64,000 nt of DNA, taken from positions 62,001 through 126,000 of the forward strand of contig NZ_FNIN01000002.1 in assembly GCF_900104045.1 (NCBI RefSeq), read 5' to 3'. Within the stretch, counting starts at the first letter, position 1; each line of letters begins with the position of its first letter. Shown in pieces: positions 1-64,000 of the stretch. The notes under the pieces were generated by a model that was not told the origin of the DNA, searched no databases, and saw only the letters and a list, made by a program, of their open reading frames with translations. A program made the translations under genes and the position numbers. The stretch comes from Desulfonauticus submarinus (GTDB taxonomy: Bacteria; Desulfobacterota; Desulfovibrionia; Desulfovibrionales; Desulfonatronovibrionaceae).

Positions 1-1469
1 ACTTTTTTCTCCTCAATAATAATTTGCGTTTTAAATTTATCTTCCAATTTTAGGATATTTCTCTTCTTATTATTTAATAAATATAACGCCAAGGTAGAGG
101 GGAAATCAAAAACATATTGAGATTTTTTTTCTTCACTATGACGCAAAGTAGCATAAATTTTCTTCAAACTTAACTGAGCTTGCCACTCTAAACTAGGAAG
201 AATACCTCGTCCTTGACAACAAGGACACATTTCCAAAGAAGAAGCAAAGGCAGATGTGCCCAAACGTTGACGAATAATTTGGGCCAAACCAAACCTTGAA
301 ATAGGGATAAAATCTGTCCTTGCTCTATCTTGTTTTAAACCATTTTTTAGTGTTTTTTCCACTTCTCGAATATATTTTTTGTCTTTCATTTCAATAAAAT
401 CAACAACTACCTGCCCACCAATATCTCTCAACCTAAGTTGTAAAGGAATAATTTGAGCTGCCTCTAAATTGGCCTTATAAGCCATCTCTTTAAAATTCTT
501 TTCGCCAGATATTTTTCCAGAATTTATATCAATAGCAGTCAAGGCCTCTGTATAGTCAAAAACTATTCTAGCTCCTGAAGGCAAATGGATTTCTCGGGAG
601 TAAATTTGCTCAATTTGTTCGTCTAGATCAAAACGTTCAAATAACCCTAGCCCTCCTTTAGATATGTGCAAGCGAACTAAATTTTTCTTTCTAGGAAACA
701 TCAAGGCAATGTATTCTTCTAAGCGCACTGCTACAAGTTCATGATCAACCCACACTTCTTCTATATCTTGAGTTAAATAATCTCTAACAGCTCTAAAAAT
801 TAAATCCTTTTCCTCATAAACTAAACATGGTGCTTTTTGGGTTCTTGCCTTATGTTTAATATCTTTCCATAATCTCTTTAAAAAATTTAAATCCCTCACT
901 AAACTGGCTTTTGTCTGGCCTTCACTCACTGTTCTCACAATAATACCCAAACCATCTTCTAACTCCATACTTTCTACTATTTTCTTAAGCCTTGTTCTTT
1001 CTTTAGGATCATCTATTTTTCGAGAAATACCAATATCCTCACTACCAGGAGTTAAAACAAGATATCTTCCAGGCAAAGATAAATAAGTAGTTAAATAAGC
1101 GCCTTTAGAGCCTGTAGGCTCTTTTACAACTTGAACCAATATTTCTTGTCCAGGACGCAAAACTCTATGTAGTGGAGGATATTTTTGTCTTGGCAATGGC
1201 TTTATATCTTTTTGGTAATACTCAGGATGAACTTCATCTACTTGTAAAAAGCCATTTTTTTCTGCTCCATAATTTACAAATGCAGCCTGTAAGGATGCAT
1301 CAATATTATGAATTTTACCTTTATAAATATTTCCTTTGGTTTTAGCTTGAGAAATAACTTCTACATAATATTCTTCTAAAATCCCATTTTTAGTAATTGC
1401 TACCTCAACTTCTTCTTCAGGAAGATAACTAATAAACATTTTTCTTTTTGAATCTACTTTTTTCTTCAT
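1..1469 (-). CDS. rng: Ribonuclease E/G family endoribonuclease (partial, C-terminus off window)
   Basis: Single-strand-specific endoribonuclease acting in rRNA/mRNA processing. The gene runs off the left edge, leaving about 489 readable residues. An S1-like RNA-binding region occupies roughly residues 35-130. The two metal-binding aspartates sit in AIDINSG (about residue 313) and VVVDFIEM (about residue 357), the spacing of E. coli RNase E D303/D346. A CPCCQGRG zinc-link motif follows near residue 415. There is no long N-terminal extension, so it looks more like RNase G. I chose ATG 1469 over an in-frame ATG at 1475 because the GGAG lies 6 nt before 1469 but directly touches 1475. It lies 11 nt downstream of the radical SAM gene and is probably cotranscribed. 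Confidence 0.93.
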   Translation of the reverse strand, partial: MKKKVDSKRKMFISYLPEEEVEVAITKNGILEEYYVEVISQAKTKGNIYKGKIHNIDASLQAAFVNYGAEKNGFLQVDEVHPEYYQKDIKPLPRQKYPPLHRVLRPGQEILVQVVKEPTGSKGAYLTTYLSLPGRYLVLTPGSEDIGISRKIDDPKERTRLKKIVESMELEDGLGIIVRTVSEGQTKASLVRDLNFLKRLWKDIKHKARTQKAPCLVYEEKDLIFRAVRDYLTQDIEEVWVDHELVAVRLEEYIALMFPRKKNLVRLHISKGGLGLFERFDLDEQIEQIYSREIHLPSGARIVFDYTEALTAIDINSGKISGEKNFKEMAYKANLEAAQIIPLQLRLRDIGGQVVVDFIEMKDKKYIREVEKTLKNGLKQDRARTDFIPISRFGLAQIIRQRLGTSAFASSLEMCPCCQGRGILPSLEWQAQLSLKKIYATLRHSEEKKSQYVFDFPSTLALYLLNNKKRNILKLEDKFKTQIIIEEKK

Positions 1470-1480
1470 TTTCATCTCCA

Positions 1481-2428
1481 CTATAGAATAATTTTATAGT
1501 ATTGCTCACTCGTTTCAAAATCTTTTATTAATTTAACCTTTTGTTTTAAAATAAGTTTTTCAATCTCTTTTTTGACTTCATCTTCTTGAATACTAAGCGC
1601 AACACTAATATCTTTTATTGTTTGTGGCCGTCTCTTTAAAGAGTTTAAAATAAGGAAACTTATATCCTTAATATAACGAGAACTTATATTGTCTTCATTA
1701 GTGTTAGTTGATCTTTGTCTAGTAAAAGAAAAATTTGCAAATTTTTGCCTCCATGCTTCTAATTCTAGCTTATTTAAAGGATTTTTTACATAGGTACCAG
1801 GTCTTGTTAAAGTGGTAATGTCTACTCTATCAGGTTGAAGCTTTCGCACAAATTCATAAAGTTTTTGTTTATTCCTTTCACTTGCATTAATATTTGGTAA
1901 AAGAAGAATCTCTAAGAATATTTTCCCTTTAAACATCTGTTTTAAATTTAAAAGACCACCTTCAATATTTTTTACCCCTATTTCTTTAACAGGACGATTT
2001 ATTTTTACAAATTCTTCCTCTATCGCACTATCAAAAGAAGGCAAAATAATGTCAAAAAGACTTAATTCTCTTAAAACAACTTCATTTTCTAACAGGCTAC
2101 TATTAGTCAAAATAGCTAAAGGATAATCATAACGTTTTTTTATCTCTCGAGCTAAAAAACCCATGGTTATATTTAAACAAGGTTCCCCACTTCCTCCAAA
2201 TGTTATTACCTCTGGTTTAATAGGCAATAATTTAAACCACTTTTCTAACTCATTTAAAATTAAGTCTGGATCAACATATACATCTCTTGCCAAAGTTTTA
2301 TTTTTCGTCCTGCCAACTTCACAATACAAACAATCAAAAGAACAGATCTTTTCCCCTAACAAATCAATACCTAACGACCTCCCTAATCTAGATGATTTTA
2401 CTGGACCAAAAATATATTTAAATTTCAT
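1481..2428 (-). CDS. Radical SAM protein with C-terminal winged-helix-like region
   Basis: Predicted radical S-adenosylmethionine enzyme of 315 aa. The cluster-binding cysteines are in a CxxxCxxC motif at residues 29, 33 and 36 (CSFDCLYC), followed by a GGSGEPCLN SAM-binding loop near residue 80. The overall pattern recalls the COG0731 Fe-S oxidoreductases related to TYW1/wybutosine enzymes, but the substrate cannot be read from sequence. The last 70 or so residues (SLKRRPQTIKDISVALSIQ) look like a winged helix. The gene heads a short minus-strand unit with the RNase E/G gene and is divergent from trmI. Confidence 0.85.
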   Translation of the reverse strand: MKFKYIFGPVKSSRLGRSLGIDLLGEKICSFDCLYCEVGRTKNKTLARDVYVDPDLILNELEKWFKLLPIKPEVITFGGSGEPCLNITMGFLAREIKKRYDYPLAILTNSSLLENEVVLRELSLFDIILPSFDSAIEEEFVKINRPVKEIGVKNIEGGLLNLKQMFKGKIFLEILLLPNINASERNKQKLYEFVRKLQPDRVDITTLTRPGTYVKNPLNKLELEAWRQKFANFSFTRQRSTNTNEDNISSRYIKDISFLILNSLKRRPQTIKDISVALSIQEDEVKKEIEKLILKQKVKLIKDFETSEQYYKIIL

Positions 2429-2458
2429 TTTCTCTCCCTTTCAAAAATTAATACTTAA

Positions 2459-2485
2459 ATTCTATCCAATATAATTACTTGACAA
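2459..2485 (-). promoter_or_regulatory. Candidate promoter for the radical SAM-rng unit
   Basis: On the minus strand TTGTCA (2485-2480) is followed after 15 nt by TAGAAT (2464-2459), each one mismatch from the sigma70 boxes. The spacing is short. The same intergenic stretch has TTGACA on the plus strand at 2479-2484 towards trmI, but only a poor -10 (TTTAGC at 2501-2506). Confidence 0.3.
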
Positions 2486-2537
2486 CAAGACAAACTCCTG
2501 TTTAGCGCCACCTTAAACAAAAATAAAGGAAGAAAAT

Positions 2538-3305
2538 ATGCTTAAACCTGGAACATTGGTAATGCTCGTAAGTCAAAAGGGCAAGACCTACTTTAGAGTT
2601 TTAAAAGAAGAAGGCAATTTTAACACAAATGAAGGTGTTTTATATTTTAAAGATATTCTTTGCAAAAATTTTGGCGAGGAAGTTCTTACCCATCTAGGAA
2701 AAAAGTTCTATATTCTCTGCCCCACTCTTTATGATCTTATAAAATCTGTTAAAAGAAAAACCCAAATTATTTATCCTAAAGAAATTGGTTATATTCTTCT
2801 CAAATTAAATATTGGACCAGGAGCTAAAATTATTGAGGCAGGCACAGGCTCTGGATCATTAACCACAGCACTAGCTTTTATGGTTGGAAAAGAAGGAAAA
2901 GTGTTTACTTATGAACAAAGAGAAGAATTTAGTCGTCTTGCTCAAGAGAACCTAAAAAGGACTGATCTAGAATCCAGAGTAGAATTTTTTATCCACGATA
3001 TAGCAAACGGTTTTCACCAACAAAACGTAGATGCTCTCTTCTTAGACGTAAGAACTCCTTGGGACTACCTTCCACAAGCATACAAAGCCTTAAAGCCAGG
3101 AGCAAGCATTGGTTTTTTATTACCAACCACAAATCAAGTAAGTTCTCTTCTTAGTCATTTAGAAAAAATGTCTTTTTTCCAAATAGAAGTAATCGAAATC
3201 TTACTACGTCGGTATAAACCAATACCAGAAAGGCTTAGACCAGTAGATCAAATGGTAGCACATACTGGTTTTTTAATCTTTGCCAAAAAAATAAAAAAGA
3301 CTTAA
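2538..3305 (+). CDS. trmI: tRNA (adenine-N1)-methyltransferase, TrmI/Gcd14 family
   Basis: SAM-dependent methyltransferase of 255 aa expected to methylate N1 of adenine 58 in the tRNA T-loop. An N-terminal beta-rich domain (residues 1-65) precedes the Rossmann core with motif I EAGTGSGSLT near residue 97 and an acidic strand end (FTYEQR) after it. DALFLDVRTPW near residue 170 fits the family's catalytic-site region. Length is typical. An AAGGAAG ribosome-binding site precedes ATG. It stands alone, divergent from the radical SAM gene. Confidence 0.9.
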   Translation: MLKPGTLVMLVSQKGKTYFRVLKEEGNFNTNEGVLYFKDILCKNFGEEVLTHLGKKFYILCPTLYDLIKSVKRKTQIIYPKEIGYILLKLNIGPGAKIIEAGTGSGSLTTALAFMVGKEGKVFTYEQREEFSRLAQENLKRTDLESRVEFFIHDIANGFHQQNVDALFLDVRTPWDYLPQAYKALKPGASIGFLLPTTNQVSSLLSHLEKMSFFQIEVIEILLRRYKPIPERLRPVDQMVAHTGFLIFAKKIKKT

Positions 3306-3309
3306 ATAT

Positions 3310-3323
3310 CAATATATTAAAAC
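3310..3323. repeat. 14-bp direct repeat, left copy
   Basis: CAATATATTAAAAC, five bases after the trmI stop codon. It is repeated exactly, in the same orientation, at 3598-3611. Confidence 0.7.
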
Positions 3324-3597
3324 AAAAAACTTGATTTTTCTTTCAAATTTACTATTAAAATAGATTGTTTTGGCTATTTTATAATAAAATTTTTTATGTA
3401 TATAAACCACAGGCATTAAACCTAAATATATCACGTTTAATGATTATAATTTTATACCGTAAAATTGTTGAAACATCTTAACTTTGAACTCAAAAAATAA
3501 AAATTAGCAATTTAAGGCATTTTAGTTAGCAAATATTTAACTTTATAATTTTTTATTAATTTTATTTTTTAAAAGTCAAACCCAGAACAAATTTTCA

Positions 3598-3611
3598 CAA
3601 TATATTAAAAC
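3598..3611. repeat. 14-bp direct repeat, right copy
   Basis: Second exact copy of CAATATATTAAAAC, immediately upstream of the ribosome-binding site of the gene at 3634. The two copies bracket 274 bp. Confidence 0.7.
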
Positions 3612-3633
3612 TTTTTTTGGAGGGTAAAAACAA

Positions 3634-4899
3634 ATGACTCGTAAGGATAGGACAGAAGGAATCTTAAGTAGAAAAGAAGTGTTAACTTCCCAAGAAAGAG
3701 AAAAATACTATCTATTAAAATTAAAGGATCTCTTAAATTATGCGTATCGTTATTCTGAAGATGTGAAAAAAAGATTTGATAGGGCTCAATTTTCAGTAGA
3801 AAAATTTAAAACTCTTTCAGACCTAAAACATATTCCTATATTAAAAAAGAAAGAACTGATATTCTTACAATCCATGGGGCCTAGGTTAGGAGGTTTATTA
3901 ACAAAAGATATTGGGGAATTAAAAAGGGTTTTTATGTCGCCAGGTCCCATTTTTGATCCAGAAGACAGGGAACCTGATTATTGGGGCTGGACAGAAGCAT
4001 TTTATGCTGCAGGATTCAGAAGAGGAGATATTGCTCAAATTACTTTAAATTACCATCTAACCCCTGCTGGTCTTATGTTTGAGGAACCTTTAAATAACCT
4101 TGGGTGCGCAGTAGTGCCTGCAGGACCAGGAAACACCAATATTCAATTAGAAATTATGCAAAAACTACGAGTTACTGGTTATGTAGGAACCCCAAGTTAT
4201 CTCTTACATTTAGCTCAAAAAGGTGAAGAAAAAGGTCTTAACTTAAGAAAAGATTTATTTTTAGAAGTAGCTTTTGTTACAGGAGAAAAATTCTCTGAAA
4301 AAATGCGTTCTGCCATTGAGAAAAAATTTAACCTAGTAATGCGCCAAGGTTATGGTACGGCTGATGTTGGTTGTATTGGATATGAGTGTTTCCATAAAAC
4401 AGGTCTTCATATTTCAAGTAGAGCCTATGTAGAAATATGCCACCCAGACACAGGAATTCCTTTAAAAGAAGGAGAAGTTGGAGAAGTAGTAGTCACTGTA
4501 TTTAATAAAACATATCCACTCATTAGACTTGCAACAGGCGACTTGGCCTATATAGATAATAGTCCTTGTGCTTGTGGCAGAACATCACCTAGATTAGGAA
4601 ATATTGTTGGCAGAGTAGATACCACTGCGAGAATCAAAGGAATGTTTGTATATCCACATCAAGTAGAACAGGTCATGGCCTCTTTTGAAGAAGTCAAACG
4701 CTGGCAAATAGAAGTTACCAATCCAGGTGGAATTGACGAGATGACCCTTTATATAGAAGCTAGTCAATTTACAAGAGAAGCAGATTTACTCCATGCATTT
4801 AGAGAAAAAATAAAAATAAGACCAATTTTAAAAATAGTACCTCCAGGGACTCTACCTCCTCAGATAAAGCCAATCGAGGACAAAAGAAAGTGGGATTAA
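3634..4899 (+). CDS. Phenylacetate-CoA ligase family protein (AMP-forming)
   Basis: ANL-superfamily adenylate-forming ligase of 421 aa, close to PaaK in length and layout. It would activate an aryl or related carboxylic acid with ATP and CoA. Supporting motifs are the RQGYGTADVG adenylate-binding loop (about residue 240), RLATGDLA with its ribose-binding Asp (about 300), and CACGRTSPR followed by GRVD before the C-terminal lid. PaaK-like proteins are frequent in sulfate reducers, where the real substrate is often unknown, so I do not assign phenylacetate firmly. It starts an overlapping four-gene run; the next gene begins inside its last codons. Confidence 0.85.
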   Translation: MTRKDRTEGILSRKEVLTSQEREKYYLLKLKDLLNYAYRYSEDVKKRFDRAQFSVEKFKTLSDLKHIPILKKKELIFLQSMGPRLGGLLTKDIGELKRVFMSPGPIFDPEDREPDYWGWTEAFYAAGFRRGDIAQITLNYHLTPAGLMFEEPLNNLGCAVVPAGPGNTNIQLEIMQKLRVTGYVGTPSYLLHLAQKGEEKGLNLRKDLFLEVAFVTGEKFSEKMRSAIEKKFNLVMRQGYGTADVGCIGYECFHKTGLHISSRAYVEICHPDTGIPLKEGEVGEVVVTVFNKTYPLIRLATGDLAYIDNSPCACGRTSPRLGNIVGRVDTTARIKGMFVYPHQVEQVMASFEEVKRWQIEVTNPGGIDEMTLYIEASQFTREADLLHAFREKIKIRPILKIVPPGTLPPQIKPIEDKRKWD

Positions 4900-5939
4900 G
4901 ACTACTACTTTTAATTTGTTCTATCTATTTATCTGCATGTACTCTTAGTCCCCATCTAAAACTAGATGGGGGCTATTTAAATCAACACTTAAAAAAAGCT
5001 GATTATATTTTAGTGGGAGAACGTCATACCAATAAATGCGACCACATAGTTGAAAAACTTATACTCCAACATCTCTTAAAAATAGGCCTAAAACCAACTA
5101 TTGGCCTAGAAATGATCCCAGAGCCATATCAAAAAGTACTTGATAAATTTTACGAACAAAAAATTCCTCTTAGCAAATTAGAAAAAGAACTGCATTGGAA
5201 GAAAAATTGGGGATACAATTTTTCTTATTATCTACCCATATTTAAAATAGCAAAAAAACATCGTTTACCTATAATAGCTTTAAATATTCCATCTCCTCTT
5301 GTAGTAAAGTGGTCCAAGGGAAAATCTCTATCTCCTCAAGAGCAAAACTATCTTCCTTATCGCATAATTTCAGCAAACAAAAAACAAATTGTCTATTTAA
5401 AAAAACAATTAAAACAACACCTATTTTTTGCTCCCCAAATAAAACTGAACTCCTTTCTCAAAGGCCAAGCTCTTTGGGAAAGCAAAATGGCAGAAAGAGC
5501 TTTCTGGGCATATAAAAAGTTTCATAACCCTGTTCTCATTTATATAGGATCTGGACATATAAAAAATCAATATGGTTTAATATATCGCCTAAAAATACTA
5601 CATCCAACAGCTACCATCTTTTCTTTTCTACCAGGTAAGCAAAGACAAGTTACAGAAAACATCTATATTTACAAATGTCCTTCAACTACAAAAAGTTACT
5701 TAGGCTTAAAATTAACTAAAAATTCATCTGGTCTTAAAGTAAAACAGGTACTTTTTAACAGCAAAGCTTATAAAACAGGCTTTAAAAAAGGAGATATCAT
5801 CTTAAAAATAAATAATATACCAGTTAAAAATCTTTTAGATGCTCACAAAGCATGCATGAAAAGTATTGCAAACAAATCTCCTGTTAGTTTTATTATAAAA
5901 CGCAATAACAAAATAATAATTTTACAATTGGATTTGTAA
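4890..5939 (+). CDS. ChaN-family lipoprotein with C-terminal PDZ domain
   Basis: 349-aa predicted lipoprotein. The N-terminus is a signal peptide ending in the lipobox LSAC (Cys16), so it should be lipid-anchored. Residues about 35-250 match the ChaN/DUF399 family (YILVGERHTNKCDH, IGLEMIP, YIGSGHIKNQYGL), the family of the haem-binding Campylobacter ChaN. Residues about 265-349 form a PDZ domain (LGLKL, GFKKGDIILKINN). The start is GTG within the last codons of the upstream gene, with GAGG about 10 nt before it. The stop codon overlaps the mutM ATG. Function is inferred only as envelope-localised; haem or metal binding is a family-based guess. Confidence 0.8.
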   Translation: MGLRLLLLICSIYLSACTLSPHLKLDGGYLNQHLKKADYILVGERHTNKCDHIVEKLILQHLLKIGLKPTIGLEMIPEPYQKVLDKFYEQKIPLSKLEKELHWKKNWGYNFSYYLPIFKIAKKHRLPIIALNIPSPLVVKWSKGKSLSPQEQNYLPYRIISANKKQIVYLKKQLKQHLFFAPQIKLNSFLKGQALWESKMAERAFWAYKKFHNPVLIYIGSGHIKNQYGLIYRLKILHPTATIFSFLPGKQRQVTENIYIYKCPSTTKSYLGLKLTKNSSGLKVKQVLFNSKAYKTGFKKGDIILKINNIPVKNLLDAHKACMKSIANKSPVSFIIKRNNKIIILQLDL

Positions 5940-6754
5940 TGCCTGAATTACCAGAAGTAGAAACAATAAAAAATGGTTTAAGTATTTTAAAAGGACAGTC
6001 TATTACTAAATTAAATATCCTAAGCACACATTGTTTACGTCCTAATCATAATCGCTTTCACTCTCTTAGGGGACAAGTAGTTACCAATATTAGTAGGCGA
6101 GGAAAACTTCTGATTATCCATCTTTCTTCAGGAAATTTTCTAATTTTTCATTTAAAAATGACAGGCAAACTCATTCTAGCAGACTTTCAGGATATTTTAG
6201 ACAAACATACTCATCTTGAATTTTTCTTTAAATCCAATCGTCTCTTTTTTAATGATGTAAGAAAATTTGGTTTTGTGTGTTTATTTTCTAAGCAAGAATT
6301 GCTCGAATGGAATTTTTGGAGAACTCTTGGGCCCGAACCTTTTAAAATATCATCTATAGATTTTGCTCAACAAATAAGTAAATCTAAAGCTAATATAAAG
6401 TCTCTTTTATTAAACCAAAAAATAATTGCAGGAATTGGAAATATCTATGCAGATGAAAGTTTATTTATATCCAAAATTCACCCATTAAGCAAAGCTAACA
6501 AGATTCCATTTAACATACTACAAAATTTACACAAAAATTTAATCTTTGTATTAAAAAAAGCCATCTCGTTAGGTGGAAGTTCTTTTAAAGATTACGTAAA
6601 TAGTCTTGGAAAACGGGGAAATTTTCAAGATCACTTCTTTGTTTATTCCAGGGCAGGAAAATCTTGCTATAAATGCAAAAATACTTTAAAGAAGATTAAA
6701 GTAGCAGGTCGTACTACTATAGTATGTCTTAAATGTCAGAAAAGATATGAGTAA
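5939..6754 (+). CDS. mutM: Formamidopyrimidine-DNA glycosylase (Fpg/MutM)
   Basis: Base-excision repair glycosylase/AP lyase that removes 8-oxoguanine and formamidopyrimidines. The mature N-terminus PELPEVET carries the catalytic proline and glutamate. Further family marks are LKMTGKL with the conserved lysine (about residue 57), NQKIIAGIGNIYADE in the helix-two-turn-helix region (about 165), and a C-terminal zinc finger of the form CxxC-x16-CxxC. The 271-aa length is normal. It overlaps the upstream stop by one base and the downstream diguanylate cyclase by 8 bp, so the three genes are probably translationally coupled. Confidence 0.96.
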   Translation: MPELPEVETIKNGLSILKGQSITKLNILSTHCLRPNHNRFHSLRGQVVTNISRRGKLLIIHLSSGNFLIFHLKMTGKLILADFQDILDKHTHLEFFFKSNRLFFNDVRKFGFVCLFSKQELLEWNFWRTLGPEPFKISSIDFAQQISKSKANIKSLLLNQKIIAGIGNIYADESLFISKIHPLSKANKIPFNILQNLHKNLIFVLKKAISLGGSSFKDYVNSLGKRGNFQDHFFVYSRAGKSCYKCKNTLKKIKVAGRTTIVCLKCQKRYE

Positions 6755-7832
6755 ACAAGAATTAAACCCAATAAAATCAAAAGATCTATTTTCACTATTA
6801 AAACGTTTAGACATTCAAGATAATCCTAACTGGATAGGTCTACTTCTCTTTATTCGCAACTTGATTTATTATTTCTCATCTATTCCAGATGAACAAAAAG
6901 CAGAATTACAAAAGAAATTACTATTATTTTTTAAAGAAAAAAAATTTTCTCAAGGAGATTTTTATACAGCTCTTTTAATTTTAGAAAAAGGTATTTTAGA
7001 AAATTGTAGAGATAAACTAAGTTATTTTAAAATAAAATTAGAAGAAGAGAAAAAGGTTAACAGTCAAATTTTATGTGAAATGGAAGATATTATAAAATCT
7101 CTTCTATCTGGAATTAATAATCATACTAAAAGATTAAAGAATTTTGAAACAAAAACAATTGAACAAATTGAATCCAATAACAATGCTCAACAATTAATAT
7201 CATTTATTAAGCAGCAAATTAAAAATCTTATAGAACAAAATCAGCAAGACTCAAAAGAATGGAAACAACGAGCTAAGCTTTTAGAAGAAAAAGCTCGTTA
7301 TGATTATTTGTTGCAAAACATTTTTAATAGAAGTGTATTTGATAATTATATGAAACACAAAGCCAAATTGATTGTTGAAGAAGGACGTAAATTGTCTCTT
7401 TTGATGCTTGATATTGATAAATTTAAAGTGATAAATGACAAATGGGGACATCTTGTAGGAGATGACGTTTTAAAAGCTCTAGCTAAAATAATAAAATCTC
7501 ATGCTGAAGTTTCTGGAGGAATTCCTTGTCGCTACGGAGGTGAAGAACTTGTGATTATATTTGAAGATTTAAGTGAAGAGGAAACCTATCTGAGGGCAGA
7601 AGCTTTGCGTATTGATGTAGAAAAATATATTTTTATCCCACGTACTGAAGAGGGTAAATTAGAAGACCCTCTGCACTTTACTGTAAGTATCGGTGTTGCA
7701 GAAATGAGTAAAAATGATTCTCCCAGTGACTTAATAGGAAAAGCAGATAAAGCTCTTTATGCTGCCAAAACAACTGGCAGAAATCAGGTCAAACGATATT
7801 CTGAGGTAGCTTGCGATTACAATCCTTCTTAA
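6747..7832 (+). CDS. Diguanylate cyclase (GGDEF domain) with N-terminal coiled-coil region
   Basis: Predicted cytoplasmic enzyme making cyclic di-GMP from two GTP. The C-terminal GGDEF domain (about residues 190-355) has the active-site motif RYGGEEL and the metal-binding MLDIDKFK. The N-terminal 185 residues have no transmembrane segment and are predicted helical/coiled coil, with no sensory domain that I recognise. The four residues where an RxxD inhibitory site would lie read VSGG, so product inhibition at the usual I-site is unlikely. It is the last gene of the overlapping four-gene run and ends 7 bp from a convergent gene. Confidence 0.9.
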   Translation: MSKQELNPIKSKDLFSLLKRLDIQDNPNWIGLLLFIRNLIYYFSSIPDEQKAELQKKLLLFFKEKKFSQGDFYTALLILEKGILENCRDKLSYFKIKLEEEKKVNSQILCEMEDIIKSLLSGINNHTKRLKNFETKTIEQIESNNNAQQLISFIKQQIKNLIEQNQQDSKEWKQRAKLLEEKARYDYLLQNIFNRSVFDNYMKHKAKLIVEEGRKLSLLMLDIDKFKVINDKWGHLVGDDVLKALAKIIKSHAEVSGGIPCRYGGEELVIIFEDLSEEETYLRAEALRIDVEKYIFIPRTEEGKLEDPLHFTVSIGVAEMSKNDSPSDLIGKADKALYAAKTTGRNQVKRYSEVACDYNPS

Positions 7833-7839
7833 CACATGA

Positions 7840-8112
7840 TTATTCTTCTTTCTTCCAATCTTTCAAAACTGCTTTTGCCACAACAATATCATAAAGCTTT
7901 AAAGGATTATCCTTTCCTTTATAAAGCTTTACTGCATTTTTTATAATTTCTAAATCTAACCAACCATGTTCTTCCCACACATGTGGATAATCTCTATGCC
8001 ATAGTCTAAATTCTATTTGACCATCCTCATTTTCTCGCACATACATTCTTTCTCGTTTATCCAAAGGATTAGGATAATAAAATGGTCCCTGGGGCACCTT
8101 ATTTGTTGCCAC
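7840..8112 (-). CDS. Small conserved-looking hypothetical protein, 90 aa
   Basis: A soluble 90-aa protein rich in aromatic and charged residues, including WHRDYPHVWEEHGWLDLE. I recognise no domain, transmembrane segment or signal peptide. The compact globular composition and a start 3 bp after the thrC stop support a real gene at the end of the thrC unit. An AAGGAGG ribosome-binding site lies within the end of thrC. Function unknown. Confidence 0.75.
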   Translation of the reverse strand: MATNKVPQGPFYYPNPLDKRERMYVRENEDGQIEFRLWHRDYPHVWEEHGWLDLEIIKNAVKLYKGKDNPLKLYDIVVAKAVLKDWKKEE

Positions 8113-8115
8113 TTT

Positions 8116-9558
8116 TTATGCCTCCTTTCTAGGAATAATACCTAAAATCTCAACAATCTTTTCTCCTGCTTTTTGAACAAATTCCTCCCACGAGAGCTGT
8201 TTTTTTGTCTCCATATCTAATACTTGTAAAGGATAATTTTGAAATTCTGGTTTAGGTTTTATCTTATATTCAGGTGGGAAGTTATTTTCAAAATACATTT
8301 TTTGAAAGCCAATAAATTTTAACATATGTGCGGTTGCATCTAATATTGCTTCTTCTTTACTCTCAAGTAAATTTAACTCCTTAGCCCTAATTAAACCTGC
8401 TAAACATTCACCCCCTTGCGTACAAGCAATATGTCCATGTTTATTAGCAATCAGCATTCCTTCGATAATTTCCTGTTCTTCTACTTGAACTACATAAAAA
8501 TCTCCACCTTTTCGCTCATATTCTTCTACTATGCTTTGAACCCTTGGAAATGAAACAGGATTTCCAATCATGGCAGCCTGAGCCACACTAGGAGAAACTT
8601 TTACAGGAGTATAAACCCTTTTTTCTTTAGGCAAAGAATAATACCTAAACACAGGATCAGCATGTTCTGATTGAACTCCTATAACTTTAGGTAACTTTTT
8701 AATAATACCTAAAGCATATAATTTTAAAAAACCATTTACTACTGCAGTAATATTACCAGCATTACCTATTGGCACAAAAACTACTTTATTCTCTAATTCC
8801 CAATCAAACCACTGAGCAATTTCATAGGCATAACTCTCCTGCCCTAAAATACGCCAGGCATTTTTTGAATTTAATAAAGCCACTCTATAATTATCTGCTA
8901 AAAATTCTACAACCTTCATACAGTCATCAAACACCCCAGGAAGCTCTATCACCAAAGCCCCACTACCCAATGGTTGGGCAAGCTGTTGAGGCGTAACCTT
9001 GCCTTGAGGAAGCAAAACAACAGATTTAATAGCACCATTCACATAAGCCGCATACATCGCAGCAGAAGCAGACGTATCTCCTGTAGAAGCACATATAGTT
9101 AAAATCTCAGACCAATTAAACTTTCGAATTAAATACTTTAAAAAACTAAAAGCACACGCCATGCCTCTATCTTTAAAAGAAGCACTAGGATTTTGACCAT
9201 CATTTTTATAAAAAAAGTTTTGCCCTATATATTTACGCAATTTTGAGTTAACTTCAATAATAGGGGTATTTCCTTCTCCAAGATACACAATATCTTCTCT
9301 TTCAAATACTGGAGCAATAAGTTCATAATATCGAAAAATACCTCGTAAAGCATTATCTTTTACCTTTAATCTAGCATCGAAGATTTCTCTCCACTTTTTT
9401 CCAGGAATTTCTTCAAGCTGAGTAAAATTTTTATCTTTTAATAAAAATACTCCCTTGCATTTAGGGCATGTATAATAAAGTCGGTCTCCATCATAATGAG
9501 CACCACATTCTTGACACTCATAAAACAAATCTCCGCGATAATTAGGAAAATCATTCAT
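8116..9558 (-). CDS. thrC: Threonine synthase
   Basis: PLP enzyme converting O-phosphohomoserine to threonine. The 480-aa protein has an N-terminal zinc ribbon (Cys15, 18, 31, 34) as in many bacterial/archaeal threonine synthases, then the PLP-binding lysine in SASFKDRG (about residue 129). ASTGDTSAS and VPIGNAGN follow as substrate and phosphate-binding loops, and HIACTQGGE lies further on. The gene follows the prenyltransferase gene by 9 bp and precedes the 90-aa ORF. No other threonine-pathway gene lies in the window. Confidence 0.94.
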   Translation of the reverse strand: MNDFPNYRGDLFYECQECGAHYDGDRLYYTCPKCKGVFLLKDKNFTQLEEIPGKKWREIFDARLKVKDNALRGIFRYYELIAPVFEREDIVYLGEGNTPIIEVNSKLRKYIGQNFFYKNDGQNPSASFKDRGMACAFSFLKYLIRKFNWSEILTICASTGDTSASAAMYAAYVNGAIKSVVLLPQGKVTPQQLAQPLGSGALVIELPGVFDDCMKVVEFLADNYRVALLNSKNAWRILGQESYAYEIAQWFDWELENKVVFVPIGNAGNITAVVNGFLKLYALGIIKKLPKVIGVQSEHADPVFRYYSLPKEKRVYTPVKVSPSVAQAAMIGNPVSFPRVQSIVEEYERKGGDFYVVQVEEQEIIEGMLIANKHGHIACTQGGECLAGLIRAKELNLLESKEEAILDATAHMLKFIGFQKMYFENNFPPEYKIKPKPEFQNYPLQVLDMETKKQLSWEEFVQKAGEKIVEILGIIPRKEA

Positions 9559-9567
9559 TTTTAACTC

Positions 9568-10425
9568 CTAATATTTTAAAAATAAGTCCAATAAAACTCC
9601 AACAAATAACAATATGGAAATAAATCCATTTAAAGTAAAAAAAGCTAAATTAATCTTACTTAAATCTTGTGGAGAAACAACTCTATGTTCTAATAATAAA
9701 ATTATAGCTATTATTAATAAAAATATGTAATAAAATACTCCTGCATTAAAAGCAAATCCAGCTAAAACAAAAAACAATATACACAAAAAATGACTTAACT
9801 TAGAAAAGGCAAAACCAGCTTCTAATCCAAACACCGCTGGAATAGAAAAAAGACCTTCTTTTTTATCAAATTCCACATCTTGAGAAGCATATAAAATATC
9901 AAATCCAGCGACCCAAAACATAACTCCACAGCCAATTAATATACTAGGTAAAGAAAAAAAAGGAGAATAAGCTATCCAACCAGCAACAGGAGCCAACCCC
10001 AACACAGAACCTAAAATAAAATGACATCCCCAGGTAAATCTTTTAGTATAACTATAGAAAACTGACCAAACCAAGGCCAAAGGAGATAAAAATAAACATA
10101 ATTTATTTAAACCAGCACAAGCTAGACAAAAAATAACAACACTGCCACATAAAAAATAATAACACTCCCGTAAGGATAAATCTCCTCTTACCAAAGGTCT
10201 ATCTTGAGTCCTAGGATTTTTAGCATCTATTTTAAAATCCACTACTCTATTTACAGTCATTGCAAAAGAACGCACAGCCACCATAGCAATAGTAAGAAAT
10301 AAAAATTTAGTCCATCCTGGCCATCCCTTAGCTGCCCAAAAAAGTCCTATATAAGCAAAAGGTAAAGCAAATACAGAATGCTCTATTTTGATCATTCTAA
10401 AAAAGATCTTTAGCTTATTCATCAT
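9568..10425 (-). CDS. UbiA-family prenyltransferase (probably menaquinone pathway, MqnP-like)
   Basis: Integral membrane aromatic prenyltransferase of 285 aa with about eight or nine hydrophobic segments. Both Asp-rich motifs for Mg-prenyl-diphosphate are present: NRVVDFKIDAKNPRTQDRP (about residue 60) and DILYASQDVEFDKKEG (about 175). UbiA, MenA and MqnP share this layout. Since sulfate reducers use menaquinone and commonly the futalosine route, MqnP is the likeliest role, but that is inference. It lies between tyrS and thrC with no pathway partner. Confidence 0.88.
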   Translation of the reverse strand: MMNKLKIFFRMIKIEHSVFALPFAYIGLFWAAKGWPGWTKFLFLTIAMVAVRSFAMTVNRVVDFKIDAKNPRTQDRPLVRGDLSLRECYYFLCGSVVIFCLACAGLNKLCLFLSPLALVWSVFYSYTKRFTWGCHFILGSVLGLAPVAGWIAYSPFFSLPSILIGCGVMFWVAGFDILYASQDVEFDKKEGLFSIPAVFGLEAGFAFSKLSHFLCILFFVLAGFAFNAGVFYYIFLLIIAIILLLEHRVVSPQDLSKINLAFFTLNGFISILLFVGVLLDLFLKY

Positions 10426-10482
10426 AATCAGTAACCTTACTTTAACTAAATAATAGTAGTAAATTTATAATTTGTATCTTAC

Positions 10483-11676
10483 TTAGTTTACCTTTAACTT
10501 TAAAAATCTTTTTTTCCCTACTTTAAGGATATATTCTCCTGTTTCAAAAGTATAAAAAGGATCTGTTAATTTGTGTTGACCATAAATAGAAACTGCATTT
10601 TGTTTACACAGCCTCTTAGCTTCTCCTTTGGATTTACAAAGGCCACTTTTAAACAAAATATCTGCAAGAGAAACATTGTTATCCACTTGAAAGCTTGGCA
10701 TATCGTCAGGCAAACCTTTATTTGCAAAAACTTTATTAAAGGCCTCTAATTCTCTTTTAGCTGCCTCTTCTCCATGATAACGAGCTGTTATTTCAAAAGC
10801 TAATAATTCTTTACATTTTTTAGGATGAAGCTCTCCACTTAACACCTTTTGTTTCATATCTTCAATTTCTTGCATAGTTCTAGTAGACAACAGTTCATAA
10901 TAACGCCACATAAGATCATCAGAAATAGACATTAACTTCCCAAACATATCCTTAGGAGGCTCTTCAATACCAATATAATTGCCTAAAGACTTGCTCATTT
11001 TCTGAACACCATCCAATCCTTCCAAAATAGGCATTGTTAAAATCACTTGGGGTTCTACTCCATATTCTCTTTGAATTGTCCTACCCATAAGTAAATTAAA
11101 CTTTTGATCTGTCCCTCCCAGTTCTACATCTGCCTTAAGAGCAACAGAATCATATCCTTGAACCAAGGGATATAAAAATTCATGGATTGAAATCGGCCTA
11201 TTTTCTTTCCACCTTTTAGTAAAGTCATCTCTTTCCATCATTCTGGCAACAGTATATTTTGAACATAACTCCACAAAGTCACTCGCGCTAAATTTATCCA
11301 TCCAAGTAGAGTTAAAGGCAATCTCTGTCTTTTCAGGATCTAAGATCTTAAAAATTTGCCTTTTATATGTTTCTGCGTTGGCCAGCACCTCTTCTCGAGA
11401 TAATTTTTTTCTTGTCTCTGACTTCCCTGTAGGATCGCCTATCATACCTGTAAAATCGCCGATTAAAAAAATAACTTGATGCCCTAATTCTTGAAAATGG
11501 CGCAACTTATGAATAAGAACAGTATGACCTAAATGTAAGTCTGGAGCTGTGGGGTCAAAACCTGCTTTTACCCTTAATACTTTCTTCCTTTCTATTTTCT
11601 CTTTTAACTCCTTTTCTTCTATAATTTCTACACTTCCTCTTTTAATAAGTTTTAATTGTTCATCTACAGAAATCAT
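10483..11676 (-). CDS. tyrS: Tyrosyl-tRNA synthetase
   Basis: Class I aminoacyl-tRNA synthetase charging tRNA-Tyr, 397 aa from the chosen start. It shows the HIGH-type motif HLGH near residue 48, the KMSKS loop, and a C-terminal S4 RNA-binding domain ([14 protein letters not shown]). The reading frame stays open four codons further upstream to a TTG at 11688. ATG 11676 is preferred because GGAGG lies 5 nt upstream of it; the TTG would place that Shine-Dalgarno sequence inside the coding region. Confidence 0.95.
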
Positions 11677-11704
11677 TATCTCCTCCAAAAAAACAATGAA
11701 ATAT

Positions 11705-12481
11705 TTATTTAGAAAAAATTCTTTGAACAGTTGAGATATCTACACATCTATTAGAACTCAAATCTATTTTTACCCTAACTCCATTTATTTGAAGCGGTCC
11801 GTCAGCTAGTTTAAATTTAACCGGTCTTTTAAATAAAAACCTTTCCAAAACAATTTCTTTATTCATACCTAACACAGAGTCTTTAGGACCACACATACCT
11901 GCATCCGCAATATAACCAGTAAAATCATCTAGAATCTGAGCATCATTGGTTTGAATATGAGTATGAGTCCCTAAAACAGCACTTGCTCTTTTAGTTAAGA
12001 AAACTCCCATTGCTCTTTTTTCAGAAGATGCTTCTGCATGAAAATCCACCAAAATAGGCCCATTAAAGTCTAAATTCTTTAACAAGTTATCAACACATTG
12101 AAAAGGACAATCAATGGGTTCCATATAAGTTCTTCCTTGAAGACTAATAATCAAAGCCCTAGATTTGGGAGTATTTACAATTGTATAGCCTTGGCCAGGA
12201 GCATTGGGATAATTTAAAGGTCTTATTAACCATGTATGGGTGTCTAAAAAATCATATATTTCTCTATATTTCCAAATATGATTTCCAGAAGTAAGTACAT
12301 CTATTCCTAAATTTTTTAACTGTCTGGCATTCTTAGGAGTAAGTCCAAGTCCTCCTGAAGCGTTTTCAGCATTGGCAATAATTAAATCAAAATCTTCTCT
12401 ATTTTGTTCCAAAAATAAGGCGACCGCTCTTCTTCCCGGTCGCCCTACAATATCTCCTAAAAATAAAACATTTAAAGTCAT
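11705..12481 (-). CDS. ymdB: YmdB-family metallophosphoesterase
   Basis: Calcineurin-like phosphoesterase of 258 aa (TIGR00282 type). Metal ligands lie in [12 protein letters not shown] at the N-terminus, [21 protein letters not shown] and [11 protein letters not shown]. subtilis YmdB has 2',3'-cyclic nucleotide phosphodiesterase activity and lies next to rny. The same adjacency here, 38 bp downstream of rny, supports the family call. The physiological substrate is not certain. Confidence 0.92.
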
Positions 12482-12519
12482 ATCTAAGACCTTTTTATTA
12501 TATAACTAGATCAAAAAAT

Positions 12520-14079
12520 CTACTTTGCAAAATCCACAGCGCGCCGTTCACGAATAACTGTAATCTTAATCTGTCCAGGATAGGTCATTTCTTCTTCGAT
12601 TTTTTTGGCTATTTCTTTACATAATAAATAAGTATTATCATCTCCTATCTTTTCGCAATCTACCATCACTCTAAGTTCTCTACCAGCCTGAATAGCATAA
12701 GCCTTTTCTACTCCTTCAAAACTTGTAGCAATATTTTCTAACTCTTCTAACCTCTTAACATAATTTTCCAAAAGTTCTTTTCTTGCTCCTGGTCTAGCTC
12801 CAGATAAACTATCAGCAGCTTGAACCAAAACTGCTAACACAGAAGAAGGAGAGACATCTTCATGATGAGCTGCAATAGCATGTATTACTTCTTCACTTTC
12901 TCCATATTTTTTTGCCAAGTCAGCTCCAATTAAAGCATGAGGTCCTTCAACTTCATGGTCTACAGCCTTTCCAATATCATGTAAAAGCCCTGCTCTTTTG
13001 GCCAATTTTTCATCTAAACCAAGTTCTGCAGCCATAATACCGCAAAGAAATGCAACTTCTAAAGAATGTTGTAAGACATTTTGGGAAAAAGATGTGCGAT
13101 AATAAAGACGACCCAATAATCTGATTAGTTCAGGATGAATACCATGCACTCCAACGTCAAAAGTAGCTTGTTCTCCAATCTCCTTTAGCTTGTCATCCAT
13201 TTCCCTCTGAACTTTTTCCACCACCTCCTCTATACGAGCAGGATGAATTCTGCCATCGCTAATAAGTCTTTCCAAGGCTTGACGAGCTATCTCTCTTCTA
13301 AGAGGGTTAAAAGCTGAAAGGACTACTGTTTCTGGAGTATCATCTATAATGAGGTCTACTCCTGTAGCTGCTTCTAACGCTCTAATATTTCTACCTTCTC
13401 TACCTATAATCCGTCCTTTCATCTCTTCATTAGGAAGTTCTACTACTGTAACCGTGTTATCTACAACATATTCGCCAGCATATCGCTGTACTGCCGTTGC
13501 CAATATTTCTTTGGCCTTTTTAGCAGCTTGCTCCTGGGCTTCCATTTCTATTTGTCTCATTCTCTTAGCAGCTTCGTGTTTTACTTTATTTTCCATCTCC
13601 TCTAAAAGAAGTCTTCTGGCTTCTTCTCTAGTGAGACCTGAAACTTCTTCCAGTTTCTTGGTCTGTTCTAAAATTAGAGACTCTAGTTGACTATTTTTTT
13701 CTTCTAATTTCCTTTCTTCTCTAGAAAGTTTGCTCTCCCATGCTAAAAGTTCTCTTTCTTTTTGAGAAACGTCTTCAAGTCTTTTTTCTATTCTCTCTTC
13801 TTTTTCCTGTAGACGCTGTTCTTGACGTTTTAATTCTTTTTCCTTTTCTCTACATTCTTTTTCCCATTCTTTTTTTTGTCTAAAAATCTCATCCTTAGCT
13901 TGCAATAGGGCTTCTTTTTTTTGAGCTGAAGCCTCTTTTCTAGCTTCTTCTAAAATTTTGTCTGCTAATTTTTTACTCTCAGAAAGTTCTTTAGCCAAAA
14001 AATACTTATAAACAATAACTCCAATAACAGCTCCAACTCCAAATGTAATAAATGCAGTAATAATTATACTACTTAACAT
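12520..14079 (-). CDS. rny: Ribonuclease Y
   Basis: Membrane-anchored endoribonuclease starting mRNA decay, 519 aa. In order: one N-terminal transmembrane segment (about residues 3-25), a long charged coiled coil to about residue 200, a KH domain with [10 protein letters not shown], and an HD domain with HSLEVA and [12 protein letters not shown]. The frame extends two codons upstream (TTG GTT), but AAGGAG lies 6 nt before ATG 14079, which I use as the start. It lies downstream of the 6S RNA gene and upstream of ymdB. An RNase E/G gene is also present in the window. Confidence 0.95.
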
Positions 14080-14127
14080 AACCAACTCCTTACATCTATA
14101 AATTAAACGTCCCTTAAGACGTAATAA

Positions 14128-14360
14128 AAATGTCCTGAAGAGTTAGGGAAGGCTAAAAGAAAGGGTTATATGAAATTAAAACCCCGGAAGGCCGTGTAGC
14201 GAGGCATTTTGAACCTCTTTTGTATAGGTGGGCGCCAAAGTATTTCCTTTAGGCTTCCTCTTTTAACAGAGGCATGCACACCAGAAATACACAATGGCTC
14301 CCAAGAGGTGGGTGTTGGCTCAAAATATACTCTCACTATCACGTACCTTCCAGGACATTT
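14128..14360 (-). repeat. Long-range 10-bp inverted repeat bracketing the 6S RNA gene
   Basis: AAATGTCCTG at 14128-14137 is the exact reverse complement of CAGGACATTT at 14351-14360. In the minus-strand transcript, 5' AAATGTCCTGGAAG could pair with CUUCAGGACAUUU some 210 nt later, followed by UUAUU. The 5' arm overlaps the 6S closing stem, so the two pairings compete. Confidence 0.6.
14182..14355 (-). ncRNA. ssrS: 6S RNA
   Basis: About 174 nt of non-coding sequence between zapA and rny, the position of 6S RNA in many proteobacteria. In the minus-strand RNA the ends form a 9-bp closing stem, CCUGGAAGG with CCUUCCGGG (one G-U pair). The remainder is long and can fold into a rod, with CCACCUCUUGGGAG towards the middle. 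6S RNA mimics an open promoter and binds sigma70 holoenzyme. Its 5' end is only a few bases from the zapA stop, so it may be processed from the zapA transcript. Boundaries are approximate. Confidence 0.8.
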
Positions 14361-14631
14361 AGATTTCTTCGTTATCTAATCTATCTAAAAGCTTAGCTAA
14401 TTGTATTTCCATTTGTTTCTGCTTATCTTTCAATACTAAATACTCATCAGCTAAGCTTAGACTTAAATATATTAACAATTTCTCCTTACTTAACTTCCTT
14501 CCTCGCTCTTCAAGGACTCTAAACCTATCTTCCAACAAAGCCTTGGCTTTATTTACTCTTTCAGGAGGAGCATCCGTTTTAAAAGACACCTCCAGTCCTA
14601 AAATATTTAAAGTATAGCCAGGCATCTTCAT
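14359..14631 (-). CDS. zapA: Cell division protein ZapA
   Basis: 90-aa cytoplasmic protein that binds and bundles FtsZ at the division site. It has the family's N-terminal beta strands (YTLNILGLEVSFKTDAP) and a C-terminal dimerising helix with LLIYLSLSLADEYL, then a coiled-coil tail. It overlaps the preceding zapB-like gene by 4 bp and is directly followed by 6S RNA. Confidence 0.88.
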   Translation of the reverse strand: MKMPGYTLNILGLEVSFKTDAPPERVNKAKALLEDRFRVLEERGRKLSKEKLLIYLSLSLADEYLVLKDKQKQMEIQLAKLLDRLDNEEI

Positions 14632-14816
14632 TTATCTATATTGAGTTCCTCAATTTTTTGCAACAATTTCTCTACTTTTATCCTAACATGCTGATTTTTT
14701 TGTTTTTCTTTTTCTAATTCTCTTTTTAAAAGTATATTTTCTTGTTTTAGTTGATAAAACTTAGTTAGAATTTCATTAATTTTTTTTTCCACTAACTCAA
14801 TATAATTCACTTGCAA
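14628..14816 (-). CDS. Short coiled-coil protein, ZapB-like
   Basis: 62-aa almost entirely helical coiled coil (heptad-like KQENILLKRELEKEKQK). Its placement directly upstream of and overlapping zapA suggests a ZapB-like division factor partnering ZapA. Coiled coils are weak evidence of orthology, so no symbol is given. It starts immediately after the glmU stop codon. Confidence 0.7.
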   Translation of the reverse strand: MQVNYIELVEKKINEILTKFYQLKQENILLKRELEKEKQKNQHVRIKVEKLLQKIEELNIDK

Positions 14817-14817
14817 T

Positions 14818-16170
14818 TCATTTGCCTCTCTTCTTTAAAACTACTTGTTTTGATCGAGCAATTGCCAGTGTATTATCTGGAACATCTTTAGTAATAGTAG
14901 AACCTGCTCCTATCAAAGCATACTTACCTATTTGTACAGGTGCAACCAAGGCTGAATTGCTTCCAATAAATGCACCTTCTTTAATTATTGTTTGATGTTT
15001 ATTTTTACCATCATAATTACAAGTAATAGTACCAGCACCTATATTAACATTAGGACCAATATTAGCATCTCCAAGATAAGTAAGGTGGCAGGCCTTGCTT
15101 TCTTTTCCTAACACACTCTTTTTCATTTCTACAAAATTACCCACTCTCGCCTTAGACTCTACTATTGCTCCCGGCCTTAACCTAGCATAAGGTCCAACTT
15201 GAGCTCCCCTTTTAATTATACTCCCAACAATATGAGAAAATTCATAAACAATTCCATCAATATCACAATCTTTTATAAAAGTATAACTTTTAATCACAGA
15301 TCCTTTTCTTAATTTTGTTTTTCCTAAAATCGTACAAGGTCCCTCTATTTCAACACCTTTTTCTATATCCACCTCAGGTCCAATTATCACCATCCTAGAA
15401 AAATGGATACTTACACCTTTTTCTAAAAAAGAATATACTATTCTTTTTCTTAAAACTTCCTCCTGTTGTTCCAACTCTACAGGAGTATTTATTCCCATCA
15501 GTTCTGGGCAGTATCCCATATTTAAAGCACACACTTTTAGGTTATTTTTTATAGCTATTTCAATCAAGTCAGTAATATAATACTCTTGTTGAGCATTTTT
15601 ATTCTGCAATTTAAATAAATATTCCTCTAAAAATTCCCTTTTAAAACAATATATACCTGCGTTTACTTCTCTAGAAGTTAAGTCTTGAGATGAATCTTTA
15701 GCCTCTACTATTTTCAAAATATTTCCCTTTTTATCTCGTAAAACTCTACCATAAGAACCAGGATCATCTAGTTCCAAGCTTAAAAAAACAACACTTGCCC
15801 CTTGTTCTTCTATTGTTTTTTCAAGCCTGTGAAAATGAAGAGGCAAAGCCAAAGGAGTATCTCCATTAGTAACTAAGACATACTTGGGATTAAGACGTTT
15901 TATAATATCCCAAGCAGACTGCAAAGCATGTCCAGTTCCCAACTGTTCTTTTTGGTAAATAAAATATTCCTGATATAAGGGAAAATATTGTTCTATTTCT
16001 CCTTTTTTATAACCTATTATGGGATAAATGTGTCCCTTAAAATTTTTTTCTAATGTCCTTAAAACATACCATAACATAGGTCTATCTAAAATCTTTTGCA
16101 TAACCTTAGGACAACTGGCGGCCATTCTAGTGCCTTTTCCTGCCGCTAATACCAATACAATACTCTTCAT
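14818..16170 (-). CDS. glmU: Bifunctional GlmU: GlcNAc-1-P uridyltransferase / GlcN-1-P acetyltransferase
   Basis: Makes UDP-N-acetylglucosamine for peptidoglycan and LPS. The N-terminal nucleotidyltransferase begins with LVLAAGKGTRM (residues 6-16) and has TNGDTPL (about residue 102). The C-terminal left-handed beta-helix acetyltransferase starts near residue 250 and includes ARLRPGA and GAGTITCNYDG (about 380). The 450-aa length is typical. It opens the glmU-zapB-zapA-6S-rny series, right after the terminator of the ATP synthase operon. Confidence 0.96.
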   Translation of the reverse strand: MKSIVLVLAAGKGTRMAASCPKVMQKILDRPMLWYVLRTLEKNFKGHIYPIIGYKKGEIEQYFPLYQEYFIYQKEQLGTGHALQSAWDIIKRLNPKYVLVTNGDTPLALPLHFHRLEKTIEEQGASVVFLSLELDDPGSYGRVLRDKKGNILKIVEAKDSSQDLTSREVNAGIYCFKREFLEEYLFKLQNKNAQQEYYITDLIEIAIKNNLKVCALNMGYCPELMGINTPVELEQQEEVLRKRIVYSFLEKGVSIHFSRMVIIGPEVDIEKGVEIEGPCTILGKTKLRKGSVIKSYTFIKDCDIDGIVYEFSHIVGSIIKRGAQVGPYARLRPGAIVESKARVGNFVEMKKSVLGKESKACHLTYLGDANIGPNVNIGAGTITCNYDGKNKHQTIIKEGAFIGSNSALVAPVQIGKYALIGAGSTITKDVPDNTLAIARSKQVVLKKRGK

Positions 16171-16184
16171 ATCATTCCCTCTTT

Positions 16185-16221
16185 GAAAAAAAATGCCCCA
16201 CCATTTTATGGGTGGGGCATT
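16185..16221 (-). terminator. Rho-independent terminator of the ATP synthase operon
   Basis: Perfect 11-bp stem, AATGCCCCACC (16192-16202) with GGTGGGGCATT (16211-16221), and an 8-nt loop. On the minus strand it is followed by TTTTTTCAAA. It lies 30 bp beyond the atpC stop. Confidence 0.93.
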
Positions 16222-16250
16222 ATAAAGGTCAAGAAAAGATTTTAAATTAT

Positions 16251-16679
16251 CTACATATTACAAGTTCCAGCTTGCACAGCACACTCTCTACAACGCATTC
16301 TGTGCAATGCTTTTGCTAAAGAGGCCTTAGCCCTAGCATAGGCTTCTCTATCTACCTGTTCTTGCAGTCTTTGTTTTGCTCTTTCCATGGCTTTTTTTGC
16401 TCTTTCCAAATCTATTTCTTCGGCTCTTTCTGCTACCTCTGCAAGTACAGAAACCTTATTCTGCCCTACTTCAGCAAAACCACCTGCAACAAAAACATAA
16501 TATCGTCTTCCATCTTTTTTATAGTAGAGACTACCAACCCCTAAAGCTGATAAAAAGGCTATATGATTTGGTAAAACACCAAATTCACCTTCTATTCCTG
16601 GGGCTGCTACATACTCTACTTCTTCAGATAAAAGCTTTCTATCCGGAGTAACTATTTCTAATTTTAATGTACGTGCCAT
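16251..16679 (-). CDS. atpC: ATP synthase F1 subunit epsilon
   Basis: 142-aa central-stalk subunit that couples and inhibits the F1 motor. The N-terminal beta-sandwich carries [11 protein letters not shown] and [12 protein letters not shown] (about residue 30). The C-terminal part is the usual helical hairpin ([15 protein letters not shown]). Odd feature: the protein ends in a cysteine-rich tail, [12 protein letters not shown], with three cysteines in the last dozen or so residues, which the family does not normally need. It is last in the operon, 14 bp after atpD. Confidence 0.95.
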
Positions 16680-16693
16680 AATGCCACCTTTTT

Positions 16694-18118
<1,425 letters not shown>

Positions 18119-18997
18119 CTAAGCATTTTTTAAGGCTTCTGCACCACCAACAATATCCATAAGTTCAGCTGTGATGCTAGCCTGTCTGGCCTTGTTAAAA
18201 ACAAGAGTTAAAGAATTAACCAATTCATCGCAGTTTTTGGTTGCATTGTCCATTGCTGTCATTCTAGCAGCGTGCTCACTCGCAGAAGTATCTAAAAGTG
18301 ACCTATATATCTGCACCTTAACATACCTAGGCAACAATTCTGCCAACAGTCCTTCCACTGAAGGTTCAAAAATATATTCACTGCCACTTCCACCTTCAGC
18401 ATCTGATTCTACGGATTCAACAGGCAAAATCTTTGTAGTAGTAGGGTCTTGTTTTACCACTGTAACAAATTTCCCAAAAACAGCATATACTTCATCTAAC
18501 TCTTTCAATAGAAATTTATCTATCACCATTTCCCCTACTTCATTTGCCAGCTGAAAATCAAAGTGGTTTAACACCTCAACCTTAGCATCCAAAATTTCAA
18601 ACTCTGTCTTGCGGATAAAATCTCTTCCTTTCTTCCCTACACAGATAAATTTTACTTCCTTGCCTTCAGCCTTTTTGGACTGTGCTAATTTATTGGCAGC
18701 ATTACACAAGTTGGTATTAAAAGCACCACACAATCCTTTATCCGAAGTCACTAAAATAATACCAACTCTTTTTATATCTTCTCTTTTTTCGAGCAAAGGA
18801 TGAACACTTGCATCAGCCCTGGCTGCCAAATCAGCTATAATTTCAAAATATTTATCAGCATAGGGACGAAAGCGCTCAATTCTAAGCTGGGCATTACGCA
18901 GCTTAGCCGAGGCCACCATATTCATGGCCTTGGTTATTTGTTTGGTCTTTTTAACCGCATCTATTTTGCGCTTAATATCCCTTAATGATGCACCCAT
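18119..18997 (-). CDS. atpG: ATP synthase F1 subunit gamma
   Basis: Central rotor shaft, 292 aa. Family signatures are the N-terminal coiled-coil helix SLRDIKRKIDAVKKTKQITKAM, split across residues 4-25, with SDKGLCGAFN near residue 88. The C-terminal helix has HAARMTAMDNATKN and ITAELMDIVGGAEAL. It lies between atpA and atpD. Confidence 0.97.
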   Translation of the reverse strand: MGASLRDIKRKIDAVKKTKQITKAMNMVASAKLRNAQLRIERFRPYADKYFEIIADLAARADASVHPLLEKREDIKRVGIILVTSDKGLCGAFNTNLCNAANKLAQSKKAEGKEVKFICVGKKGRDFIRKTEFEILDAKVEVLNHFDFQLANEVGEMVIDKFLLKELDEVYAVFGKFVTVVKQDPTTTKILPVESVESDAEGGSGSEYIFEPSVEGLLAELLPRYVKVQIYRSLLDTSASEHAARMTAMDNATKNCDELVNSLTLVFNKARQASITAELMDIVGGAEALKNA

Positions 18998-19011
18998 TAT
19001 TATTTCTCCCT

Positions 19012-20526
19012 TTAAGCCTTAAAGGTCTTCTTAAATTCATTAATTGCCTCTGCAAGTTTTTTATCAAGCTCTTCGCTCAAATCTTGACTTTCTTTAATCT
19101 CATTTAAAATATCTGAACGTTGATTTCTCATATAATCTAACAATCCATCTTCAAATTTACGAACTGCATCTACAGGTAAATCATCCATAAAACCACGAGT
19201 ACCAGCATAAAGGGAAACTACTTGCTCTTGAACTGGCATTGGTTGGTATTGAGGCTGTTTCAACAACTCAACCAACCTTTCACCTCTAATAAGTTTTTGT
19301 TTAGTAGCTTTATCTAAATCAGAACCAAATTGGGCAAACGCAGCCAATTCACGATACTGAGCCAAATCAAGACGAAGAGTACCTGCGACTTTCTTCATTG
19401 CCTTAATCTGAGCAGCACCACCAACACGAGAAACCGACAAACCTACGTTAATTGCAGGACGAACACCAGCATAAAACAAGCTTGGTTCCAAATATACCTG
19501 ACCATCTGTAATAGAAATAACATTTGTTGGAATATATGCAGAAACGTCACCAGCCTGGGTTTCAATAATTGGCAACGCTGTAAGAGAGCCTGCTCCCAAT
19601 TTATCATGCATTTTAGCTGCACGTTCAAGTAAACGAGAATGTAAATAGAAAACATCACCAGGAAAAGCTTCACGTCCTGGAGGACGTCTCAAAAGCAAAG
19701 ACATCTCACGATAAGCCACAGCTTGTTTAGAAAGATCATCATAAATAATAAGAGCATGCTTTCCATTATCCCTATAATATTCGCCCATTGTACACCCAGA
19801 ATAAGCGGCGATAAACTGTAAAGCAGCGGGTTCAGAAGCTGTAGCAGCAATAACAGTTGTATACTCCATGGCCCCATATTTTTCCAAAGTATCAACTACT
19901 TGAGCAACTGTAGATTTTTTCTGACCTATAGCTACATAAAAACAATATACATCTGTCTCTTTTTGGGCCAAAATAGCATCTATACAAATAGCTGTTTTAC
20001 CAACTTGACGGTCACCAATAATAAGCTCACGTTGCCCTCTTCCAATAGGAGTCATAGCATCAATGGCTTTAAGACCTGTATACATAGGTTCATGCACAGG
20101 CTTTCTTGCCATAATGCCAGGAGCCTTAATTTCTACAAACCTAAAATCTTTAGCCTGAATTGGTCCTTTACCATCAATTGGATTTCCCAAAGGATCAATA
20201 ACACGACCAATAACTGCATCACCTACAGGAACTTGAACAATTTTACCTGTCCTTTTGACCAAATCACCTTCTTTAATGTGAGTATCCTCACCCAAAAGGG
20301 CAACACCAACACTATCTTCCTCTAAGTTCAAAACCATTCCCATAACACCACCAGGGAACTCTAAAAGCTCCATTGCCATGGCGTTTTCTACGCCATAAAC
20401 ACGGGCAATACCATCACCTACTGACAGGACAACACCTGTCTCGCTCATTTCTACCCGTTGTTCATAATTTTTAATCTGATCTTCAATAATTTGACTGATT
20501 TCTTCTGCTCTGATTTGCATGGCCAC
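19012..20526 (-). CDS. atpA: ATP synthase F1 subunit alpha
   Basis: Non-catalytic nucleotide-binding subunit of F1, 504 aa. It has the Walker [10 protein letters not shown] (about residue 172), [12 protein letters not shown] (about 265) and the alpha signature [13 protein letters not shown] (about 370). The GTG start at 20526 overlaps the atpH stop. ATG 20520, two codons in, is an equally good start and gives the usual N-terminus MQIRAEEIS. Confidence 0.97.
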
Positions 20527-21077
20527 TACTCACCCCTTTTTATGTTTTCTTTCAAAATTTGTAACTGAGCCTTAATACTGGCATCCAAAACCTTATCCCC
20601 CACCTTCAAAACCAGTCCACCCAAGATGTTTGGATCTACCTTATAATCCAACACCACCTTGGACTTAGACTGTTCTTCAAGTTTTTTGGCAATTTCTGTT
20701 TTTAATTCCTCTTCTAGTTCAATGGCTGTAAAAAGCTCGCCCCTAACTATACCCTGAGCTAAATCTAACAAATGACCATAATAAGCTTTTATTTCTGGCA
20801 AAAAAGCCAATCTATTTTTATCTGCTAAAAGAAAACAAAAATTTCTTACCATTGGCTCTGGATCTACCTTTTCCAGAACCTTGGCTAAAATAGCCTTTTT
20901 TTCCTCTACAGTAAAAATAGGATTAGAAAATATTCTAAGAAGCTCAGGGGCTACTTCTAAAACCGCACATACAGCCTCAAGACTCTCTCCATACTTTAAA
21001 AGGACATCTTGTCCTTCCTTCTGCCCTAATGCAAAAAGGGCTCGTGCATACCGTCTAGCTACTATGTTCCCTCTCAA
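20526..21077 (-). CDS. atpH: ATP synthase subunit delta
   Basis: 183-aa peripheral-stalk subunit joining F1 alpha to the b subunits. It shows the N-terminal helix [12 protein letters not shown] and the C-terminal family motif [27 protein letters not shown] (positions about 143-169, the GG-containing delta signature). It overlaps atpF by 4 bp and atpA by the shared stop/start bases. Confidence 0.95.
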
Positions 21078-21649
21078 TTTATCACCACCTTTGTTAGATA
21101 TTCATTAATAAGTTTCTTATGAATATCCCCACTCAACCTCTCTTGAATCATCTTTTCAGCAGCCTCTACGATTTTATCTGCTAATTCTGCTTTAACCTGA
21201 TCAAAGGCTGCTTTTGCTTCTTGTTCGGCCGTGATTTTAGCCTGCTCTTTTATCTGCTCTGCAGACTTTTTGGCCTTTTCAATAATTTGGGCCTTCACAG
21301 CTTCACCCTGCTCTTTGGCAGCTTGCAAAATTTCTTCTCTTTCCTTTTCTAAATTAGCTATTTTAGCTTCTACTTCCTTCAACTTAGACTCTGCTTGGGC
21401 TCTTCTCTCTTCTAAGTCTTTTAACTCCGTTTCTATCTGATGCGTCCTTCCAGAAAAGAACTCTGCCATTCTCTTGCCTACCAACTTGTAAATAATTCCC
21501 ACTACCAAAATGAAATTAATTACTCGATAGACAAGATTCATGATCTTATCACCATGACCTCCACCGCCATGTTCCGAGGCCCAAGCCACTCCTGCCACCA
21601 AAAGCAGCGTCAAGCCGAGCCCTGCGACCGTTTTCCACCTCTTACTCAA
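21074..21649 (-). CDS. atpF: ATP synthase Fo subunit b
   Basis: 191-aa peripheral-stalk subunit. A hydrophobic N-terminus (KTVAGLGLTLLLVAGVAWAS) resembles a cleavable signal peptide and is followed by a His/Gly stretch. A second hydrophobic segment (MNLVYRVINFILVVGIIY, about 37-54) is the true membrane anchor, followed by a long charged coiled coil. This is the longer of two b-type genes, as expected for a b/b' heterodimeric stalk. It overlaps atpH by 4 bp. Confidence 0.93.
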   Translation of the reverse strand: MSKRWKTVAGLGLTLLLVAGVAWASEHGGGGHGDKIMNLVYRVINFILVVGIIYKLVGKRMAEFFSGRTHQIETELKDLEERRAQAESKLKEVEAKIANLEKEREEILQAAKEQGEAVKAQIIEKAKKSAEQIKEQAKITAEQEAKAAFDQVKAELADKIVEAAEKMIQERLSGDIHKKLINEYLTKVVIN

Positions 21650-21674
21650 CTTCCCTACCTCCTTAGCCCTATTT

Positions 21675-22097
21675 TTAGGCCTCTCCTAAAATCTTGGAGG
21701 CCACTTTTGCCGCATAATCATTAACCTTAGCCTCTAAAGACTTTAAGGCAGCACTTTTTTCTTGCTCAAATTTAGCTCGAGCAGCCTTAATAACTTCTGC
21801 AGCTTCGGACATGGCAGCACTCAACAAAGCTTTCTCTTCTACATACCCTTCTTCTTTGAGTTGCCCACGTACTTCTTGGGCCTTTTTTCTTGCTTCATCT
21901 AAAGCTGACTCATATGAACCCAATTTTTCTTCTGCTGCACTAGTAAACTTCTCTATCTCCTCCATTCTAGAACTCATAAGCTCCGCACGCTTGCGCATAA
22001 TTCCACGAATGGGTCGGTACAAAATGAGGTTCAAAACTAGGAGAGCAATTAGAAAATTAACTAATTGAATAAAAAAGGTAAAATTTAACTCTATCAT
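21675..22097 (-). CDS. ATP synthase Fo subunit b'
   Basis: 140-aa b-type subunit with a single N-terminal transmembrane helix (FFIQLVNFLIALLVLNLILY) and a coiled-coil tail. It is the first gene of the F1 operon and pairs with the longer b subunit 25 bp downstream. It lacks the signal-like leader seen in that protein. GGGGGC lies 4 nt before ATG. Confidence 0.92.
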   Translation of the reverse strand: MIELNFTFFIQLVNFLIALLVLNLILYRPIRGIMRKRAELMSSRMEEIEKFTSAAEEKLGSYESALDEARKKAQEVRGQLKEEGYVEEKALLSAAMSEAAEVIKAARAKFEQEKSAALKSLEAKVNDYAAKVASKILGEA

Positions 22098-22114
22098 AGT
22101 GCCCCCTTCAAAGT

Positions 22115-22132
22115 ATGTGAATTTTTGTTCAA
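22115..22132. promoter_or_regulatory. Weak Rex-like box upstream of the main ATP synthase operon
   Basis: ATGTGAA-TTTT-TGTTCAA. Against the Rex consensus TTGTGAA-N4-TTCACAA, the left half matches 6 of 7 and the right half about 4 of 7. It lies just ahead of the b' start codon. Listed as a candidate because rex neighbours the second ATP synthase operon. Confidence 0.25.
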
Positions 22133-22142
22133 AGTCATTCGG

Positions 22143-22171
22143 GCTTTAGCTAATTTAACGCCTTGTGTCAA
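22143..22171 (-). promoter_or_regulatory. Candidate promoter of the ATP synthase F1 operon
   Basis: On the minus strand a perfect TTGACA (22171-22166) is followed after 17 nt by TAAAGC (22148-22143), a weak -10. It lies about 50 bp upstream of the b' start codon and directly abuts a perfect hairpin. Confidence 0.35.
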
Positions 22172-22194
22172 AGAGTTTTTCATAAAAACTCTTT
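22170..22194. repeat. Perfect 11-bp inverted repeat in the bactofilin-ATP synthase gap
   Basis: AAAGAGTTTTT, loop CAT, AAAAACTCTTT. A weaker outer pairing of GGGCTT (22141-22146) with AAGCCC (22200-22205) could extend the structure. No U-run follows on either strand, so it is not a classical terminator. It ends at the -35 TTGACA of the candidate atp promoter. Confidence 0.6.
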
Positions 22195-22240
22195 AAAGCA
22201 AGCCCATTTTTCTGTTGTAAACGCTTGGTTGTTAAAGATT

Positions 22241-22609
22241 TCACATATTTTCTTGTACTTCTTCTATTGTCTCGCTATTACCAAGGTTACTCATACTTAC
22301 CTTGCCGTGAATTTTTGCTCCTTCTTCCACAACCAAAATATTGGTATCTAAATTGCCTAAGAATTCAGCTCCTTTATAAAATACAGCCTTACTCTGAACC
22401 TTAACTTCCCCCTCTATTCTCCCACTAACCACTAGTTGATCGACTTTGACCACTCCTTTTACTTTTGCTTCTTGACCAACTACCAAAGTTCCAACAGAAT
22501 CAATCTCGCCTGTAAAACTCCCATCTAGTCTTACAGTACCCTCAAATACTAGTTTCCCTTCATAATGCGTACCTTTCCCTAAAAAGGCATTGAACTCATC
22601 TTTTGCCAT
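22241..22609 (-). CDS. Bactofilin (polymer-forming cytoskeletal protein)
   Basis: 122-aa bactofilin/DUF583 protein forming membrane-associated filaments linked to cell shape. The centre is a run of beta-helix strands with regular hydrophobic/Gly repeats (VRLDGSFTGEI, VKGVVKVDQLVVSGRIEGEV). Short unstructured ends flank it. The frame is open 16 codons further upstream, into rodA. ATG 22609 is chosen because AGGAG lies 7 nt before it and overlaps the rodA stop. It is the last gene of the mre-mrd-rod unit. Confidence 0.9.
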   Translation of the reverse strand: MAKDEFNAFLGKGTHYEGKLVFEGTVRLDGSFTGEIDSVGTLVVGQEAKVKGVVKVDQLVVSGRIEGEVKVQSKAVFYKGAEFLGNLDTNILVVEEGAKIHGKVSMSNLGNSETIEEVQENM

Positions 22610-22619
22610 CTCTTCACTC

Positions 22620-23729
22620 CTAGACATTTTTGAAAATAAACCTGCGCATACCAACATTTATCACCAACCCCACTAAAATAAAATTTATAACTAAAGAAGT
22701 TCCACCATAACTAATAAAAGGTAATGGAACCCCTACCACGGGCATAAGCCCTAAAACCATTCCCATATTAATCACAATTTGAATCAAAAAATAAAAAAAT
22801 ATGCCTATTACCAAATAGCGACCAAATCTGTCTTTTGCTTGAAAAGCAATCTGCAACATCTGATATAGGAAAAAACAAAATAAAAAAAGTAAAAATATTG
22901 CTCCTACAAATCCCCATTCTTCTGCAAAAACTGCAAAAGCAAAGTCTGTATGTTTCTCAGGTAAAAATCTAAGCTGACTTTGACTGCCAGCAAGAAACCC
23001 CTTGCCCCAAAATCTACCAGAACCAATAGCAATTTGAGATTGAATAATATGATAACCAGCACCTAATGGATCTCTCGATGGGTCAAGAAAATTTAAAATC
23101 CTCTCTTTTTGATAGTCATGCAAACAAAACCACGAAACTGGTAACACTACCGGGATAAAAAAAATTAGAATTTTAGCTATTGATCTCTGAATCCCCTTAT
23201 AAAATACCATTCCTCCTATAGAAGCTAATAATAATATCGCTGTTCCTAAATCCGGTTGTTTTATGATTAAAAAAAACGGAATAAATACCAAAAAAGATAT
23301 TTTATATAATACTTTTTTATTAATAACATCTTCATATTTACTTAATAAATACGCAACTAAAATAATAGTACTAATCTTTGCAAGTTCACTTGGTTGAAAA
23401 TTAAAAAATCCTAAATCTATCCAACGACGAGCACCATAAACAACTTTTCCTATCCAAAATACAAGTAATAGAGAACATATCGATGCAAAATATAAATACC
23501 ATGCAAAATATTTTAAATGCCTATAATCAAACAAAATAATAAATAAAAATCCCAAAAAACCAATGCAACCCCAAATAATTTGTTTAATAAAGAAAGGAGT
23601 AACATTTATCCCCTGTTCAAATCTATAGGCACTAGCAGAGTATAAATTTATAACTCCAACTAAAAATAAAGCACAAACTACCAAAATAAGTTTAAAATCT
23701 ATATTCTCTACTAATCGTCTATCAAACAT
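22620..23729 (-). CDS. rodA: Peptidoglycan glycosyltransferase RodA (SEDS family)
   Basis: 369-aa multi-pass membrane glycosyltransferase of the elongasome. It has about ten transmembrane segments, the SEDS signature FGKGFLAGSQSQLRFLPEKHTDFAF split across about residues 238-262, and a C-terminal GLMPVVGVPLPFISYGGTS. It follows its partner mrdA (PBP2) by 2 bp and belongs to the mreBCD operon, which argues for RodA rather than FtsW. Confidence 0.95.
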   Translation of the reverse strand: MFDRRLVENIDFKLILVVCALFLVGVINLYSASAYRFEQGINVTPFFIKQIIWGCIGFLGFLFIILFDYRHLKYFAWYLYFASICSLLLVFWIGKVVYGARRWIDLGFFNFQPSELAKISTIILVAYLLSKYEDVINKKVLYKISFLVFIPFFLIIKQPDLGTAILLLASIGGMVFYKGIQRSIAKILIFFIPVVLPVSWFCLHDYQKERILNFLDPSRDPLGAGYHIIQSQIAIGSGRFWGKGFLAGSQSQLRFLPEKHTDFAFAVFAEEWGFVGAIFLLFLFCFFLYQMLQIAFQAKDRFGRYLVIGIFFYFLIQIVINMGMVLGLMPVVGVPLPFISYGGTSLVINFILVGLVINVGMRRFIFKNV

Positions 23730-23731
23730 AT

Positions 23732-25525
23732 TTATTCGCTACTTTTTCTTAACAAATACTCATAAATTGATTTTACAATTGGTCCACTTCCCGAGGCTCC
23801 GTGTCCTCCATGCTCCATTAAGCAAACTACTACATACTTTTTTCCTTTAATTATTCCAAAACTAGCCATCCAAGCATGATCTCTATACTTATAGGGAACG
23901 TCTTTATTTTTTTTCTTATCATCTTTTAATTTTACTACTTGAGCAGTACCTGTTTTAGCTCCAAGGACAACTCCCTTTATTTTTAAACATCTAGCTGTCC
24001 CCTGTTCACTTTCTACTGTTTCTATCATAGCAGAAAGGATCTTTTCTCTATTTCTTTTATTAATTGGTAAAATTTGGGGAGTTAATCTCTTTTCATTTAA
24101 AAATAAAGAGGGAGTATAGGAAATCCCATTATTAACTAATCCCGATATAAACCTAGCAACTTGAAGCGGAGTTACTAAAACATATCCTTGACCAATAGCT
24201 ACATTTAAATTTTCTCCTCCTTGCCATGGCTCTTTAAATCTCTTTAGTTTCCAAGCTCTAGAAGGAATAAGTCCTGATTTCTCAAAAGGTAAAGCAATGC
24301 CTGTGGTTTTACCAAACCCACATTCCAATGCAAAATCATGAAGCAAATCAATATCTATATCTTCTCCTCTACTATAAAAATAAACATCACAGGATTCCAC
24401 TAAGGCCCTTCTTAAATCTACCCATCCATGTCCAACTCGCTTCCAGCATCTAAATATTCTTCTTCCTAATTTTAAATATCCAGGACAAAAAATCTTTTCT
24501 TGATCAAAAAATTGAGGAACCTTTTCCAGTAAAAAAGCAGCTACCACCAATTTAAAGACAGATCCAGGAGGATAAAGGCCCTGAATTACCTTATTTCTTA
24601 AAGGATGTAATGGATTCTTAACTAAGCTCTCCCAGTCCTTACTACTAATTCCTAAAACAAATTTGTTACTATCATACCCAGGTGAACTTACCAAAGCCAA
24701 AACCTGACCTGTTTCTGGCCGCATTACAACAACAGCTCCTGCTTTTTCCTCTAAAATATTATAAATATAGCGCTGAAGATCTAAATCTAGGCTCAAGGAT
24801 AAATCAATTCCTGGGATAGGAGGCTTTACTATTTCTTCCTTAAATACTCTTCCCAACGCATTAACTTCTAATTTTTTTATTCCCTTTTTACCTCTAAGCC
24901 TTTTCTCTAAAACTTTTTCAATCCCCCCTTTACCTATATAATCCCCTGAATCCAACTCAGGATCCTCACTTAGCTCTTTTTCATCTACAATCCCCACATA
25001 TCCCAACACATGAGAAAAAGGTTTGCTAAACTTATAATGCCTTCTGGGTCTTACAATAATTCTAAAACCTGGCCACTCTGAAATACGGGCCTCAAGCCGA
25101 GCTAGGTCCCTAAATGATAAATTAGAAACTAATACCAACGGTTCAAAAGGTTTAACCCGCTTTACTCTTTTTTTAAACTTTTTAACAATGGTTTCTAAAT
25201 TTATTTTTAGTATGTTAGAAGCAAACCTTAAGTAAAATTTACATGAATGTTGCCTACAATCCTCCCTAACTATAGCCAAATCATAAGCAGGTTCATTATA
25301 TGCCAGGAGTCTACCATTTCGATCAAAAATAAGCCCTCTTGGAGCATATATCTTTGTCAATCTAGTTCTATTATCTAATGACTTTTTAGCAAAAAAATCT
25401 CCTTTTAAAATTTGTAAAAACCAAAGCCGTAAACCAAAAACAATAAAAACAACAACAATTGCTCCTATTAGAATTTTTGAAGAATAATCTTCTTCCCAAT
25501 TAATTTTTGGTTTTAGTAAATTCAT
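23732..25525 (-). CDS. mrdA: Penicillin-binding protein 2 (elongasome transpeptidase)
   Basis: 597-aa inner-membrane class B PBP. It has one N-terminal transmembrane helix (about residues 18-38), a dimerisation/pedestal region, and a transpeptidase domain with the catalytic serine in PPGSVFKLV (SxxK), then SCDVYFY (SxN-like), and KTGTAQ (KTG). YRDHAWMASFG follows. It overlaps mreD by 26 bp and is followed 2 bp later by rodA. Confidence 0.95.
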   Translation of the reverse strand: MNLLKPKINWEEDYSSKILIGAIVVVFIVFGLRLWFLQILKGDFFAKKSLDNRTRLTKIYAPRGLIFDRNGRLLAYNEPAYDLAIVREDCRQHSCKFYLRFASNILKINLETIVKKFKKRVKRVKPFEPLVLVSNLSFRDLARLEARISEWPGFRIIVRPRRHYKFSKPFSHVLGYVGIVDEKELSEDPELDSGDYIGKGGIEKVLEKRLRGKKGIKKLEVNALGRVFKEEIVKPPIPGIDLSLSLDLDLQRYIYNILEEKAGAVVVMRPETGQVLALVSSPGYDSNKFVLGISSKDWESLVKNPLHPLRNKVIQGLYPPGSVFKLVVAAFLLEKVPQFFDQEKIFCPGYLKLGRRIFRCWKRVGHGWVDLRRALVESCDVYFYSRGEDIDIDLLHDFALECGFGKTTGIALPFEKSGLIPSRAWKLKRFKEPWQGGENLNVAIGQGYVLVTPLQVARFISGLVNNGISYTPSLFLNEKRLTPQILPINKRNREKILSAMIETVESEQGTARCLKIKGVVLGAKTGTAQVVKLKDDKKKNKDVPYKYRDHAWMASFGIIKGKKYVVVCLMEHGGHGASGSGPIVKSIYEYLLRKSSE

Positions 25526-25948
25526 AGTTAAAGCAACAAAATTCTAGTATAAAATATAAAAAAATATTTAGTGTAAAATACAAAAATACATTAAATCCTT
25601 GAATATAAATATTTTGAAGATAAGACAAAATATACACAATAAAGTGTAAACTACACGATAGTATGAAAAAATAGATAAAATCAAATATTATATTGTCTGA
25701 AGAAATATATACTTTTAAAGACCAAAAAATAAAAAACTGTACAAAAAGGAAAGGGAAAAATATACCAAAATGTAAAAGAGAAGCACCTTCCTCAAGAACA
25801 ACAACAAACAATCCATATATCCAAAACAAACTATATTCATCTTTTTTTAAAAGAAATAACAAAATAGGACTAAATAGCTCAGGAACATCTATATATTTCA
25901 TCAAATTAATTGTTAAAAAAGTATATATAAAAAAAAAACCTATTTTTT

Positions 25949-25952
<4 letters not shown>
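25500..25952 (-). CDS. mreD: Rod-shape-determining protein MreD
   Basis: 150-aa highly hydrophobic protein with about five transmembrane segments and little else conserved, as usual for MreD. The assignment rests on length, hydropathy and its place between mreC and mrdA, overlapping mreC by 4 bp and mrdA by 26 bp. It is unusually rich in Phe, Ile and Tyr. Confidence 0.82.
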
Positions 25953-27800
<1,848 letters not shown>

Positions 27801-27841
27801 TTAATTTACTCCATTATTCACAAAAAATAAAAAAATTCACC

Positions 27842-28753
27842 ATGCAAAGATATTTAAGTCTAAATACCTACCTCCGCCAACAATTTGGACAACGAGTCCA
27901 AAAAATACCCCTAGATGCAAACTTTTCATGCCCTAACCGAGATGGCACTCTTTCTACACAAGGCTGTATTTTTTGCAACCCCAAAGGTTCTGGCACCAAT
28001 CTAAGTAAACATGGTCTTAGTCTAACAGAGCAATACTTACTTTTTCAAGAAAAATTCAAACGTAAATATAAAGCAAAACTATTTCTTGCCTATCTCCAAT
28101 CATATTCTAACACCTACGGACCTCTTGAAAAAATCAAATCAGTACTTGAGGAAATAAGAAACTTTCCTAATTTAGCAGGTATTTGCTTAGGGACTAGACC
28201 TGACTGTTTAAACCTAGAAAAAATCCAACTCATCAACTCTTTTAACTTTAAAGAAGTTTGGTTAGAAATTGGGCTCCAAAGCTCCAATGATAATACTCTA
28301 AAAATAATCAATCGAGGACATACAGCCAAAGACTTTGTCAACTCTGTGAATCTAGCTGCTAAATATAATATTAAAGTATGCGCTCATATAATAGCAGGTC
28401 TTCCTTTGGAAAACAAAAAGGACTTCATTCAGACTATCCATTTTCTCAATAAACTGCCAATCCACGGGATTAAATTTCATAATATATATGTGTGTAAAAA
28501 CACTGTATTAGCCAAATGGTGGAAGCAAAAAAAATTTATTCCTTTCAGTCTTGAAGAGTATATAACCTGGTTAGGAGAAGCAATTGCTCATTTAAGACCA
28601 GACATTGTAGTACACCGCCTAAATGGAGATCCAGCTCCAGGAGAATTATTAGCCCCTTCTTGGGCTGGAAATAAAGCTTTAATATTACAAGCTATTAAAA
28701 ATTATTTAGAAAAAAATAATATTATTCAAGGTCAAAAACTTTCTTCAAAATAA
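27842..28753 (+). CDS. Radical SAM protein, TIGR01212/YhcC family
   Basis: 303-aa radical SAM protein of the YhcC type. The N-terminal pattern SLNTYLRQQFGQRVQKIPL is characteristic. The cluster cysteines are spread as in this family (SCPNRDG, then GCIFCNPKG at about residues 40-48). ICLGTRPDCL and EIGLQSS lie in the barrel. The biochemical function of the family is not established to my knowledge. The start has no recognisable Shine-Dalgarno sequence. It is followed directly by ogt, the stop and start codons sharing a base. Confidence 0.88.
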   Translation: MQRYLSLNTYLRQQFGQRVQKIPLDANFSCPNRDGTLSTQGCIFCNPKGSGTNLSKHGLSLTEQYLLFQEKFKRKYKAKLFLAYLQSYSNTYGPLEKIKSVLEEIRNFPNLAGICLGTRPDCLNLEKIQLINSFNFKEVWLEIGLQSSNDNTLKIINRGHTAKDFVNSVNLAAKYNIKVCAHIIAGLPLENKKDFIQTIHFLNKLPIHGIKFHNIYVCKNTVLAKWWKQKKFIPFSLEEYITWLGEAIAHLRPDIVVHRLNGDPAPGELLAPSWAGNKALILQAIKNYLEKNNIIQGQKLSSK

Positions 28754-29235
28754 TGCAAACCAAAATTATAACAGAAATTTTTAGCAACAATCTATTTAGC
28801 TTAGAAGTAAGTTGGCAAAATAATCTTATCATTCAAACTAAGATTAGCTTACCCCAAAAAGAAAAAATTTTATTCTACTCTTCTTACTCTTATCTCATTA
28901 AAAATAATCTCCAAAAATATATTACCCAAACTCCTATTAATTGGCTCGATCCTCCTCTTGCTTGGCATATTCTATCTCAGTTTAGCCAAACGGTTTTAAA
29001 AGTGCTCTTTAAAAAAGTTCAATTTGGCCAAACTGTTACCTACTCTAAACTGGCCTTGTGGATAAATAAGCCCAAAGCAGCAAGAGCCATTGGGCAAGTA
29101 ATGGCCAGAAATCCATTCCCGCTCATCATTCCCTGTCATCGCGTGTTAGGAAAAAACAATCTCGGAGGATTCTCCAATGGACTTAAACTGAAAAAAATTC
29201 TACTCCAATTAGAAAATATAAAACTTTGTAAATAA
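28753..29235 (+). CDS. ogt: Methylated-DNA--[protein]-cysteine S-methyltransferase
   Basis: 160-aa suicide repair protein that removes O6-alkyl groups from guanine. The C-terminal DNA-binding/active domain has VTYSKLALWINKPKAARAIG (about residues 95-114), VMARNPFPLIIPCHRV with the acceptor Cys128 in PCHR, and GGFSNGLKLKK at the end. The N-terminal domain is short and divergent. It is coupled to the YhcC-like gene and precedes the tetR promoter by a few bases. Confidence 0.93.
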   Translation: MQTKIITEIFSNNLFSLEVSWQNNLIIQTKISLPQKEKILFYSSYSYLIKNNLQKYITQTPINWLDPPLAWHILSQFSQTVLKVLFKKVQFGQTVTYSKLALWINKPKAARAIGQVMARNPFPLIIPCHRVLGKNNLGGFSNGLKLKKILLQLENIKLCK

Positions 29236-29242
29236 AAAAATC

Positions 29243-29276
29243 TTGACTTTCATTGGTAAGTGAATATTTACTCACC
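29243..29276 (+). promoter_or_regulatory. tetR promoter overlapped by a palindromic operator
   Basis: TTGACT (29243-29248), a 16-nt spacer, then TATTTA (29265-29270). A 22-bp palindrome at 29255-29276, GGTAAGTGAAT followed by ATTTACTCACC (9 of 11 positions symmetric), covers the spacer and -10 and ends one base before the ATG. This is where a TetR autoregulator would bind. The predicted transcription start falls on the start codon. Confidence 0.6.
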
Positions 29277-29873
29277 ATGCGCTTAAAGGGAAGTCAAAGA
29301 CGAGAAAAAATATTAAAAGCAGCTAAAAAATTATTTGCCCAAAAAGGATTCAAGGGCACTACAACTAAAATGCTCGCCCAAGAAGCTGGAATTAGCGAAG
29401 CTTCTTTGTATAAATATTTTTCAAGCAAAGAGGAAATTTATTTAAATCTGTTAGAACAGAAAATTAAGGATATTGGTTTTTATTTTCCTTTAAAACCCAA
29501 AAACTCATTAAAAGAAACTTTAAAAAGCATTGTAGTCCAATTCTTAAAACGCAATACCAAGGATCCGTCGTTTGTAAAAATCTTTTTATATGCCTCTTTA
29601 GAAGAACACGAGATATCAAAAAATATTTTGAGCAAGCTCAGAAATATATTTTTCTCTCGTTTAGAGAGCTTATTTCAAATTTGGATCCAAGAGAAAAAAA
29701 TAAAAAAAATGGATAAACACTTGCTTTCAAAATTCTTTTTTGCTCTTCTATATTATTCTTTACTTTTAAAAACAATTTTTCCTGACGATGAATTTAACGG
29801 TTATACAATAGAAGAGATCGCGAACAATCTAACAGAGATTTTTTTAGAAGGAGTTTTATATGAGCAAAAATAA
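29277..29873 (+). CDS. TetR/AcrR-family transcriptional repressor of the efflux operon
   Basis: 198-aa regulator. The N-terminal helix-turn-helix (REKILKAAKKLFAQKGFKGTTTKMLAQEAGISEASLYKYF, about residues 9-47) is typical. The C-terminal two thirds are helical and divergent, as expected of a ligand-binding domain. The frame is open to a TTG at 29253, but ATG 29277 is preferred because the upstream extension lies within the operator. No Shine-Dalgarno sequence precedes it. It overlaps the membrane-fusion gene by 14 bp, so it should repress its own operon. Confidence 0.9.
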   Translation: MRLKGSQRREKILKAAKKLFAQKGFKGTTTKMLAQEAGISEASLYKYFSSKEEIYLNLLEQKIKDIGFYFPLKPKNSLKETLKSIVVQFLKRNTKDPSFVKIFLYASLEEHEISKNILSKLRNIFFSRLESLFQIWIQEKKIKKMDKHLLSKFFFALLYYSLLLKTIFPDDEFNGYTIEEIANNLTEIFLEGVLYEQK

Positions 29874-31071
29874 CAAAAAATTAAAATTAGCTACAATTGC
29901 CTTTCTCTCTTTAGGGCTTCTTTATTTCATATATTGGTACATATTCCTATATGGGACTGAATATACAGATGATGCCTATGTAGAAGCAGATATTGCCAGA
30001 GTATCCTCTAGAATTCCAGGCAATATTCAAAAAATTTATATAGATAATGACGACTACGTACAAAAAGGGGATCCTCTAATAGAGCTTGATCCCAAAGATA
30101 TTTTAGCCCAAAAAAAAGTATTACTTTGTATCAAAAAAAGAATTTTAGCTCAAATAGAAGGAGAAAAAATACGTCTTCAGACCACAGATTCTAAAACCCT
30201 AGCTGCAGTAGAAGCAGCAGAGGCCAATCTTAAGGCAGCCAAATTGTTAAAGTCCCAAACAGAAAATCAAATTGCTACGCTGAGAAATCAACGCCAAGAA
30301 ATTATTATTGCCCTTTCTCAAGCCCGCAAAGATCTTCAGCGGTTTATAAAGCTTTGGGAAAAACATCTTATTGCTAAACAAACACTTGAACAAAATCAAA
30401 ATCTAGTAAAAACCTTGGAAGAAAAATTAAAGGCAGTAGAAAATCAAATCAAAGCAGCTCAAAAAGTCTCTGGTCAAGCCAAGGCAAAAATCAAAGCAGC
30501 CTTAGCAGTTCTCAAAAAAAATCAAGCCTTGAGAAAAGAATTAGCCTTAGTAAAGGCTAACTTAAAAGCTCTTAAAGCAAGTTTGGAGGAGATTAACGCC
30601 AAAATATCGCAGATAGATTTAAACTTATCTTATACAAAAATTAAAGCACCTATTTCTGGTTATATTGCGCAGAAAAAAATTCAGATCGGAGATCGAGTAA
30701 TGCCAGGAGAACCTTTACTGGCAATTGTTCCTCTAGACAAAATCTATGTTGAAGCAAATTTTAAAGAAACCCAATTAACTCATATGTATATAGGCCAAAA
30801 GGCCATTATTAAACCAGATATTTATCCTAATTTAAAATTAGAAGGAAAGGTAATCGGTATTAGAGCAGGTACAGGGACTGTTTTTTCTCTCTTACCACCA
30901 GAAAATGCTGTAGGAAATTGGATAAAAGTAGTTCAAAGAGTTCCAGTAAAAATTATCTTCACCTCTCCTATACCCAAAGAATATCCCTTACGTGTAGGCT
31001 TATCTTTAGAAGTAACTGTTGACACAAGTAAAAAAACAGGACCTAGGCTCCGACAAGCTCTTAAAAACTAA
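29860..31071 (+). CDS. EmrA/HlyD-type membrane fusion protein
   Basis: 403-aa periplasmic adaptor of a tripartite drug-efflux pump. It has one N-terminal transmembrane helix (about residues 10-32), then the lipoyl/biotinyl half-motif near YTDDAYVEADIARVSSRIPG. A long alpha-hairpin coiled coil (about 90-250) and the second lipoyl half (IKAPISGYIAQKKIQIGD, about 265) follow. A beta-barrel domain ends the protein. It is encoded directly between the TetR regulator and the MFS pump, matching EmrA. Confidence 0.92.
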   Translation: MSKNNKKLKLATIAFLSLGLLYFIYWYIFLYGTEYTDDAYVEADIARVSSRIPGNIQKIYIDNDDYVQKGDPLIELDPKDILAQKKVLLCIKKRILAQIEGEKIRLQTTDSKTLAAVEAAEANLKAAKLLKSQTENQIATLRNQRQEIIIALSQARKDLQRFIKLWEKHLIAKQTLEQNQNLVKTLEEKLKAVENQIKAAQKVSGQAKAKIKAALAVLKKNQALRKELALVKANLKALKASLEEINAKISQIDLNLSYTKIKAPISGYIAQKKIQIGDRVMPGEPLLAIVPLDKIYVEANFKETQLTHMYIGQKAIIKPDIYPNLKLEGKVIGIRAGTGTVFSLLPPENAVGNWIKVVQRVPVKIIFTSPIPKEYPLRVGLSLEVTVDTSKKTGPRLRQALKN

Positions 31072-31093
31072 CTACTTTTTCAAGTATTGAATT

Positions 31094-32644
31094 ATGCAAA
31101 AACAAGTAAAAGTAAATAAGTGGATTATAGCTCTTACAGTTATCTTACCTACTTTTATAGAAGTAATGGATACCAGTGTAGTTAATGTATCTTTACCACA
31201 TATTCAAGGCAGTTTAAATGCAAGTGTAGATGAATCTACATGGGTTTTAACCAGCTATCTTGTATCAAACGCTATTATTATTCCTATAACTGGTTGGTTA
31301 GCTAATATGTTTGGCAGAAAACGCTATCTTTTATTTTCTATTATTCTATTTACCTTTAGTTCCCTTTTATGTGGAGCAGCTCCTAGCTTAGAAATACTAA
31401 TAATTGCTCGCATTTTACAAGGAATTGGTGGCGGTGGATTACAACCTCTATCTCAAGCAATCTTACTTGAAACATTTCCTCCTAAAGAACATGGAGTTGC
31501 TATGGCTATATTTGGAATGGGAGTAGTTCTTGCGCCAACAGTAGGTCCAGTTTTAGGAGGATGGATCACAGACAATTTATCGTGGAGATGGATATTTTAT
31601 ATAAATTTACCAGCAGGTATTTTAGCAGTTTTATTTACCATAATGTTTATTTTTGACCCTGAATATATCAAAACAAAAACTAAACAATATATCGACTATA
31701 TAGGGCTTAGCCTGCTCACCATAGGATTAGGAAGTTTACAAATTGTTTTAGATAAAGGGGAAATGGAAGACTGGTTTAACTCCAACTTTATTTTCACTTT
31801 AAGTATAATTGCGGCCATTACCCTAACTCTATTTGTAATCTGGGAGCTTAAAAGTAAACATCCTGTGGTTAACTTAAAAATATTTAAAGACAGAACCTTT
31901 ACTTTAGGCAATATAATCATGTTTTTAGGATTCTTTGCTTTTTTTGGAGGAATTGTTCTTCTTCCTCTATATTTACAACAATTAATGGGATATACAGCCC
32001 TTTGGGCTGGTCTTATTTTAGGTCCAGGTGGTATTGCCACTCTCCTTATTATGCCTGTTGTTGGTGAAATGATGAGAAAAGGAGTACATCCAAAATATTT
32101 ATTAGCAATAGGTATTGCTATTCTAGGTTATTCTCTTATCTTGATGAGTGACTTTAATTTACAAGCAGATTTTATATCCATAGCCTTCCCTCGAATCATC
32201 CAGGGAATAGGGCTGGGTTTATTCTTTGTCCCTTTAGCTGCAGCCACCTATGTCCATATTCCCAAACAAGAAATGGGAAACGCTACAGGTATATTTAACT
32301 TGCTTAGAAATTTAGGGGGAAGTTTTGGAACCGCAGCATCAACAACTCTCTTATCTCAACGTTCTCAATTTCATCAGCATCATCTAGTAGAACATATAAC
32401 ACCTTATAATCCATGGCTAAAACAAAAAGTACTTATGTTAAATTCTTTTATCGAACATAAATTAAATTTAATGCCCACAGGAAAAACACTGGCTCTTATA
32501 TATAGAGAAGTAATAGCCCAGGCAAAAATGCTAGCATTTAATGATGCCTTTTTCATCTTCGGCATTATGATCTTTTTTTTAGTTCCATTGGCATTTTTTA
32601 TGAGCTCTGCAAAACCAAGCCAAGATCACCTTATAGTGGAGTAA
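31094..32644 (+). CDS. EmrB-type MFS drug:proton antiporter (DHA2 family)
   Basis: 516-aa inner-membrane transporter with about 14 hydrophobic segments, as in the DHA2 family. Markers are DTSVVNVSLPHIQG in TM1 (motif D1), GWLANMFGRKRYLL (motif A, about residue 70), and a motif C-like GVVLAPTVGPVLGGWI (about 147). It lies 22 bp after the adaptor and 4 bp before the outer-membrane channel gene. Substrates cannot be predicted. Confidence 0.93.
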   Translation: MQKQVKVNKWIIALTVILPTFIEVMDTSVVNVSLPHIQGSLNASVDESTWVLTSYLVSNAIIIPITGWLANMFGRKRYLLFSIILFTFSSLLCGAAPSLEILIIARILQGIGGGGLQPLSQAILLETFPPKEHGVAMAIFGMGVVLAPTVGPVLGGWITDNLSWRWIFYINLPAGILAVLFTIMFIFDPEYIKTKTKQYIDYIGLSLLTIGLGSLQIVLDKGEMEDWFNSNFIFTLSIIAAITLTLFVIWELKSKHPVVNLKIFKDRTFTLGNIIMFLGFFAFFGGIVLLPLYLQQLMGYTALWAGLILGPGGIATLLIMPVVGEMMRKGVHPKYLLAIGIAILGYSLILMSDFNLQADFISIAFPRIIQGIGLGLFFVPLAAATYVHIPKQEMGNATGIFNLLRNLGGSFGTAASTTLLSQRSQFHQHHLVEHITPYNPWLKQKVLMLNSFIEHKLNLMPTGKTLALIYREVIAQAKMLAFNDAFFIFGIMIFFLVPLAFFMSSAKPSQDHLIVE

Positions 32645-32648
32645 AGCT

Positions 32649-33944
32649 ATGAAAAAAATCAATATTATCTTCTGGATGCTACTAAGTATTGCTTTCTTAA
32701 AACCAAGTTATGCAAGAACTTATACTCTCGAGCAACTTCTAAACTTAGGACTAAAAAACAATCCTCTTATTACAGCTTCTAAACATGCCTTACAAGCAGG
32801 AAAATATGGTGAAAAAGCTGCCCACAGTCAGATGGGACCGAAACTAACTTCTAAATATATATTTCTTCAAAAAGACAAAGCTCCAACTTTAAATGGCGTA
32901 CAAATAGGAGATAAACATCTTTGGATTTTTGAATTAAACCTTCACCAACCTCTATTTACTGGAACATATCTTTTAAATTCCTATCAAAAAGCAAAAATAC
33001 AAAAAGAACAACTATCTCAACAAATAAAAAAAGTAAGGTTAGAAATAGCGTTTCAGATAAAACAAACTTATTTTAACCTCCTCAAAGGAAAGGCACTAGT
33101 TAAAAGTATTTCTAAAAGTATTGAGCGTCTTCAAAATCATCTAAAGGTAATTGAAAATTTTTATAAACTTGGGTTAAAACCTAAAATAGAAGTACTGCAA
33201 GCAAAAACAGAATTAGCAAAAACAGAACAACAAATTATTGAAGCAAAAAATTTTGTTTCTACTCAAAAAGCTCTTTTAGCTACTCTTGCTAATTTATCTG
33301 AAGAACCTGAAGTTAAAGATACAACAAACCTAGAGTATATCCCGTTCTTATTGAGCTTAGCTAAATGTCAACAAGAGGCCTTAAAAAATAGACCTGAAAT
33401 TTTTATTGCCCAAAAAAGTATAGAAGTAGCTGAAAAAGAAGAAAAAATGGCTAAAAGTGCTTTTTTCCCTCAAATTGGAGCAGATGCAACTTATTATAGA
33501 TATGGAACTGATCCAGATGTAAAAGGAACACCTTATGAGCCACCTAGTAAATGGGAAGTAAGCATTGGAGCAAAATGGGTTTTATTTGAATCAGGAAGCA
33601 CTATGTTTAAAGTAAAACAAGCAAAACAAAATATTTATCGACTAAAGTCAATTTACCACGACTTAAAAAACAAAATTAAACTAGAAGTAAAAACAGCTTA
33701 TCTCAATCTTCAAAGTGCTAAACAAAGTATTTTGGCTACTAAAAAAGCCCTTGCAGAGGCCAAAGAAACCTTTCTTTTAGCTACAGCAAGATATGAAGCC
33801 AATTTGGGTTCAAATACAGATGTATTAGATGCGCAAGCCAAATTAACTGAGGCTGAAAGTAAGTACATTAGCGCTTTGGCAAATTATAATATTGCTCTTG
33901 CCAATCTACAAAAAAGTATGGGACAAGAAGAAATTATACAATAA
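32649..33944 (+). CDS. TolC-family outer-membrane efflux protein
   Basis: 431-aa secreted protein with an N-terminal signal peptide (INIIFWMLLSIAFLKPSYA). Two repeats of the OEP helical domain follow, each with the long coiled-coil pattern (TYFNLLKGKALVKSI; AYLNLQSAKQSILATK). It provides the outer-membrane channel for the EmrA/EmrB-like pump encoded upstream. The 3' end is convergent with the Lon-family gene, with 29 bp between them and no clear terminator. Confidence 0.92.
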   Translation: MKKINIIFWMLLSIAFLKPSYARTYTLEQLLNLGLKNNPLITASKHALQAGKYGEKAAHSQMGPKLTSKYIFLQKDKAPTLNGVQIGDKHLWIFELNLHQPLFTGTYLLNSYQKAKIQKEQLSQQIKKVRLEIAFQIKQTYFNLLKGKALVKSISKSIERLQNHLKVIENFYKLGLKPKIEVLQAKTELAKTEQQIIEAKNFVSTQKALLATLANLSEEPEVKDTTNLEYIPFLLSLAKCQQEALKNRPEIFIAQKSIEVAEKEEKMAKSAFFPQIGADATYYRYGTDPDVKGTPYEPPSKWEVSIGAKWVLFESGSTMFKVKQAKQNIYRLKSIYHDLKNKIKLEVKTAYLNLQSAKQSILATKKALAEAKETFLLATARYEANLGSNTDVLDAQAKLTEAESKYISALANYNIALANLQKSMGQEEIIQ

Positions 33945-33973
33945 GTTTTCTCATATTTTAAATTGTCACTTAG

Positions 33974-36403
33974 TTAATTCCTTACTTTTCTTACCTTTTT
34001 TTCTGCCAAATAAGCAAGCTCACGCAAACGTCTATCCACTGCAGCGTAAATAGAATTAGGACTAAAGCCTCCTTTACGTAATCTTTGTCCTGCTCTTTTG
34101 CCAGTTAAAATCTCTAATGCCTCTTCAATAGTTTTTACAGCATAAATATGAAACCATCCCTGTCTTACCGCGTCTATAACATCATCTTTTAACATAAGAT
34201 GCTCTACATTATCATAAGGAATAATAACCCCTTGATTACCTGTAAAACCTCTTCTTTTACACACATCAAAAAAGCCTTCTATTTTTCTAGATACAGCTCC
34301 TACCGCCATAATTTGTCCAGATTGGCTAACAGCACCTGTAAAAGCCAAACCCAAATTAATAGGCACGCCAGATAAAGCAGAAAGTAATGCAGCAAGTTCT
34401 GCTCCTGAAGCAGAGTCCCCATCTATATGGGCATAACTTTGCTCAAAACAAAGGCTACCAGCCAAAACCAGAGGTTTATCTTGAGCAAATAAATTTTGTA
34501 AATAACTTTTTAAAATCATCATCCCTTTTGTATGGATTGGACCTCCAAGCTCTGCTTCCCTTTCCAAATCAATAATTCCTCCATGTCCAACACCAACAGT
34601 ACAAGAAATCTGATGAGGTAAAGCCATAATATAATCACCTATCTCCACAACAGATAGTCCATTGGCTTTACCTATTACAAAGCCACTTGTTTTTACTTTA
34701 ATAAGCTCTCTATCATAATCTTCCATAAATTCTTGTTCATATAGATTTAATCTAAACTGTCTATTATAAAGAGCTTTTTTAATACTATCTATATCAACCT
34801 TTTTCTTATTTTTAATTTCTGCTAATGCAGATGCCTCTATCATAATATCACTTATAGTAGAAAAGTTGAGAGACATCTTTTTTTGATCTTCGCAAATAGT
34901 ACTAGCAAAATCTACTAATTCAGCTAATGCCTTTCTAGAAAAAGGAAGTAATTTTTTTTCTCTTGCAATATCTCCAAGGGTACATAAATAATTATAAATA
35001 TTTTTATCTGTTCTAGAGACACTACTTTGCATGTGGGCTTTTAATTTAAATAACTTTGGGAAGCGATCATCCTGAACATATAACGCTTCATATATTTCAT
35101 CTGTACCAATCAAGATAACTTTAATATCTAACGGAATAGGCTCGGGTTCAATAGTTTTAGTTCTAATTAAATCATACTGATCTCCTGGGTCTTCTAAGGT
35201 TAAAAAACCTTTTTTTAAAGCTCTTAATAATCCTTCCCAAGCAGTAGGATGACTTAAAATATCCTCTATTTTTAAAATTAAAAAACCCCCATTTGCCCTA
35301 TGTAAACTTCCACTTTTTAAAAGCGTAAAATCAGTATAATAAGTGCCAAGTTCTGTTTCTCTTTCTATGCATCCTAACAGGTTAAAATAATTGGGATTGT
35401 CTTCCACAATAATAGGTACACTTTTCTGTTCGGAATTATCCACAAACAAATTAACTTCATATCTTTCAAAAAAGTCTTCTCCACTACCACCTAAAAGATC
35501 CTGAGCCAATGAGCTTGGACCTTCTTTGTGCCTAAAATGATCTAAGTTATCCAAAATATCATCTTTTAATTTTTGTAAAAAATCCACTACAGAGGGAAAT
35601 TGCTCAAATTCTTTTACCACTCTATCAAGAGCCCTTTCTATTTTTTTTAGAGCAACCTCTTGCTCTAATTTCCGTTCATTTTTTCTAAAATCCTCTTCCT
35701 GCTTGCCCATTTTCCGAGTGTAATTAATAAGGACTTCCATTACCTTATTACTTTTAGTGCGTAATTTCTTTCTTAAAGATGGATCCAACTTTTCAAATTC
35801 TTCTGGGGTTAAAACTTTTCCCTCCCAAAGCGGATATAAAGTAAGGCTATCTTCTTCCATGTTGAGGCTAAATCCATCTTTTTGGGCCTCTTGCTCCATT
35901 TTATCAATTATCTTGTCTCGTAAATCTTGATAATTTTGTACAAGGTGGTCATGCTTTTTTATAAAGCTCTCTTGCTCAAAGGCCATAGGAATAGACTCTT
36001 TTAGTTCCTCTATTGCTTGATGAAGCTGTTTTTTAAAAATCTTACCCAATCCAGCAGGCAAACTTATAGCTTTTGGTTTATCAGGATTTTCAAAATTATA
36101 AACATATAACCAATCGTTAGGTGGAGATGTGTCTTTAAGTTTTTGTTTTAAAAACCTAGTTACAAAATAGGTTCTTCCTATCCCTTGCTCACCAGCTACA
36201 TATACATTATATCCTTTATGTCTGATTCTTAAGGCCATTTCTAAAGTTTCATAGGCCCTCTTTTGGAAAATACCAAGCTTAGAGGCAGGAGCCTTTGAAC
36301 TATCTACAAAAGGAACTCTTGTAGTATAAAGCTTTACTTTCAACTTAGAAACAGGAAGGGCACAACGATGTCTCTTCCCATTTATTAATTTTACTTCTCC
36401 CAA
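33974..36403 (-). CDS. Lon-family ATP-dependent protease (LonB/LonC-like, S16)
   Basis: 809-aa protein. An N-terminal AAA-type region has an atypical Walker A (GEQGIGRTY, about residue 71) and a large helical insertion. The C-terminal S16 protease domain has the catalytic serine in GDSASGAEL (about residue 666) and lysine in VSRKIEG (about 708). It lacks the classic Lon N-domain. Start is TTG: GAGGAGGTG lies about 5-7 nt upstream and no better ATG is in place. It probably acts as a single-gene unit, convergent with the efflux operon. Confidence 0.88.
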   Translation of the reverse strand: MGEVKLINGKRHRCALPVSKLKVKLYTTRVPFVDSSKAPASKLGIFQKRAYETLEMALRIRHKGYNVYVAGEQGIGRTYFVTRFLKQKLKDTSPPNDWLYVYNFENPDKPKAISLPAGLGKIFKKQLHQAIEELKESIPMAFEQESFIKKHDHLVQNYQDLRDKIIDKMEQEAQKDGFSLNMEEDSLTLYPLWEGKVLTPEEFEKLDPSLRKKLRTKSNKVMEVLINYTRKMGKQEEDFRKNERKLEQEVALKKIERALDRVVKEFEQFPSVVDFLQKLKDDILDNLDHFRHKEGPSSLAQDLLGGSGEDFFERYEVNLFVDNSEQKSVPIIVEDNPNYFNLLGCIERETELGTYYTDFTLLKSGSLHRANGGFLILKIEDILSHPTAWEGLLRALKKGFLTLEDPGDQYDLIRTKTIEPEPIPLDIKVILIGTDEIYEALYVQDDRFPKLFKLKAHMQSSVSRTDKNIYNYLCTLGDIAREKKLLPFSRKALAELVDFASTICEDQKKMSLNFSTISDIMIEASALAEIKNKKKVDIDSIKKALYNRQFRLNLYEQEFMEDYDRELIKVKTSGFVIGKANGLSVVEIGDYIMALPHQISCTVGVGHGGIIDLEREAELGGPIHTKGMMILKSYLQNLFAQDKPLVLAGSLCFEQSYAHIDGDSASGAELAALLSALSGVPINLGLAFTGAVSQSGQIMAVGAVSRKIEGFFDVCKRRGFTGNQGVIIPYDNVEHLMLKDDVIDAVRQGWFHIYAVKTIEEALEILTGKRAGQRLRKGGFSPNSIYAAVDRRLRELAYLAEKKVRKVRN

Positions 36404-36795
36404 CTATTCACCTCCTCAACAAAATATCTAAAAAAATCCTAAACCTAGGTATAATCAAAGGCAAGCAATAAATTAACGCTTCCTAAAGAAAAAATATTTT
36501 TTATAGATAGTCTTACTACTTGCCTAAAAATCAAAATAACACAATTTTTTATAGATTTTTAACAAATTATTATATCTGAAAAAACACAACTTCTTTAACA
36601 AAGTAACTATTTCCAAATATTAGGCTAACTATTTTTAATTTTAAATTAATACACCCCACTTTAAATTTTCTAAATTCCTTGTGAAGAAAAAAACAAAAGA
36701 TTGACTACTTGACTTACCTTATGCTAGGAAGCAGGCATTGTGAATGTTTGAACGCAAAGAATCAGTATTCAAACTTGAAGGAGAAAGGCTATTTT
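36404..36795. other. AT-rich intergenic region between the Lon-family gene and the atpZ/atpI operon
   Basis: About 390 bp holding the divergent promoters and the 5' leader of the second ATP synthase operon. I see a Rex-like box (36679-36696) followed by two TTGACT hexamers (36701-36706 and 36709-36714), but no good -10 at standard spacing. A frame is open from 36709 into atpZ, but its residues look like leader, not protein. Confidence 0.55.
36679..36696. promoter_or_regulatory. Candidate Rex box upstream of the atpZ-atpI-atpB-atpE operon
   Basis: TTGTGAA-GAAA-AAAACAA: the left half is a perfect match to the Rex half-site and the right half matches 4 of 7. It lies directly upstream of TTGACT at 36701. 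Confidence 0.35.
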
Positions 36796-37044
36796 ATGCT
36801 CTTTAAAAAAAGAGATAGCGTAGTGTGGCAGACTTTAAGCAAAGCCAGTTTAATTGGAATTCACTTGGTTTCTTGTACTTTTGTTGGGCTATTAATAGGT
36901 TATTATCTTGATAAGTGGTTAGGAACAAAACCTTGGCTTTTAATTGCTTTTTTAATCTTTGGAATAGCTGCTGGATTTAAAAACATGTATCTAGAAACCA
37001 AAAAAATCCAAGAGGCTGATAAAAAAGGTGAAGACCATTCATAA
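36796..37044 (+). CDS. AtpZ/AtpI-family ATP synthase accessory protein
   Basis: 82-aa membrane protein with two hydrophobic helices (IGIHLVSCTFVGLLIGYYL and LLIAFLIFGIAAGF), the pattern of AtpZ/AtpI proteins encoded ahead of ATP synthase genes. The longer frame from 36709 is rejected. ATG 36796 has AAAGG 7 nt upstream (with AAGGAG slightly further), and the fold begins just after it. It overlaps the next gene by 17 bp. Confidence 0.82.
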   Translation: MLFKKRDSVVWQTLSKASLIGIHLVSCTFVGLLIGYYLDKWLGTKPWLLIAFLIFGIAAGFKNMYLETKKIQEADKKGEDHS

Positions 37045-37447
37045 AAAAATAGAAAAATTTCTTTACTCGCGAGGATTCCAAATAGAAGGAACTCGCATTT
37101 TGATGAGGAATCAAATTTATTTTAGCATACTGGGTTGTTTTATAGCAATTATCTTAGGGTATTCCACTTGGGCATTGGATTTTATTATCGGAGTATTGCT
37201 AGGTAGTTTTAATTTCTATTTTTTAGCTAAATTTGTTCAAGAAATAATTCATATTAAAAAGGGAGCTTTGGCTGCCTTACTTTTTCATTTTTATTTGCGT
37301 TTAGCAGTAACAGGCTTAATTTTATTTTATGTGATTGTATATTTTAAAGTCAATATAGTTGCCCTATTGGGTGGCTTAAGTATAGTTATTGTAAATGTAT
37401 TGTTCTATGGATTAAATTTAGTGGGGGAAAAATTTAAGGAGGCATAG
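37028..37447 (+). CDS. atpI: ATP synthase subunit I
   Basis: 139-aa protein with four transmembrane segments, matching the ATP synthase I-chain family (PF03899 type) that assists c-ring assembly. Its N-terminus is polar (KTIHKKIEKFLYSRGFQ). The assignment relies on hydropathy and on its place 3 bp before atpB. The small AtpZ-like protein just upstream is distinct, so the operon carries two accessory genes. Confidence 0.82.
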   Translation: MKTIHKKIEKFLYSRGFQIEGTRILMRNQIYFSILGCFIAIILGYSTWALDFIIGVLLGSFNFYFLAKFVQEIIHIKKGALAALLFHFYLRLAVTGLILFYVIVYFKVNIVALLGGLSIVIVNVLFYGLNLVGEKFKEA

Positions 37448-37450
37448 TCA

Positions 37451-38155
37451 ATGGCAGAAGGATTACATCCAATTTTCTTGTTGGAAGAAGCTGTAAAAAT
37501 GATAGGGTTAGTTGATGCCCATGGACACAGTTTAATACCTAACAATGTACTTTATTCATGGGCAGTAATGGGTCTCTTAATCTTTTTTGGTTGGTTAGCC
37601 ACAAAAAATATTTCCATGGTTCCGAGAGGGGTACAAAACTTCTTCGAATTTTTAATAGGTTCGTTAGAAGACTTTGTGGTAACCAATATGGGAGAAGATG
37701 GAAGAAAAGTATTCCCTGTACTCGCAACTTTATTCATTTATATTTTTTGTTGTAATGTAAGTGGTCTTATTCCTGGAGGTGATTCTCCAACTGCTAATAT
37801 AAATACAAATGCCTCGATGGCTGTATTTGTGTTCCTTTACTACAATTACTGGGGAATAAGAAGGCATGGAATAAAGTATATAAAACACTTTATGGGACCT
37901 TATTGGTGGCTAGCACCTATTATGTTTCCTATAGAAATTGTGAGTCATCTTGCTAGACCTTTATCTCTTACTTTACGTCTCTTTGGAAACATCATGGGTG
38001 AGGATATCGTTTTAGCTTTGCTTTTTATCCTCGCACCTGTAGTGTCCACTTTACCCATGTACTTTTTATTTCTATTAGCTGATTTTATTCAAGCTTTTGT
38101 ATTTTTTATGTTATCTATGCTGTATCTCAAAGGAGCCTTTGAAGAAGCTCATTAG
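37451..38155 (+). CDS. atpB: ATP synthase Fo subunit a
   Basis: 234-aa membrane stator channel for ion flow. It has about five or six transmembrane helices. The essential arginine lies in the helix with ARPLSLTLRLFGNIMGEDIV (about residues 170-189). NNVLYSWAVM and the C-terminal LLADFIQAFVFFMLSMLYL are also typical. It is followed by atpE after 56 bp. Confidence 0.95.
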   Translation: MAEGLHPIFLLEEAVKMIGLVDAHGHSLIPNNVLYSWAVMGLLIFFGWLATKNISMVPRGVQNFFEFLIGSLEDFVVTNMGEDGRKVFPVLATLFIYIFCCNVSGLIPGGDSPTANINTNASMAVFVFLYYNYWGIRRHGIKYIKHFMGPYWWLAPIMFPIEIVSHLARPLSLTLRLFGNIMGEDIVLALLFILAPVVSTLPMYFLFLLADFIQAFVFFMLSMLYLKGAFEEAH

Positions 38156-38202
38156 AATGGGGGGAATTGGTCTTTTGACCAAATTTAAATATTATTTTTT
38201 AG

Positions 38203-38535
<333 letters not shown>

Positions 38536-38551
38536 GTTAAAAAGTACAAAT

Positions 38552-38587
38552 GGGGAAAGTTTAAAATAAACTTTCCCCTCTTTTTTT
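38552..38587 (+). terminator. Rho-independent terminator after atpE
   Basis: Perfect 12-bp stem GGGGAAAGTTTA (38552-38563) and TAAACTTTCCCC (38567-38578), a 3-nt AAA loop, then TC and seven T residues. It separates the ATP synthase operon from rex. Confidence 0.95.
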
Positions 38588-38598
38588 AAAGAAAATAC

Positions 38599-38616
38599 TT
38601 GTTAAAAAATTCACAC
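38599..38616 (+). promoter_or_regulatory. Rex operator directly upstream of rex
   Basis: TTGTTAA-AAAA-TTCACAC: the left half is the TTGTTAA form of the Rex half-site, and the right half matches TTCACAA at 6 of 7. It ends one base before the rex ATG, so bound Rex would block its own expression. Confidence 0.6.
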
Positions 38617-38617
38617 A

Positions 38618-39274
38618 ATGCTTAACCTAAAAAACGAAAAAATCCCAAGAGCTACAATCACAAGACTTGCCCTCTATGTCCAACAGCTAGAAGTTTTAGA
38701 ACAAGAGGGGGAAAAAGTTGTATCTTCTGAAAAATTAGCAAGAGCCTGTGGAGTAAATCCCTCTCAAATTAGAAAAGATTTAGCTTATTTTGGAGAGTTT
38801 GGAGTAAGAGGGGTTGGGTATTATGTATATGAACTAAAAGAAGCTATAAAAAAGAGCTTGGGATTAGATCGTGTTTGGAACGTGGTTTTAGTAGGTGTAG
38901 GTAACTTAGGTAGGGCTCTACTTCGACATCACGTACTTAGAAAAAGAGGGTTTGTCATTGTTGGAGCCTTTGATTGTGATCCTTTTAAAATAGGAGAGGA
39001 AATAGCAGGACTAGAAGTAATGTGTTCTAGCAACTTACCTACAAAAATCAAAGAATTAAATGCTGAAATTGGAATTATAACAACTCCTCCAGAACGAGCC
39101 CAAAGGGCAGCTAATTACTTAATTAGAGGTGGGATTAAAGGAATTGTAAACTTTGCTCCTGCCAGAATTGCAGCACCTGAAAAGGTAGTAGTAGAATATG
39201 TAGATTTCATCAATCATCTCTTTTCAGCTGCCTTCCAAATTTCTCTCAACCAATCAAAAGGATTTTATTCATAA
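38618..39274 (+). CDS. rex: Redox-sensing transcriptional repressor Rex
   Basis: 218-aa NADH/NAD-sensing repressor. An N-terminal winged helix (TRLALYVQQLE, SSEKLARACGVNPSQIRKDLAYFGEFG) is followed by a Rossmann domain with GVGNLGRALL (about residue 92) and GAFDCDP. The winged-helix residues and GxGxxG loop are typical. No Shine-Dalgarno sequence precedes ATG, and a Rex box ends just upstream, suggesting autoregulation. From memory, rex also neighbours ATP synthase Fo genes in Desulfovibrio, where Rex controls energy metabolism. Confidence 0.95.
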   Translation: MLNLKNEKIPRATITRLALYVQQLEVLEQEGEKVVSSEKLARACGVNPSQIRKDLAYFGEFGVRGVGYYVYELKEAIKKSLGLDRVWNVVLVGVGNLGRALLRHHVLRKRGFVIVGAFDCDPFKIGEEIAGLEVMCSSNLPTKIKELNAEIGIITTPPERAQRAANYLIRGGIKGIVNFAPARIAAPEKVVVEYVDFINHLFSAAFQISLNQSKGFYS

Positions 39275-39370
39275 AAAACTTCCAAAACGCAAACTTCAGT
39301 AACACTATCTACTATTTTTCCAGGATATTAAAAAAATCTTGCCATTTGAAAATCTCTACGGTAACTAGAT

Positions 39371-39400
39371 TCCTCTTGAGCTTATTTTAGTTAGAGGAGG
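39371..39400 (+). promoter_or_regulatory. Possible Shine-Dalgarno-masking hairpin before rpmE
   Basis: TCCTCT (39371-39376) can pair with AGAGGA (39393-39398), which is part of the strong GAGGAGG ribosome-binding site of rpmE. AACTA (39363-39367) and TAGTT (39388-39392) offer an alternative pairing. The stem is short, so this is only a candidate translational control element. Confidence 0.3.
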
Positions 39401-39406
39401 ATTAAA

Positions 39407-39628
39407 ATGAAAAAAGAAATTCATCCTAAAATGTATAACACAACAGTAGTGTGTTCTTGTGGTTATTCTTTTGAAACCAAGTCTACTGCTGGAGAAAAAA
39501 TTATGGTGGAAATTTGCTCTAATTGCCATCCATTTTTTACTGGCCAACAAAAATTTGTAGATACTGCAGGAAGGATAGATCGTTTCCGTCGTAAATACGC
39601 TAAATTCCAAAAGAAAGAAGATAAATAA
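39407..39628 (+). CDS. rpmE: 50S ribosomal protein L31, zinc-binding form
   Basis: 73-aa ribosomal protein. It begins [22 protein letters not shown] and has [20 protein letters not shown] in the middle, with Cys pairs CxC and CxxC, so it is the C+ (zinc) type. It leads rpmE-DUF1385-prfA-prmC, a common translation-linked gene order. Confidence 0.97.
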
Positions 39629-39638
39629 TATTTAGTTT

Positions 39639-40559
39639 ATGGCTAAAGAATTTGTAGGTGGTCAGGCAGTCATGGAAGGCGTAATGATGCGCTTTCGTGA
39701 CTGGCTTTCAATTGCAGTTAGAACACCAAAAGGTAATATTGTAGTAAAAACGCACAAATGGTGGACACTTGGAAAGAGGTGGCAAAAGCTAAAGTTTATT
39801 AGAGGTTTTTTTGTATTATTAGAAACATTAGTAAATGGTATAAAAGCCCTTAATTATTCTGCTAAAGTAGCATTTGAGGAAGAGTCCGGAGAGGAGCTAA
39901 GTGCAGGAGCTATTTTGCTAAGTATGTCTTTAGCCATTGGATTTGCAGTGCTACTCTTTGTTATTTTGCCACATTTGTTATCTTTTCTTTTAAATAAAAT
40001 TGGCATGGCTGGGAATCTACACTCTCTATCTTTTCATCTCTGGGACGGATTATTTAAGTTAATACTTTTTTTAGGATATATTTTAGCTATTTCCCTTATT
40101 CCAGATATAAAACGAGTATTTGAATATCATGGAGCAGAACACAAAACCATTTATGCCTTTGAAAATTCTCTTGAGTTAACGTATGATAATATAAAGCAAT
40201 TTAGTAGACTACATCCTAGGTGTGGAACTTCTTTTTTATTATTTGTATTAGCAATTTCTGTATTTATTTTTGCCCTTATCATCCCTATTTTCCTAAATTT
40301 ATTTAATTTTCAAAATACATGGTTAAGGCACTTATTTACTCTAATCTTAAAAATAATTTTAATGATTCCTATAAGTGGAATTGCCTATGAAGTTATAAAG
40401 TTAGCAGGACAAAAAGAACACACCTGGTGGTGTAAAGTGTTGTGCTTACCTGGACTTTTTTTTCAATTCATTACCACTAAAGAACCAGATGCTAAACAAA
40501 TAGAAGTTGCTGTTGCAGCCTTAAAAGGAGCATTGGAGAAAGGAAATTATGCTAGCTAA
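39639..40559 (+). CDS. DUF1385 family membrane protein
   Basis: 306-aa protein with the family opening [12 protein letters not shown] (about residues 7-18). Three to five transmembrane segments follow in the second and third quarters. Conserved [12 protein letters not shown] (about 165) and [12 protein letters not shown] (about 188) carry His, Glu and Cys that could bind a metal. The family has no settled function that I can state. It lies between rpmE and prfA, overlapping prfA by 11 bp, a frequent arrangement. Confidence 0.9.
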
Positions 40560-41619
40560 GTTAGAAAGTCTAGAGCAAAAATTTTTAGAATTAGAAAAAG
40601 AATTAAGCTCCCCTGATATTTTTCAAGATCAAGAAAAATATAAAAAAATATCTAAAGCCCATTCTGAACTTCAAGAAATAGTTTCTACCTATCGAGAATA
40701 CAAAAAAATTCTAAATCAAATAAAAGAAAATCAGGAACTTCTAAAAGACAAAGACCCTGAAATTAGAGAGCTGGCAGAGGAAGAAATTAAAGAATTAAAG
40801 CCCCAACAAAAAAAATTAGAAGATAAATTAAAAATTTTACTCATACCAAAAGATCCGCTAGATGAAAAAAATATTATTTTAGAAATAAGAGCAGGCACAG
40901 GTGGAGAGGAAGCTGCTCTGTTTGCTGCAGATCTATTTAGAATGTACTCACGCTATGCAGAAAACAAAGGCTGGAAGGTAGAAATTATGGATGCCCATGA
41001 AACAGGAACTGGTGGCTTTAAAGAAGTAATTGCTAATATATCAGGAAAACAAGTTTATAGTCGCTTAAAATTTGAATCAGGAGTTCATAGAGTACAAAGA
41101 GTACCTGCCACAGAATCCCAAGGCCGTATCCATACTTCCGCAGTCACTGTGGCTATTCTGCCAGAAGCTGAAGAAATAGATATTCATATTGATCCTAATG
41201 AGCTCAGAATAGATGTTTTTCGCTCTTCTGGGCCTGGAGGACAAAGTGTAAATACCACAGATTCAGCAGTAAGAATTACTCATATCCCCACAGGGTTAGT
41301 TGTAACATGTCAAGATGAAAAGTCCCAGCACAAAAACAAAGCAAAAGCTTTAAAAGTGTTAAGAGCTCGTCTATTACAAATCAAACAAGAAGAACAAAAA
41401 AAAGAATTAGATGAAAATAGAAGATCTCAAGTAGGAAGTGGAGACAGATCTGAACGCATTAGGACATATAATTTTCCTCAAGGAAGAGTTACTGACCACC
41501 GTATAAATTTAACTATTTATAATCTTGACGCTATTTTAGAAGGAGAGTTAGATCAAGTAATAGATCCTCTTATTCAACATTTTCAAACCGAGGCTCTTAA
41601 ACAAGAAGCATCTATCTAA
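40549..41619 (+). CDS. prfA: Peptide chain release factor 1
   Basis: 356-aa class I release factor reading UAA/UAG. The catalytic GGQ motif is in [17 protein letters not shown] (about residue 230). The PxT-type recognition region is [19 protein letters not shown] (about 182-200), which marks RF1 rather than RF2. Its GGQ glutamine is the expected target of PrmC, encoded 9 bp downstream. Confidence 0.97.
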
Positions 41620-41628
41620 CGTGCTAAC

Positions 41629-42459
41629 GTGACTTATAGAGAAGCTTTAATAAAGGCTAATAAACTTCTACAAAACAATATTGATTCGCCCAATCTAGAC
41701 GCAGTTTTACTTTTAGCCTTTACCTTAAAAAAAAATAAAGAATATATTTATACTTGGCCTGATAAAAATCTTAATTTAAAAGAAGAAAATATTTTTTTTT
41801 CTTTTATAAATCAACGTATTCAAGGAAAACCTCTAGCTTATATCATACAAGAGAAAGAATTTTACGGTCTAAAATTTTATGTAAATCCTTATGTACTTAT
41901 TCCACGTCCAGAAACAGAACTAATTATAGATCAAGTAAAAAAACTTTTTTCTTTTGAGCAAAAGTTTACCTTCTGTGATTTAGGCACAGGGAGTGGATGT
42001 TTGGGCATTAGCCTAGTCAATAATTTTCCTCTCTCAAAAGGCATTTTAGTAGATTGTTCTTATCCTGCTCTAAAAATAGCAAAAAAAAACGCAAACCGAC
42101 ATAAAGCGTTAAATCATCTTGCTCTTGTACAAACCAATATGACAAAACTCCACTTTTCTAAAAAAATTGACTTATTGATAAGCAATCCTCCCTATATATC
42201 CTATAAAGAGGCTCAAGATCTCCCCCCAGAAGTTAAATCAGAGCCCCAAATAGCTTTAATAGGAGGTAAGACTGGCCTTTTATTTTACCCTTTTTTAGCT
42301 AAATTAGCAAAATATTGCCTTAAACCAAAAGGAAAATTAATAGCCGAATTTGGAGCAACTCAGACTGAATATATAAAAAAAATTTTTGCCAAATTTTCTA
42401 AAATAACCATCCATAAAGATTTGGCAGGACTAGATAGAATTATAGTTGTAGAAAAATAA
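41629..42459 (+). CDS. prmC: Release-factor glutamine methyltransferase
   Basis: 276-aa SAM-dependent methyltransferase that N5-methylates the GGQ glutamine of release factors. It has motif I DLGTGSGCLGIS (about residue 117) and the substrate-binding NPPY in LISNPPYISYKE (about 183). The helical N-domain includes RIQGKPLAYIIQEKEFYG. Start is GTG at 41629 with no clear Shine-Dalgarno sequence, which fits coupling to prfA. A terminator follows. Confidence 0.93.
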   Translation: MTYREALIKANKLLQNNIDSPNLDAVLLLAFTLKKNKEYIYTWPDKNLNLKEENIFFSFINQRIQGKPLAYIIQEKEFYGLKFYVNPYVLIPRPETELIIDQVKKLFSFEQKFTFCDLGTGSGCLGISLVNNFPLSKGILVDCSYPALKIAKKNANRHKALNHLALVQTNMTKLHFSKKIDLLISNPPYISYKEAQDLPPEVKSEPQIALIGGKTGLLFYPFLAKLAKYCLKPKGKLIAEFGATQTEYIKKIFAKFSKITIHKDLAGLDRIIVVEK

Positions 42460-42466
42460 CATTATT

Positions 42467-42491
42467 TTGTGGTAAAAAAACCACAATTTTT
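42467..42491 (+). terminator. Rho-independent terminator after prmC
   Basis: Seven-bp stem TTGTGGT (42467-42473) and ACCACAA (42480-42486) with a six-A loop, followed by TTTTT. It lies 8 bp after the prmC stop and ahead of lpxC. Confidence 0.75.
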
Positions 42492-42596
42492 CCAAAAACA
42501 ACACTCTACATTCAAATTTCTCAATAAAAATACAATAAAATAAGGATGTTAAGTTTGGAACAGTTTTTGTAGAGAAGGATTTTAAGGAGTGAAAAC

Positions 42597-43517
42597 ATGA
42601 GACAAAAAACCTTAAAAAAAACTATAAGCTGTGCAGGTATAGGACTTCATGAAGGTAAAAAAGTAAAGCTTACTCTAAAACCTGCAGCTGAAAATACAGG
42701 CATAGTGTTTTGGTTAAGAAAAAATCATAATGTCCATGCCTTTAATTTAAATCCCTATCTTGTTACTGAAACCACTTTAGCTACCACCATTGGCTACAAA
42801 GATAAACAAATAGCTACAGTAGAGCATTTGCTTGCAGCTATTCAAGGTTTAGAAATAGATAACTTAATTATAGAAGTAGAAGGAGATGAAATCCCTATAA
42901 TGGACGGCAGTGCTACTTCTTTTGTTTTTTTAATGCGTTCTGTTGGGATAAGAAAACAACATGCACCTAAAAAAGTTCTGGCTATAAAAAATAAAATAGA
43001 ATTTAAAGATGGAGATAAAAAAATAATAGCTAGGCCTTATCCTGGGTTAAAAGTAAAGTATCATATAAATTTTCCCCATCCTCTTATTGGAAAACAGACC
43101 TTTTGTTATTCTAATTCTTCAGAAAACTTTATAAAACATTTAGCAAAAGCAAGAACTTTTGGTTTTTTACAACAAGTAGAACTTCTAAAAAAAATGGGAA
43201 AGGCAAAAGGTGGTTCTCTAGAAAATGCAATTGTTTTAGATGAATATAATGTAATAAACCCAGATGGCTTGAGATTTAAAGATGAATTTGTACGCCATAA
43301 GACGTTGGATTTCTTAGGAGATATGATGTTATTGGGCCTTCCAATGTGGGGATACTTTGAAGTCTATTTTTCTGGACATGCTTTTAATAACCAATTTGTC
43401 CGATTCTTAGACAAAAATAAAAACTTTTATCTTCAAGAATTAACTTTAAATCAAGAAATGGATCAGCTAAAATTAGATCCAAATCCATCAGGTCTTAAAG
43501 AACCTGTTATGGCCTAA
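42597..43517 (+). CDS. lpxC: UDP-3-O-acyl-N-acetylglucosamine deacetylase
   Basis: 306-aa zinc enzyme for the committed step of lipid A synthesis, showing a Gram-negative LPS-bearing cell. Motifs: CAGIGLHEGKKV at the N-terminus, VEHLLAAIQGLEIDN (zinc His, about residue 78), DGSATSFV, then RFKDEFVRHKTLDFLGDM (zinc His and Asp, about 225) and FSGHAFNNQ (catalytic His). AAGGAG precedes ATG. Its stop codon overlaps that of the convergent DUF1858-like gene. Confidence 0.97.
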   Translation: MRQKTLKKTISCAGIGLHEGKKVKLTLKPAAENTGIVFWLRKNHNVHAFNLNPYLVTETTLATTIGYKDKQIATVEHLLAAIQGLEIDNLIIEVEGDEIPIMDGSATSFVFLMRSVGIRKQHAPKKVLAIKNKIEFKDGDKKIIARPYPGLKVKYHINFPHPLIGKQTFCYSNSSENFIKHLAKARTFGFLQQVELLKKMGKAKGGSLENAIVLDEYNVINPDGLRFKDEFVRHKTLDFLGDMMLLGLPMWGYFEVYFSGHAFNNQFVRFLDKNKNFYLQELTLNQEMDQLKLDPNPSGLKEPVMA

Positions 43518-43723
43518 TTAGAACTGATTTTTCGTATTGTCTCAATTATATAAGAACAATCTAATTTATATTTTTTACAAATCATCTCCAAAGGTGTAAA
43601 AAGTTCTTTACAAAGTAAACATACTCCAAGCTCTTCTCCTAATTGTCTAAAATATTGTTCAATGCTTTTATTCTCACTTACAATATCTAATAAAGTAAGG
43701 TTAAGAATATCTTTTATTTCCAC
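43514..43723 (-). CDS. Small DUF1858/ScdA-N-like protein
   Basis: 69-aa helical protein. The pattern of an N-terminal DIL/IVSENKSIEQYF helix, a GVCLLCKELFTPLE turn with Cys35 and Cys38, and a C-terminal KYKLDCSYIIETIRKI helix recalls DUF1858/ScdA N-terminal domains. I cannot confirm this without a profile search. It overlaps the kinase-like gene by 23 bp and is last in the yedE-tusA cluster, which suggests a role in that pathway. Confidence 0.65.
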   Translation of the reverse strand: MEIKDILNLTLLDIVSENKSIEQYFRQLGEELGVCLLCKELFTPLEMICKKYKLDCSYIIETIRKISSN

Positions 43724-44573
43724 TTAATACTGTCCTTAAAGCCTCAGGAATTTTCTTTATAATGTCTATTATTTGTGTTGCTGGAGTAGGTTTGGCTAAG
43801 CTACCAGCTAATCTATTTACTTTTGCTCCCAAAAATAAAGATTCTTCCCATGAGAATCCGGCCCTAACTAAAGCAGAGACAATTCCTGTTAAAGTATCTC
43901 CTGTTCCTCCTATTGCTTCTAATGCAGGTTCGCAAGGAGAGTCTACTGCTTTTAAAATTTCACCTTTCTTTACAATATAATCTTTTGCTCCCTTTACCAA
44001 AAGGTACTTGGCAGCATTTTTATGCTGCACTGAACGCCTAATAAGCTCCTCTGTGTTTTCTTCTTGATGCAAAATAAATCCTCTAGTATAAAAAGGATGT
44101 GGGGCACATTCATCTGCCAAAAATGCTAATTCTCCAATATCTGGGGTAAAAAGATCATACTTAGAAGCTTGTCCACTCATTTTAGCAGCATACATATGAC
44201 CAGCATCTGCAATTAACTTCGGCTGACAAGATAACTCTTCAATCGCAAGAAGCATCTTTATCTCCCAATCTATATTGGGGAGAAGATAGTGAAAAACTAT
44301 TAGAGTAGGCTTTAAGCTTCCTAAGTTATTAATTAAATAATTATAAACTTTTTGACTGCCATTGCCTTTGCCAATATCTCCTCCTAAAACCAAGAAAGGG
44401 AACTCTAGATTTAAGACCTCACAACAAACACATACTGCTCCGGCCAATGCAGGAGTCCCTCTAGTTATAGGGATAATCTTGTTCTCTATCTTGAGCTCAA
44501 AATTATCAAACAAAACTTTACCAGCTAAAAGACCAAAATCCTCCTGGGGAAATGTTCCAACTAGGATAAACAC
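43701..44573 (-). CDS. Ribokinase-fold protein related to NAD(P)HX dehydratase/carbohydrate kinases
   Basis: 290-aa protein with the ribokinase-like C-terminal signature AIGGTGDTLTGIVSALV (about residues 233-249), where the Asp is the usual catalytic base. LIADAGHM, DLFTPDIGELAFLADE and LLVKGAKDYIVKKG support the same fold. It resembles the NnrD/YjeF C-terminal domain more than a sugar kinase, but has no YjeF N-domain. Its place inside the yedE-tusA-DUF3343 cluster, overlapping both neighbours, suggests a pathway-specific role not captured by the NAD(P)HX repair label. Substrate unknown. Confidence 0.75.
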   Translation of the reverse strand: MFILVGTFPQEDFGLLAGKVLFDNFELKIENKIIPITRGTPALAGAVCVCCEVLNLEFPFLVLGGDIGKGNGSQKVYNYLINNLGSLKPTLIVFHYLLPNIDWEIKMLLAIEELSCQPKLIADAGHMYAAKMSGQASKYDLFTPDIGELAFLADECAPHPFYTRGFILHQEENTEELIRRSVQHKNAAKYLLVKGAKDYIVKKGEILKAVDSPCEPALEAIGGTGDTLTGIVSALVRAGFSWEESLFLGAKVNRLAGSLAKPTPATQIIDIIKKIPEALRTVLSGNKRYS

Positions 44574-45121
44574 TTCTTCTTAAGCTCCTCAAATGCCATA
44601 CCTAAAGCATAACCGCACAAAGTATGACTCAATTTCTTAGGATTTGAAATCTCAGTAATCTTTTTCCCTACAAGAGCAAAAGCAAGGTAAGGTACATCCG
44701 GACAACCTCCTCCTGACACATTAACAATTACAAGTGTATGTTTATCTATAGTTAGCTTCATATTAGCTGCTCTAACCATTAAAAAATTCCCAAAATCTTT
44801 CACTTGAAACACATTAACAGGCCTTAAAGACGTAGAAAATGGGAAAAAATCAAGAGGTTCTAATCCTCTTTTTTTTAAATGTGTTATGCATCTAGGAACT
44901 TCTATTAATTCTATCTCTAACCCTAAATCACATCCTGTTCTTATTTCTGCTGGAGGACCAATTACCCGAACGTTTACACCTTCTTCTTTTAATATTCTTT
45001 CGCCAGCTATAACTTCACTTGTATTAGAAAAAACAAGAATTCCCTTATCCTTAGCTTGAAAGTTTTTATTCTTCCAAAACCTCTCAATGTTTTTTATCCA
45101 TACTTTTAAAAAGTTGAACAT
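44561..45121 (-). CDS. DUF3343-domain protein with conserved C-terminal extension
   Basis: 186-aa soluble protein. Residues about 26-75 match DUF3343 (ILVFSNTSEVIAGERILKE, GPPAEIRTGC with Cys64), a small domain often found with TusA-like and selenium/sulfur-trafficking genes. The C-terminal half is a separate unit with SGGGCPDVPYLAFALVGK (Cys140) and a terminal helix. Four cysteines in all could carry sulfur or selenium. It starts 4 bp after tusA ends and overlaps the kinase-like gene by 13 bp. Confidence 0.72.
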   Translation of the reverse strand: MFNFLKVWIKNIERFWKNKNFQAKDKGILVFSNTSEVIAGERILKEEGVNVRVIGPPAEIRTGCDLGLEIELIEVPRCITHLKKRGLEPLDFFPFSTSLRPVNVFQVKDFGNFLMVRAANMKLTIDKHTLVIVNVSGGGCPDVPYLAFALVGKKITEISNPKKLSHTLCGYALGMAFEELKKKCLS

Positions 45122-45125
45122 TATC

Positions 45126-45341
45126 TTATTTTTTAATTTTTAAGACAATTATTTCTTCACTCTCTTCTTTAATTTCTACTTCCCAACCTTTTGAACCAGC
45201 AGCCCTACTTACATTTTCTAAGGCAGTCCTAGTATCTAAAATTATTTCAAACTCTCCTTTTCCCAATTCTTTCATTTTATCTAAAGCCAAAATAACAGGT
45301 TGAGGACAAGAAAGCCCTCGTGCATCTACTGTATCTGCCAT
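45126..45341 (-). CDS. TusA/SirA-family sulfur carrier protein
   Basis: 71-aa TusA-fold protein with the active CPxP motif in GLSCPQPVILALDKMKE (Cys12). TusA proteins carry persulfide, or possibly selenium, between donors and acceptors. It lies 12 bp after yedE and just before the DUF3343 gene, the usual YedE-TusA pairing, so it probably accepts the transported chalcogen. The YedF C-terminal (DsrE-like) domain is absent. Confidence 0.9.
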   Translation of the reverse strand: MADTVDARGLSCPQPVILALDKMKELGKGEFEIILDTRTALENVSRAAGSKGWEVEIKEESEEIIVLKIKK

Positions 45342-45353
45342 TGCCTTCCTCCT

Positions 45354-46442
45354 TTAATTTATCTTCCTTCTCATGGTGAAACCTACTAAAAGACAAAAAA
45401 CTAATCCCACAATTACAGCTACCATAGCATGAGGACCAATGCCTTTTGGAGAGCTAGCCAAACCAAAATTATGAGCAAAAGCAGCTCCTACAATCATACC
45501 CAAAACAAACACTCCTGCGTCACTATCACCCTCACCAGCCAAAAAAAGTTGTCTTCCAGGACAACCTCCTGCCAAAGCAAAGGCAAGACCTGCTAAAACC
45601 ATTCCTGTAAAATTCCAAAACCAATTGGAATGAGCTACTGGTTGATGATAGAAACCTGGATGAAATTGACTCAATACTAAGTTAGTAAGAAAAGCAGCAA
45701 TAACAAGAGCAATAACACCTAAAAGCAAATGAGATTGTCTAAACAAAATAAAATCTCTAAAAGCTCCCATAGTACAAAAACGACTTCTTTGGGCTAAAAA
45801 GCCAATAAGTAAACCAATTGCGAGAGAAATTAATAATGGAGCATGCATAGCTCCTGGTCCTTTAATACTATAAAATAATACTCCACTTTTATTAACTCCT
45901 ACAATTTGAGGCGAAACAATCATTAAAATAAAAAAACCCAACATTATTAGAGGAAAAATCAAACCTACAGAAGAATAAGTATTATAGCTCCGTCCTAAAC
46001 TATAACCTTTTTTAAAAAATAAAGTACCAATCCATATTCCTACCACTAATCCAGCTAATCCAAAAAGAGCATTGCCATCGCCCCCAGCTAAGCGTAATAA
46101 AGCTCGCCAAGGGCATCCTAAAAAGACTAGTGCGCCAATCATGGCAAAAACACCTAAAACAAACCTAACTAAAGGCGCAGAACCTGACCTAGGTTTAAAT
46201 TCTCTAAACAAAAAAGCTGCTAGAAGAGAACCTAAAACAAATCCTATAATCTCTGGCCTCATGTATTGAACAACTGCAGCTCGATGCAAACCTAAGGCGC
46301 CAGCAATGTCTCGCTCAAAACAAGCCACACAAATCCCCATATTAGGAGGGTTACCTAGTTTTTGCAAAATAGGCGCTAACACTCCTATGATCGCACCTAC
46401 AACTACAATACCTAAACTGGAACTAAAAAAATTTTTCCTCAT
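45354..46442 (-). CDS. YedE/YeeE-family membrane transporter (putative selenium or thiosulfate/sulfur)
   Basis: 362-aa polytopic membrane protein with about ten transmembrane helices and an internal duplication. The conserved cysteines are arranged symmetrically: Cys38/Cys41 (GICVACFERD) and Cys110 (GCPWRALLRLAGGD) in the first half, Cys223 (RFCTMGAFRD) and Cys294 (GCPGRQLFLAGEGD) in the second. YeeE homologues move thiosulfate through such a Cys relay. The LRLAGGDGNAL form and the neighbours resemble the YedE group linked to selenium metabolism. It leads the five-gene cluster; GGAGG precedes ATG. Confidence 0.88.
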   Translation of the reverse strand: MRKNFFSSSLGIVVVGAIIGVLAPILQKLGNPPNMGICVACFERDIAGALGLHRAAVVQYMRPEIIGFVLGSLLAAFLFREFKPRSGSAPLVRFVLGVFAMIGALVFLGCPWRALLRLAGGDGNALFGLAGLVVGIWIGTLFFKKGYSLGRSYNTYSSVGLIFPLIMLGFFILMIVSPQIVGVNKSGVLFYSIKGPGAMHAPLLISLAIGLLIGFLAQRSRFCTMGAFRDFILFRQSHLLLGVIALVIAAFLTNLVLSQFHPGFYHQPVAHSNWFWNFTGMVLAGLAFALAGGCPGRQLFLAGEGDSDAGVFVLGMIVGAAFAHNFGLASSPKGIGPHAMVAVIVGLVFCLLVGFTMRRKIN

Positions 46443-46736
46443 TACTGATATGCCTCCTCTAATTAAGTTAAAAAATCACTCCTCTTAGTAAATGACAAAA
46501 ACTACAGCCTTAACACCCATCCTATCTTTTTAATATATCTCTCAAAGCAATAATTATTTCAAATAGAAATATTTGATGAAAAGGATAATAGACTATAAAA
46601 AAAAACTATACGTTGGTATTAAAAAAAGAACAATTAAGCTCTTATATTAATCTTTTAATAACACTCTGTACTGGAGAAATTAAATTATAAGAAATTAAAA
46701 TTATAGATAGGAATTAAAAGTTAAATGGATATAAAA

Positions 46737-47588
46737 TTATATTTCAGCAAGGTTCAAGTTTCTATTTAAAGATTCTTGAATCCCCTCTCCTAATAAATTT
46801 GAAGATATTAAAGTAATCACAGTCATACCCCCAGGAGCTAAAATTAAATGAGGAGCTGTAAAGATATAAGAAAATCCCTCTCTTATCATCATACCCCATT
46901 CTGGAGTAGGTGGTTGAATTCCTACTCCTAAAAAACCTAAACCAGCAATTGAAACAACCTTACGTCCAAAATCAAAAGAAGCAAGCGTTAAGGTAGGAAT
47001 TATAGCATGTGGCAATATATGTCTGGATATAATATAAAAAGGCTTTGCTCCCATTAGGTTTGTTAAGAAAACAAAATCTTCATTTTTAATTTCTATAACA
47101 GAAGCTCTAACTAACCGAGCATATTTAGGCCACGACATAATAGCCAAAATATAAATAATATTTAAAAGGGAAGTGCCTAAAAAACTAACTAAGGCCAAAA
47201 TTACAATTAAACTAGGCAAAGATAATATTATATCACTAATCATCATTAAAATCTCTTCAACAAATCCACCAAAATACCCCGATATAATACCTACAATAGT
47301 ACCGAGTAAGAATGATCCTAGCATTGTCATAAACGCTATGGAAAATGATATTCTTCCTCCATACATAATTCTAGTAAATATGTCTCGCCCAAATTGGTCT
47401 GTTCCGAAAGGATGTTTTAAACTAGGGGGTTTTAATCTATTATAAATATTTTGAGATTCGTAAGTATAAGGACTAAATAATGGACCAACTATAAAAATAG
47501 TAAACATAGCCAATAATATCATTATTCCAATAAAAATTTTTTTATTTTCTCTAAACATTTTTATATTTTGCTTCAGGATTAATAACAA
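46737..47588 (-). CDS. Peptide/nickel-type ABC transporter permease (DppC/NikC-like)
   Basis: 283-aa inner-membrane permease with about six transmembrane helices. The N-terminal PPSLKHPFGTDQFGRDIFTRIM (split at about residues 50-71) is the DppC/OppC hallmark. The EAA loop contains LMGAKPFYIISRHILPH (about 184-200). It overlaps the upstream permease gene by 38 bp and ends the minus-strand half of the transporter locus. Confidence 0.9.
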   Translation of the reverse strand: MLLILKQNIKMFRENKKIFIGIMILLAMFTIFIVGPLFSPYTYESQNIYNRLKPPSLKHPFGTDQFGRDIFTRIMYGGRISFSIAFMTMLGSFLLGTIVGIISGYFGGFVEEILMMISDIILSLPSLIVILALVSFLGTSLLNIIYILAIMSWPKYARLVRASVIEIKNEDFVFLTNLMGAKPFYIISRHILPHAIIPTLTLASFDFGRKVVSIAGLGFLGVGIQPPTPEWGMMIREGFSYIFTAPHLILAPGGMTVITLISSNLLGEGIQESLNRNLNLAEI

Positions 47589-48483
47589 AATAAGAAATAT
47601 CTGTAAGCAAATTAATTAAGGCAAAAACAAATCCAACTACAATAATACAAGCTTGTATTACAGGAAGATCTTTAGACAAAAGAGCATTTTCTAACAACAT
47701 CCCCAAACCAGGCCAACCAAAAATAGTTTCTACAATTACACTTCCTTCTAAAAGCCATCCTAATTCTAATCCTATACAAGTAATCACTGGGATTAAAGCA
47801 TTACGAAATATATAACGTTTAAAAATCAACCATCTTCCTAACCCTTTAGATTGAGCAAAAAGAATATATTCTTTTGTTAAAACATTAATTACACTCACCC
47901 GAGTTACTCTAGAAATTACAGCTATATATCCAACTGCTAATGTGAATGCGGGTAAAATTAAGCATTTTGGCATCTCTGCTCCTGCTGCTGGTAATATTCC
48001 AAGCTGAATGGAAAAAATTATCATCAAAACTATACCTAAAAAAAAATTAGGCAATGCATCACATAAAGACAAAATAACTAATAAAACTGTATCTATAAGT
48101 TTATTTCTATATATTCCACATATAAAACCAGTACTAATAGAAATTGGCAATGAAATTAAAAAAGCAAAGAACGCTAAAATACATGTCATAAAAAAACGTT
48201 CTTTTACTAATTTACTCACCTCTTCACCAGAAACAAACGATCTTCCCCAATTGCCATGAAGATAGTTTTTTAACCACCTAGTATAAAGTACAAAAGGGGA
48301 GGCATTTAAGTTGAGTTCTTCCCTAACTTTCTCAACAACTTCAGGAGGGGGGAATTCTCCCCCCATTCTCTGCCAAGCTATTAAATCTGCAGGATCTCCT
48401 GGAGTTAAAAGAAAAAGAGAGAATGAAACTATTGATAATAATATAAGTGTTAAAATAAATAAAAATAATCTTCTAAAACACAT
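47551..48483 (-). CDS. Peptide/nickel-type ABC transporter permease (DppB/NikB-like)
   Basis: 310-aa permease with an N-terminal anchor helix and about five further helices. The DppB/OppB markers are FLLTPGDPADLIAW (about residue 24) and the EAA-type loop SKGLGRWLIFKRYIFRNALIPV (about 214-235). It lies 6 bp after the binding-protein gene and overlaps the second permease. Pairs with it to form the translocation pathway. Confidence 0.9.
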   Translation of the reverse strand: MCFRRLFLFILTLILLSIVSFSLFLLTPGDPADLIAWQRMGGEFPPPEVVEKVREELNLNASPFVLYTRWLKNYLHGNWGRSFVSGEEVSKLVKERFFMTCILAFFAFLISLPISISTGFICGIYRNKLIDTVLLVILSLCDALPNFFLGIVLMIIFSIQLGILPAAGAEMPKCLILPAFTLAVGYIAVISRVTRVSVINVLTKEYILFAQSKGLGRWLIFKRYIFRNALIPVITCIGLELGWLLEGSVIVETIFGWPGLGMLLENALLSKDLPVIQACIIVVGFVFALINLLTDISYFVINPEAKYKNV

Positions 48484-48489
48484 TATTGA

Positions 48490-50031
48490 TTATTTTTTTA
48501 TCCTATTCAATTCATAACTAAATTCAGTTATATGACCATTATAATCAGATATATTACTTCTTATGGCATCAATATTTACGTAATAATCTATAAATATCAC
48601 AGGAGATTCGTTGTAAATAATATTTTGAACTTTACGATACATATTTAATCTATTTTTAAAATTAAAATCAGTTCTTGCTTGCTCTAATAAACAATCTACT
48701 TCTTGGCTCTTCCAACCATATGCTCCCCATCCCCACTTTTTACGTCCTGAATAATAATCTTGCATCATAATAAAATCAGGATCAGGAATAAAAAATAATC
48801 CCCTACTAAGTAAAATTATATCAAAATCACCTTTTTTACGAATAGATTTTATTGCTGCTACTTTTACTACCTCTAACTCGACTTTTACACCTATTTTTCT
48901 AAATTGATCCTGCAAAACTTCTGCAATAAGAGGCAATTCTGCTCTTTCTGGATAAGTAACTAATTTTATAATAAATTTTTCTTTTGTTTTTGTATTTTCA
49001 AGAATACCATCCCCATCTATGTCTTTCCAGCCAGCCTTTTCTAATAAAACTTTAGCCTGATGAATATTATAAGAATAGGGTTTAATTTTAGCAGACCATA
49101 CCAGCAGAGGAGGAAATAAAGCTCCGGCAGACATACCAGCTCCATCTAATATCTCTTTATCTATCGCTTCTCTGTTAATTGCATATTGGAGGGCACGTCT
49201 AATTCTTTTATCTCTAAAAATATTTTTTAAACAATTAAGTTGTAACATTCGAACTCTTGTTATTGGATATTTCACAATCTTAATATTGGAAAACTTAGTT
49301 AATTCTAATACACTTTGAGGAGGAATAAGTTGAGCAATATCTACTTCCCCAGACAAAATCATGGGTACTCTGCTCCTTGGATCTGGAATACTTTTTAAAA
49401 CAACTTTATCAACTTTAGCTTGATTTCCCCAATAAGAAGAAAATCTATCCAATAGAACCTCTCTCATAGAAGTAAATTTTACAACTTTAAAAGGACCTGT
49501 GGCTATAGGAGAAGTAAAATTATTCTTAGAATCAAAAGAATTGGTAGAAAGTATAGCTGTTTTTGCACAAGCTAAATAAGCAGGAAGAGGAGCAAAGGGT
49601 TTCTCTGTAACTATTAATAGAGTATATTTATCAGAGGCCTTTATTTCTTTAATTGGTACAAGCTTATCTAAGCCTGTTTTATGGAAAATAAAGCGCAAAT
49701 ATTTAGCCACATTAAAAGCATCCATAGGGCTATTATCATGAAATTTAACTCTTTTTCTAAGTTTAAATTCCCAGGTGATTTTATCCTGGTGAACACTCCA
49801 AGAAGTAGCTAAACTGGATTTTAACCTACCTTCTTTATCTACTCCAACAAGGGTTTCTGCTATATTATATCTTAATAATGGATATCCACCTTTACTAGGA
49901 TCAAGACTTTTCACAGGCCAACTTGGAATTATAACAAGTCTACTCATTCCTTTTCCTAGTTCTTTACCTATTCCATTCCCTACAGCGAAAAATAAAAGAC
50001 AAAGGCACAATAAAAACTTGATAAATCTCAT
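48490..50031 (-). CDS. Peptide/nickel-type ABC transporter substrate-binding protein
   Basis: 513-aa periplasmic protein of the SBP_bac_5 family with an N-terminal signal peptide (FIKFLLCLCLLFFAVGNGIG). SIPDPRSRVPMILSGEVDI, RALQYAINREAID and AKVLLEKAGWKDIDGDG are typical of dipeptide/nickel binding proteins. The first phrase resembles NikA closely, but the metal- or peptide-binding residues cannot be mapped reliably. GTG 50037 opens the frame two codons earlier; ATG 50031 is preferred because GGAGGG lies 5 nt upstream of it. Confidence 0.9.
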   Translation of the reverse strand: MRFIKFLLCLCLLFFAVGNGIGKELGKGMSRLVIIPSWPVKSLDPSKGGYPLLRYNIAETLVGVDKEGRLKSSLATSWSVHQDKITWEFKLRKRVKFHDNSPMDAFNVAKYLRFIFHKTGLDKLVPIKEIKASDKYTLLIVTEKPFAPLPAYLACAKTAILSTNSFDSKNNFTSPIATGPFKVVKFTSMREVLLDRFSSYWGNQAKVDKVVLKSIPDPRSRVPMILSGEVDIAQLIPPQSVLELTKFSNIKIVKYPITRVRMLQLNCLKNIFRDKRIRRALQYAINREAIDKEILDGAGMSAGALFPPLLVWSAKIKPYSYNIHQAKVLLEKAGWKDIDGDGILENTKTKEKFIIKLVTYPERAELPLIAEVLQDQFRKIGVKVELEVVKVAAIKSIRKKGDFDIILLSRGLFFIPDPDFIMMQDYYSGRKKWGWGAYGWKSQEVDCLLEQARTDFNFKNRLNMYRKVQNIIYNESPVIFIDYYVNIDAIRSNISDYNGHITEFSYELNRIKK

Positions 50032-50147
50032 TGACACCCTCCTTATTTAATAACACCATTCCCATATAAGAACTTGACAAGTAATATTTTTTAGAAAAAA
50101 ATCAACCATAAATATAACCTATATTTTTTTAATTAATAAAAATTAAA

Positions 50148-51098
50148 ATGTCTCAAAAAAACATATTATCTATTAAAAACCTAGCTGTTCAGTTTCTTTT
50201 AGATAAAAAAAGGATAAGGGCACTAAGTTCAATCAATCTAAGTATATATAAGCGAGAAATATTAGGAATTATCGGTGAGAGTGGCAGTGGTAAATCTATA
50301 TTAGCCCTAAGTATATTAAAATTATTGCCTTCTAATACTGAAATCAAAGGAGAAATTCTTTTTGACCAAAAAAATTTAATTAACCTTTCAGAAAAAAAAT
50401 TAAGTAAAATTAGAGGAAAAAAAATAGCTTGGATACCTCAAAATCCAGACAATTCTTTAAATCCTTTGCTGCAAATAGGGAAACAGATATCCGAGTCAAT
50501 AAAATTACACCATAAAATAAGCTATAAACAAGCTCGCAATACAACTCTTGCTTTACTTGAACTACTCCAAATAACTCCAGCTAGACAAAGAATAAATCAA
50601 TACCCTTTTCAATATAGCGGAGGGATGAAACAAAGGGCTCTTGTTGCCATAGGAGCCGCAACTTTCCCACAATTATTAATTGCTGATGAACCCACAAAAG
50701 GTTTAGATATAGTCAGAAAAAGAGAAACTTTATATTTTCTTAAAAAAATAAAATCTGCAACTAATGCCTCTATCTTATTAATAACTCATGATTTAAAGTT
50801 TGCAGAAAAAATATGCAATAGAGTTGCTATTATGTATTGTGGAGAGATAATTGAAATAAGCCCCGCTTCTTTATTTTTCAATAAACCTTTACACCCCTAT
50901 TCGATTGCTCTTCTCCAGGCTCTTCCTGCTCAAGGTTTACAGAATATTCCAGGCCCTCTACCACACCCTTTATCCCTGCCCAAGGGATGCAATTTCTCCC
51001 CCCGATGTAAATTTTTTACAGATAAATGTCTTACCCAACCGCCTATAATCAAGATAAAAAATTCCTATGTAAAATGTTGGTTATATGATAATCCTTAG
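50148..51098 (+). CDS. Peptide/nickel-type ABC transporter ATPase (DppD/NikD-like)
   Basis: 316-aa ATPase. Walker A GESGSGKS (about residue 43), signature YSGGMKQR (about 155), Walker B LLIADEPTKG (about 180). The C-terminal oligopeptide/dipeptide extension has the cysteine pattern GCNFSPRCKFFTDKC typical of DppD. It is transcribed away from the permease genes and overlaps the second ATPase gene by 14 bp. The start has no Shine-Dalgarno sequence. Confidence 0.92.
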   Translation: MSQKNILSIKNLAVQFLLDKKRIRALSSINLSIYKREILGIIGESGSGKSILALSILKLLPSNTEIKGEILFDQKNLINLSEKKLSKIRGKKIAWIPQNPDNSLNPLLQIGKQISESIKLHHKISYKQARNTTLALLELLQITPARQRINQYPFQYSGGMKQRALVAIGAATFPQLLIADEPTKGLDIVRKRETLYFLKKIKSATNASILLITHDLKFAEKICNRVAIMYCGEIIEISPASLFFNKPLHPYSIALLQALPAQGLQNIPGPLPHPLSLPKGCNFSPRCKFFTDKCLTQPPIIKIKNSYVKCWLYDNP

Positions 51099-51999
51099 AG
51101 CTATCAATTTATCTAAAACATTTTCAAAAGGTTTCCTTAAAACAAAAAAAACTAAGGTAATAAACAATGTTACCTTTAATCTCAAAAAAGGAGAAACTCT
51201 TGCTTTAATCGGAGAAAGTGGAAGTGGCAAGACCATTCTCAGCAAACTATTACCACTACTTATAAGACCTACCTCTGGTAAAATAATCTTTAAAAATCTT
51301 GATCTAACGACCTTAACATATAACCAGTTGCATAAAGTACGTCAGAAAATCCAATTAATCCCTCAAACTCCTCAAAAATCATTAAATCCAAAGTGGAAGA
51401 TAAAAAAAAGCATGTTAGAACCATTAAAAATACAAAATTTATCTAAAAAAGAAATAAAAAAAAATTTATATAACACTTTTTCAATTTTACAATTAGATAT
51501 GGAATATCTTGATAGATATCCACATGAGCTAAGTGGAGGACAATTGCAGAGAATAATAATAGCCAGATCTTTATTTCTGTCTCCAGATATAATTGTATGC
51601 GACGAAATAACATCAATGCTAGATGTATCTATTCAGGCGTATATAGTAAATACCCTTTTAAAACTTCAAAAAAAATTGAAAACAAGCTATGTATTTATAT
51701 CTCATGATATTGATTTAGTAAAAAATATAACAGATAAAGTTATTGTCATTCATAATGGAGAAATATTAGAACAAGGAATAGGAATATTAGAAAATCCATT
51801 ACATCCATATACCCTATTTCTTTTAGGAAAAACCGATATTTTATCTCCTATTAAATTAGGATCTAACTTAAATAAAGCGGATCATTATTCAACATGCCCC
51901 TTTATTACTAAATGTCCTGTACGCATCTCAAAATGCTTTAAAGGCGAGCCTCCAACTATTAAATTAAAACAAAGAATAGTTCGTTGCTTTCTCTTTTAA
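51085..51999 (+). CDS. Peptide/nickel-type ABC transporter ATPase (DppF/NikE-like)
   Basis: 304-aa ATPase partner of the preceding protein. Walker A GESGSGKT (about residue 43), signature LSGGQLQR (about 151), Walker B IIVCDEITSMLD (about 174), and H-loop SHDIDL. The C-terminal cysteines (CPFITKCPVRISKC) again match the family. The pair completes a five-component importer with the minus-strand genes. Confidence 0.92.
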   Translation: MIILRAINLSKTFSKGFLKTKKTKVINNVTFNLKKGETLALIGESGSGKTILSKLLPLLIRPTSGKIIFKNLDLTTLTYNQLHKVRQKIQLIPQTPQKSLNPKWKIKKSMLEPLKIQNLSKKEIKKNLYNTFSILQLDMEYLDRYPHELSGGQLQRIIIARSLFLSPDIIVCDEITSMLDVSIQAYIVNTLLKLQKKLKTSYVFISHDIDLVKNITDKVIVIHNGEILEQGIGILENPLHPYTLFLLGKTDILSPIKLGSNLNKADHYSTCPFITKCPVRISKCFKGEPPTIKLKQRIVRCFLF

Positions 52000-52147
52000 C
52001 CTCAACAGATATACAATAAACTTAAAAGATTTTAACTTAATATCCTTTTTCTAAGAAACTTGTTCTAAAAAATCTAAAATTTTCAATTTGTCATGCATAA
52101 AAAAAAAGAATATTATTACTAAAAAGTTTATAATAAGAGGTGAAACC

Positions 52148-53806
52148 ATGAATAGCGACAAGATTACTAAGGGTTTAGAAAAGGCACCGCATCGTTCTTT
52201 ACTTCATGCCCTTGGGTTAACCAAAGAAGAGCTAAAACTCCCTCTAATTGGGGTTGTAAATGCTGCAAGTGAAGTCGTCCCAGGACATATCCATTTAGAT
52301 AAAATCAGCCAAGCTGTAAAAGATGGAATACGTTTAGCAGGAGGAGTGCCTTTAGAATTTCCTGTGATAGGCGTTTGTGATGGCATTGCCATGAATCATG
52401 AGGGCATGCGTTTTAGCCTACCAAGTAGAGAACTGATCGCTGATTCTATTGAAATTATGGCAACAGCCCATGCTTTTGACGGCTTAGTCTTTATACCTAA
52501 CTGCGATAAGATTATTCCTGGAATGCTTATGGCCATGTTACGTCTTAACCTGCCCGCTATCTTAATAAGTGGTGGCCCAATGTTAGCAGGAAAATTTAAA
52601 GGCCAGACAGTAGATCTCATTTCTGTTTTTGAAGGTGTAGGTAAAGTAAAGTCAGGTCAAATGACAGAAAAAGAACTATCTGCTTTAGAAATAAAGGCTT
52701 GTCCTGGCTGTGGTTCTTGTTCTGGAATGTTTACTGCGAACTCCATGAATTGTTTGGCAGAAGCGGTTGGCTTGGCCCTACCAGGTAACGGAACGATTCC
52801 TGCCATAAGTAGTGAACGCATTCATTTAGCTAAACAAGCAGGAATGCAAGTTATGAGTTTAGTAAAGGAACAAATTTGTCCTAGGGATATTTTAAAAAAA
52901 GAAAACATTCTAAATGGTGTTAGTGTAGATATGGCTTTAGGATGTTCTACTAATACTGTTCTTCACTTACCAGCGATTTTTAAAGAAGCAAATTTAGATC
53001 TAAGTTTAGATATATTTGATCAAATCAGCAAAAAAACACCTAATTTATGCAAACTCTCACCTGCAGGTCCCCATCATTTAGAAGATCTCTATCTTGCAGG
53101 TGGAGTATATGGAGTAATGAAAGAGCTAAGTAAAAAAGGCTTATTACATTTAGAGACAAAGACTGTTTTAAACAAAACATTAGGAGAAATTCTACAAGAT
53201 ATAGAGGTCCAAAATTATGAAATAATAAGATCCATAGAAAATCCTTATTCCTCTGAGGGAGGTATTGCTATTCTATATGGCAATTTAGCTCCTGAAGGCG
53301 CTGTAGTAAAGCAATCAGCTGTTGCCCCAGAAATGATGGTTCGCACAGGCAAAGCAAAAGTTTTTAACAGTGAAGAAGAAGCAACAACTGCCTTACTAGA
53401 AGGGAAAATTCAAAAAGGAGATGTGCTGGTAATACGCTACGAAGGACCAAAAGGAGGTCCAGGAATGAGAGAAATGCTTACTCCTACTTCTGTAATTGCA
53501 GGACTGGGATTGGATAAAGACGTAGCCCTTCTTACTGATGGAAGATTCAGTGGAGGAACAAGAGGAGCAGCCATAGGTCATATTTCTCCTGAAGCCTATG
53601 AAGGAGGAACCATTGCCTTGGTTCAAGACGGAGATAAAATTTTAATAGATATTCCAAATCGCAAGTTGGAATTATTGGTCTCTGAAAAGGAATTAAATCA
53701 AAGAAGACAAAATTTTAAACCTCTTCAAAAAGAAATACGATCACCTTTTTTAAAAAGATATCAAAAATTGGCCAGCTCTGCTAGCAAGGGAGCAGTTTTT
53801 AAGTAA
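52148..53806 (+). CDS. ilvD: Dihydroxy-acid dehydratase
   Basis: 552-aa Fe-S enzyme of valine/isoleucine synthesis. Cluster and Mg ligands appear in [13 protein letters not shown] (about residue 77), [10 protein letters not shown] (about 117), and [17 protein letters not shown] (about 188-204). The C-terminal [20 protein letters not shown] is also diagnostic. The frame is open from 52088, but ATG 52148 has AGAGGTG 6 nt upstream and gives the standard N-terminus. It is a single-gene unit with no other ilv genes nearby. Confidence 0.96.
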
Positions 53807-53905
53807 AAGCATTTAGACCAAAAATTTATCTTAAGGGGCAATAAGAGAGAAAAAATTTTTAAAATATAAAAGACCTTATATTTAACTCATTTCTAAAAAT
53901 TATTT

Positions 53906-54646
53906 ATGTGGACAAAACAAGAAATTCTTAATTATGAAAAGTGGTTAGAAAGCAAACAAGGAAATTTTATATTAAAACAAGAAAAAAGACTCTTAGGACA
54001 TCTTATCTCTTCTTGGCCAAGAAGAAAACAATCGTTTATCGATCTAGGGTGTGGCCCAGGAAGCTTTTTAAACTTTTTTTGGAAGTCTGGTTTTGAGGTA
54101 CATGGCGTAGATAAAGAACCAGAAATGCTCAAAATTGCTCGGAAAAGAACAAAAAATAAATTTCCTCTTACCCTGGCTGATCTTACTCATCTACCTTTTG
54201 ATGACAATGAGTTTGACTTTGGAGCCTTAATCTTGGTTCTTGAATTTAGCCCAAAACCAGACCTCATTTTACAAGAAGCAAAAAGGGTTATCAAAAAAGG
54301 TCTACTCCTTGCTTTTTTAAATAAATATTCTTTTTACTTCCTGGAAAAAGGTATTTCTCGGTCCCACAAACCCCAAAGTCCACTAAAAAAAGCCCATTGG
54401 TTTTCGTGGCTAGAAGTAAAAAGATTAATTGCTCAGAATCTAAAACCAGAGGAAATATATGCCAAATCTATTTTACCCTTGCCAACTAGCTGCTGGAAAG
54501 AAACTCCCTTCTTAAAACCTTTTAACAACTTCTTTTATCCTCCTATTATAGGAGCTTTTGTAGGAGTAAGAATAGAATTCTTAAAAACAGCCACTATCTC
54601 ACATCCCCTGTTAGTATCTGAAAACTCTCCATGTCCTCCTATTTAG
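53906..54646 (+). CDS. SAM-dependent class I methyltransferase
   Basis: 246-aa methyltransferase of the UbiE-like (methyltransf_11) group. Motif I is DLGCGPGSFLNFF (about residue 48), GVDKEPEMLKIARKR is the acidic strand region, and LTLADLTHLPFDDNEFDFG precedes motif IV. The C-terminal third is not specific to a substrate. The stop codon overlaps the moeA stop on the other strand. No Shine-Dalgarno sequence is apparent. Substrate unknown. Confidence 0.85.
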   Translation: MWTKQEILNYEKWLESKQGNFILKQEKRLLGHLISSWPRRKQSFIDLGCGPGSFLNFFWKSGFEVHGVDKEPEMLKIARKRTKNKFPLTLADLTHLPFDDNEFDFGALILVLEFSPKPDLILQEAKRVIKKGLLLAFLNKYSFYFLEKGISRSHKPQSPLKKAHWFSWLEVKRLIAQNLKPEEIYAKSILPLPTSCWKETPFLKPFNNFFYPPIIGAFVGVRIEFLKTATISHPLLVSENSPCPPI

Positions 54647-55878
54647 TGAAGCAACCACACCTCTACTTCTCTACCAGCAACTATTCCTTCACAATTGTCT
54701 GCAATAGGCAAAAGGCCATCAGCTAAAAATAGCGTTTTTATTAATCCAGATTTGCCTAAAATAGGAGTAGCTACCACTCTCTGCTCTCTTTGAGATAACC
54801 TTACTCGCACAAAATCATATCTTCCTTGTTTTGAAGATATATTTCTATCTAAAACAGCTTTGATCTTACACGGCCAAATATTAGTAAATACATTTTTCTC
54901 TCCTTCTAAAACACGCAAAAAGGGATTAACCACTACCAAAAAAACAATTTGAGCAGAAGTAACCTGGCCAGGCAAACCAAAAATGAATTTTTCTCCTACC
55001 TTCGCTAACATAGTTGGCTTTCCCGGACTTAAAGCAAGTCCGTGAAACAACACTTTAGAATCAGGAATTTCTTGCAAAACATTCAAAGTTAAATCCCGCG
55101 TGCCAACGGAACTTCCTCCTGAAAGGAGAACAACATCTTCTTTATGTAATGCAGTAAGTATCTGATTTTTTAATGCTTCTTTTCTGTCTGGAACAAACTC
55201 ATAAATAGTTGTTTGAATTTGTTGAGTTAACAATAAAGCATTTAAGGTAAAAGAATTTACATCTCTAACTTGTCCTGGTTGAGGCACAGTATCTACTTTT
55301 ACCAATTCATCACCTGTCGAAATAATACCGACCTTGATTCTCTTAAAAACTTCTATCTCGCTACAACCAAGAGTTGCCAAAGCTCCTATTTCTCTAAAAC
55401 CTATTCTCTGGCCACTCTCTAAAACTCTTTCACCTTTTTTAAAATCTTCTCCTTGTAAAACGATATTTTCTTGAGGAAATAAAGATTTCTTTACTTCTAT
55501 CAAATTCCCTACCTGTTCACTATACTCCACCATTAACACACTATCCGCACCTTTAGGTAAAAGTGCTCCTGTCACAATGGCAACACACTCTCCTGATTGG
55601 AGTTCAAAATCTGGGATTTCATCTATTTTAATCTCCCCGCTCAGCGTAAGATAAGCAGGATTCGTCTCACTTGCTCCAAAAGTATCCTTAGCCTGCACAG
55701 CATAACCATCCATGGTTGCTCTAGGCCATAAAGGCCAATCTTCTTTGGCTTGCACATTACTAGCCAAAACCCTACCTACTGCTTGCTCTAAAGGCACTTT
55801 TTCTATTTTTCTTTTAATCTGTAAGATAGAAAACAAATGATAGACATCTGATAGAGACAAGACTTTAAAAAATTCCAT
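54643..55878 (-). CDS. moeA: Molybdopterin molybdenumtransferase MoeA
   Basis: 411-aa enzyme inserting molybdate (or tungstate) into adenylated molybdopterin. The N-terminal part has LEQAVGRVLASNVQAKEDWPLWPRATMDGYAV (within residues 28-59). The MPT-binding core has GIISTGDELV and LSGGSSVGTRDL (about 243), and GLALSPGKPT and GLPGQVTSAQIVF follow. It is the last gene of a minus-strand unit with the AroA'-like aldolase and the RsmB-like gene. Confidence 0.94.
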   Translation of the reverse strand: MEFFKVLSLSDVYHLFSILQIKRKIEKVPLEQAVGRVLASNVQAKEDWPLWPRATMDGYAVQAKDTFGASETNPAYLTLSGEIKIDEIPDFELQSGECVAIVTGALLPKGADSVLMVEYSEQVGNLIEVKKSLFPQENIVLQGEDFKKGERVLESGQRIGFREIGALATLGCSEIEVFKRIKVGIISTGDELVKVDTVPQPGQVRDVNSFTLNALLLTQQIQTTIYEFVPDRKEALKNQILTALHKEDVVLLSGGSSVGTRDLTLNVLQEIPDSKVLFHGLALSPGKPTMLAKVGEKFIFGLPGQVTSAQIVFLVVVNPFLRVLEGEKNVFTNIWPCKIKAVLDRNISSKQGRYDFVRVRLSQREQRVVATPILGKSGLIKTLFLADGLLPIADNCEGIVAGREVEVWLLH

Positions 55879-55884
55879 AATACC

Positions 55885-56640
55885 TCAAGACTTAACTATT
55901 TTCACTAATTTTTTTAGTGCCTCTAAACAATTTTTTTGTTGAAACACATTCCTACCTATACTAACGCCTCTAATTCCAGTATCCAAGGCTTGCTTTACCA
56001 TAGCTAAAAAATCTTTAAATGTAGATTTTTTAGGACCACCTGCAATTAAAACAGGAACAGGACAAGAGTCCACTGCCTTGGTAAAACTTTTTTTATCTCC
56101 TGAATAAGGAACTTTAATTAAGTCTGCCCCTAATTCTGCACCTAATCTAATACAATGAGCAATTAAAGAAGGATCAAATTCATTTACTATTTGTCCTCCT
56201 CGAGCATAAATCATTGCTAATACAGGCAAACCAAATTGATGGGCTTCATCTACAATTAAACCAAAATCTTGAAGCATCTTATCTTCTAAATCATTTCCAA
56301 TATTTATATGAACAGACACAGCATCAGCTCCCAATCTCAAAGCCTCAGCCACAGAACAAACTATTGTTTTATTATAAGGAGGAAGACCATGTTTACTTCC
56401 TGCTGACAAATGAACGATCAATTTTACATTTAAGGGTAGAAATGTTCCCCACTCTTTTGCAATTCCCTTATGTACAATCACTCCATTTAAACCTAAATCT
56501 CCTAAAAGGGGAAACAATTTATCCAACCTTTCTAAACCATTTAAAACCCCTTCTGTCACTCCATGATCAAGGGGCAATAATACTGTTCTTTTAGAACTAA
56601 TATCAAAAAACTGTTCTCTGCGTCTAAACACACCTAGCAT
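55885..56640 (-). CDS. Class I aldolase of the AroA'/FbaB family (probable ADH synthase)
   Basis: 251-aa (beta/alpha)8 aldolase. The Schiff-base lysine is in ADLIKVPYSGD (about residue 176), with LLPLDHGVTEG at the N-terminus and AMIYARGGQ (about 140). This layout fits 2-amino-3,7-dideoxy-D-threo-hept-6-ulosonate synthase, the archaeal-type first step towards dehydroquinate, which several Desulfovibrio species use. A fructose-bisphosphate aldolase (FbaB) role is the alternative. The partner dehydroquinate synthase II is not in the window. It is followed 6 bp later by moeA. Confidence 0.82.
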   Translation of the reverse strand: MLGVFRRREQFFDISSKRTVLLPLDHGVTEGVLNGLERLDKLFPLLGDLGLNGVIVHKGIAKEWGTFLPLNVKLIVHLSAGSKHGLPPYNKTIVCSVAEALRLGADAVSVHINIGNDLEDKMLQDFGLIVDEAHQFGLPVLAMIYARGGQIVNEFDPSLIAHCIRLGAELGADLIKVPYSGDKKSFTKAVDSCPVPVLIAGGPKKSTFKDFLAMVKQALDTGIRGVSIGRNVFQQKNCLEALKKLVKIVKS

Positions 56641-56650
56641 TTTACTACTC

Positions 56651-57850
56651 CTAACCTTGCCAAAGAATTCTATTTTGTCTTATTTTTACCCATCCTAATG
56701 GTAAATCTTTATAAAAAAATGGTAAAATTCCCTTTTCTTCAGCCAATATTTGTTCTCCCTGAAGAAGCTTTTCTAACTCTCTTAAATCATAAAAGCAAAT
56801 CTTGTTTAAATTTATCTTCTCAATACATCTTAGTCTATTCCAGACCTCAATTCTTTTACCTTTTACTAAACCAACATCCATTCCTTTAAAAGAAATAAGA
56901 GATAAAAACTTCATCGCCTTTTTAGGTAAGAAAAACACTTTTTTGCCAAACAGAAAAAATTTACCAGGATATGTTAAATCAAAATCGGAGAAATTAACTT
57001 CATCTAATTTCTTTTTCTTTTTTAAATAACCGTCTTTACTCAAAAGAAAATTTTTATCCTTTTTTTTCAATAAAGCAATAAAAAAACCTTGGCTCTCTCC
57101 TTTTACCATAGGTACTTTATAGGTGCCTTTTATCTTCCCCTCTTCTAATTTAAATTTAAAACAAAATTCCTTATCCTCAATAGGAGTTAATCCTAACTCA
57201 TCTATAGCCCAAGAAATTTGTTCCTCATTTTCTTGTTTATTCGTAGTACAGGTAGAATAAACAAGAACTCCGTTAGTATCTAGAATTTTACTTGCTCGAG
57301 TAAGAAGTTTTCTCTGCAATAAGATTAAATTAGAAATCTTCTTTTCATTCCAAATATGCTGGACCCTAGGATTTTTTTCTATTGTTCCCCATCCACTACA
57401 AGGTACATCGAGCAAAATATACTCAAAATTTATGTTTAAGGGAAAGTTTTCTGCTTTATAAGAGGTTGTAATTACATTCAAATGGTTGCAACGCTTAAGA
57501 TTTTGAACCAAAGTAATATAACGAGACTTATTAGGTTCATTTGCTATAACCAACCCCTCTTCACCCACAAGCGAAGCTAATAGACCTGTTTTACTACCTG
57601 GACTAGCACACAAATCTAAAACCACACTTCCCTTTCTAGGCTTTAAAGCTAGGGCTGGCAAAAACGAAGACTTATCCTGAATATAAATCAAGCCAAAATA
57701 ACTAGCCAAAGAGCTACCCAAGGGAAAAGGCTCTCTCTCTAATTTAAAAATTAAAGGATGGAAACTCGGACTAAATTCAAAACCCTGCTCAGTTAAAAAA
57801 TCCAAGATTTGTACTTTATATTTAGGAGTGGTAATTCTAAAATAACGCAT
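56651..57850 (-). CDS. RsmB/NOP-family RNA (cytosine-C5)-methyltransferase
   Basis: 399-aa SAM-dependent methyltransferase. Motif I LDLCASPGSKTGLLA (about residue 74), motif IV DVPCSGWGTI with the first catalytic Cys (about 150), and motif VI YSTCTTNKQENEEQ with the second Cys (about 200). The C-terminal 110 residues resemble the RsmF-type PUA-like extension. The target may be rRNA or tRNA. It starts the RsmB-aroA'-moeA unit. Confidence 0.9.
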   Translation of the reverse strand: MRYFRITTPKYKVQILDFLTEQGFEFSPSFHPLIFKLEREPFPLGSSLASYFGLIYIQDKSSFLPALALKPRKGSVVLDLCASPGSKTGLLASLVGEEGLVIANEPNKSRYITLVQNLKRCNHLNVITTSYKAENFPLNINFEYILLDVPCSGWGTIEKNPRVQHIWNEKKISNLILLQRKLLTRASKILDTNGVLVYSTCTTNKQENEEQISWAIDELGLTPIEDKEFCFKFKLEEGKIKGTYKVPMVKGESQGFFIALLKKKDKNFLLSKDGYLKKKKKLDEVNFSDFDLTYPGKFFLFGKKVFFLPKKAMKFLSLISFKGMDVGLVKGKRIEVWNRLRCIEKINLNKICFYDLRELEKLLQGEQILAEEKGILPFFYKDLPLGWVKIRQNRILWQG

Positions 57851-57970
57851 ATTTAAAAGCTAAATCTTAGGCTAATTTTATCTCAGCTCGATAAAAACTA
57901 TTTACTTATGCAGGCAAACTATTTATGTCAAAAGGGAATTTATAAAAATTTTCAAGGAGCTTTAAACACA

Positions 57971-59572
57971 ATGCTAAAAAAAATCTCTTTAGCCCTTATA
58001 CTTCTCTTTTTTATTACTACCTTAAATGCAACTGCAAGTAATCCTAAAACATTTTTAGTTTTACCTTTTAAAATCTTAGGTCCTCAAAAATATCTCTATC
58101 TCGCGCAAGGTGCAAAAACAATGCTCACTACCAGACTTAGTTGGCCCAATCATCTAGAACCCAAAGAAGATTCCATAAATAAACAACCCAAAAATAAACA
58201 AGATGCTATCAAACTCGCCCAACAAATTGGGGTGGACTATCTAGTTTATGGAACAATTACTATTATGGGCAACCAATGCAGCCTAGACATTCAAACAGTT
58301 AGTGCTAATAAATCCTTTCCTCAAAGTATTCAAACAACCCTAGATAATCTCATCCCAGCCTTAGAAAAAGTAGCTAAAACCATTAATAATCAAGTATTTA
58401 ATAGACCAAAACAGCAACAAGCATCTTCTCAACCTAAACAGACAAAAGGTCCCATTAACTCTGAATTTGTTTACAATGAAACTTCTCCTAAATCTTCTTT
58501 TTACCTAAATCCAGAATTTAAATTTGCGGGCAATGCCAACAACCCTAACAAATGGAGAAGCCAAAGTCTTCCTTTTGCTTCTGTAGGTATGGTAGCAGGA
58601 GATGCCAATCAAGATGGCAAAACCGAAATATTTATCTTAGAGCATCAAAAAATACACGCCTATCGGTTAGTAAAAGGGCTATTAAAACCTCTTGCAACAT
58701 ATAAAACTCCTCCGAGTTATCAATGTCTAAATATAAATATCGCTGATTTAAATAGAGATGGATTCCAGGAAATTATCGTATCTGCCAAACAAGATAATTT
58801 TATTCGTTCTTTTATCCTTGAATTTAAAGAAAATAAATTTCAAATTCTTCAAAATAAAATTCCTTTTTTTCTAAACATCGTACGTACCCCTCCAGAATTC
58901 CAAAAAACACTTATAGGTCAATCTTTTGGCCATGGTCGACTCTTTGACCCTGATAGTGTTTATGAGTTGATAAAAATAAAAGGTAAATATCAAAAATTAA
59001 GAAAACTCTCTTTACCTCCTTATGCAACAGTATTTAACTTTACTTATCTACCTCAAGAAAAAGACTATAAAATTATTGTCAACCACAATGATCACCTTTA
59101 CATCTATACTCCAACAAATAGTTTACTTGCAAAAACAGAAGAAATATATGCTGCGACTTCTATAGGATTTCCTTATTACGAAACTATGTCTGGCCTAGGC
59201 ACTCCAAAAGATATTGATCCTAATATGTATTATATCTCAGGTAGATTGCTACCTGTAAACCTGGACCAAGATAATAAGTTTGAACTAATTGTAAGTAGGC
59301 CTATTTCTTTATCTTCTCAATTTTTCTCTAGATATAGAAACTTTCCCCAAGGGGAAATTCACTGTTTATTTTGGGATGGTATTGGTTTAAACCTTCTTTG
59401 GAAAACTAGACGCATCAAAGGTACAATTGTGGATTATGGTCTTTATGATTTAAATGGAGATAATAAAAAAGAGTTAGTGGTATGTGTAAATTCCCATCCT
59501 GGAGCAACAGGACTTAAACACAAAAAGACTATTATCTTAAGTTATACTCTGCAATCTACTCAAAAAAAATAA
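57971..59572 (+). CDS. Secreted FG-GAP/VCBS-repeat protein with TolB-N-like N-terminal domain
   Basis: 533-aa exported protein. The signal peptide is KKISLALILLFFITTLNATA. Residues about 25-150 (FLVLPFKILGPQKYLYLAQG, AIKLAQQIGVDYLVYGTI) resemble the small domain of TolB/FlgT/CsgG-like envelope proteins. The rest carries FG-GAP-type calcium-loop repeats: DANQDGKTEIFIL, DLNRDGFQEIIV, NLDQDNKFELIV and DLNGDNKKELVV, suggesting a beta-propeller. The frame opens at 57908; ATG 57971 is chosen for its signal peptide and AAGGAG 11 nt upstream. Function unknown. Confidence 0.82.
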   Translation: MLKKISLALILLFFITTLNATASNPKTFLVLPFKILGPQKYLYLAQGAKTMLTTRLSWPNHLEPKEDSINKQPKNKQDAIKLAQQIGVDYLVYGTITIMGNQCSLDIQTVSANKSFPQSIQTTLDNLIPALEKVAKTINNQVFNRPKQQQASSQPKQTKGPINSEFVYNETSPKSSFYLNPEFKFAGNANNPNKWRSQSLPFASVGMVAGDANQDGKTEIFILEHQKIHAYRLVKGLLKPLATYKTPPSYQCLNINIADLNRDGFQEIIVSAKQDNFIRSFILEFKENKFQILQNKIPFFLNIVRTPPEFQKTLIGQSFGHGRLFDPDSVYELIKIKGKYQKLRKLSLPPYATVFNFTYLPQEKDYKIIVNHNDHLYIYTPTNSLLAKTEEIYAATSIGFPYYETMSGLGTPKDIDPNMYYISGRLLPVNLDQDNKFELIVSRPISLSSQFFSRYRNFPQGEIHCLFWDGIGLNLLWKTRRIKGTIVDYGLYDLNGDNKKELVVCVNSHPGATGLKHKKTIILSYTLQSTQKK

Positions 59573-59616
59573 ATTTGTCCTCTTAACAAACATAGTTAAA
59601 AGCTTTAAGCTAAAAA

Positions 59617-60540
59617 ATGCTTAGTTCTGTTCAATTAATTAAAATAGACCACAGTTCAGAAGGGCAAAAACTTATTTCTTTCCTTAAACAGAAAACAAAA
59701 ATTCCTTATTCAGGATTAATGCGCCTGTTGAGGACAGGACAAATTAGAGTAAATGGTAAGAGATGTTCGGCTTTTTATAAATTAAAAGTTGAAGATAAAA
59801 TTCGCATACCTCCATTTAAAATAGATCCTAATCAATCTTATTATAATAAAGCTCTTCCATTCCAGCTCATCTCACTATGTAAAATAAAAGAAACAAAGCA
59901 AACGTTATCTAAGAATGTTATTCCCATTATTTATGAAGATAATGAAATACTATTAATTAGCAAACCAAGTGGCTTGGCTGTACATAAAGGAAGCAAAACT
60001 CTGTTTTCTCTTATGGACATCATCTCTGTTAAATATCAAGATAACACATTTATTCCAACACCGGTTCACAGGCTTGATAAACAAACCTCAGGGCTTTTAC
60101 TTTTAGCCAAAACTTTTTCCAAATTAAGACTACTTCAACAAAATTGGTCCAACATTACCAAAAAATATCTTGTTAAAGTCCAAGGGAAATGGCCTTATAA
60201 CCGCGAAAAAAAAATTACCCATTATCTGTACAAACCTAAAAAGGGAATTATCCAAAACAATCCCCAAAAAGGTAAAAAAAGTGTTTGCATTATAAAACCA
60301 ATTATTATCACTGAAAAGCAATCTTTTTTAGAAGTATCTCTTTTAACTGGCCGAACAAGACAAATACGTGCTCAACTTGCACTAGAAGGCTATCCCATAA
60401 TAGGTGATAATAAATTTGCCTGCTTTCCTAAAAAAACACCTTTATATTTACATGCTTTTTATCTTAGTATAAAAGGTAAGCAATTTATAGACTGGCCCCA
60501 ATGGGCACATAATCACCTAAAAACATTACAATGTCTTTAA
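59617..60540 (+). CDS. RluA-family pseudouridine synthase
   Basis: 307-aa enzyme converting uridines in rRNA to pseudouridine, nearest in layout to RluC. An N-terminal S4 domain (MRLLRTGQIRVNGKRC, about residue 35) precedes the catalytic domain. The catalytic Asp is in PVHRLDKQTSGLLLLAK (about 150), followed by LTGRTRQIRAQLA (about 245) and YPIIGDNKF. It overlaps the following glycosyltransferase gene by 10 bp. No Shine-Dalgarno sequence is visible. Confidence 0.92.
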   Translation: MLSSVQLIKIDHSSEGQKLISFLKQKTKIPYSGLMRLLRTGQIRVNGKRCSAFYKLKVEDKIRIPPFKIDPNQSYYNKALPFQLISLCKIKETKQTLSKNVIPIIYEDNEILLISKPSGLAVHKGSKTLFSLMDIISVKYQDNTFIPTPVHRLDKQTSGLLLLAKTFSKLRLLQQNWSNITKKYLVKVQGKWPYNREKKITHYLYKPKKGIIQNNPQKGKKSVCIIKPIIITEKQSFLEVSLLTGRTRQIRAQLALEGYPIIGDNKFACFPKKTPLYLHAFYLSIKGKQFIDWPQWAHNHLKTLQCL

Positions 60541-61739
60541 AGTATAAAGTCTCTATTATTATCCCTGTCCTTAATAAATGGGAACTCACTAAAAACTGTC
60601 TAGTTAGCTTAGCTGAACACACTCCCCGTGAGATCTATGAAGTAATTGTAATAGATAACGGCTCTACTGATAAAACCCCTACTATGGCTAAACATTTTGG
60701 ACTAAATCTTTTTGGCAAACATTTTAAATACATCCGCTTATCTAAAAATATTAACTTCGGTCCTGCTTGTAATTTAGGAGCAAAAATAGCTAAGAGTGAT
60801 TTTTTATTTTTTTTAAATAATGACACAATATTAACTCCTAACTGGTTAGAACCTTTACTTAAAGCATTTACCCAAGATCCTAGTCTTGGAGCAATTGGGC
60901 CTTTACTACTTTATCCTAACAATACTGTCCAACATCTAGGAGTTGTTTTTTCTCTAAGAAACAAAGTATTTCATCTTTATTCCCAATTTCCTAAAAATCA
61001 TTATGTAGTTCAAAAAAAACGCTACTTTCAAGCAATTACAGGTGCTGCCTTTTTAATCCCTAAAAAACTTTTCTGGCAACTAAATGGATTTTTTGAAAAG
61101 TATAAAAATGGAAGTGAAGATATAGACCTCTGTGCTCGCATTATTCAAAACAGCCACAAACTAACTGTTATACCCAACAGTGTTATCTATCATCTTGAAA
61201 GCCAATCTCAAGACCGAAATAAACACGATAATTATAACGCATATTTACTAACTAAACGTTGTGAACATATTTTTAAGCCAGATGCTTGGAAATTTTACCT
61301 TCAAGATGGCTATAAAGTTAAAATAACAAAATATTTGAAGCTATTTATAACCTCTGATTCTCAAGAAAAAGAAATCCCACAAAGTATAGAGAAAATAAAA
61401 AAAATAATTTTTAATGAACCATATTTGTGGGAAGGGTATAAAAAACTAGTTACTTTCTATATTAAAAAAAATAAATTCCAAGAAGGCATAGACTTATGTT
61501 ATTTTGCTCTATCTTTTTATCCAGAAGAAAAAATTCTTCCGTGGCTCTCTTTATTTGCACAAAAACAAAATAATATTCAAATAATACATGAAATATCTAC
61601 ATTACAAAATAAACTAAAAATCCAATCTACACAAATTAAAGAAAAAGGTAAAGAATATGTAAAAAAATTGCTAAAAAAAGAACCTACTCTAGAACCATTG
61701 CTTTTAAACTGGCTAAAAAGATATTCTATAAATTATTAA
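60531..61739 (+). CDS. Glycosyltransferase family 2 with C-terminal TPR-like region
   Basis: 402-aa GT-A enzyme. Residues about 5-230 carry VSIIIPVLNKWELT, VIVIDNGSTDKTP, NFGPACNLGA and a DxD-like site in FFLNNDTILTPNW (about 92), then NGSEDIDLCARI. The last 120 residues are helical with a TPR-like pattern (EGIDLCYFALSFYPEEK). It probably adds sugars to a surface polysaccharide. It overlaps the pseudouridine synthase gene by 10 bp. Confidence 0.88.
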   Translation: MSLKYKVSIIIPVLNKWELTKNCLVSLAEHTPREIYEVIVIDNGSTDKTPTMAKHFGLNLFGKHFKYIRLSKNINFGPACNLGAKIAKSDFLFFLNNDTILTPNWLEPLLKAFTQDPSLGAIGPLLLYPNNTVQHLGVVFSLRNKVFHLYSQFPKNHYVVQKKRYFQAITGAAFLIPKKLFWQLNGFFEKYKNGSEDIDLCARIIQNSHKLTVIPNSVIYHLESQSQDRNKHDNYNAYLLTKRCEHIFKPDAWKFYLQDGYKVKITKYLKLFITSDSQEKEIPQSIEKIKKIIFNEPYLWEGYKKLVTFYIKKNKFQEGIDLCYFALSFYPEEKILPWLSLFAQKQNNIQIIHEISTLQNKLKIQSTQIKEKGKEYVKKLLKKEPTLEPLLLNWLKRYSINY

Positions 61740-61785
61740 AGTGTATTTTTACCTCTGAACATTTAACCTTTAAAATTATATGTTA

Positions 61786-62799
61786 TTAAACTGAATCATT
61801 AGATATTAACTTTTTAATAAAATTATTTAAAAAACTCTCCTTTTGAATATCAAGCGAATAGGCACACGCAGTTTTATATGCATTTTCTAAAACTTTATTT
61901 ACCTTTTGATCTTTTTCTAAAATCCACTGAACGGCTAGCTCTAAATTAAGTACAACATCCATCACATCACCATCAGCAGAAAAAAAACCATTTCCCTGCC
62001 AGGCAACAGAGCGGAGAGGAAAAGAAGGGATATACTTATCAGGAATAATTTGCCGCATATAATCCCATCCTCCAAATCCTGTAAACCCCACAACCAAACA
62101 TCCACTAGCCATAGCCTCTAAAGGTGGCAATGGACATCCTTCTGGAAATCCTGTGTTTAGAAAAATATGTGCTTTAGCAAACACCTTGGCAACATCTTCC
62201 TGAGACAGATTTTCAATTTTTAAAAAGTTTATTTTATGCGATATTCCTTTCTTTTGTATAATTTGGTTAAAAATTTGTATTACCTGCCTTGCCAATGCAC
62301 TATTTTTACGAGGCATATAACAAATATTTATTTCTTTTTGATTTTTTTTAAAATTAAAATTAAATAAATTTAAATCAATGCCTGGTCGTAAGATCGGGGT
62401 CTTTATTCCTAAAGTATGTTCGATAAACCATGCCACTGGCTGGGACACAGCCCAAAAGTCCACATCCAAATCCTGCCATTTACAATTTGAAGGTAAAGCA
62501 GAAAATAAATAAGCCCAATTTTGACAATAAACTATTGTTTTAGCATTAGATTGTAATCCAGGTAATAAAGCATTAAACCAACCTTCTGGAACAATCCAAA
62601 AATCTTTTTTGTGTAATTTCACTCTATCCCAAACTACAGACAAAATATCTTTTGCCCACCATGGGCGCCATCCTCTAGCACCTCTATGCACAGCATAGAC
62701 TTCATATCCTGCCTGTTTAAAAAAATAAGCTAATCTGTATAAAACAATCACCCCTCCGCTTACTCGTCTTAATGAAGGAATAAAAAAATAAAACTTCAT
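61786..62799 (-). CDS. Glycosyltransferase, GT-B fold (GT4-like)
   Basis: 337-aa glycosyltransferase. It begins KFYFFIPSLRRVSGGVIVLYR and has the donor-binding E-x7-E-type motif EGCPLPPLEAMASGCLVVGF (about residues 220-239). LRPGIDLNLF lies at the domain boundary. The lone minus-strand gene lies among plus-strand glycosyltransferases. AGAGGA precedes ATG. Sugar donor and acceptor unknown. Confidence 0.85.
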   Translation of the reverse strand: MKFYFFIPSLRRVSGGVIVLYRLAYFFKQAGYEVYAVHRGARGWRPWWAKDILSVVWDRVKLHKKDFWIVPEGWFNALLPGLQSNAKTIVYCQNWAYLFSALPSNCKWQDLDVDFWAVSQPVAWFIEHTLGIKTPILRPGIDLNLFNFNFKKNQKEINICYMPRKNSALARQVIQIFNQIIQKKGISHKINFLKIENLSQEDVAKVFAKAHIFLNTGFPEGCPLPPLEAMASGCLVVGFTGFGGWDYMRQIIPDKYIPSFPLRSVAWQGNGFFSADGDVMDVVLNLELAVQWILEKDQKVNKVLENAYKTACAYSLDIQKESFLNNFIKKLISNDSV

Positions 62800-62868
62800 T
62801 TTATCCTCTCGTTCATTACTTAGGCATTATTTTTGCTAAAAATTTCAAAACCAAATCTTTATTTAAAA

Positions 62869-63615
62869 ATGTTTAAACCAACTACTTTAAAAATAGCAAC
62901 CGTTATTTTACATTATGGAGAGCCAAAAATAACTAAAGCTCTTCATCATCAACTTTTAAAGGACGATCCCCAAATAGTCCAAAACTTATTTGTATTAGAC
63001 AATAATGCTCCTAAGCCATACCACAAAAGTTGGAAAAGACTTCCTAAAAATTTATATTGGGCAGGAGCTTTGGAATTTTGTTTAGACTTTTTTCTCAATA
63101 AACATTATGATTATCTTTGGTTTTTAAATAATGACCTTATCTTTACCTCTAAAGGGCCTATTTTGACTAAAGTACAAACAAGAATAGCTTATTTAGAAAA
63201 AAAACTTGGAAAAGTAGGCATATATTCCCCAAGTTTTAGCTTTAATCCATATCACCCACAAATGAGCAGACAAAAAGAAAAAGGCTTTATAAAAGTTAGT
63301 TATATAGATGGCATAGCTCCTGCTATAAATTTAAAATGCTATAAAAATATAAATGGTCTAGATTGCGATAATAATCTATATGGATATGGAGTAGATATTT
63401 GGCTCTCTTTGCGAACCTACTTACAAGGATGGCCAGTTATAGTGGATCAAGAAATAGAAGCAAAACACTTTTATCACGCTACTGCTAAAACAATAGGTAA
63501 TTTTTTAAATAAAGCAAAATTACAAAAAAATACTTATTTAAGAAAAAGATTAGGACCAAATTTTACAACTATCTTAAAAAAACTTCAAACTGCTATTTAC
63601 TATGAAACAAATTAA
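62869..63615 (+). CDS. Glycosyltransferase family 2-like protein
   Basis: 248-aa protein with a GT-A-like fold: IATVILHYGEPKITKAL at the start, LFVLDNNAPKPY, and the DxD-like WFLNNDLIF (about residue 88). YGYGVDIWLSLRTYLQG near residue 180 is typical of rhamnosyltransferase-type GT2 enzymes. The frame opens with TTG at 62833, but ATG 62869 begins immediately before the first strand. No Shine-Dalgarno sequence is seen for either. It overlaps the next gene by 14 bp. Confidence 0.8.
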   Translation: MFKPTTLKIATVILHYGEPKITKALHHQLLKDDPQIVQNLFVLDNNAPKPYHKSWKRLPKNLYWAGALEFCLDFFLNKHYDYLWFLNNDLIFTSKGPILTKVQTRIAYLEKKLGKVGIYSPSFSFNPYHPQMSRQKEKGFIKVSYIDGIAPAINLKCYKNINGLDCDNNLYGYGVDIWLSLRTYLQGWPVIVDQEIEAKHFYHATAKTIGNFLNKAKLQKNTYLRKRLGPNFTTILKKLQTAIYYETN

Positions 63616-64000
63616 ATATCTCATCATAGGAGCAGGGCCAACAGGTTTAGGGGCTGGCTATAGACTCAAAGAATTAGGAGAAAACAATTTTCTCATTTTG
63701 GAAAAAAATTCTTATCCCGGTGGTCTTTCTGCGAGTTTTAGAGATAAAAAAGGATTCACCTGGGATATTGGAGGGCATGTAATTTTTTCTCACTACAAAT
63801 ATTTTGACAACTTGCTAGAAAAACTTCTGAGTAAAGATTTTCTATCTCATCAAAGAAAAGCCTTTATCCGTTTAGAAAATACTTGGATACCCTATCCATT
63901 TCAAAATAATATTCGTTATCTGCCCCCACATCTCAGATGGAAATGCATTGAAGGTATTTTGGATAAGCCCTCCATACTACCAACAAACTTTAAAGAATGG
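63602..64000 (+). CDS. FAD-dependent amine-oxidase/UDP-galactopyranose-mutase-like protein (partial)
   Basis: The first 133 residues of a gene running off the right edge. It starts MKQIKYLIIGAGPTGLGAGYR, a dinucleotide-binding GxGxxG motif for FAD. LILEKNSYPGGLSASF follows with the Glu that binds the adenosine ribose, then WDIGGHVIFSHYKYFD, a pattern of protoporphyrinogen-oxidase-like and UDP-galactopyranose-mutase-like flavoproteins. Its place in a glycosyltransferase cluster favours a sugar-nucleotide or polysaccharide role. The specific enzyme cannot be settled from this fragment. Confidence 0.82.
   Translation, partial: MKQIKYLIIGAGPTGLGAGYRLKELGENNFLILEKNSYPGGLSASFRDKKGFTWDIGGHVIFSHYKYFDNLLEKLLSKDFLSHQRKAFIRLENTWIPYPFQNNIRYLPPHLRWKCIEGILDKPSILPTNFKEW

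Follow-up and report, generated by a model that had tools for sequence, protein, structure and literature searches.

Lin et al. (2015, PMC5322559) put forward the genes for YedE, TusA/YedF-like and DUF3343 proteins as selenium genes. In the clusters described there, a selenium YedE, a TusA/SirA-like carrier and a short DUF3343 (80-100 aa) are encoded near selD, the LysR_Se regulator and further genes of this kind, together with a Sec-lyase/desulfurase-like enzyme. DUF3343 was proposed to be a likely selenium-trafficking chaperone, and the authors could find no selenium-specific branch of this family (PMC5322559). In the YeeE-YeeD system (TsuA-TsuB), a membrane Cys-relay transporter hands thiosulfate over to a TusA-family CPxP partner (PMC11073785). 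In the YTD clusters (yeeE-tusA-dsrEFH type II) of Desulfobacterota and Nitrospirota, yedE and tusA are followed by a multi-gene acceptor module with DsrE/F/H proteins (PMC13293266). One study states that no organism is known to have a transporter dedicated to selenium (PMC11097638); in Methanococcus maripaludis, yedE was up 5.3 log2-fold under selenium depletion, and its deletion gave no clear uptake phenotype (PMC11097638). The operon described here bears on how cells bring selenium in and pass it to SelD while keeping it from being lost to sulfur, which is present in large excess.

The window, a 64,000-nucleotide stretch of the Desulfonauticus submarinus genome, contains an operon that has in common with the Lin et al. 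clusters the selenium YedE, the TusA-like carrier, a DUF3343 protein and, across its homologous loci, proximity to selD and the LysR_Se regulator. However, a 186-aa long DUF3343 (DUF3343L) and a ribokinase-fold protein, here called KIN, are found instead of the Sec-lyase/desulfurase-like enzyme and the short DUF3343, and KIN does not appear in Lin et al. (PMC5322559). The operon resembles YeeE-YeeD in its Cys-relay transporter and CPxP partner, but differs in failing both TsuA models, in its three extra downstream genes and in its selD neighborhood. It is also like the YTD clusters in having yedE-tusA followed by an acceptor module, which here is DUF3343L-KIN rather than DsrE/F/H proteins. We consider it probable (about 0.68) that the five genes form an alternative operon for uptake of a selenium species and its protein-bound hand-over, feeding SelD. 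All five minus-strand open reading frames were found as the preliminary description had reported them:

45354..46442, minus strand: yedE, selenium-type YedE (TIGR04112) membrane protein, predicted importer of selenium species
45126..45341, minus strand: tusA-like gene, CPxP carrier with a stand-alone TusA domain, predicted first cytoplasmic acceptor
44561..45121, minus strand: long DUF3343 (DUF3343L), N-terminal Se/S-carrier domain and a C-terminal domain without a Pfam match
43701..44573, minus strand: KIN, divergent NnrD/YjeF-C-type ribokinase-fold protein, predicted to be ATP-dependent
43514..43723, minus strand: DUF1858-like CxxC protein, 69 aa, optional, predicted redox partner
46443..46736, minus strand: intergenic leader 5' of yedE, 294 bp, presumed promoter region from the open reading frame map

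The genes are tightly packed, with gaps of 12 bp (yedE-tusA) and 4 bp (tusA-DUF3343) and overlaps of 13 bp (DUF3343-KIN) and 23 bp (KIN-DUF1858-like); the last gene overlaps a convergent lpxC-like reading frame, ending at 43517, by 4 bp. A promoter scan of the yedE leader gave 14 sites where 11.3 were expected, not above chance, and promoter and terminator scans gave nothing above shuffled sequences. The host is a sulfate-reducing bacterium, and nickel/oligopeptide-type ABC transporter genes lie upstream, set off from the operon by the leader at 46443..46736.

The YedE protein, whose Pfam match is Sulf_transp, scored 496.9 bits against the NCBIfam selenium model TIGR04112 (seleno_YedE; cut-off 200) over positions 2-337 of 337. 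Its scores against the TsuA/YeeE thiosulfate models were 46.5 bits for NF052577 (cut-off 400) and 36.9 for NF041049 (cut-off 645), so that the choice between a selenium YedE and a thiosulfate YeeE, which had been left to profile searches, fell by a wide margin on the selenium side. The TusA-like protein matched PF01206 with 63 bits (gathering score 28.6) and has the CPxP cysteine, within a CPQP motif conserved across 58 homologs. This 71-aa protein scored 59 bits against TIGR03527 (cut-off 110), the model of YedF with its TusA and DsrE-like domains, and the match was limited to the N-domain; the YedF N-domain is the nearest relative of this TusA-like domain. Elsewhere in the same genome, YeeE is found only as a pair of half-size genes and the TusA domain in only one other gene. 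DUF3343L matched PF11823, whose present Pfam name is Se_S_carrier, with 69.8 bits (gathering score 25), but only in its N-terminal half (residues 26-93). In an alignment of 33 members Cys64, Cys140 (in SGGGCPDVP) and Cys169 (in TLC) are invariant. The C-terminal half had no Pfam match and no PDB match at E<1e-3, and a fold search with DUF3343L, whose AF2 model has a pLDDT of 84.9, gave at best weak ACT/PII-like matches (E about 1e-2). No selenocysteine was found at the conserved cysteines of homologs of the five proteins among 570 matches; a single TGA was seen in a poor fragment (L071).

Conservation was analyzed in a phylum set of 218 genomes, 100 with YedE and 118 without. Strong KIN matches were found in 52 of the 218. 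All 52 contained YedE (48 whole, 4 split in two genes) and a long DUF3343, and KIN was found in none of the 118 genomes without YedE (association with YedE, p=1e-22; with long DUF3343, p=8e-50). The DUF3343L-KIN-YedE association is thus obligate in this set; the single long DUF3343 without KIN is a decaying copy adjoining a broken YedE (G107). DUF3343L and KIN lie downstream of yedE in 34 of the 61 YedE-centered loci of the phylum set, and DUF3343L adjoins KIN in 78 of 80 named KIN loci, the two exceptions being one cut by a contig end and one with a broken copy. In the split-YedE lineages the order is permuted to DUF3343L-KIN-YedE_N-YedE_C-TusA with the DUF3343L-KIN pair intact, and the distances of KIN, DUF3343L and YedE correlate (r=0.82-0.85). 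The same adjacency recurs throughout Desulfobacterota and in other phyla and is not, as it might have been, a feature of one genome; the arrangement is not due to chance.

A KIN gene or a Sec-lyase/cysteine-desulfurase-like gene was present in 91 of the 100 YedE-positive genomes, and the two are anticorrelated. Genome-wide, the PLP enzyme was found in 39 of 48 YedE genomes lacking KIN versus 14 of 52 with KIN (p=4e-8; p about 7e-4 when collapsed to families). Within YedE loci of the phylum set the corresponding numbers were 8 of 27 and 0 of 34 (p=8e-4), so that none of the 34 KIN loci has the Sec-lyase-family gene of the Lin et al. clusters. The host genome had no TIGR01977 match at E<=1e-100. 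Fourteen genomes contained both KIN and the PLP enzyme, indicating that replacement is not strict. YedE systems divide into two largely alternative versions, a KIN type and a PLP-enzyme type, and the last three proteins of the operon appear to replace the selenium-freeing enzyme of other bacteria.

The linkage to selD and the Sec machinery seen in the Lin et al. clusters was also found here. Thirty-six of 114 KIN loci contained selD (about 0.6 expected), 34 of them on the same strand, and in 18 loci the selD HMM match began within 500 bp downstream of KIN. Such loci also occur outside the phylum, for example in Nitrospirota (L140) and Bacillota (L162), and the selenium-specific LysR regulator NF040786 is a further neighbor. 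The host genome encodes a Sec-type selD with an in-frame TGA, beside a LysR_Se-type gene and on a different contig from the operon, as well as selB and tRNA-Sec. The expectation that the cluster would track selD was borne out for locus adjacency. Genome-level co-occurrence of KIN and selD (p=0.21) carries no information in this phylum, since nearly every genome (194 of 218) has selD; selB was near-universal as well. The selenium link is thus supported by operon adjacency and the YedE model. Together with the conserved cluster and the host's own selD, selB and tRNA-Sec, these favor the selenium-trafficking role first suggested for the locus. The accompanying view that none of the last three genes has an assigned step was too strong for DUF3343, given its earlier proposal as a chaperone. 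It stands for KIN, for the C-terminal half of DUF3343L and for the place of the CxxC protein in this operon, which appear to be new.

In the pathway that we propose, YedE would carry a selenium compound through the membrane to the TusA-like protein, which would take the selenium on its CPxP cysteine, in the manner of YeeE-YeeD with thiosulfate. DUF3343L would be the next acceptor, on its conserved cysteines, and KIN, its obligate partner, may perform an ATP-consuming activation or release ahead of SelD. DUF3343L-KIN would thereby fill the operon slot held elsewhere by a Sec-lyase/cysteine-desulfurase-like PLP enzyme and a short DUF3343, with the CxxC protein as an optional reducing partner. 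We infer that the cargo is selenium rather than sulfur; the transport, the transfer, the order of the hand-over steps and the reaction of KIN are likewise predicted.

Three other explanations were weighed. The sequence of KIN could suggest a second NAD(P)H-hydrate dehydratase, a metabolite repair enzyme present in the selenium operon by chance. Its match to PF01256 (40 bits) exceeds the gathering score of 27, TIGR00196 (NnrD) is its best profile (best E 1.3e-11 among 33 members), hhalign against true Nnr gave 97%, and it shares with the C-terminal domain of NnrD/YjeF and with ThiM (hydroxyethylthiazole kinase) the ribokinase fold and the GG(S/T)GD catalytic motif, retained as GGTGD. Its AF2 model (pLDDT 92) matched TM0922, THI20, ThiD and PdxK in Foldseek. 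However, KIN falls under the curated cut-offs for both NnrD and ThiM, with 42.6 bits against the 129.85 required by TIGR00196. Its N-terminal half differs from that of NnrD, the N-terminal NnrD motif being missing, and TPHPGE is changed to TPDxGE. Unlike either enzyme, it is obligately associated with a selenium operon, and a housekeeping repair function would not account for KIN never being found without DUF3343L. The assignment as NnrD repair enzyme was rejected in view of the complete bifunctional Nnr (520 aa) encoded outside the operon in the same genome, and the chance-repair explanation is very improbable. Judged by its sequence, KIN belongs to the ribokinase-fold proteins of NnrD type as a divergent member, distinct from the NAD(P)HX repair enzyme, and its motif and fold suggest that it uses ATP.

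A YTD-type sulfur operon, in which YedE imports sulfane sulfur or thiosulfate, TusA feeds cytoplasmic sulfur enzymes and selenium is unrelated, would have the same yedE-tusA core and is known from the same phyla (PMC13293266, PMC9751629). Members of the TusA family carry sulfur, and the enrichment of dsrA in genomes with KIN (38 of 52, versus 17 of 48 YedE genomes without KIN) would fit a sulfur role too. On the other hand, dsrA is missing from 14 of the 52, YedE matches the selenium model rather than TsuA, and the neighbors include selD and the selenium LysR regulator. No DsrE/F/H domain was found in the five proteins, on which ground the sulfur-disproportionation assignment was rejected, and no DsrE-like cluster was among the identified frequent neighbors; this explanation is unlikely. 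A sensor or regulator of selenium status, or detoxification of excess selenium (or sulfide), with KIN as a nucleotide-binding regulator, draws on the finding that YeeE-family proteins can be signaling units (SoxT1B, PMC11582611) and on enzymatic activity having been shown for no DUF3343 or KIN. Yet the operon has no fixed DNA-binding partner, the many residues invariant among 33 KIN proteins, including the GGTGD, PDxxE and ADAxxMY motifs with catalytic GGTGD, suggest an enzyme, and the anticorrelation with a selenium-releasing type of enzyme suggests a metabolic slot. We regard such a role as improbable.

Within the selenium hand-over reading, DUF3343L and KIN might form a two-component ATP-driven machine in which the NnrD-fold kinase energizes the transfer of protein-bound selenium to SelD, possibly rejecting sulfide. 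Such a machine would need neither Sec lyase nor free selenide and would be preferred by sulfide-bathed organisms; this proposal is tentative and on the doubtful side. If true, it would add to selenium metabolism an enzymatic step so far known from no organism. No paper in the openly accessible literature was found that connects YedE or selenium with a protein resembling YjeF/NnrD. The module of an obligate carrier and a predicted ATP-dependent enzyme, conserved beside yedE and selD, provides two named candidate proteins, and DUF3343L supplies a selenium-linked DUF3343 branch of the kind that earlier work failed to find.

The fifth gene, although genuine, is optional. The CxxC protein of the window had no Pfam or NCBIfam match, and gave no hit to DUF1858 (PF08984). 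PF08984 was matched weakly by seven of the 11 family members (best E 5.9e-5), which makes the DUF1858-like label used at the outset fair at the family level, and one homolog matched TIGR03980 below the model cut-off. In the 11-member alignment G33, C35, C38, L41 and F42 are invariant. The gene was present in 10 of the 34 KIN loci of the phylum set and in 31 of the 80 named KIN loci, mostly directly after KIN.

Genome context, profile searches and comparison across genomes indicated that five genes of this window probably form a variant of a selenium gene cluster of known kind. The five minus-strand ORFs of the preliminary description were found by ORF mapping at the positions assigned to them, and the gaps of 12 and 4 bp and overlaps of 13 and 23 bp between successive genes point to an operon-type arrangement. 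There is a 294 bp leader 5' of yedE, and the fifth gene is convergent with an lpxC-like gene, overlapping its end by 4 bp. Features of the window are:

45354-46442, minus strand: yedE
45126-45341, minus strand: tusA
44561-45121, minus strand: long DUF3343 gene (DUF3343L)
43701-44573, minus strand: gene for a kinase-like protein (KIN)
43514-43723, minus strand: DUF1858-like gene (CxxC protein)
46737-50037, minus strand: nickel/oligopeptide-type ABC transporter genes (NikA/B/C-like)
14177-14359, minus strand: 6S RNA (RF00013, 106.9 bits)

The ABC transporter genes lie immediately upstream of the operon, with every score under the equivalog cut-off; they perhaps supply nickel for a NiFe(Se) hydrogenase, or perhaps have no relation to the operon.

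In NCBIfam profile searches, YedE belonged to the selenium type (TIGR04112, 496.9 bits, cut-off 200). It fell short of both models for the thiosulfate transporter TsuA, with 46.5 bits where 400 are required and 36.9 where 645 are. The second protein is a stand-alone TusA domain of 71 aa, and in the third PF11823 (now named Se_S_carrier) is confined to the N-terminal half. KIN matched PF01256 (40 bits) but, at 42.6 bits, stayed far below the cut-off of 129.9 bits set for the NAD(P)H-hydrate dehydratase model. The fifth protein had no profile match of its own; its relatives gave weak DUF1858 matches. No NCBIfam model (June 2026) reached its cut-off for KIN or DUF3343L of the window.

The predicted structure of KIN (pLDDT 92) has a ribokinase-superfamily fold, with THI20, TM0922, and pyridoxal and HMP-phosphate kinases among the top PDB matches. 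In profile comparison with true Nnr the C-terminal half aligned (97%), with GG(S/T)GD retained and TPHPGE of Nnr replaced by TPDxGE, while the N-terminal half was unlike Nnr; about 40 columns were invariant across 33 aligned KIN proteins. The DUF3343L model (pLDDT 85) matched nothing in the PDB at E<1e-3, and its C-terminal half (RAANMK, SGGGCPDVP, TLCGYAL) is not represented in Pfam.

Of 61 loci examined around TIGR04112 matches in 218 genomes of the phylum, the window included, 34 had YedE, TusA, DUF3343L and KIN on a single strand, most in the gene order of the window and one with a broken DUF3343. Independent searches found strong KIN in 52 of the 218 genomes and DUF3343L in the identical 52 plus one, G107. 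All 52 KIN genomes contained YedE, and KIN was found in none of the 118 genomes without it. At the G107 locus (L198, G107:C36:126500-130500) DUF3343L is interrupted by a stop, YedE is partial, TusA is intact and KIN is absent, which looks like joint decay of the operon genes. Among the best 80 of at least 472 KIN loci in a scan of named genomes, which came from Desulfobacterota-type bacteria, Nitrospirota, SAR324, Bacillota and others, DUF3343L was directly 5' of KIN in 78; KIN of the window clusters with a Desulfonauticus sequence. YedE was encoded by two genes in four of the 52 KIN genomes (G023, G038, G136 and G163), and all three mapped split loci (L195 in G136, L196 in G038, L197 in G163) had the permuted order DUF3343L-KIN-YedE_N-YedE_C-TusA. 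Split YedE has been reported for archaea by Lin et al. (PMC5322559); the genomes carrying it here are bacterial.

A link to selenium is seen at the level of loci: selD was present within 36 of 114 KIN loci, with about 0.6 expected. It was directly 3' of KIN in several genomes (e.g. G075, G072, G211 and G161) and was also found at KIN loci beyond the phylum, in Nitrospirota (L140) and Bacillota (L162). KIN neighbourhoods also contained the selenium-metabolism LysR regulator NF040786 and, occasionally, selB. The source genome has selB, tRNA-Sec, and a selD with an in-frame TGA adjoining a LysR_Se-type gene. Across the 218 genomes, co-occurrence with selD was informative for YedE (p=0.001); for KIN it was not (p=0.21), since nearly every genome of the phylum has selD. 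A double-cubane-cluster reductase (NF040772) and a CoA-dehydratase-type activase recurred near the KIN operon at 15 loci (including L050, L058, L072, L074, L131 and L135); such genes were also found near selenium genes by Lin et al. (PMC5322559), and they possibly provide a strong reductant for selenium chemistry.

Not all YedE loci were of this type. A PLP enzyme and a short DUF3343 followed tusA in 8 of the 27 YedE loci without KIN, versus 0 of the 34 with it. The enzyme belongs to TIGR01977; it is also similar to the model of the Sec lyase SclA, reaching 399 of the 525 bits required. Genome-wide, the PLP family was present in 39 of 48 KIN-minus versus 14 of 52 KIN-plus YedE genomes (p=4e-8), a difference which persisted inside both dsrA-positive and dsrA-negative genomes and which, collapsed to families, gave p of about 7e-4. 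KIN or the PLP family was present in 91 of 100 YedE genomes, and we infer that the KIN and PLP modules occupy one slot. By genome counts that ignore kinship, dsrA was present in 38 of 52 KIN-type versus 17 of 48 KIN-minus YedE genomes (p=2.5e-4), which is compatible with a need to pick selenium out from sulfide.

The general kind of cluster is already known, because YedE, YedF and DUF3343 were put forward as selenium genes in 2015 (PMC5322559). In that paper DUF3343 proteins are of 80-100 aa with no selenium-specific branch reported, and searches of its text turned up no mention of KIN or of any YjeF-like protein. The YTD cluster, now redefined as yeeE-tusA-dsrEFH type II, has a different acceptor module (PMC13293266). 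The operon is therefore classed here as a variant of the known kind, in which KIN and the C-terminal domain of DUF3343L are two families without an earlier tie to selenium in the papers searched.

The observations are of gene linkage and protein families only, and from these we infer a cargo, an order of transfer and a chemistry for KIN. By analogy with YeeE-YeeD (PMC11073785), hand-over would run from YedE to TusA, to DUF3343L and then to SelD; KIN, acting together with DUF3343L, would carry out an ATP-dependent step, and the optional CxxC protein may serve as reductant. One caution comes from Methanococcus maripaludis, in which selenium depletion induces yedE, yet deleting the gene had no clear phenotype (PMC11097638).

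Six loci (L087-L092) encoded a more divergent YedE without tusA, DUF3343 or KIN, with radical-SAM-like genes, a likeness drawn from a heme-type HMM, some kb away. The source genome also contains two half-size (175 aa) YeeE-like genes (G000:C2:182116-183147), apart from the selenium YedE.
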